Shown piece after piece: positions 1-33,073 of a stretch of 33,073 nucleotides of DNA. Source of the DNA: a virus. The position numbers and the translations under genes are program-made. The stretch is from positions 1 to 33,073 of the IMG/VR virus record IMGVR_UViG_3300042455_002620, one strand, 5' to 3'. Position 1 is the stretch's first letter, and each line of letters opens with the position of its first letter. The notes under the pieces were generated by a model. It saw only the letters and a list, made by a program, of their open reading frames with translations, was not told where the DNA came from and did no database searches.

Positions 1-162
1 AGGGGATACGTCCCCCGAGGAAGGAAGAACTGATGGAAGACCTGACCCTGTCAGAGGTCGTCCCCTTGTGGATCACGGCGCAGAGCTACGCGCCGACGAG
101 CCGCAAGCTGCGCGAGCTGCAGGCGCGTGACTTCGTCGCCGTCGTCGGCGACGTGAAGCCCG
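1..162. repeat. Left copy of the end repeat (genome closure)
   Basis: These 162 bases recur at 32912-33073 with only two differences: G at 32 versus C at 32943, and G at 36 versus C at 32947. The repeat covers the integrase leader and its first 43 codons. The simplest reading is that the sequence is circular or circularly permuted and was written past its own start, giving a unit length of 32911 bases. A true terminal repeat is possible. The two transversions flank the ATG and change integrase codon 2 from Glu (left) to Gln (right). Confidence 0.9.
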
Positions 163-800
163 CCGAGGTCGGCATGGCCGAGGTGCTGCGCTGGTGGGCG
201 ACGCTCGAGGACCAGGCGCCGGCGACCCGGCGCTCGGCGTGGATGGCGATGCGGGGGCTGTTCCGCTGGGCGGGCCGGGCCGGGCTCACCACCCACAACC
301 CGGTCGAGCTGATCCGGGCGCCGCCGGAGCCCGACCACGCCCCCAACGCCGTGACCGTCGAGGAGCTCGGGCGGCTGTGGAGGGCGACGCCCGACGGCCC
401 GATGCGTCTCGTCGTCGCCCTCGCCGCCGGTGCCGGGCTGCGCCGGGCCGAGATCCTGGCGCTGCGGGGCACCGACATCGACCGGTCCGCCGAGCCGTGG
501 CTGCTCACCGTGCGCCGCAAGGGCGGCCGCACCCAGGTGGTGCCCGTCGAGTCGTCCTGGCTGCGCGCCGAGCTGGCGACGGTGCCCCGGACCTCGGCGC
601 CGCTCGTCGAGTACAACGCCGACTACCTGACGACGGCGGTGAAACGGCTGATGGTGTCGGTCGGCATCGAGAACCGCAGCCTGCACTCGCTGCGGCACTA
701 CTTCTGCCACGACGCTCTGCGCCGCAACCCGGTGAACCGGGTGCAGCAGCTCATGGGCCACAAGAGCCTGGCCACCACCGGCAGGTACCTGCAGCTCTAG
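33..800 (+). CDS. int: Tyrosine site-specific recombinase (phage integrase)
   Basis: This 255-residue protein is a tyrosine recombinase expected to insert the phage genome into, and help excise it from, the host chromosome. The N-terminal SAM-like core-binding domain spans about residues 1-95 and the catalytic domain about 105-255. Visible catalytic residues are Arg137 (GLRRAE), Lys163 on the beta-hairpin, His218 and Arg221 (HSLRH), His243 (GHKS) and the nucleophile Tyr252, three residues from the C-terminus. It is short and lacks an obvious extra N-terminal arm-binding domain, so it is nearer in size to XerC/D-like or simple phage integrases. The ATG at 33 follows the purine-rich leader GAGGAAGGAAG. 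It is divergent from the early operon once the ends are joined, and convergent with the late operon. No att core could be identified. Confidence 0.93.
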   Translation: MEDLTLSEVVPLWITAQSYAPTSRKLRELQARDFVAVVGDVKPAEVGMAEVLRWWATLEDQAPATRRSAWMAMRGLFRWAGRAGLTTHNPVELIRAPPEPDHAPNAVTVEELGRLWRATPDGPMRLVVALAAGAGLRRAEILALRGTDIDRSAEPWLLTVRRKGGRTQVVPVESSWLRAELATVPRTSAPLVEYNADYLTTAVKRLMVSVGIENRSLHSLRHYFCHDALRRNPVNRVQQLMGHKSLATTGRYLQL

Positions 801-833
801 TTCGCACCAACAGTCCAGAGGAAGGGACACACC

Positions 834-1130
834 ATGCGAATCACCATGACCACCGAGACGGACCCGGCCGACGTGCGCGTCGAGCTCATGCGGGCCTGCG
901 CCAGCATCGGCATCGACGAACGGGGCCGGGCCCTGTGCGCCGAGCGCATCTGGCGCGAGCTCCTGGCCGGGAACCTCGACGACTCCGACGTGGTGGCAAC
1001 GTGGGGCGCACTGTCGACCCGTGACCGGCTGCACCGTGGCCGCTCGGCCGCCCGGCTGGCCTTCGACGCCGCCTGGGCCGCCGCGGCCAACGACGGCCCT
1101 TGGTGGGTGCCCGTGCTCAAGGCGGCCTAG
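834..1130 (+). CDS. Small protein of unknown function, downstream of the integrase
   Basis: This 98-residue protein was not recognised. It starts with an ATG placed 7 bases after GAGGAAGGG, and a second in-frame ATG lies at 846. It is mildly acidic, predicted mostly helical, and ends in an alanine/tryptophan-rich stretch (DAAWAAAANDGPWWVPVL). No signal peptide, transmembrane segment or DNA-binding motif is evident. It lies 33 bases after the integrase stop on the same strand and is probably cotranscribed with it. Position alone would allow an excisionase-like or lysogeny-related role, but the sequence does not show one. A bidirectional terminator-like hairpin follows. Confidence 0.75.
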   Translation: MRITMTTETDPADVRVELMRACASIGIDERGRALCAERIWRELLAGNLDDSDVVATWGALSTRDRLHRGRSAARLAFDAAWAAAANDGPWWVPVLKAA

Positions 1131-1167
1131 CGTCGCCGCCGTCGACTCCACCTGCCGCCAGGGACGC

Positions 1168-1229
1168 GACAAAGCCCCGCCTCGACCGCCGTGCCGGGAA
1201 GGACGGCAGGCAGGAGGCGGGGCTCTGTC
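1168..1229. terminator. Strong hairpin between convergent operons
   Basis: Arms 1168-1183 and 1214-1229 pair at 15 of 16 positions, including an uninterrupted 11-base segment AGCCCCGCCTC/GAGGCGGGGCT. A smaller inner stem GCCGT/ACGGC (1188-1192, 1203-1207) sits in the loop. It lies exactly between the stop of the rightward unknown gene (1130) and the stop of the leftward holin gene (1259), where a bidirectional terminator is expected. There is no T-run on either side, as is common for terminator-like hairpins in GC-rich actinobacteria. Confidence 0.75.
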
Positions 1230-1258
1230 AGCGCTGCGGAGGGCAGGGGCAGCGCGAG

Positions 1259-1477
1259 CTAGTCGTGGCTGATGGCGCTGCCCGAGTCGGGGTCGCCCAG
1301 GCTGCGGCAGGCGAGGTTGACGCAGGCCGAGACGCCGGCGGCCACCGCGGCCACCAGGAGCGTCCTGGCACCGTCGACGCTGGTGACGCCTGCGAGGTCG
1401 GTGACGACGACGGCGAGGGCGGCCTGCACGAACGTGCGCACCACCCGCTCGGCCAGGTCCTTCTGGAACTTGGTCAT
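1259..1477 (-). CDS. Holin, r1t-like (two transmembrane segments)
   Basis: This 72-residue protein has a charged N-terminus (MTKFQKDLAERVVRTF), a first hydrophobic segment at about residues 14-32, a short polar turn (SVDGAR), a second at about 38-57, and a short polar tail with GDPDSGS. That order matches the r1t-type phage holins of Gram-positive hosts, which oligomerise in the cytoplasmic membrane to time lysis and release the endolysin. It is the last gene of the leftward operon. Its ATG overlaps the stop of the metallophosphoesterase (ATGA at 1474-1477), so translation is probably coupled. The endolysin is two genes upstream in the same operon. Confidence 0.8.
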   Translation of the reverse strand: MTKFQKDLAERVVRTFVQAALAVVVTDLAGVTSVDGARTLLVAAVAAGVSACVNLACRSLGDPDSGSAISHD

Positions 1478-2643
1478 GGTGAGACCTCGATGACGTAGTC
1501 GCGCCACCTTGCGGTGCCGCTGTTGATCGGGACGAACTCGTAGACCGGCAGGCGTTCGCCTGTCGGGTCGAAAGTGACGACGGCGCAGCCCTGGTGCCAG
1601 TCCTGAGGCCGGTTGATGCTGCGGCCGGTGCGCTGGTCGTGGCCGACGTTGACGCCGGGCACGGCGCCGTCGGTGCGGCACAGGCAGCCGGGCGACGCTG
1701 CCCACATGAGGGCCGGTCCGTGCATCGTGCGTCGTTGCTTGTAGGCGACGGCGGCCTTGTGCGTGTGGCCCTGGACGACGCAGACGCGCTCGTCGTCGAG
1801 CACCTGCGACATCTTGAGCTTGGTGCCGTGGATGCAGGCGAGGTTCGGGGCGTACCAGGCGATCCCGACCGGGTAGCCGCCGAGGTAGTTGACGCCCAGC
1901 TCGTCGAGGCGCAGCAGGTAGGGCACCGACAGAGATGGCCAGTCCTTCGGGGCGTTGGCCCGCTTCAGGCCGAAGGCCGCGGCTGCGTTGTCCAGGACGT
2001 AGTGCATGAGCCGGGCGTCGTGGTTGCCCTCGATCAGGTCGACGGGTGCGAGGGCCGACAGGGCGGCAAGCCAGTCGTGCGCCCGGTCGATGGCGGCCTG
2101 CGTCATCAGCGCCCACGACGGAAGCTTGCGGTACTTGCTGACGGCCGGCAGGTCGAGCAGGTCGCCGAGGCAGCAGATGGCGTCGGGGCGCACGGTGCGG
2201 GCGAGGGTGACGGCCACGTCGAGGGCGGCGTCGTCGTGGAACGCCTCGGGCTGCCCGGCATGGTCGAGGCTGTAGCCGATCTGCGGGTCGGGCAGCACGA
2301 GCAGGCGCTTGAGCCCGTCGGCCGCTGGCGGCACCTTGGCCACCCGGCCGCCGAACATGACCTTGGCGGGCCGTGCCTGGTCGACGACCGGCCACTCGGG
2401 CCCGGTCTCCCAGGCGGGCGTGAGGACGACCGACGCAGCGCGCAGGTCGAGGACGTGGGCCTCGCCGTCGGTGTCCTTGTAGGCGGTCTGGTACTCGCTC
2501 AGCCGGACCTTGTCGATGCGTCCGACCTCGGCCGGATCGACACCGGCGCGCTGCAGCAGCTCGGCGACGGCCTGGATGGCCTGCTCGCTCGGCGGCTGGC
2601 TGCGCCGGTCGAACTCGTCAAGGCTTGGTCGGTCGTCGCCCAC
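1474..2643 (-). CDS. Calcineurin-like metallophosphoesterase
   Basis: This 389-residue protein carries the metallophosphoesterase signature in order: D119-P-Q121 (the DxH motif with Gln for His), G160-D161, G206-N-H-D209, His272 and G292-H-T-H295. These residues bind a di-metal centre that hydrolyses phosphate esters or nucleic acid phosphodiesters; the substrate is unknown here. Residues 1-110 are an extra N-terminal region with no recognised fold. The GTG start at 2643 is chosen because GGAGG (2651-2655) lies 7 bases upstream; it overlaps the previous gene by 26 bases. It sits between the endolysin and the holin gene, an odd place for a nuclease-like enzyme. Roles in DNA processing, cell-envelope phosphoesters or nucleotide turnover are all possible. 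Confidence 0.85.
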   Translation of the reverse strand: MGDDRPSLDEFDRRSQPPSEQAIQAVAELLQRAGVDPAEVGRIDKVRLSEYQTAYKDTDGEAHVLDLRAASVVLTPAWETGPEWPVVDQARPAKVMFGGRVAKVPPAADGLKRLLVLPDPQIGYSLDHAGQPEAFHDDAALDVAVTLARTVRPDAICCLGDLLDLPAVSKYRKLPSWALMTQAAIDRAHDWLAALSALAPVDLIEGNHDARLMHYVLDNAAAAFGLKRANAPKDWPSLSVPYLLRLDELGVNYLGGYPVGIAWYAPNLACIHGTKLKMSQVLDDERVCVVQGHTHKAAVAYKQRRTMHGPALMWAASPGCLCRTDGAVPGVNVGHDQRTGRSINRPQDWHQGCAVVTFDPTGERLPVYEFVPINSGTARWRDYVIEVSP

Positions 2644-2842
2644 GGAGACGCCTCCAATGGTCCACTTTTGAGTGCGTCACTTCATCAAAACCGAGCGACT
2701 TGAGCCACGCCACGATCTGGCTGCTGGAGATGTCGCCCGACTCGTCGATCTGCTTCAGGATGTCGGCCGGCAGCGTCTCCATCCACGAGCGGTAGCCCGA
2801 CTTCGTGGGGTTGGCCTTGGCGAACTCCTCGAGCGAGCTCAA
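2618..2842 (-). CDS. Small helical, possibly DNA-binding protein
   Basis: This 74-residue protein was not recognised as a named family. The likely start is TTG at 2842, two bases after the endolysin stop; an in-frame ATG occurs at residue 21. The middle (ETLPADILKQIDESGDISSSQ followed by WLKSLGFDE) reads like helices with a turn, and the C-terminus is very basic (HWRRLRGRRPTKP). The shape is similar to a small helix-turn-helix or nucleic-acid-binding protein. It is tightly packed between the endolysin and the metallophosphoesterase, so it belongs to the lysis-end operon. Its function is open. Confidence 0.65.
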   Translation of the reverse strand: MSSLEEFAKANPTKSGYRSWMETLPADILKQIDESGDISSSQIVAWLKSLGFDEVTHSKVDHWRRLRGRRPTKP

Positions 2843-2844
2843 GG

Positions 2845-3291
2845 TCAGGCCCCGAAGAACAGGAAGTGGTCGAACCAGCGCCGCAGCTCGGGCGTGTCGG
2901 GCCGGGACGCCATGTCGATCGTCTGGCTGCAGTGGACGTGGTCGTAGTGGTTCTTCGGCCTGTAGGGCTGGGCGCCCTTGTCGCCGGTCCACCGGGTGTC
3001 GCGCCAGATCACCTCGCCGACGCCGATGGCGTCGCAGGCGTTGACCAGGCGCAGGAACAGCTCGTCGCCGGTGGCCTTGTCGGGGACCATCCAGTCGATG
3101 CCACGGCCTGCGGCGTGCGTCGACCAGGACAGCCCGCCACGGACCCGCCGGCTGTTGTAGATGCCGCCGGTCTTGACGCCACGGGGCGCCATGCGGGCGA
3201 GCACCACGTCGGACAGCGCACGGCTGCCGGGCCGTGGCCCCTGGATCGCCTTCGCCTCGGCCGCAGTCACAGGCTGGTACTTGGGTGGCAT
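2845..3291 (-). CDS. lysA: Endolysin, M15-type D-Ala-D-Ala peptidase
   Basis: This 148-residue single-domain enzyme matches the peptidase M15 (VanY-like) family. The zinc-site motif is STHAAGRGID with His59 and Asp66 as ligands, and the second motif is D117-H-V-H120 with His120 as third ligand and Asp117 as probable catalytic acid. It should cut stem-peptide or cross-bridge bonds in the host peptidoglycan late in infection. No signal peptide and no separate cell-wall-binding domain are visible, so holin-mediated export is expected. ATG at 3291 follows GAGGAGG. The stop of the upstream membrane protein lies only two bases before the ATG. Confidence 0.85.
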   Translation of the reverse strand: MPPKYQPVTAAEAKAIQGPRPGSRALSDVVLARMAPRGVKTGGIYNSRRVRGGLSWSTHAAGRGIDWMVPDKATGDELFLRLVNACDAIGVGEVIWRDTRWTGDKGAQPYRPKNHYDHVHCSQTIDMASRPDTPELRRWFDHFLFFGA

Positions 3292-3293
3292 CG

Positions 3294-3596
3294 TCAGTCC
3301 TCCTCGAGCTCTGCGCCGAGGTGCCGGTGCAGCTTCTCGGCCAGGTCGTCGTGCTTGTCGTCGAGGTTGTCGATGCGGTGGCCGAGGCCGTCGACCTTGC
3401 CGCCGAGCTCGCCGACGCTGCGCACGACCTCGCCCATGATCCGCTGCGACTCGCCGTGCTGCTCGGTGTTCTCCTTGGCCTGCTTCTCGGCGACCTTGCG
3501 GGTGCGGCTGGTCAGCACGGCCGAGACCGCGGCGGGCACCCCGGCGAGGACGCCGAAGATGCCGGCCACGACGGCGATGGTCAGGCCCTCGCTCAT
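3294..3596 (-). CDS. Membrane-anchored coiled-coil protein, holin-like
   Basis: This 100-residue protein has one N-terminal transmembrane segment (about residues 5-28, LTIAVVAGIFGVLAGVPAAV) followed by a positively charged stop (SRTRK) and a long heptad-patterned charged coiled coil (about 38-97). Such one-span coiled-coil proteins next to endolysin genes in actinophages are usually regarded as second holins, antiholins or lysis regulators. It could instead be a spanin-like or membrane-tether protein. The ATG overlaps the preceding stop (ATGA at 3593-3596), and it is followed directly by the endolysin gene. Confidence 0.7.
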   Translation of the reverse strand: MSEGLTIAVVAGIFGVLAGVPAAVSAVLTSRTRKVAEKQAKENTEQHGESQRIMGEVVRSVGELGGKVDGLGHRIDNLDDKHDDLAEKLHRHLGAELEED

Positions 3597-3889
3597 GTCG
3601 GGACGTCTCCGAGGATGGCGAGGGCCGTGGGCTTCACGTCCTCGATGGTCGCAGCGTCGACGATGGCCTGCGCGAGGAGCAGCAGCGGGTCGGGCGGCGG
3701 TGCCTGTGGCCCCGTATGGGCGGCGACGACGGCACCGAGGGCCACGTCGTCCTGGGCGCCGGGCGTGTAGACGGCGACGAGGCCCCCGACGTCGTTGCTG
3801 GAGATGACCGTCGTGTCCACGGCTCGCAGCTCGGTGACCAGGAGGCCGAAGTCGACCGGGCCCGGTGTCGGGTACAGGGTGCGGATCAT
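3593..3889 (-). CDS. Small unknown protein at the tail/lysis boundary
   Basis: This 98-residue protein was not recognised. It starts with an ATG that overlaps the tail-fibre stop (ATGA at 3886-3889) and ends overlapping the next ATG, so it is probably translated by coupling with the fibre gene. The sequence is acidic to neutral, with a proline-rich centre (TGPQAPPPDPLLLL) and no transmembrane segment or signal peptide. Its position directly after the fibre suggests a tail-tip accessory or fibre chaperone, but this rests on context only. Confidence 0.65.
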   Translation of the reverse strand: MIRTLYPTPGPVDFGLLVTELRAVDTTVISSNDVGGLVAVYTPGAQDDVALGAVVAAHTGPQAPPPDPLLLLAQAIVDAATIEDVKPTALAILGDVPT

Positions 3890-5136
3890 GCTGCCATCCT
3901 CGTGACGGTGATGGACTCCAACGTCCCGGTCTGTGTGGTCGTGCCGGTCGACGACGTGACCGTGAGGTCGAGCGCCAGCGAGCCGGAGCCGATGTTCTCG
4001 GTGGCGACGCCCGCGGCGTTAGCGACCAGCGACGTGCCGCCGCCCGTCGAGTGGGCGATGAACGTCGTGGCATTCAGGTCCGACGTCCCCTCGACCCGCA
4101 GGTACGTCTGGAACATGAACGACCTGGTGACGCCGTTGCCGACCGCACCGGCGGCCACGGCCGTGATCGTCGTCGACCCGACCTTGCAGTTGACGGTGTA
4201 GGTACGGGACGCCGTCGAGTTGTTCAGGACCGTGAACGACCCGGCGACGAGCACCAGGTCGCCGGCGGCGCAGGCCGGGATGGTGATCGTCGAGTCGAGC
4301 AGCGACGCGGGCGTCGCCGACAGTGCGACACCGGCGCCTTCGTCCTGTCCGCCGACGACCTTGGTGGCGAGCCGGGCCGACGGGACCGTACCCGCCGACA
4401 GGTCTGTTGCCGAGCCCGACGTGGCGATCGTGGCCAGGCCGGTGATGGTGCCGACGGCCTGGGTGCCGGTGTGCGTCGAGCGGTCGCGCAGCTGGGCGTC
4501 GGTGGCGTTGGCCGTGGCACCGGTGGCGACGCCGTCGAGCTTCGACTTGTCGCTGGCCGACATCGAGCCTGCGGCCGAGGTCGTCGCCGCAGGCATGTCG
4601 GCGGCGGCGATGTCTGCCCAGGCCGGGGCGCCGGTGCCGTCGATGCGCAGCACCTTGCCCTGGGCGAGGGACTGGCCAGCCCATACGGGCAGGTCGTAGC
4701 TGGAGCCCTGCCGGGTGACGATCGCCCAGCCCCAGGTGCCGCCGGCGTTGACGGACGTGAACCCGACGCCGTTGCCGCTGCGCACTAGGAACGTCGTTGA
4801 GCCGACGCCGTCGAGGAACACGTCGGTGCCTGCGCGGGTGACGGTCACGTCGGCACCGGCACCGACGAGGACGGTGCGGCCGCTGTTCGACTGGGCGTCC
4901 GGCAGGATCACGGTGGAGCCGGTCGACACCACAGTGGTCTCGTCGGTGATCGTGAACGAGCTCGCCGACGTGAACGTCGACTCGCTCCGCTGGTACTGCG
5001 GGTGGTCGTCACCGGTGGTCAGGCCGGTCAGGTCGCCGTGGGCCGTGACACCGCCGCCGCCGCTGCTGCCGCCCGAGACGGCGTTGACGACGATCTTGAC
5101 GGCGGCCTTCGATGCGACCTCGATGGCGGCGGTCAT
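3886..5136 (-). CDS. Tail fibre / receptor-binding protein
   Basis: This 416-residue protein has classic phage fibre repeats: HGDLTGLTTGDDHPQY at residues 33-48, the SASDKSKLDGVATGATAN motif at about 193-210, and THTGTQ at about 221-226. The rest is rich in Thr, Ser, Gly and Ala with beta-repeat character. It is expected to form a trimeric fibre at the tail tip that contacts the host surface. The C-terminal ~150 residues look like a separate beta-sandwich head, which may carry the receptor-binding site. The start is the ATG at 5136, overlapping the stop of the upstream gene (ATGA). Longer same-frame extension upstream would be antisense-like low-complexity sequence and is rejected. Confidence 0.85.
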   Translation of the reverse strand: MTAAIEVASKAAVKIVVNAVSGGSSGGGGVTAHGDLTGLTTGDDHPQYQRSESTFTSASSFTITDETTVVSTGSTVILPDAQSNSGRTVLVGAGADVTVTRAGTDVFLDGVGSTTFLVRSGNGVGFTSVNAGGTWGWAIVTRQGSSYDLPVWAGQSLAQGKVLRIDGTGAPAWADIAAADMPAATTSAAGSMSASDKSKLDGVATGATANATDAQLRDRSTHTGTQAVGTITGLATIATSGSATDLSAGTVPSARLATKVVGGQDEGAGVALSATPASLLDSTITIPACAAGDLVLVAGSFTVLNNSTASRTYTVNCKVGSTTITAVAAGAVGNGVTRSFMFQTYLRVEGTSDLNATTFIAHSTGGGTSLVANAAGVATENIGSGSLALDLTVTSSTGTTTQTGTLESITVTRMAA

Positions 5137-5483
5137 CGGACGATCCTGGGCTGCGGGACGACACGGCCCTGCACGAACGTGACGACGGTGCCCGACTTGG
5201 TGCCCTGGATCGCGTAGACGAGCGTGTCGCCACCGGTCCAGTCGTCGGTGGTGGTCGCTGCGACCTTGGCGCTGAGGGCCAGCACCGTCGACGTCGACGA
5301 GTCGGTGAAGGTGAACGTGCCGACGGTGGACGCTGCGTCGGCGGTGGCCCGCACCTGCCCGGTCCACGTCCAGCCTGTCCAGGTGTAGTCGGTCGACGTC
5401 GAGCTGATCGCCAGCTCGAGGGTGTCGCCGACCGGGCCGACTACGTCGACCTCGGTGCCGTTGGGGATGCTCTTCCAGCTCAT
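5133..5483 (-). CDS. Minor tail protein, fibre-associated
   Basis: This 116-residue beta-rich protein is rich in Thr, Ser, Val and Trp (YTWTGWTWTG) and has no catalytic motifs. The ATG at 5483 follows AGGAGGG. It sits between two tail-tip genes and its stop overlaps the fibre start. Size and composition resemble small baseplate or upper-fibre domains of siphoviruses, which are typically immunoglobulin-like beta sandwiches. The exact family is not recognised. Placement in the tail module is supported by gene order rather than by sequence. Confidence 0.7.
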   Translation of the reverse strand: MSWKSIPNGTEVDVVGPVGDTLELAISSTSTDYTWTGWTWTGQVRATADAASTVGTFTFTDSSTSTVLALSAKVAATTTDDWTGGDTLVYAIQGTKSGTVVTFVQGRVVPQPRIVR

Positions 5484-5500
5484 CGGGTGCCCTCCTGGGG

Positions 5501-6193
5501 TTAGTACTTGATCTGGCCGACCGACCAGCCGGAAGTAGGTGGATTGCCGAGTCCCCATACCTTGCAAAGCCATGGCCTTAGAAAGCCTGATTGGACTGTC
5601 GGGGACGTATAAGTCGTTGCCGATCCGGTGATGTCAAACCAAAGACCAGCCGGAGTGGTGGCCAGCACCGATTGCCTCGTCCAACCTTGGCTGTTTGTAA
5701 CGGTAAGCGTGCCAGAGACCGCAGCGGTGAAACTGATGTTGATCGCAGTGACGCCGCCGCTCAGGACAACAAAATTTGGCCCGGTAAAAGTCGATGATGC
5801 GGCGGCGGTTGCGTCGACCGGAGTGCCTGCCAGAGCGGCCGTGCCGCTACCCCTGTACGAAAAAATCTGTCCCAACAACCTGAACGAGCCCGTAACTGAG
5901 GTGCTGACGCTGATGCTTGTGCCTGTCCCGTCGTGCACCCACCAGAATGCTTGGAGCGTTCCGATAGGGCGCGACGACGCAGGATCGTTGATGTCGACCG
6001 TAAGTCGTGCACCGATTTCCTCCGGCTCAAAGGCAGAGTCAGGGGTAAATGTTGCGGCGGTTCCACTCATGCTGCGGCACACGAGGAAGAACACGTCACC
6101 TACTTGCGGAGACGGTGGAAAACTTACCGAAAACGTCGTTGAAGTTTCTGTAGAAGCCTGACTTCCGATGTTCTGGAGGCTGAACGCAGCCAC
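5501..6193 (-). CDS. Tail-tip beta protein with unusually AT-rich coding sequence
   Basis: This 230-residue protein is Ser/Thr/Gly-rich and beta-rich (FSVSFPPSPQVGDVFFLV at about 22-39; STFTGPNFVVLSGGVTAINI later). It resembles jelly-roll or carbohydrate-contact modules of tail tips, but no named family was recognised. GTG at 6193 is the start, one base after the previous stop. The base composition is clearly lower in GC than both neighbours, with A- and T-ending codons and runs such as GAAAAAAT. That suggests recent transfer from another genome. Candidate host-range determinant by position and composition. Confidence 0.75.
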   Translation of the reverse strand: MAAFSLQNIGSQASTETSTTFSVSFPPSPQVGDVFFLVCRSMSGTAATFTPDSAFEPEEIGARLTVDINDPASSRPIGTLQAFWWVHDGTGTSISVSTSVTGSFRLLGQIFSYRGSGTAALAGTPVDATAAASSTFTGPNFVVLSGGVTAINISFTAAVSGTLTVTNSQGWTRQSVLATTPAGLWFDITGSATTYTSPTVQSGFLRPWLCKVWGLGNPPTSGWSVGQIKY

Positions 6194-6194
6194 G

Positions 6195-7007
6195 TCAGTA
6201 CCCCGGTCCGCCGACCATCTGGACGTTCAGGTTTGCCGCCCCGGTGCCCGCAGCGGTCGTCTCGACGGTCAGCCAGTCGAACGCCGTGAGCGACAGGTCC
6301 ACCGGCAGCGCCGTGTTGTGGTAGATGCCCGAGGTCAGCGACAGCGTCACGACCGTCGACCCGTTCTTCTTGACGACCACCGTCGTCGTCGACGAGCCCG
6401 GCGTGTCAAGCGTCGCGTCGACCTGGGTGATGCGCACCGTCTTGTCAGGCGACCAGCGCGGCGACGCCTCGACCGCCACGGTGGCCTGGCTGAAGTTGGA
6501 CGGCGTGACGACCTCGACCTTGCCCGACAGGACCTGGGTGTCAAGGGGCCGGACGAGCTGCGCCTTCGGGGAGCGGCCGGCAAGGGTGCCGTCGCCGACA
6601 CGTTTCAGCCACAGCTTGGTGCGGTCCGCAAAGGCGTCGGCCTTGGTGTCAAGCTCGGGGACGAACGTGGCGAAGCCTTCGTCGTCGATGCCGGCGGTGA
6701 TGCTGACGACCCGGTACGTCGTCGGCGACGCGCTCAGGTCCGGGGCGGTCACTGCGTCACGGACGAACACGCCCTTGTAGGGGCAGTCGGCGTCGGTGAG
6801 CGGCTCGATGGCGATCGTGACGGTGCGTTGCAGCTCGGCGTACAGGTCAAGGGTCTTCTCGCCAGACTGCTGCGCCGAGTCGGCCTCCTCGAGCGAGGAC
6901 AACGACAGGAACGACTCTTTGCGGCCGTAGCTGCTGATCGACGTGGCGTCGGTGGCCGACTTGTAGCCCTTGGCGTAGCGGACCAGGACGGCGTTGAGGA
7001 TCGTCAC
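6195..7007 (-). CDS. Downstream half of an amber-split tail protein
   Basis: This open frame of 270 residues begins with GTG two codons after the TAG of the upstream tail gene and in exactly the same frame (TAG GCC GTG). Its N-terminus (NAVLVRYAKGYKS, then TSISSYGRKESF) reads like the continuation of the upstream tail-hub domain, whose relatives have a similar segment after the N-L-T-E-L stretch. It may be made by stop-codon readthrough, by reinitiation at this GTG (AGAAGG lies about 9-10 bases upstream, inside the previous gene), or both. The C-terminal ~100 residues are beta-rich and look like a separate tail-tip domain (about 170-270). The intact upstream half and the high-quality coding sequence argue against simple decay. 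Confidence 0.75.
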   Translation of the reverse strand: MTILNAVLVRYAKGYKSATDATSISSYGRKESFLSLSSLEEADSAQQSGEKTLDLYAELQRTVTIAIEPLTDADCPYKGVFVRDAVTAPDLSASPTTYRVVSITAGIDDEGFATFVPELDTKADAFADRTKLWLKRVGDGTLAGRSPKAQLVRPLDTQVLSGKVEVVTPSNFSQATVAVEASPRWSPDKTVRITQVDATLDTPGSSTTTVVVKKNGSTVVTLSLTSGIYHNTALPVDLSLTAFDWLTVETTAAGTGAANLNVQMVGGPGY

Positions 7008-7010
7008 GGC

Positions 7011-7013
7011 CTA
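7011..7013 (-). other. In-frame amber codon, candidate readthrough site
   Basis: The codons read GAG AAG GGC TAG GCC GTG ACG. The open frame on both sides of TAG is the same one (7011-8249 and 6195-7007), with only one sense codon between TAG and the next usable GTG. TAG is used as a normal stop by several other genes here (for example at 800, 1130, 11813 and 21017), so genome-wide amber recoding is unlikely. A local readthrough signal, reinitiation, a sequencing error or a real split are the options. Confidence 0.6.
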
Positions 7014-8249
7014 GCCCTTCTCGGTGTGCACGAGCTCGGTCAGGTTCGTCCCGGCCGCATAGGTCGCCGCCGAGGTGCGCGAGCCACCCTTGACAAAGGC
7101 GTTGAGCTGCAGGTTGACCGGGTCGACAGTCACGTCGAGGTACGCCTCGCCCAGCTGGCGGATGATCGACAACAGGTCGGCACCGATCTGGAACGTCTCG
7201 GACAACATGTAGGGCCACGGGTCGCCGGCCGAGTCGGTCTCTGCGTCGAACGAGATCGTCCAGCCGGTCATCGACCCTCGGGCCAGCGCCTCAAGGAGCA
7301 GCTCGTAGATGGCTGCGCCGGCGGTGCGGCCGGGCACGACCGTCGGGTAGTCCAGGCACTGCCAGGTCGAATCGGTCGTGAACACTGACGAGCCGGCATC
7401 AAGGACGCCGTCGCTCGGCAGCTGGTGCGCCGACAGTGCGACCATGCCTCGGTACAGGCCGTTGGGGCTGGTCTCGTAGACCTCGGCCTCGATGCCGATG
7501 GCGTGGTACCCGGCCGAGATCGGCACGACGGTGCGGTAGCACTCCTCGAAACTGAACGCCGGGTACTGCTCGGTCTCCAGCACGCTGATGCCGTCGACGT
7601 ACAGCGTGGCCCGGTTGTCGGCCGCCAGGTACATGACGAGGTCCATGTCGCTCGGGGCGTTGTAGACGTAGATGAAGTAGCAGGTGCCCGACGGCGTGAC
7701 GTCGCCGTAGTTCTTCGTCCACAGCCAGCAGGCCGACGACGGTGACGGCCAACCCTTCGGCGGGTACCAGGGCGAGTAGAGCGGCGGGTCGCCCTCGATG
7801 CGGGTGGCAATGGCGCTGTGGCGCACAAAGGCGAACGGCCAGCCCAGCAGGTAGGGGTTCTCGCTGAAGCACCAGTTGAAAGGACGCACGTCGCTCGAGG
7901 GCTTTGCGTCGATGCCACCCTTCGGGTAGACGACAGCGTCCTCCCAGCGGGCCAGCAGGCCACGGCCGGACAGCTCGACGACCTGGTCGACCTCTTCGCC
8001 TCGGGCAACGATGCGCAGCTCGCGCTGCTCAATGACGCCGGCAAACGCCGGTTCGCCGTCAACGAGGAACCGCACGACGGTCCCGTAGGTCGCAGACGAC
8101 AGCGCTGCGTCGTCGGTGCCGACGCTCACCGACCAGGTGCCGCAGTCGTTCAGCACCTCCTGCCAGCGGTGGTCAAAGGCGTAGGGCAGCTCGGCAAGGC
8201 GCGTCGAGTTGGCGGCGTTGTACAGCTCGGCGGTGATCGTCGCAGCCAT
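7011..8249 (-). CDS. Tail-hub / baseplate protein (Gp37-like), upstream half
   Basis: This 412-residue protein resembles the siphovirus Gp37-like tail proteins that form the hub below the tail tube. The N-terminus (AELYNAANSTRLAELPYAFDH, then GTWSVSV, VVRFLVDGEPAFAGVIEQREL) fits the first hub domain. An inserted region at about residues 120-290 contains a Trp/Tyr-rich module with a carbohydrate-binding-like look (DNRATLYVDGISVLE resembles a PA14-type motif). The hub fold resumes at about 320-412. The ATG at 8249 is used; AAGGA lies about 11 bases upstream. The frame ends at a TAG that interrupts what looks like one longer protein. Confidence 0.75.
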   Translation of the reverse strand: MAATITAELYNAANSTRLAELPYAFDHRWQEVLNDCGTWSVSVGTDDAALSSATYGTVVRFLVDGEPAFAGVIEQRELRIVARGEEVDQVVELSGRGLLARWEDAVVYPKGGIDAKPSSDVRPFNWCFSENPYLLGWPFAFVRHSAIATRIEGDPPLYSPWYPPKGWPSPSSACWLWTKNYGDVTPSGTCYFIYVYNAPSDMDLVMYLAADNRATLYVDGISVLETEQYPAFSFEECYRTVVPISAGYHAIGIEAEVYETSPNGLYRGMVALSAHQLPSDGVLDAGSSVFTTDSTWQCLDYPTVVPGRTAGAAIYELLLEALARGSMTGWTISFDAETDSAGDPWPYMLSETFQIGADLLSIIRQLGEAYLDVTVDPVNLQLNAFVKGGSRTSAATYAAGTNLTELVHTEKG

Positions 8250-8250
8250 G

Positions 8251-8394
8251 TCAGGAGGTCCTTGGGCCGCGCTGCACCTTGGCCTTGCGGGCAATGGTGC
8301 CGAGCACCAGCGTCAGGTTCGCCGGGTCAATGGCGGGCGCTTGAGGCGCTGCGGTCTGTGTGATGACCGGCAGCGCCTCGGTGACGTCGGCCAT
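8251..8394 (-). CDS. Very small protein between tail genes
   Basis: This 47-residue protein was not recognised. It starts with an ATG overlapping the stop of the previous gene by one base (TGATG at 8392-8396) and ends one base before the hub gene ATG. It is proline/alanine-rich in the first half (ITQTAAPQAPAIDP) and basic in the second (TIARKAKVQRGPRTS). The tight packing on both sides and use of coupled starts support it being translated. Its role is unknown; small tail-assembly factors occur at this position in other siphoviruses. Confidence 0.6.
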   Translation of the reverse strand: MADVTEALPVITQTAAPQAPAIDPANLTLVLGTIARKAKVQRGPRTS

Positions 8395-8795
8395 CAGATG
8401 GTGAACCAGCCCGACGCAGCGACGGTGATAGTGATGTTGCCGCCCGAGGTCACGATCGAGATCGCTGCGGCCGAGGCGTTGGTGTCGTACCAGGCGATGA
8501 GCGGGCTGGTCGATGCGGTGCCGGTGTCCTTGTAGATCCAAAGCCCGGTGACCGTTGAGCCGCCTGCTACGGCGGTGAACACCGGGTCGGCAGAGTCAAA
8601 GGCGCCGCCCGTAGTCGTCTTCGATGCCAGGGTGACGGTTGCGACCCGATTGCCGACCACGACGTCGTCAAGAAAGTCGTGCGCTGCGGAGTAGGTGTAC
8701 GTCTTGGTGAGCACGGCCTTGACCGTGTCGTTGAGCAGGTCGATGTCGCCGTCGAGGAACAGCTTGCGTGCGGTTGCCTGTACTGCGTTCGCCAT
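8394..8795 (-). CDS. Unknown tail-region protein
   Basis: This 133-residue protein starts with ATG at 8795 after GGAAGGA. The first 30 residues are helical (NAVQATARKLFLDGDIDLLND); the rest is beta-rich with Thr, Ser and Gly (SGGNITITVAASGWFTI at the C-terminus). It has the general look of a small virion decoration or tail accessory domain with an immunoglobulin-like fold, but no named family is recognised. It lies between the distal tail-like protein and the 47-residue gene, so it is probably a tail-tip component. Confidence 0.65.
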   Translation of the reverse strand: MANAVQATARKLFLDGDIDLLNDTVKAVLTKTYTYSAAHDFLDDVVVGNRVATVTLASKTTTGGAFDSADPVFTAVAGGSTVTGLWIYKDTGTASTSPLIAWYDTNASAAAISIVTSGGNITITVAASGWFTI

Positions 8796-8796
8796 G

Positions 8797-9270
8797 TCAG
8801 ACGATCCTTCCGGTGGGGATTGACAGCTCAAGCACGGCCTTCGTCCAGCCGCCGTCAAGCGAGAGGTCGCCGAGCTCGAGGCCGAGGACGTGCACCGGCT
8901 CGGTGCGGGTGGTGCCGTCAGGCATGGTCAGCACGGCCGAGCGGGTGCCGTCGGTGGCGCCCGTCGGCACGACCACGTTGGCGATCAGGTAGTCGACGTT
9001 GGCCTGGAGGCCCTCGAACTTGTCGGCCACTGCTGCACCGGTGCGGTCGTGGGTGCCCGAGATGAGCATCTGCAGGCTGCGGACCGTCACGGTGGCCCGA
9101 CGGGGGTAGGCGACGACGCCGCCGCTGCCGGGGATGATGCGGTCGGAGCCCCGGACGTTGGCGGGCTGCCACAGCTCGTAGAGGTTCAGGACCTTCCACG
9201 CAGGCCCGTTCATGGCAATGCCACCGATGGTGAGGTCGCCGGCCGCCGTGTTGTACGTCAGCTTCGGCAT
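8797..9270 (-). CDS. Distal-tail-like protein, next to the tape measure
   Basis: This 157-residue protein starts two bases after the tape measure stop. It has the arrangement of a small distal tail protein: an N-terminal GDLTIGGIAMNGPAW segment, a conserved-looking loop rich in Arg and Gly (VRGSDRIIPGSGG), the RRATVTV-type strand, and a beta-rich C-terminus. Proteins in this position cap the tail tube and connect it to the hub and fibres. The assignment rests on position and general layout. ATG at 9270. Confidence 0.65.
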   Translation of the reverse strand: MPKLTYNTAAGDLTIGGIAMNGPAWKVLNLYELWQPANVRGSDRIIPGSGGVVAYPRRATVTVRSLQMLISGTHDRTGAAVADKFEGLQANVDYLIANVVVPTGATDGTRSAVLTMPDGTTRTEPVHVLGLELGDLSLDGGWTKAVLELSIPTGRIV

Positions 9271-9271
9271 C

Positions 9272-11809
9272 TCAGCGTCCGATCAGGTAGGCGGCGTCGC
9301 GCTGCTTGCGGACGACCTCGGTGGCCGTCTGGCGGGGGCTGGCGGTCTCGTACACGTTGATGGTGCTGCCACCGCCGCCGGCGAGCATGGCCTCGACGCC
9401 ACGCACGAGGGCCTTGGAGTCGTCGCTGTCCATGACGAAGCCCGAGCTGGTCGGCACGAACATCTCGGCGCCCATCTCGTTGACGTAGGACATCTGGCCC
9501 TTGGCCAACGGGCCACCCAAGGCGCGCCCTGGCGGCAGCGATGCCGAAGGTGGCGACGGTGCTTCGCTGCTCGGGGCACCTACGCGTCGTCCACGAGGCG
9601 TTCGCTGGTTGCCCGAGGTGCCACCAGAGCTGTTGACGCCAGGGGTGACGGTGACCGTGTAGCTGCCACCAGTGCCAGGGGTCGGGATGACCGGCACGTT
9701 GATCGGGTTGTTTTGCGCCCAGATCTCAAAGAACTTCTGGGCGCCCTCAAAGTTGCCCTGGGCGATCGCAGCCTTGATAAAGGCCGTCGCAGCCGGGTCG
9801 TTCGACAGCTCGGTCGAGAACAGCTCGAGCTCAAGCTTGAGCCGGTCGAGCGACGCCTGGTCCTTGGCGAACTTGACGGCGACGGTGATCGACTCGTCGT
9901 CAAGGCCCGCAAGCTGGATGAAGTTCGGGATGTCTGCGGGGTTGACGCCGGCGTTCTGGAGTGCGGTCGTCAGGATCGTCCGGTACTTCTCTGCCAGCGC
10001 AGGTACGAGGTCGGCGCCGCCGGCTCCGATGACCTGCTGGAAGTAGGTCTGTGCGGCGCCGCCGAACTGGATGAGCGAGTCGACGGCCTTGCCAGCGTCC
10101 TCGCTGATGCGGGTCGGGTCGAGCGCTACCTCGAACGACGGCAGGGCGGCGAGGTCGGCGTTGAGCGTTCGGACAGCCCCACCAAGCCTGGTCACCGCAC
10201 CTGCGATGTTGTCGACCGACGTGGCTCGCTCGACCTGGTCGCCGAACGCTTTAGCCCCAGCCTGCGCAGCGTCGTACTCGGCAGTGAGCAGAGTCAGGTT
10301 GTCGTTGTAGTCCTTGATCGTCTGGACGACGCTTTCGACGCTTGCAGTCTGACGGTCGTACTGCTCGACGGCCTCCTGTGTCGCCTTCTTCTGCTCGCGC
10401 TCGGCAACGGTCGCCTGGGTGAGGGCAGTGCGGCGCTTGTTGATGACCTGCTGATTTTCTGCGATGAAGTCAGCGTTCGTCCGGTACTGGTCAGAGTTCT
10501 TGTCAAGTGCCTCGTTCTGCTTGCGCAGGCCGTCGATCGTCTTCTGCGCAGCCTCTGGACCGAACGTGTCGAGAACCTTGTTGAACGCCGCCTGGACCTC
10601 TTCGACGTCGGCCTTGAAGTCGCCCAGCTGGATCTCGGCGCCAAAGCCCTCCCAGATGCCGGCGAACTCGGCGGACTTGTCCTCGACCTCGACGAGCTTG
10701 GCGAACGCGTCGGCGAGGTCGGCCGACGTGCCGTTGATGGCACCACGGAACCCGTCGAACGCTGCCGTGCCCTTCTTCTCGATCTGGTTGATCGAGTTCG
10801 AGATGGTGGCGACCGTCTCGATGATGCCGACGACGATCGCCACACCGGCGATGGCAGACGCAGCTTTGCCGACCTTGGTCAGCGACTTGACGCCGTCGTC
10901 GCCGACCTTGACGAGCGCCGTGTTGCCGGCCTGCACTTGGTTCTTGAAGTCGATGGCCTTGCCTGCGGCAAAGGCGAAGCCGCCTGCGAGCGTCGCTGCC
11001 AGGCTGCCCGTGGCGCCGACTGCGCCGACGGTCTCAAGGATCGCCGGGTTGATCTTGTTGAGGGCGCCAGCAGCCTTGGCGGCGTCACCGGCCAGTGCCC
11101 CGAACACGCCTGCGGCACCCTTGCCTACCGACTCGCCGAGGTCGCCCAGGTTGTTCTTCAAGATGGCGATCTGGCCGGCAAAGGTCAGGCCCTCCTGGCG
11201 GGCGAAGCCACCGACCGAACCGGCCAGAGCGTCGACCGTGGCGCTGAAGGCGTCGGTCTTGAGCCGGGCGCCGTCGACCTCGATACCTGCCTTTTTTAGG
11301 GCCCCGGCCGATCCGCCGATGGACTTGCCAACCATCTTGGCTGCGGTGTCCAGGTCGATCCCGAGCTTGCGGGACAGGTCGACCACGAGCGGCGTGACGG
11401 TCTTGACCTGCTCCTCGGTCAGGCCCATCTGGACGAGCAGCGACTCGGCCCCGACGATGGCGTCGCCGTCGGCCGCGGTGACCTGCTGCAGGCCGGTGGC
11501 CAGGTCGGTCAGACCCTTGCCGCTGTTCTTGAACGTCTGGTCGCTGTTGCGGATCGAGTTCTCCAGCTTGGTCTGCTGGATCTCTGCCTCGTCGGACGCC
11601 TGGGCGAGCTTGAAGAGCCCGCCGATGACTACTGCCCCGCCGATGGCGGTCCTGCTGCCGATCGACTGCAGGCGCGCCGACGTCTTTGCCGAGCCCTTCT
11701 CGAGCTTGGCGTCGAGCTTGTCGGCAGCTGCGCCGGCCTTGTCGAACTCGCGGACAGCGCCCTTGGCGTCTGCGTCGATGAGGATCTGCAGACGTTCAAG
11801 CAGTGCCAC
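9272..11809 (-). CDS. Tape measure protein
   Basis: At 845 residues this is the longest protein of the window. It is mainly helical, with coiled-coil heptads (for example residues 15-50 and about 440-500), and three hydrophobic, probably membrane-interacting segments near residues 54-68, 240-285 and 316-337. A Gly/Pro/Ser-rich linker precedes a C-terminal segment with a GGPLAKGQMSYVNEMGAE motif typical of tape measure C-termini. It sets tail length and helps DNA delivery; by the usual ~0.15 nm per residue the tail would be about 125 nm (inference). GTG at 11809 follows three bases after the chaperone stop. Confidence 0.92.
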   Translation of the reverse strand: MALLERLQILIDADAKGAVREFDKAGAAADKLDAKLEKGSAKTSARLQSIGSRTAIGGAVVIGGLFKLAQASDEAEIQQTKLENSIRNSDQTFKNSGKGLTDLATGLQQVTAADGDAIVGAESLLVQMGLTEEQVKTVTPLVVDLSRKLGIDLDTAAKMVGKSIGGSAGALKKAGIEVDGARLKTDAFSATVDALAGSVGGFARQEGLTFAGQIAILKNNLGDLGESVGKGAAGVFGALAGDAAKAAGALNKINPAILETVGAVGATGSLAATLAGGFAFAAGKAIDFKNQVQAGNTALVKVGDDGVKSLTKVGKAASAIAGVAIVVGIIETVATISNSINQIEKKGTAAFDGFRGAINGTSADLADAFAKLVEVEDKSAEFAGIWEGFGAEIQLGDFKADVEEVQAAFNKVLDTFGPEAAQKTIDGLRKQNEALDKNSDQYRTNADFIAENQQVINKRRTALTQATVAEREQKKATQEAVEQYDRQTASVESVVQTIKDYNDNLTLLTAEYDAAQAGAKAFGDQVERATSVDNIAGAVTRLGGAVRTLNADLAALPSFEVALDPTRISEDAGKAVDSLIQFGGAAQTYFQQVIGAGGADLVPALAEKYRTILTTALQNAGVNPADIPNFIQLAGLDDESITVAVKFAKDQASLDRLKLELELFSTELSNDPAATAFIKAAIAQGNFEGAQKFFEIWAQNNPINVPVIPTPGTGGSYTVTVTPGVNSSGGTSGNQRTPRGRRVGAPSSEAPSPPSASLPPGRALGGPLAKGQMSYVNEMGAEMFVPTSSGFVMDSDDSKALVRGVEAMLAGGGGSTINVYETASPRQTATEVVRKQRDAAYLIGR

Positions 11810-11812
11810 GGC

Positions 11813-12222
11813 CTAGCCCTTCGACTCGTTGAGCAGCCGGAGGCTGCGCGTTGACTGACGGAGAGTCACGTCTGGGGGCCAGCCGAACTCTCTTGCGCAC
11901 CAGACGACCCAGGCGTCACTGCCCCGGCCTCCGAACCCGCTTTTGGGATACCGCCCTCGTAGAGGGTCGGCAGGTCTTCCTCGACCGTCTCGAAGGTCCC
12001 CTCGAGCAGGTCCCGCATGGTGAGCTCGGCAGGCTTGGCGCCCTTGAACTCGCAGCATGCGGCGTAGACGTAGCTAGCAACTCGTGCGGTCTGGATCGGG
12101 TGCGCTGCGATGCGCCACCACTCCAGGTCGCAGTCGGCTTCCAGAGTGACCACTGCCGTGAGGGGCAGGTCCGCGATACGGACCTGCCCCGCCGGCGTGG
12201 TGACAGCCCACTCCTCAGCCAT
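11813..12222 (-). CDS. Tail assembly chaperone GT, made by -1 frameshift
   Basis: The fusion reads codons 12222-11941 of the G frame (94 residues), slips back one base at CCCAAAA, and continues from 11941 to the TAG at 11813, adding 42 residues for a total of 136. The -1 frame extension begins SGFGGRGSDAW and ends LNESKG. G and GT proteins coat and fold the tape measure during tail assembly in most siphoviruses; the frame change is conserved. The slippery heptamer is in the correct phase (C CCA AAA), and both frames are open exactly where needed. No clear stem-loop was worked out downstream. Confidence 0.85.
11866..12222 (-). CDS. Tail assembly chaperone G, unshifted product
   Basis: This 118-residue protein is the product of ribosomes that do not shift at the slippery site; its last 24 residues after the slip (AGSEAGAVTPG and onward) are low-complexity, as expected for an out-of-frame tail. 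The N-terminus (EEWAVTTPAGQVRIADLPLTA) is followed by an acidic segment with Trp/Tyr. The ATG at 12222 overlaps the stop of the tail tube gene by one base (TGATG). It lies between tail tube and tape measure, the invariant place of this chaperone pair. Confidence 0.85.
   Translation of the reverse strand: MAEEWAVTTPAGQVRIADLPLTAVVTLEADCDLEWWRIAAHPIQTARVASYVYAACCEFKGAKPAELTMRDLLEGTFETVEEDLPTLYEGGIPKAGSEAGAVTPGSSGAQESSAGPQT
11941..11947 (-). other. Programmed -1 frameshift slippery site CCCAAAA
   Basis: On the minus strand the bases are CCCAAAA, in phase as C CCA AAA within the chaperone G frame. It fits the X XXY YYZ pattern, and both tRNAs can re-pair in the -1 frame. The -1 frame from here is open to 11813, ending three bases before the tape measure start. 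This is the standard device that makes the GT fusion in siphoviruses. Confidence 0.9.
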
Positions 12223-12623
12223 CAGCCGACGTAGCTGACCGAGGTGGCGGCGGCCCAGGAGCCGGACGCCTCGACCGCACCGCCGACCGAGGTCGACACG
12301 GTGATGTCGAACGTGGCCGTGCCGTACCAGTACTTCGTGGTGTCGGACGTCGTCGGGTACAGGTAGAACTTGCGGGCGTTGCCGTCGGCCACTGCCTGCA
12401 GGCCGCCGGCGGAGTCCCAGAAGCCCGAGAACGAGCCGGAGGCGTCGGCCAGACCGGCGATGTAGGTCTTGGTCGAGTCGCCGAACGCCGTGACCTCGGT
12501 CTTGTCACGGGTCTGCTGGATGTCGAACGTGGTGAGGTTGGCGACGGTCGACGCGGAGCCGTTGGCCCCGACGCTCTGGTCGACCTTGAGCTGGCCGTTA
12601 CGGCCGGTGATGGGAGAGGCCAC
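12222..12623 (-). CDS. Major tail (tube) protein
   Basis: This 133-residue protein has the layout of a siphovirus tail tube subunit: a short N-terminal arm (ASPITGRNGQLKVDQ), a beta-rich core, and the segment TFDIQQTRDKTEVTAFGDS typical of tube proteins, followed by SFSGFWD and a Thr/Ser-rich beta C-terminus. It forms stacked hexamers around the tape measure. The GTG start at 12623 follows AAGGAG. The following genes are the chaperones and tape measure, which confirms the position. It is shorter than many (usual 140-250 residues) and has no extra Ig-like domain. Confidence 0.85.
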   Translation of the reverse strand: MASPITGRNGQLKVDQSVGANGSASTVANLTTFDIQQTRDKTEVTAFGDSTKTYIAGLADASGSFSGFWDSAGGLQAVADGNARKFYLYPTTSDTTKYWYGTATFDITVSTSVGGAVEASGSWAAATSVSYVG

Positions 12624-12653
12624 GACGGGCTCCTTCTGTGCTTGGGGTGGGTG

Positions 12654-13679
12654 TCACACGTCGAGCGCCCGAAGCAGGCGCTCGGCGTTCTTGGGGAACG
12701 TGCGGTCGGCCACGGCGGCCCTGGCACGGTCAGCGGCGGACTGCCGCAGGTCTGGGTTCGCCTTCGCCCAGCGGAGCAGGTCGCCCAGCTCCTCGGGGCT
12801 GTCGAAGGTCGGCAGCATCGGGAACAGCTCGTCGGACTCGGGCCGGGACTGCCTGGCGAACCAGGTGCCGGTGGCGGCGAGCTCGACCTCTCGGGGCCCG
12901 ATGGCCCAGCCGTCGGCGCCGGAGTTGAGGCCGCCGTCGTCCTCGAGGCGGTAGAGGTTGAACGACGCCAGCGCCCCCTGGTAGAGGCCGACGGCGTCGA
13001 CGTTGTCGATGCACTCCGTCTCGCCGTGCACGAGCCGGTCGAGGAGCTGCGGCGAGGAGTGCTCCCAGTTGCCAGCGAGGACGAGGTCGAGCCCGGTCCA
13101 GTCGACCCGCTCCAAGAACCGCTGGCGCGACGGGTAGCCGGTGCCGACGAACGCGACGTCGCTCTGGCGGGTGCCGGGTCCCGGCTTGTGGACGTCGGGC
13201 CGGTAGCAGTGCGGCCCGTAGAACACCGGACAGTCGAGCGTGTCTTGGTAGAGCTCGAGGTTGACCGGGTCGTTGAGGACGACGGCGTCCCAGCCCCAGC
13301 GGGCCTTGTCCAGCGTGCGGGTCGTCTCGTAGGGCTCCTCGGTGGCGACGAGCACCACCTTGTGGCCCCTGTCGCGCATCATGTCGACGAGCAACGGATA
13401 CATGAAGAAGCCGCTGACGACTACGACCAGGTCGGGCCACCAGGCGTAGCACTCGGCGCGTATGTGGCCGGCGGCGAGCTGGGCGACCTGCTCCTCCTCG
13501 TAGGGCTGCACCCATGCGCCCGAGGCGTCCTGCTGGTGCGCCGTCGAGTACCACTGCAGCAGCGTGTCGAGCTCGAACAGGCGGGTCTCCACGCCGACGG
13601 CGGCGAGCCCTTCGGCCCAGCCCCGGTAGACGTCGGCCACCGAGAAGTTCGGGCCGGGTGCGACGACGAGCGCCCTCAC
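12654..13679 (-). CDS. Glycosyltransferase, GT-B fold, CgeB-like
   Basis: This 341-residue protein resembles CgeB-type GT-B glycosyltransferases. The first half has a Rossmann-like start (MRALVVAPGPNFS) and an EEPYETTR segment; the second half has SDVAFVGTGYPSRQ and LVLAGNW, then the donor-binding-like run NSGADGWAIGPREVELAATG, a DELFP segment and a final helix pair (FDSPEELGDLLRW and DRARAAVADR). It likely transfers a sugar from a nucleotide-sugar to a protein or surface polymer. It lies between a head-tail gene and the tail tube, an inserted position. GTG at 13679 overlaps the upstream stop (GTGA). Virion glycosylation is a plausible role. Confidence 0.85.
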   Translation of the reverse strand: MRALVVAPGPNFSVADVYRGWAEGLAAVGVETRLFELDTLLQWYSTAHQQDASGAWVQPYEEEQVAQLAAGHIRAECYAWWPDLVVVVSGFFMYPLLVDMMRDRGHKVVLVATEEPYETTRTLDKARWGWDAVVLNDPVNLELYQDTLDCPVFYGPHCYRPDVHKPGPGTRQSDVAFVGTGYPSRQRFLERVDWTGLDLVLAGNWEHSSPQLLDRLVHGETECIDNVDAVGLYQGALASFNLYRLEDDGGLNSGADGWAIGPREVELAATGTWFARQSRPESDELFPMLPTFDSPEELGDLLRWAKANPDLRQSAADRARAAVADRTFPKNAERLLRALDV

Positions 13680-14308
13680 CGGCTCAGTGCCCGCAGCAGC
13701 GACCGCTGGTGCGACGACTTGAACACCCGCATGGCTGCCGGTGTCCGCTTGGCCAGCGAGCGCGACCAGGTCTTCTTGGCCTTAGAGCCCGGCGACTGCG
13801 CGTAGGCGGCAAAGCCGGTCGGGCTGCCGGGGATCTTCAGGTACCGGCGGCCGCTGCGGCCGAGCGACGAGACACGGCCCGACAGTGCGCCAGCGCCGAC
13901 CTCTGCGCCGGTGAACGCTGAGACGAAGGCTGCCTGCTTGCGCATGGCCCTGCTGGCGCCAGGCACGATCGGGTGCGGCTTGGCGCCGTACTCGAGGACC
14001 TTCCACGGTCCCTGCGGCCGGGCCTTGAGCTTGGCGACGGCGTTGGTGTAGCCCCGCAGGTCGTACCCGGCGCTGACCTGCAGCGCCTTGCGGCTGCCAG
14101 CCATGCCCTTGCTGTCCTTGCCCCAGCGTGAGAACGACCGCTTCGGCGACGGGTTGCGGCTGTCGAGGTCGCGCTCGGCGTTGTCGAGCAGCTCGTCCTT
14201 GTACTGCATGGCGGCCGCCGACGTCGCCTGGCGGTTGGCCCGGCCAAGGTCTTTCGACACCGCCATCAGCTTCTTGGAGAGGTCGGCGCCGGAGCGCGAG
14301 GTGCCCAT
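13676..14308 (-). CDS. Head-tail connection / minor structural protein (HK97 gp10-like)
   Basis: This 210-residue, very basic protein is helical in its first half (DLSKKLMAVSKDLGRANRQATSAAA) and glycine-rich in the middle. Its position after the tail terminator-like gene, and the conserved-looking WKVLEYGAKPHPIVPG segment, fit the HK97 gp10-like head-tail joining family. The C-terminus is basic (RSLAKRTPAAMRVFKSS). ATG at 14308 overlaps the upstream stop. It is probably at the neck of the virion. The family match is tentative. Confidence 0.65.
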   Translation of the reverse strand: MGTSRSGADLSKKLMAVSKDLGRANRQATSAAAMQYKDELLDNAERDLDSRNPSPKRSFSRWGKDSKGMAGSRKALQVSAGYDLRGYTNAVAKLKARPQGPWKVLEYGAKPHPIVPGASRAMRKQAAFVSAFTGAEVGAGALSGRVSSLGRSGRRYLKIPGSPTGFAAYAQSPGSKAKKTWSRSLAKRTPAAMRVFKSSHQRSLLRALSR

Positions 14309-14715
14309 CAGCCCCAGACCTCGACGCCAAGGGTGATCGCCCAGAAGCCGGTCTCGCCGACGGTGAGCTCGCGCAGGCTGTCGACGGCCCCGACGATCAG
14401 GTCGGAGACCCGGCCGCCGAGCGTGTGGTCGGTCTCAAGGGCAGCCTGGACGCTGCGGGAGTCCGACGGCTCGACGAGGCGCAGCAGCTCGTCGAACAGC
14501 TGCACCTGGCGGGCCGAGACGACGACGGTGAGCTCGACGGTGAACTTGCGGGCGTCGGCGCCGAACTGGACGTGCGGGTCGAACGTGAACCCGGTGACGA
14601 GCACCGCCGGGGCGACGACCTCCATGGGCGGCACCCGGTACACCTTGACGCCGGGGCAGCCGGCGGAGACGACCGTCTCGATGCCCTCGAGGACGTCGAG
14701 GTTGGTGGCCGCCAT
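14308..14715 (-). CDS. Tail terminator-like / neck protein
   Basis: This 135-residue protein mixes alpha and beta: an N-terminal helix (NLDVLEGIETVVSAGCPGVKV), strands (KFTVELTVVVSA), a second helix, and a strand at the end (FWAITLGVEVWG). This order and length fit the tail terminator (gpU/HK97 gp10-type ring) family that caps the tail tube before joining to the head. The family label is inferred from size, fold and position between the connector and the gp10-like gene. ATG at 14715 overlaps the upstream stop. Confidence 0.6.
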   Translation of the reverse strand: MAATNLDVLEGIETVVSAGCPGVKVYRVPPMEVVAPAVLVTGFTFDPHVQFGADARKFTVELTVVVSARQVQLFDELLRLVEPSDSRSVQAALETDHTLGGRVSDLIVGAVDSLRELTVGETGFWAITLGVEVWG

Positions 14716-15335
14716 CAGGCGAGCCCCGGCGACAGCAGCTTGTAGGGCTGCAGCATGGCGTCGATGTCAGGGTCGAGGCGCGAGACACGGACGACGCCGA
14801 ACTCGCCGAAGCCCGCTACCCCGAGGGGACTTTCCTGACGCTTCATCACTCGGGCGACCTGCAGGCGGCACGCCTGCTTGACCTGCGCCGGCACGGCGGG
14901 CCAGCCCCAGGTGCCGGTGACCTCCGTGAGCTTCGTGCGGCCGCTGCCGGCGGTGCCGCCGGGCACTGGGAACAGCGTCGAGTTGTAGAGCTCGACGAGC
15001 GTGTACGGGCCCGTCTCGGGGAAGTCGCTGTCGACCAGGCCGAAGTCGCTCGAGGCGATGGTCTTCTCGAACACGCCGTCGCCGTCCTCGTCGAACTTCA
15101 GCGTGGTGATGGAGACCAGGTCGTTGAAGGCGCCGAGCACGAGCTTGGTGGCCGAGCTCGTGGCGAACGTGCGGGCCTGCGCCGCCTGCTGGAAGAACGT
15201 CCGCTGGCAGGCGTTGTCGATCGCACGCGAGACGGCGGTCACGACGTCGTCGAGGAGCTCGGTGTCGGCTAGGTCGGACAGGCCGGCGTAGGTGCGGGCC
15301 TCGGCGGTGGTGAGGTAGCCGTTGGTGATGGTCAC
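14715..15335 (-). CDS. Head-tail connector / adaptor protein (gp6-like)
   Basis: This 206-residue protein starts LTTAEARTYAGLSD and continues with helices, a pattern typical of HK97 gp6-like connector proteins that attach below the portal. The middle is beta-rich with FPVPGG and KLTEVTGTWGWPAVP, the second a motif often seen in this family. GTG at 15335 is the start: AGGAGGG precedes it and its GTGA overlaps the stop of the glycosyltransferase upstream. It anchors the tail to the capsid vertex. It is the first clear structural gene after the glycosyltransferase cassette. Confidence 0.8.
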   Translation of the reverse strand: MTITNGYLTTAEARTYAGLSDLADTELLDDVVTAVSRAIDNACQRTFFQQAAQARTFATSSATKLVLGAFNDLVSITTLKFDEDGDGVFEKTIASSDFGLVDSDFPETGPYTLVELYNSTLFPVPGGTAGSGRTKLTEVTGTWGWPAVPAQVKQACRLQVARVMKRQESPLGVAGFGEFGVVRVSRLDPDIDAMLQPYKLLSPGLA

Positions 15336-15868
15336 GACTGGCCCTCCTGCGGGCGGACGATGTAGCCGACCTCGGTCGACAGTGCGATGGTCCTGCCCTG
15401 GTCCATGAACCGGCGGACGAGCTCGAAGTCCTCGCCGCGGAACGTGGCCGGAGGACCGGCGATGAACGGGTTGGCCCGCCACAGGTCGGTGCGGACCATG
15501 AAGCTGATGCCGACGTTGCCGTGGTCGAGCGGCCACCCAGGTCGGGGCACCGGGCCGAGGACCGGGTGCGCCATCGTGTGGATCAGCATGTCGACGGCCG
15601 GGTGCATGTCGACGCCCCGGCGGTAGACCTCGGGGACCAGCACGTCGTCGTCGTCGCAGAACGCCACGAAGTCGGTGCGGACGTGCGGGGCGGCGGCGTT
15701 GCGGACGAGGCCGGGGCAGCCGAGCTTGACGTGCAGGTCGGCGTCGACCTCGGGTGCCCGGTCGGCGACGACGAGGACCTGGTCGGCGAAGGCGTCGGCC
15801 GAGGCGACGGCGCGACCCAAAGTCGGGCGGCCGACGGTGGGGATGACGACACAGATGGTGGCGGTCAT
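15332..15868 (-). CDS. Glycosyltransferase, GT-A family-2-like
   Basis: This 178-residue protein starts ATICVVIPTVGRPTLGRAV, the typical GT2 nucleotide-binding start, and has an acidic CDDDDV motif at 71-76 (DxD-type metal site) and GED at 145-147 as the likely acceptor-side base. It is short for the family (usually 220-300 residues), close to a minimal catalytic domain. It overlaps the membrane protein upstream (ATGA) and the connector downstream (GTGA). It probably works in one pathway with the neighbouring membrane protein and the second GT-A. Confidence 0.8.
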   Translation of the reverse strand: MTATICVVIPTVGRPTLGRAVASADAFADQVLVVADRAPEVDADLHVKLGCPGLVRNAAAPHVRTDFVAFCDDDDVLVPEVYRRGVDMHPAVDMLIHTMAHPVLGPVPRPGWPLDHGNVGISFMVRTDLWRANPFIAGPPATFRGEDFELVRRFMDQGRTIALSTEVGYIVRPQEGQS

Positions 15869-16686
15869 CCGACGACCGGCTCCCGCCACCACACTGCGTG
15901 TACGACGACGGCGAGGAGCAGCCAGTGCGTCGGAACGACGCCGGCGGCTGCGAGGCAGACGACGGGCCCGGCGGCCATCTGGTAGAGCCGGACGGTGTCG
16001 GTGGCCACGACGAGCTGCCCGTAGGCGAGGCCGACGGTGGCGAACAGCTGCGGCGTCGGTGCGAGCAGTGCAGCTAGGCCGACCCCCCACGGGGCCACCA
16101 TGAACCAGGCGCTGCGCCACTGGCCCCGGTGGTGCTCGAGCGAGCTGCGCACCGGGTGGTCGTGCACCCGCTGCAGCAGCGGCTGTGCGGTGACCGGGTC
16201 GACCTCGTGCTTGCGGACGACGGCGGCGACGGCCGGGGCGACCAGGCCGACGAGGGCGAGGGGCGTCCACGCCCACAGCGCCACCCAGACCGGCATGGTC
16301 TCCTTGATGCACGCCGCCCAGACCACTAGGACGACGCCGATGACCGGCTGCCCGTTGGTGAAACAGGCGGCGGCCCAGATGCCGACGGCCATGGCGGGCA
16401 GGTCGACTCCGACTGGACGCACCGAGTGCGGCCCCCAGATGCCGGGCAGGGCCACGAGCAGCGCCGCAGCGGCCGCAGAGACCGCCCACGACGCTCCGGT
16501 GCCTCTGGCCCAGAACACGGTGCCGGAGGCCAGCAGCGGCCACGACAGGCCCCACACGGCCCACCAGAGCTTGAGGTCCTGACCGCACAGTGCCGGCAGC
16601 AGCCAGCGGAGGTGGAACGGCTTGGCGACCGGCTTGCCGTCGGCGGCAAGCCAGTAGCGCGCCGCGTCAGGCCCAAACGTTCTCAT
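15865..16686 (-). CDS. Polytopic membrane protein between two glycosyltransferases
   Basis: This 273-residue protein has about seven hydrophobic segments (roughly residues 38-58, 66-84, 95-111, 114-130, 132-158, 192-215, 236-265), with a Trp-rich flavour and a KET motif at about 128-130. It was not recognised. GT-C-like glycosyltransferase, flippase or lipid-linked sugar transporter are the best guesses. The ATG at 16686 overlaps the upstream gene by 20 bases; its leader is weak, so coupling is likely. A multi-span membrane protein inside the head gene cluster is unusual and suggests lipid-linked sugar use or host-surface modification rather than simple cytosolic virion glycosylation. Confidence 0.75.
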   Translation of the reverse strand: MRTFGPDAARYWLAADGKPVAKPFHLRWLLPALCGQDLKLWWAVWGLSWPLLASGTVFWARGTGASWAVSAAAAALLVALPGIWGPHSVRPVGVDLPAMAVGIWAAACFTNGQPVIGVVLVVWAACIKETMPVWVALWAWTPLALVGLVAPAVAAVVRKHEVDPVTAQPLLQRVHDHPVRSSLEHHRGQWRSAWFMVAPWGVGLAALLAPTPQLFATVGLAYGQLVVATDTVRLYQMAAGPVVCLAAAGVVPTHWLLLAVVVHAVWWREPVVG

Positions 16687-17476
16687 CGACCGTGGAGGTG
16701 TGGAGCTTGTCGACGTCGACCGGGTTGGTCCTGGTCTCCGACGGCCACCAGACCTTGGCGCCTTTGTGGTGTCCTACGTGTGCGGTTGTGTCGACGTAGA
16801 CCTTGTGGTCGGTGAGCTGCTGGACACGCAGGCAGAACGAGATGTCCTCGCCGAGCGCCCACTCCTTGCCGGTGATTGAGTTGACGACGTCGAAACCGAA
16901 CCAGGCGTTCTTGGCGCTGCCCGACTTCTCGCGCATCTCCTCGAGCACCGAGCGGTGCACCATGAGGCAGCCGGTGCCGGTAGCCGCGACCTCGCAGACG
17001 GTGCCGTCCGGCCAGTCGAGCAGCACCTGGGTGACGGTGTCGTCGTCGTGGGCGAACAGCGTGGTCAGCGGGCCGTTCTCGGTGACGATGACGCACAGGC
17101 CGCCGAGGACCCGCAGGTCCATCTGGGCGCAGCGGGCGACCATGCGGTGCATGAGCTCGGGCTCCCACACCATGTCGGAGTCCAGGAACCAGAGCCACTG
17201 CGCCTCGGCGTAGACCTCGTTGGTAAGGAACTCGTCGACCAGGCGGTTGCGCGCCTTGGCCAGGTTGGCCGTGGCCTCGACGCACAGGTAGTTGTGGAAC
17301 AGGCGCAGCTCGAGCGGGTTGGGCTGCTCGGGGCAGCCCATCTCCTCCCAGAGCCGGACGCTGCGCTCCCGGTCGTAGACGTCCATCTCGACCAGCGACC
17401 GCAGCCAGCGGCTGCTGATGTCGTGGCCGGTGCTCGGGAAGGCCACGACGACCTTGCCCACCAGCTCGTTGTTCAC
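16667..17476 (-). CDS. Glycosyltransferase, GT-A fold
   Basis: This 269-residue protein has a GT-A-like start (KVVVAFPSTGHDISSRWLRSL), the DxD motif FLDSDMVW at residues 97-104, a GTGCLMVHR segment and GEDISFCLR, the ED base motif, followed by a VGHHKGAKVW histidine that could complete the metal site. The GTG at 17476 has GGAGG upstream. It is the first gene after the major capsid, separated by a hairpin and short repeats, so its transcription may be set separately from the capsid. The substrate is unknown. Confidence 0.85.
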   Translation of the reverse strand: MNNELVGKVVVAFPSTGHDISSRWLRSLVEMDVYDRERSVRLWEEMGCPEQPNPLELRLFHNYLCVEATANLAKARNRLVDEFLTNEVYAEAQWLWFLDSDMVWEPELMHRMVARCAQMDLRVLGGLCVIVTENGPLTTLFAHDDDTVTQVLLDWPDGTVCEVAATGTGCLMVHRSVLEEMREKSGSAKNAWFGFDVVNSITGKEWALGEDISFCLRVQQLTDHKVYVDTTAHVGHHKGAKVWWPSETRTNPVDVDKLHTSTVDENVWA

Positions 17477-17491
17477 GGGTTGCCCTCCGTA

Positions 17492-17519
17492 GTGACAGCA
17501 GTGACAGCGGGGTGACAGC
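17492..17519. repeat. Three tandem GTGACAGC repeats
   Basis: The unit GTGACAGC appears at 17492-17499, 17501-17508 and 17512-17519, spaced 9 and 11 bases apart, and a related GCTGTCAA occurs reverse in the loop of the neighbouring hairpin. They sit between the glycosyltransferase start and the hairpin, where a leader or operator would act. On the minus strand TTGACA appears in the loop, but no matching -10 was found. Confidence 0.65.
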
Positions 17520-17558
17520 GAGAGGGACCGGTGCCGCTGTCAAGCACCGGCCCCTCTC
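17520..17558. terminator. Hairpin just downstream of the major capsid gene
   Basis: Arms 17520-17534 and 17544-17558 pair at 14 of 15 positions (one A-C mismatch) with a 9-base loop. It lies 16 bases past the capsid stop on the minus strand. Many phages place a partial terminator or an RNA-stabilising stem after the highly expressed capsid gene. There is no T-run, so it may reduce rather than stop transcription into the glycosyltransferases. Confidence 0.65.
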
Positions 17559-17573
17559 GGTTGGGTCAGCCGA

Positions 17574-18923
17574 TCAGCTGAGGACCTGCTTGAAGCCAGT
17601 GGACATCAGCACGCAGGTTGCCGTGGGGTAGCGCCCGGCGGTGAATGCGCTGAAGCCGTAGGCCACCATGCGCACCGAGAGCTGGTCCGCGAGGACCTCC
17701 TCGAGCTCGAGGCCGACCGGCGCACCGGCGTCCTCCATGTGGAGCACGTCCTGGCGACGGGTGATGATGATGCGGTCCTCGTCGGTCGACGCACCCAGGT
17801 TGGTGGGGACGCCGGCGTCGATGACGACCGGGATGCCGGCGATGGAACCGACAGCCGCGTAGCCGGCAGCGGAGCCCGCACCGACGACGTTCTGGCCGGT
17901 GCCACCGACGACCTCGACCAGCGGGCGCTGGTTGCCGTCGCTCGCCGCGCACAGCCACGCCCAGCGGCGCGGGTGCATCACGATGAGGTCGGCCGCCGCG
18001 TAGCGGGCGCCGTTGACCTTGCCGATGCCGTTGTGGATCGCCGACACGAGCGAGGCGCCCGTGGTGCCGGTCCAGGCAGCCGTCTGCACCGAGGTGGTGT
18101 TCAGGATGCCCCAGTGGCCGCCGGCGGTGCCGTCGCCCGAGATGGCCGAGACGTTGGTCTTGGTCGCGTACTCGGCGAACAGGTCGGCGAGCAGGATCTC
18201 GGCGATGCCGGTGCCGCGCTCGACGGCCTGGCGGGAGACGACCTGCTGGCCGGCGAAGGTGCGCACGGGCACGACGAGGTCCGACTCGGCGAACGTGGTG
18301 TTCGACACGGCGGTGTTCTCGGTCGCCTGGGCGGCCACGGAGGTGCTGGTCGAGCCACGCGGGATGGTGATGTTCATGCCCGCCTCGGGGAGACCGATGT
18401 TGGTCACCGCCGACAGGAACGGACGGCCCGACTCGAGGTTCGGGGCGAACAGCTCGGTCAGGTACTGGGGCACCACGAGGCCGCCGAACGCACCGGTCGT
18501 GGACCGGTAGTCGATCTGCGACTCGCGCCGGTTGCGCTCGATGCGCTCGGCGGCGGCGGCGTCACGCTTCGCAGCGATGGCGTCGGCGAAGAAGTTGTGC
18601 TCGCCGTCGGGCCGGTAGGTGCGGGCCTCGGACACGACCGCGACGTGCTGGACGGCCTTGGCCAGGTCGGTGCGCAGCTCGGCTGCGGCCTCGTTGCGCT
18701 CGTTGAGCTCGGACATGTCAGCCTCCTGGGCCTTGAGAGCGTCGATGCGCTCGTCGATGGTGCGGAGCTCGGCGCGCGCGGCGTCGAACACCTCGGTCTC
18801 TTCGGGGGTGAGGTCGGTGCGGCCCTCGGCCTCGACTGCGTCGAGGATCTCGGTGACCTTCGCCTCGGCGCCGTCGCGCTCGTCGAGCGCAGCGGCGATC
18901 AGGGAGCGGATCTGCTCCAGCAT
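17574..18923 (-). CDS. Major capsid protein, HK97 fold
   Basis: This 449-residue protein has a long N-terminal coiled-coil delta domain (about residues 1-110, EQIRSLIAAALDERDG to the Ala/Glu helices), which serves as internal scaffold and is expected to be removed by the prohead protease. The HK97 core follows: TGAFGGLVVPQYLTELF at about 140-158, PFLSAVTNIGLPEAGMNI, the E-loop-like region, GDGTAGGHWGIL, and IVMHPRRWAWL (P domain helix and strand), ending with the SVRMVAYGFSAF A-domain strands. ATG at 18923 follows TAGGAGT. No separate scaffold gene is needed. It has the typical length of an HK97-type fusion (380-450). Confidence 0.95.
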   Translation of the reverse strand: MLEQIRSLIAAALDERDGAEAKVTEILDAVEAEGRTDLTPEETEVFDAARAELRTIDERIDALKAQEADMSELNERNEAAAELRTDLAKAVQHVAVVSEARTYRPDGEHNFFADAIAAKRDAAAAERIERNRRESQIDYRSTTGAFGGLVVPQYLTELFAPNLESGRPFLSAVTNIGLPEAGMNITIPRGSTSTSVAAQATENTAVSNTTFAESDLVVPVRTFAGQQVVSRQAVERGTGIAEILLADLFAEYATKTNVSAISGDGTAGGHWGILNTTSVQTAAWTGTTGASLVSAIHNGIGKVNGARYAAADLIVMHPRRWAWLCAASDGNQRPLVEVVGGTGQNVVGAGSAAGYAAVGSIAGIPVVIDAGVPTNLGASTDEDRIIITRRQDVLHMEDAGAPVGLELEEVLADQLSVRMVAYGFSAFTAGRYPTATCVLMSTGFKQVLS

Positions 18924-19038
18924 GGGTGACTCCTAGGTGGGAGATGGGTAGGGACCACCGGGTGCGTCCAGGTGCCGACCAGGTGGGCCGCAGGGCCCGG
19001 CGTGGTCGACGGCGTGGTGCGCGGCGCGGTGTTTGGGC
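18924..19038. other. Intergenic region between prohead protease and capsid
   Basis: This 115-base gap is GC-rich and shows no open reading frame worth calling. It contains a small dyad next to the protease stop (GGGCT/AGCCC near 19035-19045) that could act as a weak terminator or processing site, and the capsid ribosome site at its left end. A promoter for the highly expressed capsid gene would be expected here, but no convincing -35/-10 pair was found. Confidence 0.5.
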
Positions 19039-19731
19039 TCAGCCCCGGCGGAGCCGGTCGAACTGGGCCCGTGCGACGTCGAGGCTGCGGCCGGTGACGA
19101 CCTCGTCGGTCGCCTCCTCTGCCGGGGCCTCGTCGTTGCGGAGCTTCGCCACGGTGGCCGGGTTGGCCGGGTAGGTGACGACAGAGACGTCGAAGAGCTG
19201 GACCTCGCGGATGGTGCGGACCGTGTAGTCCTTGCTCCACTCCTGGCGGCCCTCGCCCTTCGGGATGCGGAAGGCGAACGACATCTGGTCGAGGTCGCCG
19301 CGGTTCATGGCGGACCGCAGCTCCTGCACCGTCGGGTTGGCCGGGTCGAGCTCGGCGCGCACCTTCAGACCGACGTCGTCGGACGACAGCGTCAGCGTGC
19401 CCTCGCCGCCCCGGCTGCGGGCCAGCGGCACGCCGTCGTGGTTGACCAAAAGCCGCACGTCGGCCTCGCCGGCAGACTTGGCCGCGGCGCCACGGGCGAT
19501 GACCTCGGTGAAGCCACCGGCCTCCGGCCCGCCGGCCACGTCGTAGCGGTACTCGTACACCAGCGCGTAGCCGTCAAGGACGGGCGTGTCGCCGTCCATG
19601 CGCAGCTCCACGTCGGCCAGGCGCCGGTGCTCGAGCTCGGGCACCTCGACGCCGTCGTCGGTCCGGCGGTACTCGTCGTTGATGGTCATGTCGGACCTCG
19701 TGGGTTCGGGGATCTCGGTGCCCTCGTTCAT
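19039..19731 (-). CDS. Prohead maturation protease, HK97 / S78 type
   Basis: This 230-residue protein has the features of HK97-type prohead proteases: His98 in LLVNHDG, Ser151 in DQMSFAF, and the conserved tail of the fold with EVQLFDVSVVTYPANP at about 177-191. It cleaves the capsid delta domain during maturation. The ATG at 19731 overlaps the portal stop (ATGA). A second possible start is the ATG at 19689 (MTINDEY), which would shorten it by 14 residues and keep the whole catalytic domain. The C-terminal ~30 residues are acidic. Confidence 0.9.
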   Translation of the reverse strand: MNEGTEIPEPTRSDMTINDEYRRTDDGVEVPELEHRRLADVELRMDGDTPVLDGYALVYEYRYDVAGGPEAGGFTEVIARGAAAKSAGEADVRLLVNHDGVPLARSRGGEGTLTLSSDDVGLKVRAELDPANPTVQELRSAMNRGDLDQMSFAFRIPKGEGRQEWSKDYTVRTIREVQLFDVSVVTYPANPATVAKLRNDEAPAEEATDEVVTGRSLDVARAQFDRLRRG

Positions 19732-20867
19732 GGCTCGCCAGCCAGGTCGTCGGCGATGCTGTCGTCCTCGTCGGGCAGCGGCGGCAGGTCTTCTGTCGTC
19801 CTGACCTCGTTGACGGTCTTCCACCCGGCGGCGATCGCCGAGGCGTGCGCGGCGTACCGCTCGGTCGTGGTCATGCGCAGCAGTGCGTCACGGGTCGCCT
19901 GGACGTACTGCGGGCGGGGCAGCAGGTCGGTCAGGCCCGACTCGAGGATGTTGAGCACCGGGTCGATCGAGTAGCGGAGCAGGTCGACCGCACGGGACTC
20001 GACGTTGGAGTAGGTCATCGACGCGCCGGACTCGGAGCCGACCATCTCGGGCGGGACGCCCATGAACCGGCACACGTCCTGCACGGAGACCTTCTGGGCG
20101 TTCAGCCACTCGGCGTCCTGCGGGGCGATCGAGATCGCCTTGTACGAGAAGCCCTGGCCGAGCACCGCGACGCCACGCTCGGCGGTCACGGCGTGCTGCC
20201 AGCGGTCCTTGATCGCCGCGGCCTGCTCGGCGGTGAGCTCGGCGTCGGTCTCCAGCGTGCCCGTCGGGATGCCGCCAGACGTGAACCACTGCGAACCGAA
20301 CTGCTGGGCCGAGACGCCCATGCCGACCGACTGGCGGGCGGCGGACAGGGCACTCATGCCGATCGGCGAGCCCGGCATCGTGTTCATCGCCCGGTGCCAG
20401 ATGGCCGACGCGTCGACCTCGACGCCCCCGACCTTGTAGGTCACCTGGTCGGTCCGCCAGTCGTAGTCGGCGCTGACCAGGTCGGGGTGCAGGATCTGCA
20501 CGGCGCTCGGCAGCGCCAGGTTGTTGCGGCTCACGACGAGGCCGTACACGTTGCCCCGCAGCACGAGGGAGTACACGGCCTGCGACAGCCACGACGTCAG
20601 CGGCTGCGTCCCGTTCGGCTGGCGCAGGATCTGCGGGTCAGGGATGCGGGTGTCGATGCCGCCGGCCTGCCGGTAGGCGTGGAACGGCAGCGTCGAGATC
20701 AGCCGGGCGTACAGGCTCGAGCACGCCCACACGGCCGAGTGGGTCAGGGCGACCGAGTCGGACACGTTCACCGTCTTCGGCGACAGGCGCATCATCTGCG
20801 CGGCCTGCACGAGCTCGGCAGCCGACGGGCCCGAACGCTTCTCGGGTTCGGAGAAGAACAGGCCCAT
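19728..20867 (-). CDS. Portal protein, HK97 type
   Basis: This 379-residue protein matches the HK97 portal family. Recognisable points are the N-terminal VALTHSAVWACSSLYARLISTL, the PNGTQPLTSWLSQAV and LRGNVYGLVV strands/helices, the GMSALSAARQSVGMG stretch, the clip/stem region KVSVQDVCRFMGVPPEMVG and the wing end TYSNVES. The last ~40 residues are acidic. Twelve copies form the channel used for DNA packaging and ejection. The ATG at 20867 lies one base from the upstream stop. It is followed by the protease in an ATGA overlap. Confidence 0.95.
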   Translation of the reverse strand: MGLFFSEPEKRSGPSAAELVQAAQMMRLSPKTVNVSDSVALTHSAVWACSSLYARLISTLPFHAYRQAGGIDTRIPDPQILRQPNGTQPLTSWLSQAVYSLVLRGNVYGLVVSRNNLALPSAVQILHPDLVSADYDWRTDQVTYKVGGVEVDASAIWHRAMNTMPGSPIGMSALSAARQSVGMGVSAQQFGSQWFTSGGIPTGTLETDAELTAEQAAAIKDRWQHAVTAERGVAVLGQGFSYKAISIAPQDAEWLNAQKVSVQDVCRFMGVPPEMVGSESGASMTYSNVESRAVDLLRYSIDPVLNILESGLTDLLPRPQYVQATRDALLRMTTTERYAAHASAIAAGWKTVNEVRTTEDLPPLPDEDDSIADDLAGEP

Positions 20868-20868
20868 G

Positions 20869-21012
20869 TCAGCGACGCTCCAGGAGGATGCCGAGGCCGA
20901 CCAGCAGCAGGCCCGTGACCAGGAGGCCGAGGCGCAGGTCGACGGTCCACGCGGCAGCGGCCACCAGGGTGGCGCCGAGGAGCTCGATGGCGGTGGTGAG
21001 CTTCGAGCGCAT
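20869..21012 (-). CDS. Tiny membrane protein between terminase and portal
   Basis: This 47-residue protein has two hydrophobic segments: about residues 8-22 (AIELLGATLVAAAAW) and 27-44 (LGLLVTGLLLVGLGILL), with basic ends (MRSKL and ERR). It was not recognised. The ATG at 21012 is four bases after the terminase stop and follows GGTAGG; its stop lies one base from the portal ATG. Similar tiny membrane proteins are often found between terminase and portal in actinophages, with unknown role. Confidence 0.7.
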   Translation of the reverse strand: MRSKLTTAIELLGATLVAAAAWTVDLRLGLLVTGLLLVGLGILLERR

Positions 21013-21016
21013 GGAC

Positions 21017-22450
21017 CTACCAGACGGCGAGAAGTGGGTCAGGCGTCTCGGCCTCGACCTCGGGTTCGATCGTTGTCACGCCCCACAGGGCGAGGGTCGC
21101 CGCAACGAGCGGCGAGATGTCGACGGCGGACGAGCTGCGCGAGAACGCCCAGGCGTCCCCGAGCTTGCGCTTGGCCGCACCGGCCACCGCAGCGGTCAGG
21201 TCCGGCTGGCCCAGGTGCCGGACCTTGTCGTTGAGCACGGCGTCGAACAGCCGCCCGCACGCCTGGGCCATGTCACGGCTCGACGTGGTCACGACGTTCA
21301 CGCCGGCGGCCTCGAGCTCGGGGATGACCGTGGATGCCGGGCCGATCTGGTCGACGACGACCGCACGGGGCTTCCACTTGTCCCACAGCTGGACGATGCG
21401 CCCAACGACCCAGTCGGTACCGGGGCGCCGGTCGACGAGCTCGACGACGTGCTTGTCGTTGGGGCCGAGACCGGCCACGGCGACCGAGGCGTGCTCACGG
21501 TCGGGGGCGAAGTCGACGGCGAAGCACACGTCGTCGCCCGGCGACGTCTCCTTGTCGGTGCGCCGTTCCCACGTCGACACGGGGATCGGCGCCGAGGTGA
21601 TGCCGTGCGTCCAGCGGTTCAGGTACGCGCGCTCGAACTCGGCGAGCTCCATCGACGTGAAGTCGGAACGGATCACGTCGAGGTCGATCGTGTGGCCCAG
21701 CGCCGGGTGGCACGACTGCCAGGTGACCGGGTCGGCCGGGTCGAGCTCGTCCTCGGCGGACCACTCGAAGAAGCACACGCCGTCGGTTACGCCCTTGGCC
21801 ACGGCCTCCCGGCCACGGTCGACCTTCTGGCGCAGGTAGGTGCTGTCGGCCGTGCCGGCGGTCGACACGATCCACAGCTGCGGCTGGTCACGGGTCACCA
21901 TCGACGGCTTCAGCGCCTGTTCCATGCGGGAGTCGACCAGGTGGAACGCCTCGTCGAGGATGCCGAGGTCCGTCTGGCGGCCGTGGCTCGACGTCTCGTG
22001 CGTCGCCGCGATCGTGTGCAACGAGCCGTTGTGCCAGCGGATCGCCTCCGAGCCGTTCGACCGGCGGACCGTGAACAGCGCCCCGAGCTCGGACCGCTCA
22101 AGCGCGGCGACGTGGCTGTCGGTGAACTGCAGGTACGCGTCGTTGCGGGTCTGCGCCGTGTACACGATCCGCTGGTCCGGCCACTTCGTCGCCCGCCACG
22201 CCATCAGCGCCAGCTGCAACGTGGTCTTCCCGGCCTGGCGGGGGATCGTCAGCACGCACTCCCGGTACACCAGGCGCTGCGTCGACGGGTCGAACTCCAG
22301 GGCGACGTCGGCGACGTGCCGCTGCCACGGCATCAGCTCAAAGCCGATCATCTCGGCGATCGCCGCAACCTCGCCGCCCCACGTCGGGCGGTCGGTCCTA
22401 GCGGTGCTCCACCTGGGCAGACAGGCGCGCGGCGAGCTGGTCGAAGGCAT
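21017..22450 (-). CDS. terL: Terminase large subunit (packaging ATPase and nuclease)
   Basis: As drawn this protein has 477 residues. The ATPase domain shows the adenine-side MPWQRHVADV motif (about 40-49), Walker A IPRQAGKT (about 69-76), and Walker B LGILDEAFH. The RNase H-like nuclease domain has CFAVDFAPD and VVVDQIGPA as two acidic clusters. It cuts and pumps DNA through the portal. The start is uncertain: ATG 22450 lies inside the small-subunit gene and has no good ribosome site; TTG at 22519 would add 23 residues; the ATG at residue 34 (AEMIGF) would remove the conserved TWGGEV segment. Coupled translation with the overlapping upstream gene is likely. Confidence 0.93.
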   Translation of the reverse strand: MPSTSSPRACLPRWSTARTDRPTWGGEVAAIAEMIGFELMPWQRHVADVALEFDPSTQRLVYRECVLTIPRQAGKTTLQLALMAWRATKWPDQRIVYTAQTRNDAYLQFTDSHVAALERSELGALFTVRRSNGSEAIRWHNGSLHTIAATHETSSHGRQTDLGILDEAFHLVDSRMEQALKPSMVTRDQPQLWIVSTAGTADSTYLRQKVDRGREAVAKGVTDGVCFFEWSAEDELDPADPVTWQSCHPALGHTIDLDVIRSDFTSMELAEFERAYLNRWTHGITSAPIPVSTWERRTDKETSPGDDVCFAVDFAPDREHASVAVAGLGPNDKHVVELVDRRPGTDWVVGRIVQLWDKWKPRAVVVDQIGPASTVIPELEAAGVNVVTTSSRDMAQACGRLFDAVLNDKVRHLGQPDLTAAVAGAAKRKLGDAWAFSRSSSAVDISPLVAATLALWGVTTIEPEVEAETPDPLLAVW

Positions 22451-22652
22451 CGTTGACACCCGTGTCCTTGGTTGACAGCAGTTGCACCGTCGCCCGGTAC
22501 TCGCGGGCCACGGCGGCAAGGCCGGAGCCGGCGTCGGAGTCCAGGGCGGCAGCGAGGGTCATGGCCAGCGAGGCCACGGCCTCGAGCTCGGCAGTCCAGT
22601 CGGCGTCCTTGCGGCGGAGCGCCAGAAGGGCCTTGAGCTTGCGCGTGTTCAT
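22398..22652 (-). CDS. terS: Putative terminase small subunit
   Basis: This 84-residue helical protein starts NTRKLKALLALRRKDADW and continues with Ala/Glu/Leu-rich helices. It was assigned by position directly upstream of, and overlapping, the large terminase, and by its basic N-terminus; no family motif proves it. Small subunits are usually 100-180 residues, so this is short. The ATG at 22652 follows GGAGG closely; TTG at 22667 is an alternative. It would recognise the packaging site, for which the gap at 22653-22862 is the best candidate. Confidence 0.55.
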   Translation of the reverse strand: MNTRKLKALLALRRKDADWTAELEAVASLAMTLAAALDSDAGSGLAAVAREYRATVQLLSTKDTGVNDAFDQLAARLSAQVEHR

Positions 22653-22862
22653 GGCCCTCCGTTGCAAGTTCTTGCAGTCGCCCGGCGGCCCGGCCGGTCG
22701 ACCTCGAGCGGCACCCGCTCAGACCCCTTTGTTTGCAAGGGTCTCGTCACGAACCTCGGGGAGAGAGTCCAGACGGTTGTCGGGCGGGGTCAAGGTGGGG
22801 GCCCGCGGTCAGAAACCGTGCGGCCCCCTGCAGGGTCTTGCAGGGCCCCCGAGGGGCGCCAG
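22653..22862. other. Intergenic region, candidate cos/packaging site
   Basis: This 210-base gap lies between the HNH nuclease and the terminase genes, where cos sites are found in HK97-like phages. It has a recurring heptamer: TTGCAAG at 22662-22668 (its first part in the neighbouring dyad), CTTGCAG at 22671-22677, TTGCAAG at 22733-22739 and CTTGCAG at 22837-22843. The first two form a 14-base dyad TGCAAG-TT-CTTGCA. There is a hairpin at 22721-22744 and a GGGGGCC/GGCCCCC pair (22797-22803, 22822-22828). No coding frame is supported. The repeats could be small-terminase binding sites. Confidence 0.45.
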
Positions 22863-23123
22863 TCACCAGGTGCGCGAGGTCTCGACCGTGCTCGAGGTCG
22901 GTCGGTTGGCACCGCGTCGGCTGTTGCACGAGCGGTGCGCCGGCCTCATGTTCAGCAGCGAGGTCGGGTGCCCACCGTCGATGAGCGGCACGACGTGGTC
23001 GGCGGTGTCGGCGCCGTCACGTCCGCAGATCCAACAGACCGTGGACTGCGACAGCAGCTGCGCACGCGCCTTGCGGTAGCCCCAGCTCTTGCGCAGGTTC
23101 GCTACGTCGGGACGGCTAGGCAT
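22863..23123 (-). CDS. HNH endonuclease (terminase-associated)
   Basis: This 86-residue protein has a compact HNH motif: CWICG, then TADHVVPLIDGG, then NMRPAHRSCNSRRG. The two CxxC-type pairs (WICGRDG and SCN region) bind a structural zinc, and the H-N-H residues the catalytic metal. HNH proteins next to terminase genes in HK97-like phages assist the terminase in specific cleavage at cos. The basic N-terminus (RPDVANLRKSWGYRKARAQL) likely contacts DNA. The ATG at 23123 overlaps the previous gene by 8 bases. Confidence 0.9.
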   Translation of the reverse strand: MPSRPDVANLRKSWGYRKARAQLLSQSTVCWICGRDGADTADHVVPLIDGGHPTSLLNMRPAHRSCNSRRGANRPTSSTVETSRTW

Positions 23124-23361
23124 CCAGGTACCTCACCTCGGTGACGCAGCTGGTCGGGATCACGATGCCGTTGGCAGCGTCGCCGTCCTCGCTGATCGAC
23201 GTGGCCAGCACGACTCGCTCGTCGTCCTCGGCGAGGAGGAACCCGACGGACTGGCAGGCGACGGGCCTCGAGGCTGCGACCTTCGCACTGGCGGTCCACT
23301 CCGGTGCGGCGTCGCATGCGTCGGTCCAGCGGACGAGTGCGGGGCGGGGACGCTTGGGCAT
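23116..23361 (-). CDS. Small unknown protein upstream of the HNH nuclease
   Basis: This 81-residue protein starts PKRPRPALVRWTDACDA, then has a beta-rich core (CQSVGFLLAEDDERVVLATSI) and ends IPTSCVTEVRYLD. The pattern of an aromatic acidic start, a SVGxL strand and an IPxxxVxEV end is seen in many small phage proteins without known function. Two ATGs lie side by side (23364 and 23361); the second is better spaced from GGAGG (six bases). It ends overlapping the HNH start. Function unknown. Confidence 0.75.
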   Translation of the reverse strand: MPKRPRPALVRWTDACDAAPEWTASAKVAASRPVACQSVGFLLAEDDERVVLATSISEDGDAANGIVIPTSCVTEVRYLDA

Positions 23362-23412
23362 CATCGGCCTCCGAACGCGACAGCGGCCGAGGTACAGACC
23401 TCGACCACTGAC

Positions 23413-23450
23413 GTGAACAGTACACCCGGCTGGGGACATCGTGGGGACAT
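23413..23450. promoter_or_regulatory. Dyad and 11-base tandem repeat upstream of the HNH module
   Basis: An imperfect dyad GTGAACAGTACAC (23413-23425) is followed by two copies of TGGGGACAT at 23431-23439 and 23442-23450, spaced 11 bases (about one helix turn). They occupy the short gap between the zinc-ribbon gene stop (23451) and the next leftward gene (23361). This could be an operator or a promoter for the packaging/late block. No clear -10/-35 pair was found. Confidence 0.45.
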
Positions 23451-23990
23451 TCACGCGCCCTCGTCGCTGGCGCCGTTGAACTCGGCCCGGTCGGGGTTGC
23501 CTGCACGCTGCCACGCCTTGTAGCACCGCTCGCAGTAGCCGGACTTGATCCGGTCGGACGCCGAGCCGGAAACCCACACGTTGCACCGCTGGCAGTGGCC
23601 AGCCCCTGGTGCCTCGGCCTCGGCGGGTGCGACGGTCTGCCCGACGATCGACGTGGCCAGGCGGAAGGCGTGGACAGTGGCGGACACGGCGCGCTCGAGC
23701 TCGGCGTGCAGGTCGTCGAGCATGCGGGCCATCTGCTCGTTCGCCATGACCGCGCCGAGGGTGGGGTCGCCGTGGCCGCCCGACCCGCCGCCCGGCTCGC
23801 CCATGCTCTGGGTCGGCAGGCCGTCGGACATGACGGTCCACGCCGACTTGTGCGCACGTTCGACCAGGCCGGACTCGAGGAACTGGCGCATGGTGGCGAA
23901 CACGTTGGCCGCTGCTGCCTGGTCGGCCTTGAGGGCCTGGCGCCGTGAGCGTCGGCCCAGGTCGAAGCGGATGACGTTGTCGGGGCTCAT
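23451..23990 (-). CDS. Zinc-ribbon protein of unknown function
   Basis: This 179-residue protein has a helical N-terminal half (SRRQALKADQAAAANVFATM, and DDLHAELERAV later) and a C-terminal four-cysteine zinc ribbon: C133-x2-C136 and C153-x2-C156. A glycine-rich linker (GEPGGGSGGHGD) separates two helical parts. It lies downstream of the putative origin and a small helical gene. A DNA- or RNA-binding accessory in replication or packaging is plausible, but not proven. ATG at 23990 follows AAGGAG. Confidence 0.75.
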   Translation of the reverse strand: MSPDNVIRFDLGRRSRRQALKADQAAAANVFATMRQFLESGLVERAHKSAWTVMSDGLPTQSMGEPGGGSGGHGDPTLGAVMANEQMARMLDDLHAELERAVSATVHAFRLATSIVGQTVAPAEAEAPGAGHCQRCNVWVSGSASDRIKSGYCERCYKAWQRAGNPDRAEFNGASDEGA

Positions 23991-24193
23991 GGGTTCTCCT
24001 TGGTGGCTGGGCTGAGCTCGTGGGCGAAGTCGGTGCAGATGACTGCGACGTTGGTGAACCACTCGGTGGGTGCACCGAGGGCGTTGGCGATGTGGTGGGC
24101 CAGGACGAGGTCGCCGGCCGCACGTCGGAGGATCGAGGCGAGGGCACCGACGAGGGCCTGCGGGTCGACGTCCTCGAGGTCGAGGTCGCTCAT
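23987..24193 (-). CDS. Small helical protein next to the origin region
   Basis: This 68-residue protein is acidic at its start (SDLDLEDVDPQALVGALASIL) and mostly helical. Its ATG at 24193 is immediately left of the first DnaA-like box, and its stop overlaps the next gene (ATGA). It was not recognised. The position next to the iteron region makes a role in replication control possible. Confidence 0.65.
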   Translation of the reverse strand: MSDLDLEDVDPQALVGALASILRRAAGDLVLAHHIANALGAPTEWFTNVAVICTDFAHELSPATKENP

Positions 24194-24197
24194 GGCG

Positions 24198-24206
24198 TTG
24201 TCCACA
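24198..24206 (+). promoter_or_regulatory. DnaA box TTGTCCACA
   Basis: TTGTCCACA is the form preferred by actinobacterial DnaA. It is the left-most site of the origin-like region. Confidence 0.65.
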
Positions 24207-24271
24207 GGAAGGTGGTGGGGCCACCGCGCAGTGGCCACCTCCCCTTTAGGGGGGGACCTTGCGCGGTGCGC

Positions 24272-24280
24272 GGTGGATAA
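24272..24280 (-). promoter_or_regulatory. DnaA-like box, reverse orientation
   Basis: The minus strand reads TTATCCACC, eight of nine bases of the classical TTATCCACA box. It pairs with the forward box at 24312 as a perfect 10-base inverted repeat. Confidence 0.55.
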
Positions 24281-24311
24281 CTTTTCCTTGCCAGTACTGG
24301 GATGCACCCAG

Positions 24312-24320
24312 TTATCCACA
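24312..24320 (+). promoter_or_regulatory. DnaA box TTATCCACA
   Basis: This is a perfect classical DnaA box, located between two groups of iterons. Confidence 0.7.
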
Positions 24321-24455
24321 GGTCTGGGACGACCGCGCAAGGTGACCCCTTGCGCGGTGCGCGCCTTGCGCGGTGGTGCTCAGATCCCAGTGCTGGGGCG
24401 GAATCGTCCGCGCAAGCACCGCGCACCGCGCAAGGGGTGCTTGCGCGGTGCGCGG

Positions 24456-25751
24456 TCACAGCCCCTCCAGGTCGTCGCCGAGCGGGTGCCAGACGTGGGT
24501 GCCACGGGCCCCGATCTCGCGCCGTACGAGGCCGTTGGCGAGCAGGATCTCGAGGTGCTTGTTGGCGGTGTTGGGACTCATCCCGGCCTTCTCGCCGGCG
24601 TCCTTAGAGGACCGGAAGATGCCGTGGACGTGCAGCGCGTCGAGCAGCGTCTGCTCGTAGGTGTCGCCGACCCTTTCGGCCTGGTCGGGCGTCCATTCGC
24701 GCCACCATCCGTCGGTGTCGAGGTGGACGCTGAAGTCGTCGATGGGGGCGCCACGGCGGAGGAACTTGAGGTCGGCGTACCGGCGTGCGTCACGGCGCTC
24801 GAGGCCGAGGTCGGCGGCCTTCTTGTCGGTGTAGTGGCGGACGATGGTGACGCGGTTGGCGGCCCAGTCGGCAAGGCGTGAGGCGCCCCGCCACATGTCT
24901 TCGGGCTCGGCGTAGTCACGGGCCTTGCCGAGGTGGTGGAAGATGATGAACGCGACGTTGTTGCGCATCCCGATCTCACGGAGCTTTGAGAGGACCGCTT
25001 CGACCTCGTCGTTGGAGTTCTCGTTGCCCTGGAGGAACACGGCCCACGGGTCGACGACGACGACCTCGATGCCGAGGGCTTCGATGGTGGCTTCGAGCTG
25101 GTCGTCGATGGTGGCGTCGAGGTACTCGTCGCTGAACGATTCGCCGTCGCCTTTGTAGGTGCGGCGGCGGCGCACGACCCTGAAACGCACCGGGTCGAAC
25201 GTCTCGGCGACCTCGGGCAGCTGGGCGTCGTCGAAGTCGAGCCCGTTGCCGTGGAGGATCTTCCAGCGCACGGCGGCCTGGGTCTCGTCGAGCTCGCCCT
25301 GCAGGTAGAGGACCTTGCGCTTTTTGGGGATGGGGAGGCGGCCGAAGAGGGGCCCGTCGCCGGTGGCGAGAAGGCTGGCGATGTTGTAGCCGAGCCAGGT
25401 CTTGCCGATGCCACGCTCGGCACCGACGACCATGAACTCGCCGGCGTTGAGGAGTCCTTCGATGACGGGGTCCTCGAGGGGCGGCGGGTCGGTGGCGTAG
25501 GTGCTGGTCCACCGGATGTTGAGGAGGCGCGGCTCGTCGGGCCCTTCGTCGTACTCGGGGTACAGCGACTGGAACAGGTCGTTGGTGACGGGGTCGCCAG
25601 GGCGGGGCCGGTCCCGCTCCTGGCGACCTTCGCGCTGCCGTCGGGCCCGCAGCTCGTCGATGCCCTCGATGTCGGGGCGCGGCGGCAACGGGTCCTCGGG
25701 CAGCGCATCGAACGCCGCCATCCAGTCGTCAGGGTCTTCGGTCACCGTCAC
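24456..25751 (-). CDS. RecA-fold replicative helicase / RepA-like ATPase with C-terminal winged helix
   Basis: This 431-residue ATPase has Walker A GAERGIGKTWLG at 110-121, Walker B VVVVDP at about 230-235, a HHLGK segment at 272-276 and the ELDE at 153-156, all typical of RepA/AAA_25-type hexameric helicases. The C-terminal ~90 residues form a winged-helix region (SPNTANKHLEILLANGLV), which may bind the iterons. The first ~70 residues are acidic and low-complexity. It stops directly at the last iteron (24455), so enzyme and origin are adjacent. The start is GTG 25751; GTG 25745 is an alternative. A role as the phage's own replication initiator-helicase is likely. Confidence 0.85.
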   Translation of the reverse strand: MTVTEDPDDWMAAFDALPEDPLPPRPDIEGIDELRARRQREGRQERDRPRPGDPVTNDLFQSLYPEYDEGPDEPRLLNIRWTSTYATDPPPLEDPVIEGLLNAGEFMVVGAERGIGKTWLGYNIASLLATGDGPLFGRLPIPKKRKVLYLQGELDETQAAVRWKILHGNGLDFDDAQLPEVAETFDPVRFRVVRRRRTYKGDGESFSDEYLDATIDDQLEATIEALGIEVVVVDPWAVFLQGNENSNDEVEAVLSKLREIGMRNNVAFIIFHHLGKARDYAEPEDMWRGASRLADWAANRVTIVRHYTDKKAADLGLERRDARRYADLKFLRRGAPIDDFSVHLDTDGWWREWTPDQAERVGDTYEQTLLDALHVHGIFRSSKDAGEKAGMSPNTANKHLEILLANGLVRREIGARGTHVWHPLGDDLEGL

Positions 25752-25756
25752 CCGGC

Positions 25757-26194
25757 TCAGAAGTCGAGGGCGTCGTCGGGGATGGCAGCAGCCGCAGCAG
25801 CGCCCACGACCGTGAAGGGCTTGCCCTCGCTGCTGCCGTCCTTGAACGCCTTGTACGTCTTCGACGGGTCCCGCTTTGTCGGGCGGTCCTCGACGTACAG
25901 GATGCGCACCAGGTAGCCGGGCTGGAACTTGTAGGCCTTCTCGCGCAGCAGGTTCTGCAGTGCGCTGGGGCCACCGTTGATGACGGCGTCGTCGTCACCC
26001 GTGGCCTGCACCTCAAACCAGCTCTCGCCGGTGCGGCGCATCTGTCGCACCACCAGCTTTGGTGCCGGGTGCCCGGCGAAGTCGGTGCCGCCGTCAAGCG
26101 AGAAGCTGACGACGACGCCGAACACCTCGTCGCCTGGCGTTTCCCACTTGACGAACGTGCCGCCGTCGTTGTCGTCCGACATGAAGTCGTCCAT
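25757..26194 (-). CDS. Putative single-strand DNA-binding protein
   Basis: This 145-residue protein has a beta-rich core (FVKWETPGDEVFGVVVSFS; YLVRILYVEDRP), an Ala-rich linker and a strongly acidic, aromatic-ended C-terminal tip (IPDDALDF). The tip is like the peptide by which bacterial SSBs recruit partner proteins. The fold looks like an OB-fold, but no SSB family motif is certain. It lies between the helicase and the nuclease. ATG at 26194 follows GGAAGGA. A recombination-associated OB protein is an alternative. Confidence 0.6.
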   Translation of the reverse strand: MDDFMSDDNDGGTFVKWETPGDEVFGVVVSFSLDGGTDFAGHPAPKLVVRQMRRTGESWFEVQATGDDDAVINGGPSALQNLLREKAYKFQPGYLVRILYVEDRPTKRDPSKTYKAFKDGSSEGKPFTVVGAAAAAAIPDDALDF

Positions 26195-26249
26195 CTGTCT
26201 GTCCTTCCGTTGTCTGTCTGTTGTTTCCGGTCGGCCGGTCGGCCGGCGG

Positions 26250-26474
26250 TCAGGTGTCCGTGCGGTAGAGCTGGCGCTCCATCCGGTCACGGTCGGTCTC
26301 TGCGGCGCGACGTAGGCCGTCGTGGCGCACGACCTCGGCCTTCAGGCGGTCGCACTCGGCGCCGAGCGCGTTGAGCTGCTCGACCAGGCGCTTGACGTCG
26401 CCGTTGGCGAGCGTCACGGTCCCCTGGTCGGGCAGTGCGTCGGCGTAGGCCGTCCAGTACGGCGACGGGTTCAC
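26250..26474 (-). CDS. Small coiled-coil protein
   Basis: This 74-residue protein is mostly one charged helix: VKRLVEQLNALGAECDRLKAEV and RRAAETDRDRMERQL show heptad patterns. GTG at 26474 overlaps the upstream stop (GTGA). It was not recognised. The gap between its stop and the SSB-like gene contains short repeats (TGTCTGTC and GTCGGCCG units) without clear function. Confidence 0.65.
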   Translation of the reverse strand: MNPSPYWTAYADALPDQGTVTLANGDVKRLVEQLNALGAECDRLKAEVVRHDGLRRAAETDRDRMERQLYRTDT

Positions 26475-26620
26475 TGGTCCGTCTCCTCGCGCAGCTGCAC
26501 GAGCTCGACGCGCAGCCTGAACAGCTGCACCTCGAGGTCGACGATGCGGTCGGCGGCCTCACGTTCGAGGTCGGTGCCGGACTCGATAAGCCGTTCGGGC
26601 AACGTGATGAAGTCGCTCAT
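26471..26620 (-). CDS. Very small coiled-coil protein
   Basis: This 49-residue protein is a single predicted helix (LEREAADRIVDLEVQLFRLRVEL) with a polar start. The ATG at 26620 overlaps the nuclease stop (ATGA), and the stop overlaps the next GTG. Translation is supported only by the coupled packing. Together with the 74-residue coiled coil it could form a heteromeric helper of the nuclease. Confidence 0.55.
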   Translation of the reverse strand: MSDFITLPERLIESGTDLEREAADRIVDLEVQLFRLRVELVQLREETDQ

Positions 26621-28128
26621 GCCGCGACCTCGAGGAGCCCTTGGTCGTTGATGCGGACGTCGCCCTCGACGGCGCACTGGGCGAGCGAGCAGCACAGCGA
26701 CGCCTCGTCGACGGTGAGCGACGACAGGCACTGGCCGACCGAGATGGTGGGCATGAGGGCGGCGTCGCCGAGGACGGAGGCGAGGACGAGCCGGGCGTCG
26801 TCCTGCGGGTCGTCGGCGTCGCTGTTGTGCACGAGGCGGGCCAGCCAGTAGCCGGCCTTGGTGGTCCACCAGCTGCGCACCGAGACGTGCGGGCCTCGGC
26901 CCATGCGCCAGGCGAGGCCGTTGGCGACGGCGTCGTCCTGCCACGCCATCATCCAGCCCTTCGCGCCTCGGGGCAGGTGCTTGATCTGCTCACGGGCCTC
27001 GGCGAGCGAGTCGGGGTCGACCAGGCCGCCGTGGTCCTCGGCGTCGGTCTCGGGCCGGGGCTCAGGCAGCGTCGACTCGGGGGCGACGGTGGGCACGACG
27101 TCGTCGGTCCACGCGAGCTCGTAGGCGCGTTCGACGGCGTCCATGGCTGCGGCGTCCCACTCGTCGGCCTTGTTGGGGAACGGGATGGCTGCGAGGGCCC
27201 GGCGCCAGGTGGCGACGAACGTGGTGGCGTCGGCGTCCTTGAGGGGGCGCAGTGCGGCGAGCAGTCGTTCACGCCGGGGCTGCAGCTCGTCGCGCACGAC
27301 CTCGAGCGCCGGCGGTTCTGCGTTCGGGACCTCGGGAACGTCGAACGGGGTGAGCAGGTCGCGCCGTTTGCGCCAGGTACGCACCCACAGGGCGTGCTCA
27401 AGGGCTTCGCGCCCGGCGGAGATGTCGAGCCAGTGCAGGGTGCACGGTCCCCCCTTGGCGGGGAGGTGGCAGATGATCGCCCGGTCCTGGTCGACCTCGG
27501 GCATGGGCCGGAGCGTCTCGGTGCGGAAGTCGTAGATGTGGTCCGCTGCCGCATAAAGGAAGCATTGGACGGCGAACGAGTGGGGGTAGATCGCTTCACC
27601 GGTCTTCAAATCGAAGACGTAGCGGCGGCCGCCGACGGTGACGATCCTGTCGGTGGTTCCGGCGATCTGGTGCTGCCACAGGACCAGCACGGCCTCGACG
27701 AGCTCGGGGTCGACGGTGATGCCGGCGGCCTTGAGGGTGCGCTCGTACTCTTCGACGCGCTCGGCGAACATCTCGGGCACCTCGAGGCCGAGGTCGGCGA
27801 GCTCGGTGGCCCGGTGCAGTGCGGTGCCGACGGTGGCTGCTGCGGACGACCCGGCGGCCGACATGGCGTCCTCGGCGATCGACGCGAGGCGTTTCTTGTC
27901 GGTGGGGTCGGTGGTGGCGGCAGCGGCGACGAGGTCGGGTCGCTGCGCCATGCCGAACGCCACCTGGCGCTTCATCCACTTCTGCAGGCCCTCGGTGTCG
28001 TCGAGGGCCTTGGCGACGGTCGTGGCGCGTGTCATGGGCACGGCCTTGCCACCGTCGGGCGGCGTGATGAGGTACCGGCCGTACCGGTCCCTCTTGGGTT
28101 CTGCTTCAAGGCTCCCGAAGTCGCTCAT
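26617..28128 (-). CDS. RecB/Cas4-like PD-(D/E)XK nuclease
   Basis: This 503-residue protein carries the RecB-type nuclease signature: GTALH (His105), Glu143 (VDPELVEAVLV), GTTD (Asp160), the DLK motif at 173-175 and QCFLY (Gln188-x3-Tyr192). These bind a metal and cut DNA. The nuclease core is within about residues 90-200; the C-terminal 300 residues have no recognised fold (Trp-rich TWRRALAAIPF and GWMMAWQDDAVAN). In phages such enzymes act in recombination, DNA repair or host DNA degradation. ATG at 28128 follows GGAAGGAACACG; longer same-frame extension upstream is rejected. Confidence 0.85.
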   Translation of the reverse strand: MSDFGSLEAEPKRDRYGRYLITPPDGGKAVPMTRATTVAKALDDTEGLQKWMKRQVAFGMAQRPDLVAAAATTDPTDKKRLASIAEDAMSAAGSSAAATVGTALHRATELADLGLEVPEMFAERVEEYERTLKAAGITVDPELVEAVLVLWQHQIAGTTDRIVTVGGRRYVFDLKTGEAIYPHSFAVQCFLYAAADHIYDFRTETLRPMPEVDQDRAIICHLPAKGGPCTLHWLDISAGREALEHALWVRTWRKRRDLLTPFDVPEVPNAEPPALEVVRDELQPRRERLLAALRPLKDADATTFVATWRRALAAIPFPNKADEWDAAAMDAVERAYELAWTDDVVPTVAPESTLPEPRPETDAEDHGGLVDPDSLAEAREQIKHLPRGAKGWMMAWQDDAVANGLAWRMGRGPHVSVRSWWTTKAGYWLARLVHNSDADDPQDDARLVLASVLGDAALMPTISVGQCLSSLTVDEASLCCSLAQCAVEGDVRINDQGLLEVAA

Positions 28129-28475
28129 CGTGTTCCTTCCTTCTTCATGGCTGTTCTTTGTCGGATGTCGGTGCCGCCCCACGTCCCGGCCTGCGGGTGG
28201 TGGTCGAGGGCGTAGGCGAGGCACTCAGTGCGCACGGCGCAGTCCTCGCAGAGGGTGCGGGCGGCGACGATCTCGGCCATGCTTCGACGCCCCTGGCCGC
28301 CCTGGGCGACGAACAGGTCGCTGGCGTGCTGGTGGCCGAACGTCCAGGCGAGGGTCTGCGCGCGCTCGGTGCGGCACTCGGCGTCGCCCATCCAGGCCGG
28401 GCGGCGCTCGGCGAGGTCGAGCAGCTCCTCGGCCGTCATGGGCGTGTCGTCGTTCTGGCGGTCGAAGTAGCTCAT
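28125..28475 (-). CDS. WhiB-family iron-sulfur transcription regulator
   Basis: This 116-residue protein has the WhiB signature: Cys34 (DAECR), C76-x2-C79-x5-C85 (CEDCAVRTEC) for a 4Fe-4S cluster, and the turn motif GTWGGT at 97-102, followed by a basic end (RQRTAMKKEGTR). WhiB proteins are confined to actinobacteria and their phages; they act with the principal sigma factor to control transcription. It may redirect host transcription or control phage genes. ATG at 28475 overlaps the upstream stop (ATGA). Confidence 0.9.
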   Translation of the reverse strand: MSYFDRQNDDTPMTAEELLDLAERRPAWMGDAECRTERAQTLAWTFGHQHASDLFVAQGGQGRRSMAEIVAARTLCEDCAVRTECLAYALDHHPQAGTWGGTDIRQRTAMKKEGTR

Positions 28476-28960
28476 GCGTCGGTCCTCGCTGCCCGCACGA
28501 GCTCGGAGAACCTGACGACGGCCCAGGTGCGTCGCCCGTCGAACCACTCGACCCGGTCGTGGCGCGACAGCCACAGGTCGGCCTGGCAGGTACGCGAGGG
28601 GCGCACGACGATCGGCGGGATGCCGTCAAGGCGGTCGAGGTAGTCCTCGAGGGGCAGGATGCAGATGTCGTTGCCGACGTCGCTGGAGCCGTGGGTCTTG
28701 CGGACGACGACGGGGACGTCGGTGCCTGCCTGGCGTGCCGCCTGTCGCAGCCATGCCGGCCACGACGTCTCCGTCACGTTCTTGCACTCGATCGAGACGC
28801 AGACGGGGCCCTCGACCCGCACGTCGCCGGGCTGGTGGGTGCCGCCGTGGCCGAGCTCGTTGCGCGTCGTGCGCGCCTCGGGGTAGCCGTGCTGCTGCAG
28901 GTAGTGCACGACGTCGAGCTCGTAGCGGTGCCCCTTGCGGCGCGAGCGGGCGCCGGTCAC
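28472..28960 (-). CDS. Hjc-like Holliday-junction resolvase (PD-(D/E)XK)
   Basis: This 162-residue protein has the Hjc-type nuclease pattern: a glutamate in the first helix (E14, RYELDVVHYLQQHGY), GDVRV (Asp46) and SIECKN (Glu58-x-Lys60). Hjc-like enzymes resolve branched DNA; a restriction-like or nicking role is also possible. The C-terminal region (ADLWLSRHDRVEWF) is an added module. GTG at 28960 overlaps the upstream stop (GTGA). It lies in a run of WhiB, nuclease and zinc-finger genes. Confidence 0.8.
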   Translation of the reverse strand: MTGARSRRKGHRYELDVVHYLQQHGYPEARTTRNELGHGGTHQPGDVRVEGPVCVSIECKNVTETSWPAWLRQAARQAGTDVPVVVRKTHGSSDVGNDICILPLEDYLDRLDGIPPIVVRPSRTCQADLWLSRHDRVEWFDGRRTWAVVRFSELVRAARTDA

Positions 28961-29310
28961 TCGGACCACCAGGCCCGTGCGGCCGACTCGGCCTTCTGCT
29001 CGATGTGCCGGGCCTTCTTGCACTCGGGCGAACAGAGCAGGTGCTGGACGTTGCGCGCCGTGAACCGCTCGCCACACTGCAGGCAGGCCCGACCGACGCC
29101 GTGCACCTTGCGGTACTCGCGCCGTTCCCGGCCGCTCATGCCGCCGAAGATCCCGTCCTTCTCACCGGCCGAGTCCTCGAGGCACTGCTCGGTGACGGGG
29201 CACCCGGCGCAGATCGCCTTGGCGGCCATGACGGCGGCGTAGTCGCCACGCTCGGGGTAGAAGAGGTTGGCGTCGACGCCCAGACAGTTGGCCTGCGCGT
29301 GCCAGGTCAC
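28957..29310 (-). CDS. WhiB-like protein fused to a C-terminal zinc ribbon
   Basis: This 117-residue protein has a second WhiB domain: Cys9 (ANCLG), C34-x2-C37-x5-C43 (CAGCPVTEQC) and GIFGGMS at 53-59. Unlike usual WhiB proteins it continues into a four-cysteine motif: C76-x2-C79 and C93-x3-C97 (LLCSPECKKA), likely a zinc ribbon, and a basic/Ala-rich tail. It has its own GTG at 29310 overlapping the upstream stop. It may act with the WhiB at 28125 to control phage or host genes. The fused module is unusual. Confidence 0.85.
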   Translation of the reverse strand: MTWHAQANCLGVDANLFYPERGDYAAVMAAKAICAGCPVTEQCLEDSAGEKDGIFGGMSGRERREYRKVHGVGRACLQCGERFTARNVQHLLCSPECKKARHIEQKAESAARAWWSE

Positions 29311-29810
29311 GCCGCCCCCAGGTACTCGGAGCCCGACAGCGACATGAGCGTGCCGATGAACTGCCACTGGCGGTTGCAGCCGTTCTTGGAGCAGCGGAGC
29401 ATGACGGTGACCCGCATGCCCGAACCGGTCCTCGAGGCCGGGGTCTGCTGGACGACGTCGCCCCCGCAGTTGGGGCACGACACCGGCATGCGGATCTCGC
29501 GCATGACCTCGACGTCGTCGGTCTTCTGCGCCGGACCGACGTCCCCCTGCCTGCGGCGTTTGTCGTAGTTGCGCCTGTACGCAGCCTCGGCGGCCTTGCA
29601 CTCGTCGCAGCGGCAGCCCTTGGCGTACATGCCACGGCTGCCGTGCTCGAGCTTGCCGGGCTTGCGGACGTCGCCGGCCTTGCGCGCCTCGTACCGCTCC
29701 TTGGAGTACCGCGCCTGTGCGGCCTTGCACTCGTCGCACCGGCAGCCCGCCTGGTAGGTGCTGGCCAGGCCGTGGGCCCGCTCGCTCATCGGGATCTTCT
29801 TGCGGGGCAT
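29307..29810 (-). CDS. Tandem zinc-knuckle protein
   Basis: This 167-residue protein contains two near-identical modules, about residues 13-48 and 56-91, each with HG...Y..GCRCDECKAA followed by basic helix and ending GDV. A third, different zinc ribbon follows: C112-x2-C115 and C140-x4-C145 (LRCSKNGCN). The many cysteines and basic residues suggest nucleic-acid or protein binding with structural zinc. No catalytic motif is seen. The ATG at 29810 overlaps the upstream stop (TGATG). The repeats look like an internal duplication. Confidence 0.8.
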   Translation of the reverse strand: MPRKKIPMSERAHGLASTYQAGCRCDECKAAQARYSKERYEARKAGDVRKPGKLEHGSRGMYAKGCRCDECKAAEAAYRRNYDKRRRQGDVGPAQKTDDVEVMREIRMPVSCPNCGGDVVQQTPASRTGSGMRVTVMLRCSKNGCNRQWQFIGTLMSLSGSEYLGAA

Positions 29811-30031
29811 CAGCGTCCCCTCCGCAGCACGGCGAAGATGCGCCCGAGCGAGTCGGGGTCTCCGCTGGCCTCGGCGCGTGCGGCGACCTTCTCGGCGGCG
29901 CTTACGTTGCGGTGCATCTGCTCCAGGTCGAGGCGCAGGCTGCGGACCTCGAGCGTCAGGCGCCGGTTCTCGGCCTCCAGCTGCGAGACGCCGAGCCAGC
30001 GCCGGGCCCACTCGACGACGGGGCCGGTCAC
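29810..30031 (-). CDS. Small coiled-coil protein
   Basis: This 73-residue protein has a leucine-rich heptad run (VSQLEAENRRLTLEVRSLRL) and a basic end. GTG at 30031 overlaps the upstream stop (GTGA) and the stop overlaps the next ATG. It was not recognised; a dimerising accessory protein is a fair description. Confidence 0.6.
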   Translation of the reverse strand: MTGPVVEWARRWLGVSQLEAENRRLTLEVRSLRLDLEQMHRNVSAAEKVAARAEASGDPDSLGRIFAVLRRGR

Positions 30032-30408
30032 CGGGTGTACCTAGTGACGCGCCACGGGGTCTTCCCGGCCTGCTTGAACAGGTGCAGCGCTGCAAGCGTG
30101 TTGCAGTCGGCGTTGGCCCACTTGGCCGGGCTGCAGCCGAACCCGACCTTGTTGAAGCGGTGGGCGTGCAGGCTCATCAGAAGCTGCCAGCAGCCTCGTG
30201 CCGAGCTACGGGCGTTTGCTGACGTTGGGCGGTTCGCCGCCTCTCTGGTGACCACCATTCGGGCCCAGGCACGGTGCTGCACGGGCCACCACACGTTGAT
30301 GGCCGAGTAGCAGTCGGGGCTGGTGGCGGCACCCGCAGTCCCGGCCGGCAGGACAGCACCGCCGACCGGGACCGCAACCATGAGGAGGCAGACCAGGGCC
30401 CGCCTCAT
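30028..30408 (-). CDS. Secreted lytic-transglycosylase-like protein
   Basis: This 126-residue protein starts with a clear signal peptide (basic MRRALV, hydrophobic core to residue 24, AxA-type cleavage near 26-28). The mature part is like a minimal SLT/lysozyme domain: WPVQHRAWARMVVTREA with candidate catalytic Glu56, then SARGCWQLL (GxxQ motif), and later TLAALHLFKQAGKTPW. Cysteines 33, 73, 92 and 102 may form disulfides outside the cell. The usual Glu-Ser motif has Ala instead of Ser. It is made in the early block, so it may modify the wall or assist superinfection exclusion rather than end-of-cycle lysis. Confidence 0.7.
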   Translation of the reverse strand: MRRALVCLLMVAVPVGGAVLPAGTAGAATSPDCYSAINVWWPVQHRAWARMVVTREAANRPTSANARSSARGCWQLLMSLHAHRFNKVGFGCSPAKWANADCNTLAALHLFKQAGKTPWRVTRYTR

Positions 30409-30668
30409 CGGTCCACCTCCTCGAACTCGAAGACCGCCTGCACTGGCCGGTGGTCGGTCAGCTCGGCGATGCCCTCCTCGAGGTTCGTGAGCTTGCGGAA
30501 CAGGACCATCAGCTCGTTGCTCAGGTCAGCCAGCTCGTGCACCGGCGCCTTGGCGACGGCGTTGGTCAGGTCGAACAGCCGGAGCCGGATGCCCTCCAGC
30601 TCGTTGAGCGCCGACTCGAGGAACTCGTCGAGCTCTGCGACGTAGGTCGGGTCGCTGACGTCCCTCAT
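30405..30668 (-). CDS. Small helical protein of unknown function
   Basis: This 87-residue acidic protein is almost all helix (ELDEFLESALNELEGIRLRL; ELADLSNELMVLFRKLTNLE). It was not recognised. ATG at 30668 overlaps the ParB-like gene stop (ATGA) and its stop overlaps the secreted protein start. A coiled-coil oligomer or anti-regulator could look like this. Confidence 0.65.
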   Translation of the reverse strand: MRDVSDPTYVAELDEFLESALNELEGIRLRLFDLTNAVAKAPVHELADLSNELMVLFRKLTNLEEGIAELTDHRPVQAVFEFEEVDR

Positions 30669-31480
30669 GCGACGACCACCTCGGGCAGCGCCTCTGTGGG
30701 GAGGACTCGCAAGATCTTCACGGTGTCGCCCTGCAGCCAGGCGTTCCACGCCTTGACAACGGCGATAAGTGACTCGTCGTTTCGCAACTTGCGCCGGTCG
30801 CGAGCCGCTTTCCCAGCCCACTCGCGCAGCGCCCAGCGTGGGTCGCCTTTGAGGAGTCCGGCCCCTAGCTCAACGTCACTGAAGAACTGTTCAATGACGT
30901 GCTCGTCATTGCCGGCCAAGGAGATCCAAGCAATGGGAACACCCCACGCCGTGCGACTAAGCCCGACCGCATAGGACACGGGATACGCAAGTCTGATGGC
31001 GAGGTCGATGACTTCCGCATTGGCCTTCATGAAGTCAAGCAGGACGAAGTCGTCAAGCCTTGAAAAGGTCGCCGGGTCGCGAAGGTTCTTGCCCAGGTTC
31101 AACGCGTGGCAACGCCTGGCAATCGCTGACGCCTGGTTGCCGTTCTTGTAACCGGCCCAACTGAGGGTGTCGCCGGCGGTCCTGGCAATGCCCTTGTCAA
31201 TCGACGGCATGGCGTCGCTCGGGACGTTGCTCACGACCCATGTGGTGAAAGGCACGCCAGCAAGCACGCACGCAGCCAGACGATGCTGGCCGTCGAGCAA
31301 GTAGTTGTCGTTGTAGATGACGGTCTCGCCGTTGACGATCCAATGCCCGTCGCGCATGGCGCCGGCGAGCCGTTCTACGTGTGACTTGCGGATATTGCGG
31401 TTGTTGACGTTCTCAAGCTCAAGGATGCGGGCCGCTTCCTCGGGCGTGATGGTCACTAGGGCTGCATTGCTTTCACTCAT
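30665..31480 (-). CDS. ParB/Srx-like DGQHR-domain protein
   Basis: This 271-residue protein begins with a ParB N-terminal/sulfiredoxin-like fold: RNIRKSHVERLAGAMRDGHW, then YLLDGQHRLAACVLAG with the DGQHR motif at 63-67, the nucleotide-binding loop of the family. The remaining part is helical, without the usual ParB helix-turn-helix being obvious. It could bind nucleotides and DNA, modify DNA, or act in partition or regulation. Its codon use is more AT-rich than its neighbours, suggesting transfer. ATG at 31480 follows GGAAGGAAC. Confidence 0.75.
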   Translation of the reverse strand: MSESNAALVTITPEEAARILELENVNNRNIRKSHVERLAGAMRDGHWIVNGETVIYNDNYLLDGQHRLAACVLAGVPFTTWVVSNVPSDAMPSIDKGIARTAGDTLSWAGYKNGNQASAIARRCHALNLGKNLRDPATFSRLDDFVLLDFMKANAEVIDLAIRLAYPVSYAVGLSRTAWGVPIAWISLAGNDEHVIEQFFSDVELGAGLLKGDPRWALREWAGKAARDRRKLRNDESLIAVVKAWNAWLQGDTVKILRVLPTEALPEVVVA

Positions 31481-31760
31481 TTCCGGTTCCTTCCTTCCGG
31501 TTGGCATTGCTGTTGGTGATCTCGGCGGCCTCGGCGAGCACGTCGTCGAGGCCCAGGTCTGCGGCGGCACGGCTGAACCAGCCGGGCGTGCGGTCGTCGG
31601 CGTCGAACTCGACGACCAGGTAGGCGAGCTCCGAGCGGGAGCGGCGCAGCCGCTTGCCATCAGGCGTGTGGACGTTGAACCAGCCGTCGGCCATCGGGGC
31701 GATGCGGCGGGTGTCGGCGGCCGGCTGGAAGCGGTCGTCCTTGGACTTGGCGCGCGCCAT
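31473..31760 (-). CDS. Small unknown basic/acidic protein
   Basis: This 95-residue protein starts basic (ARAKSKDDRFQP), has a beta segment (GWFNVHTPDGKRLRRSRSEL) and an acidic end. It was not recognised. The ATG at 31760 overlaps the upstream stop (TGATG) and its last codons overlap the ParB-like start by eight bases. Confidence 0.65.
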   Translation of the reverse strand: MARAKSKDDRFQPAADTRRIAPMADGWFNVHTPDGKRLRRSRSELAYLVVEFDADDRTPGWFSRAAADLGLDDVLAEAAEITNSNANRKEGTGNE

Positions 31761-32068
31761 CAGTCGCCGCCCTTCATGCGGCGGTCGGCCTCGGCGTCGA
31801 GCGCCTTCAGGTCCGACAGCGGCGACCCGGTCGGGTGCATGCGGCGTGCCTGCTGCTCGTCGACGAGCGCCAGGCGTCCCGACGTCCAGCCGTCCCGGTA
31901 GCCCATCTCCTTGCCGTACTCGTGGCCCTGGCGCCACTGGCGCACGAGCTCGTCGCGCTCGGCGTCCTGGGCGGCCTGCTCGTCGTAGTAGTCACGGGCG
32001 ACGGAAACGAGGGCCCCGAGGAACAGGCCGAGCGCAAACGCCGCAATGACGAACAGCACGGCGGTCAT
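31760..32068 (-). CDS. Single-span membrane protein
   Basis: This 102-residue protein has one N-terminal transmembrane segment (about residues 4-22, VLFVIAAFALGLFLGALV) and a long charged helical cytosolic part (EQAAQDAERDELVRQWRQ). It was not recognised. Early membrane proteins in phages often act in superinfection exclusion. ATG at 32068 overlaps the upstream stop (ATGA). Confidence 0.7.
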   Translation of the reverse strand: MTAVLFVIAAFALGLFLGALVSVARDYYDEQAAQDAERDELVRQWRQGHEYGKEMGYRDGWTSGRLALVDEQQARRMHPTGSPLSDLKALDAEADRRMKGGD

Positions 32069-32211
32069 CGGGCCACCCGCCCGTCACGCTCGGCCGCGGC
32101 GATCATGCGGGCGACACGCCGGCGGTGGTCGTCGCGCACACGCTCCAGCCACGGGGCGACGAACGGCACGGCGACCATGGCGCCGACGGCTGCAAACCCG
32201 ACGGCCCTCAC
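32065..32211 (-). CDS. Tiny membrane-associated protein
   Basis: This 48-residue protein has a hydrophobic N-terminal half (about residues 2-21, RAVGFAAVGAMVAVPFVAPW) followed by a very basic helix (RVRDDHRRRVARM). GTG at 32211 overlaps the stop of the first operon gene (GTGA). It is supported mainly by coupled packing. Confidence 0.55.
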   Translation of the reverse strand: MRAVGFAAVGAMVAVPFVAPWLERVRDDHRRRVARMIAAAERDGRVAR

Positions 32212-32378
32212 TGGAGGGCCTCGAACTCGTCGTCGGTGTACGGCTCGGCGGCGACGCCCTCGACGTACTCGATGGCCTCCTTGAGGCCGTAGAACGTGTA
32301 GCCGTGGTTCTCGGCGGCCACCTTGATGGCCAGCTCGCGCTGGGCGTTTGCCCGACGCTCCTGCTCTTCCTGTGTCAC
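32208..32378 (-). CDS. First gene of the leftward early operon, small unknown protein
   Basis: This 56-residue protein is charged: a helical N-terminus (TQEEQERRANAQRELAIKV) and an acidic C-terminus (EPYTDDEFEALQ). It was not recognised. The GTG at 32378 follows AAGGGAAGGAACACACA, a purine-rich leader shared with other early genes. It is the first gene downstream of the 565-base control region, so its expression probably marks early promoter activity. Confidence 0.7.
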   Translation of the reverse strand: MTQEEQERRANAQRELAIKVAAENHGYTFYGLKEAIEYVEGVAAEPYTDDEFEALQ

Positions 32379-32403
32379 TGTGTGTTCCTTCCCTTGTGGA
32401 TGG

Positions 32404-32449
32404 CGCACCCGGCCGGGTCTCATTTGCCGTGATCTCCCGGCCGGGTGCG
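32404..32449. repeat. Perfect 14-base inverted repeat in the early leader
   Basis: CGCACCCGGCCGGG (32404-32417) and CCCGGCCGGGTGCG (32436-32449) are exact inverse complements with an 18-base loop. It lies 25 bases upstream of the first early GTG. It could be an attenuator or an operator for a dimeric regulator. No T-run follows on the minus strand. Confidence 0.75.
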
Positions 32450-32590
32450 TGCTTGTTGCCCTCCGCAGATGTGCGGGTCCTGTTGCCAGGAGGAAGCGAC
32501 AGGCCCACCACAAGAGAAGGAAGAAGGGGCCTGCCGCTACCGCCGGGCCCAGGTGGGGCCTCTCGGCGGTCAGCGTCTTCGGTGTGACTC

Positions 32591-32606
32591 GCGCCACATT
32601 TGGCGC
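32591..32606. promoter_or_regulatory. Palindrome GCGCCA-CATT-TGGCGC, operator candidate
   Basis: Six-base arms are exact inverse complements around four bases. The size and symmetry suit a dimeric repressor or Cro-like protein, in the middle of the control region. Confidence 0.45.
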
Positions 32607-32872
32607 ACTCGACGCGACATGGGAGTCAGGTCGCGCCCTACGGTGCCGTCGGCAGGTATCCCACAGAGGGCGCGCGACTTCCGGACGGTAAGTCCCCCCT
32701 CGTGACCACTGAACGCTCGGTAACCCAGAACCATGACCGCAGACTCCAACACACTCCGCAGCCCAAGTGGTGGATACCCACCAACTTTTTCCGCGGCTGC
32801 GGTCCGGCAAGGTAGCCGCAGCCAGAGACATGCCATGACCACTCGGGGCTCGAGCACCAAAAGGGCGTTTTG

Positions 32873-32886
32873 CCCCCCCCCCCCCC
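32873..32886 (+). repeat. Run of 14 C upstream of the integrase
   Basis: Fourteen consecutive C lie about 57 bases before the integrase ATG at 32944. Such long homopolymers slip easily in replication and in sequencing. It lies between the control dyads and the integrase leader, so length changes could alter promoter spacing. Sequencing or assembly uncertainty is also likely at such a run. Confidence 0.85.
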
Positions 32887-32911
32887 GGGCCAAGACTTCC
32901 CGGCGAGGGCA

Positions 32912-33073
32912 AGGGGATACGTCCCCCGAGGAAGGAAGAACTCATGCAAGACCTGACCCTGTCAGAGGTCGTCCCCTTGTGGATCACGGCGCAGAGCTAC
33001 GCGCCGACGAGCCGCAAGCTGCGCGAGCTGCAGGCGCGTGACTTCGTCGCCGTCGTCGGCGACGTGAAGCCCG
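32912..33073. repeat. Right copy of the end repeat
   Basis: Identical to 1-162 apart from C at 32943 and C at 32947. It carries the integrase leader, ATG and first 43 codons. It marks the closing point of the circle. Confidence 0.9.
32944..33073 (+). CDS. int: Integrase start, partial second copy
   Basis: The first 43 codons of the integrase are repeated here, cut by the end of the window. Codon 2 is CAA (Gln) instead of GAA (Glu) in the left copy; all others are the same. This is the same gene seen again through circular closure and should be merged with 33-800. Confidence 0.85.
   Translation, partial: MQDLTLSEVVPLWITAQSYAPTSRKLRELQARDFVAVVGDVKP

Follow-up and report, generated by a model that had tools for sequence, protein, structure and literature searches.

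Genes and features at the locus

The window, the whole stretch of DNA analysed here, is a 33,073-base IMG/VR virus record with 60-73% GC that belongs to an HK97-type siphophage. Its two ends (1-162 and 32912-33073) overlap over 162 bases at 99% identity, so the record is essentially a circular assembly. Two mismatches in this overlap, close to where the integrase gene begins (ACTGATGGAAGAC versus ACTCATGCAAGAC), are slight strain variation. Structural genes identified in the record comprise the terminase, portal, head protease and major head protein, and two glycosyltransferase-like genes (12654-13679 and 16667-17476) lie inside the structural block. The replication block holds an exonuclease, WhiB, a RusA resolvase and an AAA_25 helicase. 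The tyrosine integrase is short, apparently without an N-terminal arm-binding domain, and is encoded on the plus strand; the minus strand carries the remaining identified genes. Terminase relatives come mostly from Actinomycetota genomes; one contig with a 58% identical terminase (L229) was deposited as a Rhodobacteraceae MAG and is likely a mis-binned actinophage contig.

The genome ends of the virion can be placed from the contig ends of relatives. Four independent contigs with related terminases (L128, L129, L130 and L133) all start at window position 22777, and G005, a linear relative, has its right end at 22789, marking what are, judged from these ends, the physical virion ends. Eleven bases, TGTCGGGCGGG, are missing on both sides of the junction in relatives, as expected of a 3' overhang, which suggests a cos overhang of 11 nt at the 3' end.

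Table 1. Positions of genes, repeats and other features in the window
Feature	Position	Strand	Basis or remark
Tyrosine integrase, 255 aa	33-800	+	domain scan
Virion genome ends (cos), putative	22777-22789	.	contig ends of relatives; 1.4 kb from array
179-aa conserved gene, C-x2-C motifs	23451-23990	-	conserved in G005 and G015
68-aa conserved gene following array	23987-24193	-	start is edge of exchanged cassette
Iteron array, proposed replication origin	24194-24455	.	non-coding gap, repeat clustering
DnaA box, exact consensus TTGTCCACA	24198-24206	+	motif search
C-rich/TAAA/G-rich element CCCCTAAAGGGG	24241-24252	-	near far end of array
Iteron CTTGCGCGG	24258-24266	+	exact copy; degenerate unit GTGCGCGG next
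DnaA box, near match TTATCCACC	24272-24280	-	inverted partner of 24312 box
Most AT-rich 40-mer of 23-26 kb	24276-24315	.	22/40 AT
Palindrome CCAGTACTGG	24291-24300	.	inverted-pair partner CCAGTGCTGG at 24387-24396
DnaA box, exact TTATCCACA	24312-24320	+	motif search
Iteron CTTGCGCGG	24333-24341	-	exact copy
Iteron CTTGCGCGG	24349-24357	+	exact copy
Iteron CTTGCGCGG	24365-24373	+	exact copy
Iteron CTTGCGCGG	24408-24416	-	exact copy
Iteron CTTGCGCGG	24426-24434	-	exact copy
Iteron CTTGCGCGG	24440-24448	+	exact copy; in hairpin arm 24440-24456
AAA_25 RecA-fold helicase, 431 aa, proposed initiator	24456-25751	-	family scan
Predicted C-terminal winged-helix domain, helicase residues 355-431	24459-24689	-	structure prediction
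177-aa uncharacterised gene	25757-26290		flanks helicase

The repeat array behind the helicase gene

An iteron array lies directly downstream of the helicase gene, in the 262 bases between the helicase stop codon (TGA, 24458-24456, minus strand) and the next ATG at 24193. A coding reading of this gap was rejected because its 89-aa frame (24190-24459, minus strand) has a low GC3, 0.66 against 0.88-0.92 in the neighbouring genes, and bears no coding signature. The sequence CTTGCGCGG occurs exactly seven times in the 33-kb record, four times on the plus and three times on the minus strand, and every copy lies within 24258-24448; shuffled sequences contain a mean of 0.74 copies, and none of 100 reaches seven. 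Of the 13 occurrences of a shorter core, GCGCGGT/ACCGCGC, in the 33 kb, ten are in the gap. The gap has a repeat-pair score of 131; scores reach no more than 13 in 1000 simulations of local composition and no more than 22 at any place in 60 simulated genomes. The gap thus shows non-random clustering of short repeats, as expected of an iteron-type origin.

DnaA boxes accompany the iterons. Only two exact TTNTCCACA sites exist in the 33 kb (0.29 expected), both in the gap, where they flank the iterons or stand among them. A perfect 10-base inverted pair, GTGGATAACT/AGTTATCCAC, lies at 24273-24282 and 24310-24319. The most AT-rich segment, only 55% AT, sits between the inverted DnaA boxes and may be the unwinding element. 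CCCCTAAAGGGG occupies a position like that of a hairpin in Streptomyces arrays (CCCC-TTTAGAA or CTAAAG-GGGG); its own hairpin is weak. These findings bear out the description in the earlier note, which had listed seven iterons in both orientations, a 262-base non-coding gap, the perfect inverted pair, a second one formed by CCAGTACTGG and CCAGTGCTGG, and two good DnaA boxes with one near match. The note had also placed the end of the repeats right before the helicase stop, and the unit found there is a degenerate one, GTGCGCGG at 24448-24455, whose last base immediately precedes the stop codon.

A 17-bp perfect inverted repeat (arms 24418-24434 and 24440-24456, 5-nt loop) touches the helicase stop codon and is predicted to fold into a hairpin of -26.8 kcal/mol (z -7.9). 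Such a hairpin could end transcription, and the CCAGTACTGG palindromes resemble operator sites that a repressor of the operon might bind. That the gap is a terminator or regulatory element of this kind is nevertheless improbable: no T-run follows the hairpin, and a terminator needs neither ten repeats over 262 bp nor DnaA boxes. The comparisons below, in which the repeat sequence is replaced in step with the helicase and arrays lie within coding sequence, add to the case against it.

The helicase

The helicase matches only AAA_25/DnaB-like families, among which no sequence match to SaPI Rep or Cch2 was seen; the DnaB-like and RepA-like labels of these helicases are family names, not functional assignments. 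No primase domain was found here. Its last 77 residues are confidently predicted, from a single sequence, to form a winged helix (pLDDT 83), so that a C-terminal DNA-binding domain is probably present. The region has sub-threshold Pfam matches to HTH_20 and MarR-like families, and its structural neighbours, none below an E value of 0.001, include MarR, Z-alpha and the centromere-binding AspA. The AlphaFold model of the whole helicase (pLDDT 46) is too poor for use. No close relatives of the helicase were found in the viral contigs, species genomes, plasmids and 397 Actinomycetota genomes searched; the best matches, at 24-25% identity, are in two phages without arrays.

Exchange of helicase and array in close relatives

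Two relatives, G005 and G015, place a different array at the same position. The complete, linear genome of G005 (34,350 bp) has the gene order of the window (helicase, 68-aa gene, 179-aa gene, HNH, end). It encodes a distantly related AAA_25 helicase, and the 3' end of the helicase gene bears another array, with the iteron GGACGCG. G015 is 87% identical to the window at the DNA level over 23115-24193, and the homology ends exactly at the ATG next to the array; beyond it, G015 has the end of a G005-type helicase and a third iteron, CGAGCGCGG. A break located exactly at the array edge indicates that the helicase gene and its array are swapped together, as a single cassette. The G015 array ranks first among the repeat clusters of its record, and the G005 array is second to one cluster; neither is equalled in any of 1000 simulations. 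A search of viral contigs with a 15-mer and an inverted-pair pattern found no second CTTGCGCGG array, only isolated matches. The conservation of the iterons in relatives, which the earlier note had proposed as a check, therefore fails for the sequence CTTGCGCGG and holds for the array and its position behind the helicase.

The G005 and G015 arrays (L147, about 18500-18535; L151, about 520-560) differ in their iterons yet have one stretch, GTGCGTCTCACGTAGTGGACGCACCGGCCGGTCC, unchanged in common; it contains a GTGCGTC/GACGCAC inverted repeat. Their helicases end in acidic tails, DDDEDIFG in the G005 type (L147, 18555-18578) and DDEDPFE in the G015 type (L151, before 602), that resemble the SSB C-terminal peptide.

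The same comparison bears on which protein reads the iterons. In lambda (O/P) and RSF1010 (RepC/RepA), the helicase is loaded through protein contact. An origin of that design, whose iterons are bound by another protein from the phage or the host (DnaA alone, or a small protein encoded in the replication operon), is rather unlikely here. It would be in keeping with the DnaA boxes and with the uncharacterised genes around the helicase, the 177-aa gene on one side and the 68-aa and 179-aa genes past the array. No homologue of RSF1010 RepC or RepB was seen in the window. G015 has the 68-aa gene almost without change, and the 179-aa protein is 49% identical to its G005 and 92% to its G015 counterpart, while the iterons change completely; these proteins are thus unlikely iteron readers. 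A separate initiator may be encoded elsewhere, but it is the helicase and the array that change in step.

Arrays in mu1/6-type phages and integrative elements

Arrays behind helicase genes extend well beyond these relatives. The G005 helicase leads to gp21 of Streptomyces phage mu1/6 (36.6% identity), whose gene end carries ACCTGCCC iterons in both orientations; these form the top repeat cluster of the 38-kb genome (0/1000 simulations). The top local repeat cluster falls at the 3' end of the helicase gene in 19/19 mu1/6-type genes (15/15 in viral contigs and 4/4 in Streptomyces genomes) and in 10 of 12 helicase genes from integrative elements, compared with none of the ten chromosomal dnaB controls from the same search. 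Besides G005, G015 and mu1/6, about 30 more phages and integrative elements share this placement. Iterons of the mu1/6-type arrays include ACCTCCCC, GGTTCCCC, ACGTTCCC, ACGTTTCC and CCTGTCCC. A second family, in Streptomyces integrative elements, pairs a DnaB-N and AAA_25 helicase with a non-coding array (iteron roughly CGNNCACGC) that begins right behind the stop codon, as in the window. The arrays commonly run from forward iterons through a centre to reverse iterons, many with a C-rich TAAA G-rich hairpin. Of the central CAGGTC motif of the Streptomyces arrays, the window has only a reversed, possibly chance, match. Two of the Streptomyces elements (L279 and L280) combine a tyrosine integrase with the helicase/iteron replicon; L279 also has a relaxase, and no rolling-circle Rep was seen among the scanned genes of either.

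The array lies inside the coding region in mu1/6-type genes, where a terminator would cut the protein. GC3 drops over the overlap from 0.87-0.95 to 0.66-0.76 and mostly recovers afterwards, which points to constraint on the DNA rather than on the protein. No exact DnaA box occurs in the mu1/6-type or integrative-element arrays examined, making the boxes an auxiliary feature. The single exact DnaA box of the G005 genome is also at the array edge and, together with those of the window, suggests a helper role of host DnaA in this branch.

The pairing of helicase and array is not universal. The exceptions include Gaia and Omegavirus helicases: mycobacteriophages Gaia, Redno2, Thibault, LittleE and WXIN and Arthrobacter phage ArV2 have no array at the helicase gene end, so the helicase does not require one. 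More distant terminase relatives (L231-L248) were rejected as comparators, as they have different replication modules and are uninformative. Strong, unrelated repeat clusters lie upstream of the terminase in Yinghuangia and Streptomyces prophages (L239, 4501-4750, CCGTTCCG; L237, 4951-5200, CGCCCCAC) and are possibly origins of other replication modules.

Interpretation as a probable replication origin

The gap is very probably a phage replication origin, as the earlier note had proposed. The case is strong because sequence-divergent arrays keep their position behind the same helicase class and because each array is swapped along with its helicase gene as a cassette. The simplest model that emerges from the comparison is an initiator helicase that recruits itself to iterons at the end of its own gene. 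Its predicted winged helix would bind the CTTGCGCGG iterons in both orientations, and helicase rings would assemble on the array. From the boxes at the flank and in the inverted pair, host DnaA may help to open the AT-rich centre. The loaded helicase would then drive theta replication, presumably bidirectional, of the cos-circularised genome. The GC-skew switch that characterises chromosome-type bidirectional origins is absent near 24.3 kb (rank 0.29), a check on which the earlier expectation was not borne out.

Nor is the suggested episomal prophage state favoured. The record encodes a tyrosine integrase, and no ParA/ParB pair appears among the proteins scanned, which include only part of the small ORFs; replication of the lytic or induced phage is therefore the likelier role of the array. 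For the same reasons it is highly improbable that the array is instead a centromere (parS-like) or other partition site of an episomal prophage. Iteron arrays do serve as centromeres too, the winged helix counts AspA among its structural neighbours, and in mycobacteriophages Miko and Rachaly repA is followed by a parS locus that contains direct repeats (PMC7157519); the integrase and the lack of a ParA or ParB domain in the scanned proteins speak against it.

A broader proposal, to which we give an even chance, is that an undescribed class of replicon is common to temperate phages and integrative elements of actinobacteria. Its initiator would be a RecA-fold helicase of the AAA_25 type, in many cases with a DnaB N-terminal domain as well, and would load itself at an iteron origin. 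This origin would occupy the 3' end of the helicase gene and in some cases fall within the coding sequence. Helicase and iteron would diversify and swap together, giving specificity groups like those of plasmid incompatibility. To our knowledge, the lytic origins of most actinophages are unmapped. Searching the 3' end of AAA_25 helicase genes for the strongest repeat cluster yields predicted origins for dozens of phages and integrative elements, among them the isolated phage mu1/6. Should the helicase recognise its own iterons, the many naturally paired helicase and iteron variants would be a ready set for studies of helicase self-loading and could find use in origin-decoy phage resistance and actinobacterial vectors.

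Comparison with known systems

A helicase with a downstream iteron origin is an already known kind of replicon; a RecA-fold version common to actinophages and integrative elements, with cassette-swapped iterons, was not found in the open-licence literature searched. RSF1010 resembles the window in combining a RecA-fold RepA-type helicase with an iteron origin (oriV) and differs in that a separate protein, RepC, binds the iterons. Extrachromosomal mycobacterial prophages also have an actinophage locus with a RepA-like protein; they are maintained as plasmids through RepA-like replication loci and parABS, and no repeated motifs were identified near repA (PMC7157519). The Sfi21 origin of Streptococcus thermophilus is, like the gap, short, non-coding and within the replication module of a temperate siphophage, and its action as a decoy origin (PER) has been shown (PMC6356513, citing Foley 1998); host and sequence are unrelated to those of the window.

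Closer parallels join DNA binding to the helicase. The Sulfolobus plasmid pRN1 encodes a replication protein with a C-terminal winged helix and has its origin immediately 3' of the gene, a placement also proposed for some phages (PMC4234260); unlike the window, it has a 100-nt stem-loop without iterons as its origin and uses a prim-pol with an SF3 helicase. In P4 alpha, a winged helix binds origin repeats and the same protein unwinds the DNA (PMC4234260), but P4 alpha additionally has a Toprim primase, and its helicase is of another kind; no primase domain was found here. The C-terminal domain of SaPI Rep is reported to recognise iterons directly downstream of its own gene (PMC7581432, citing Ubeda 2007), and the same has been shown biochemically for SCCmec Cch2 (PMC7581432). 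Both share with the window an initiator helicase with iterons straight after its gene; the window differs in its AAA_25/RecA-fold motor, its actinobacterial hosts and the presence of DnaA boxes.
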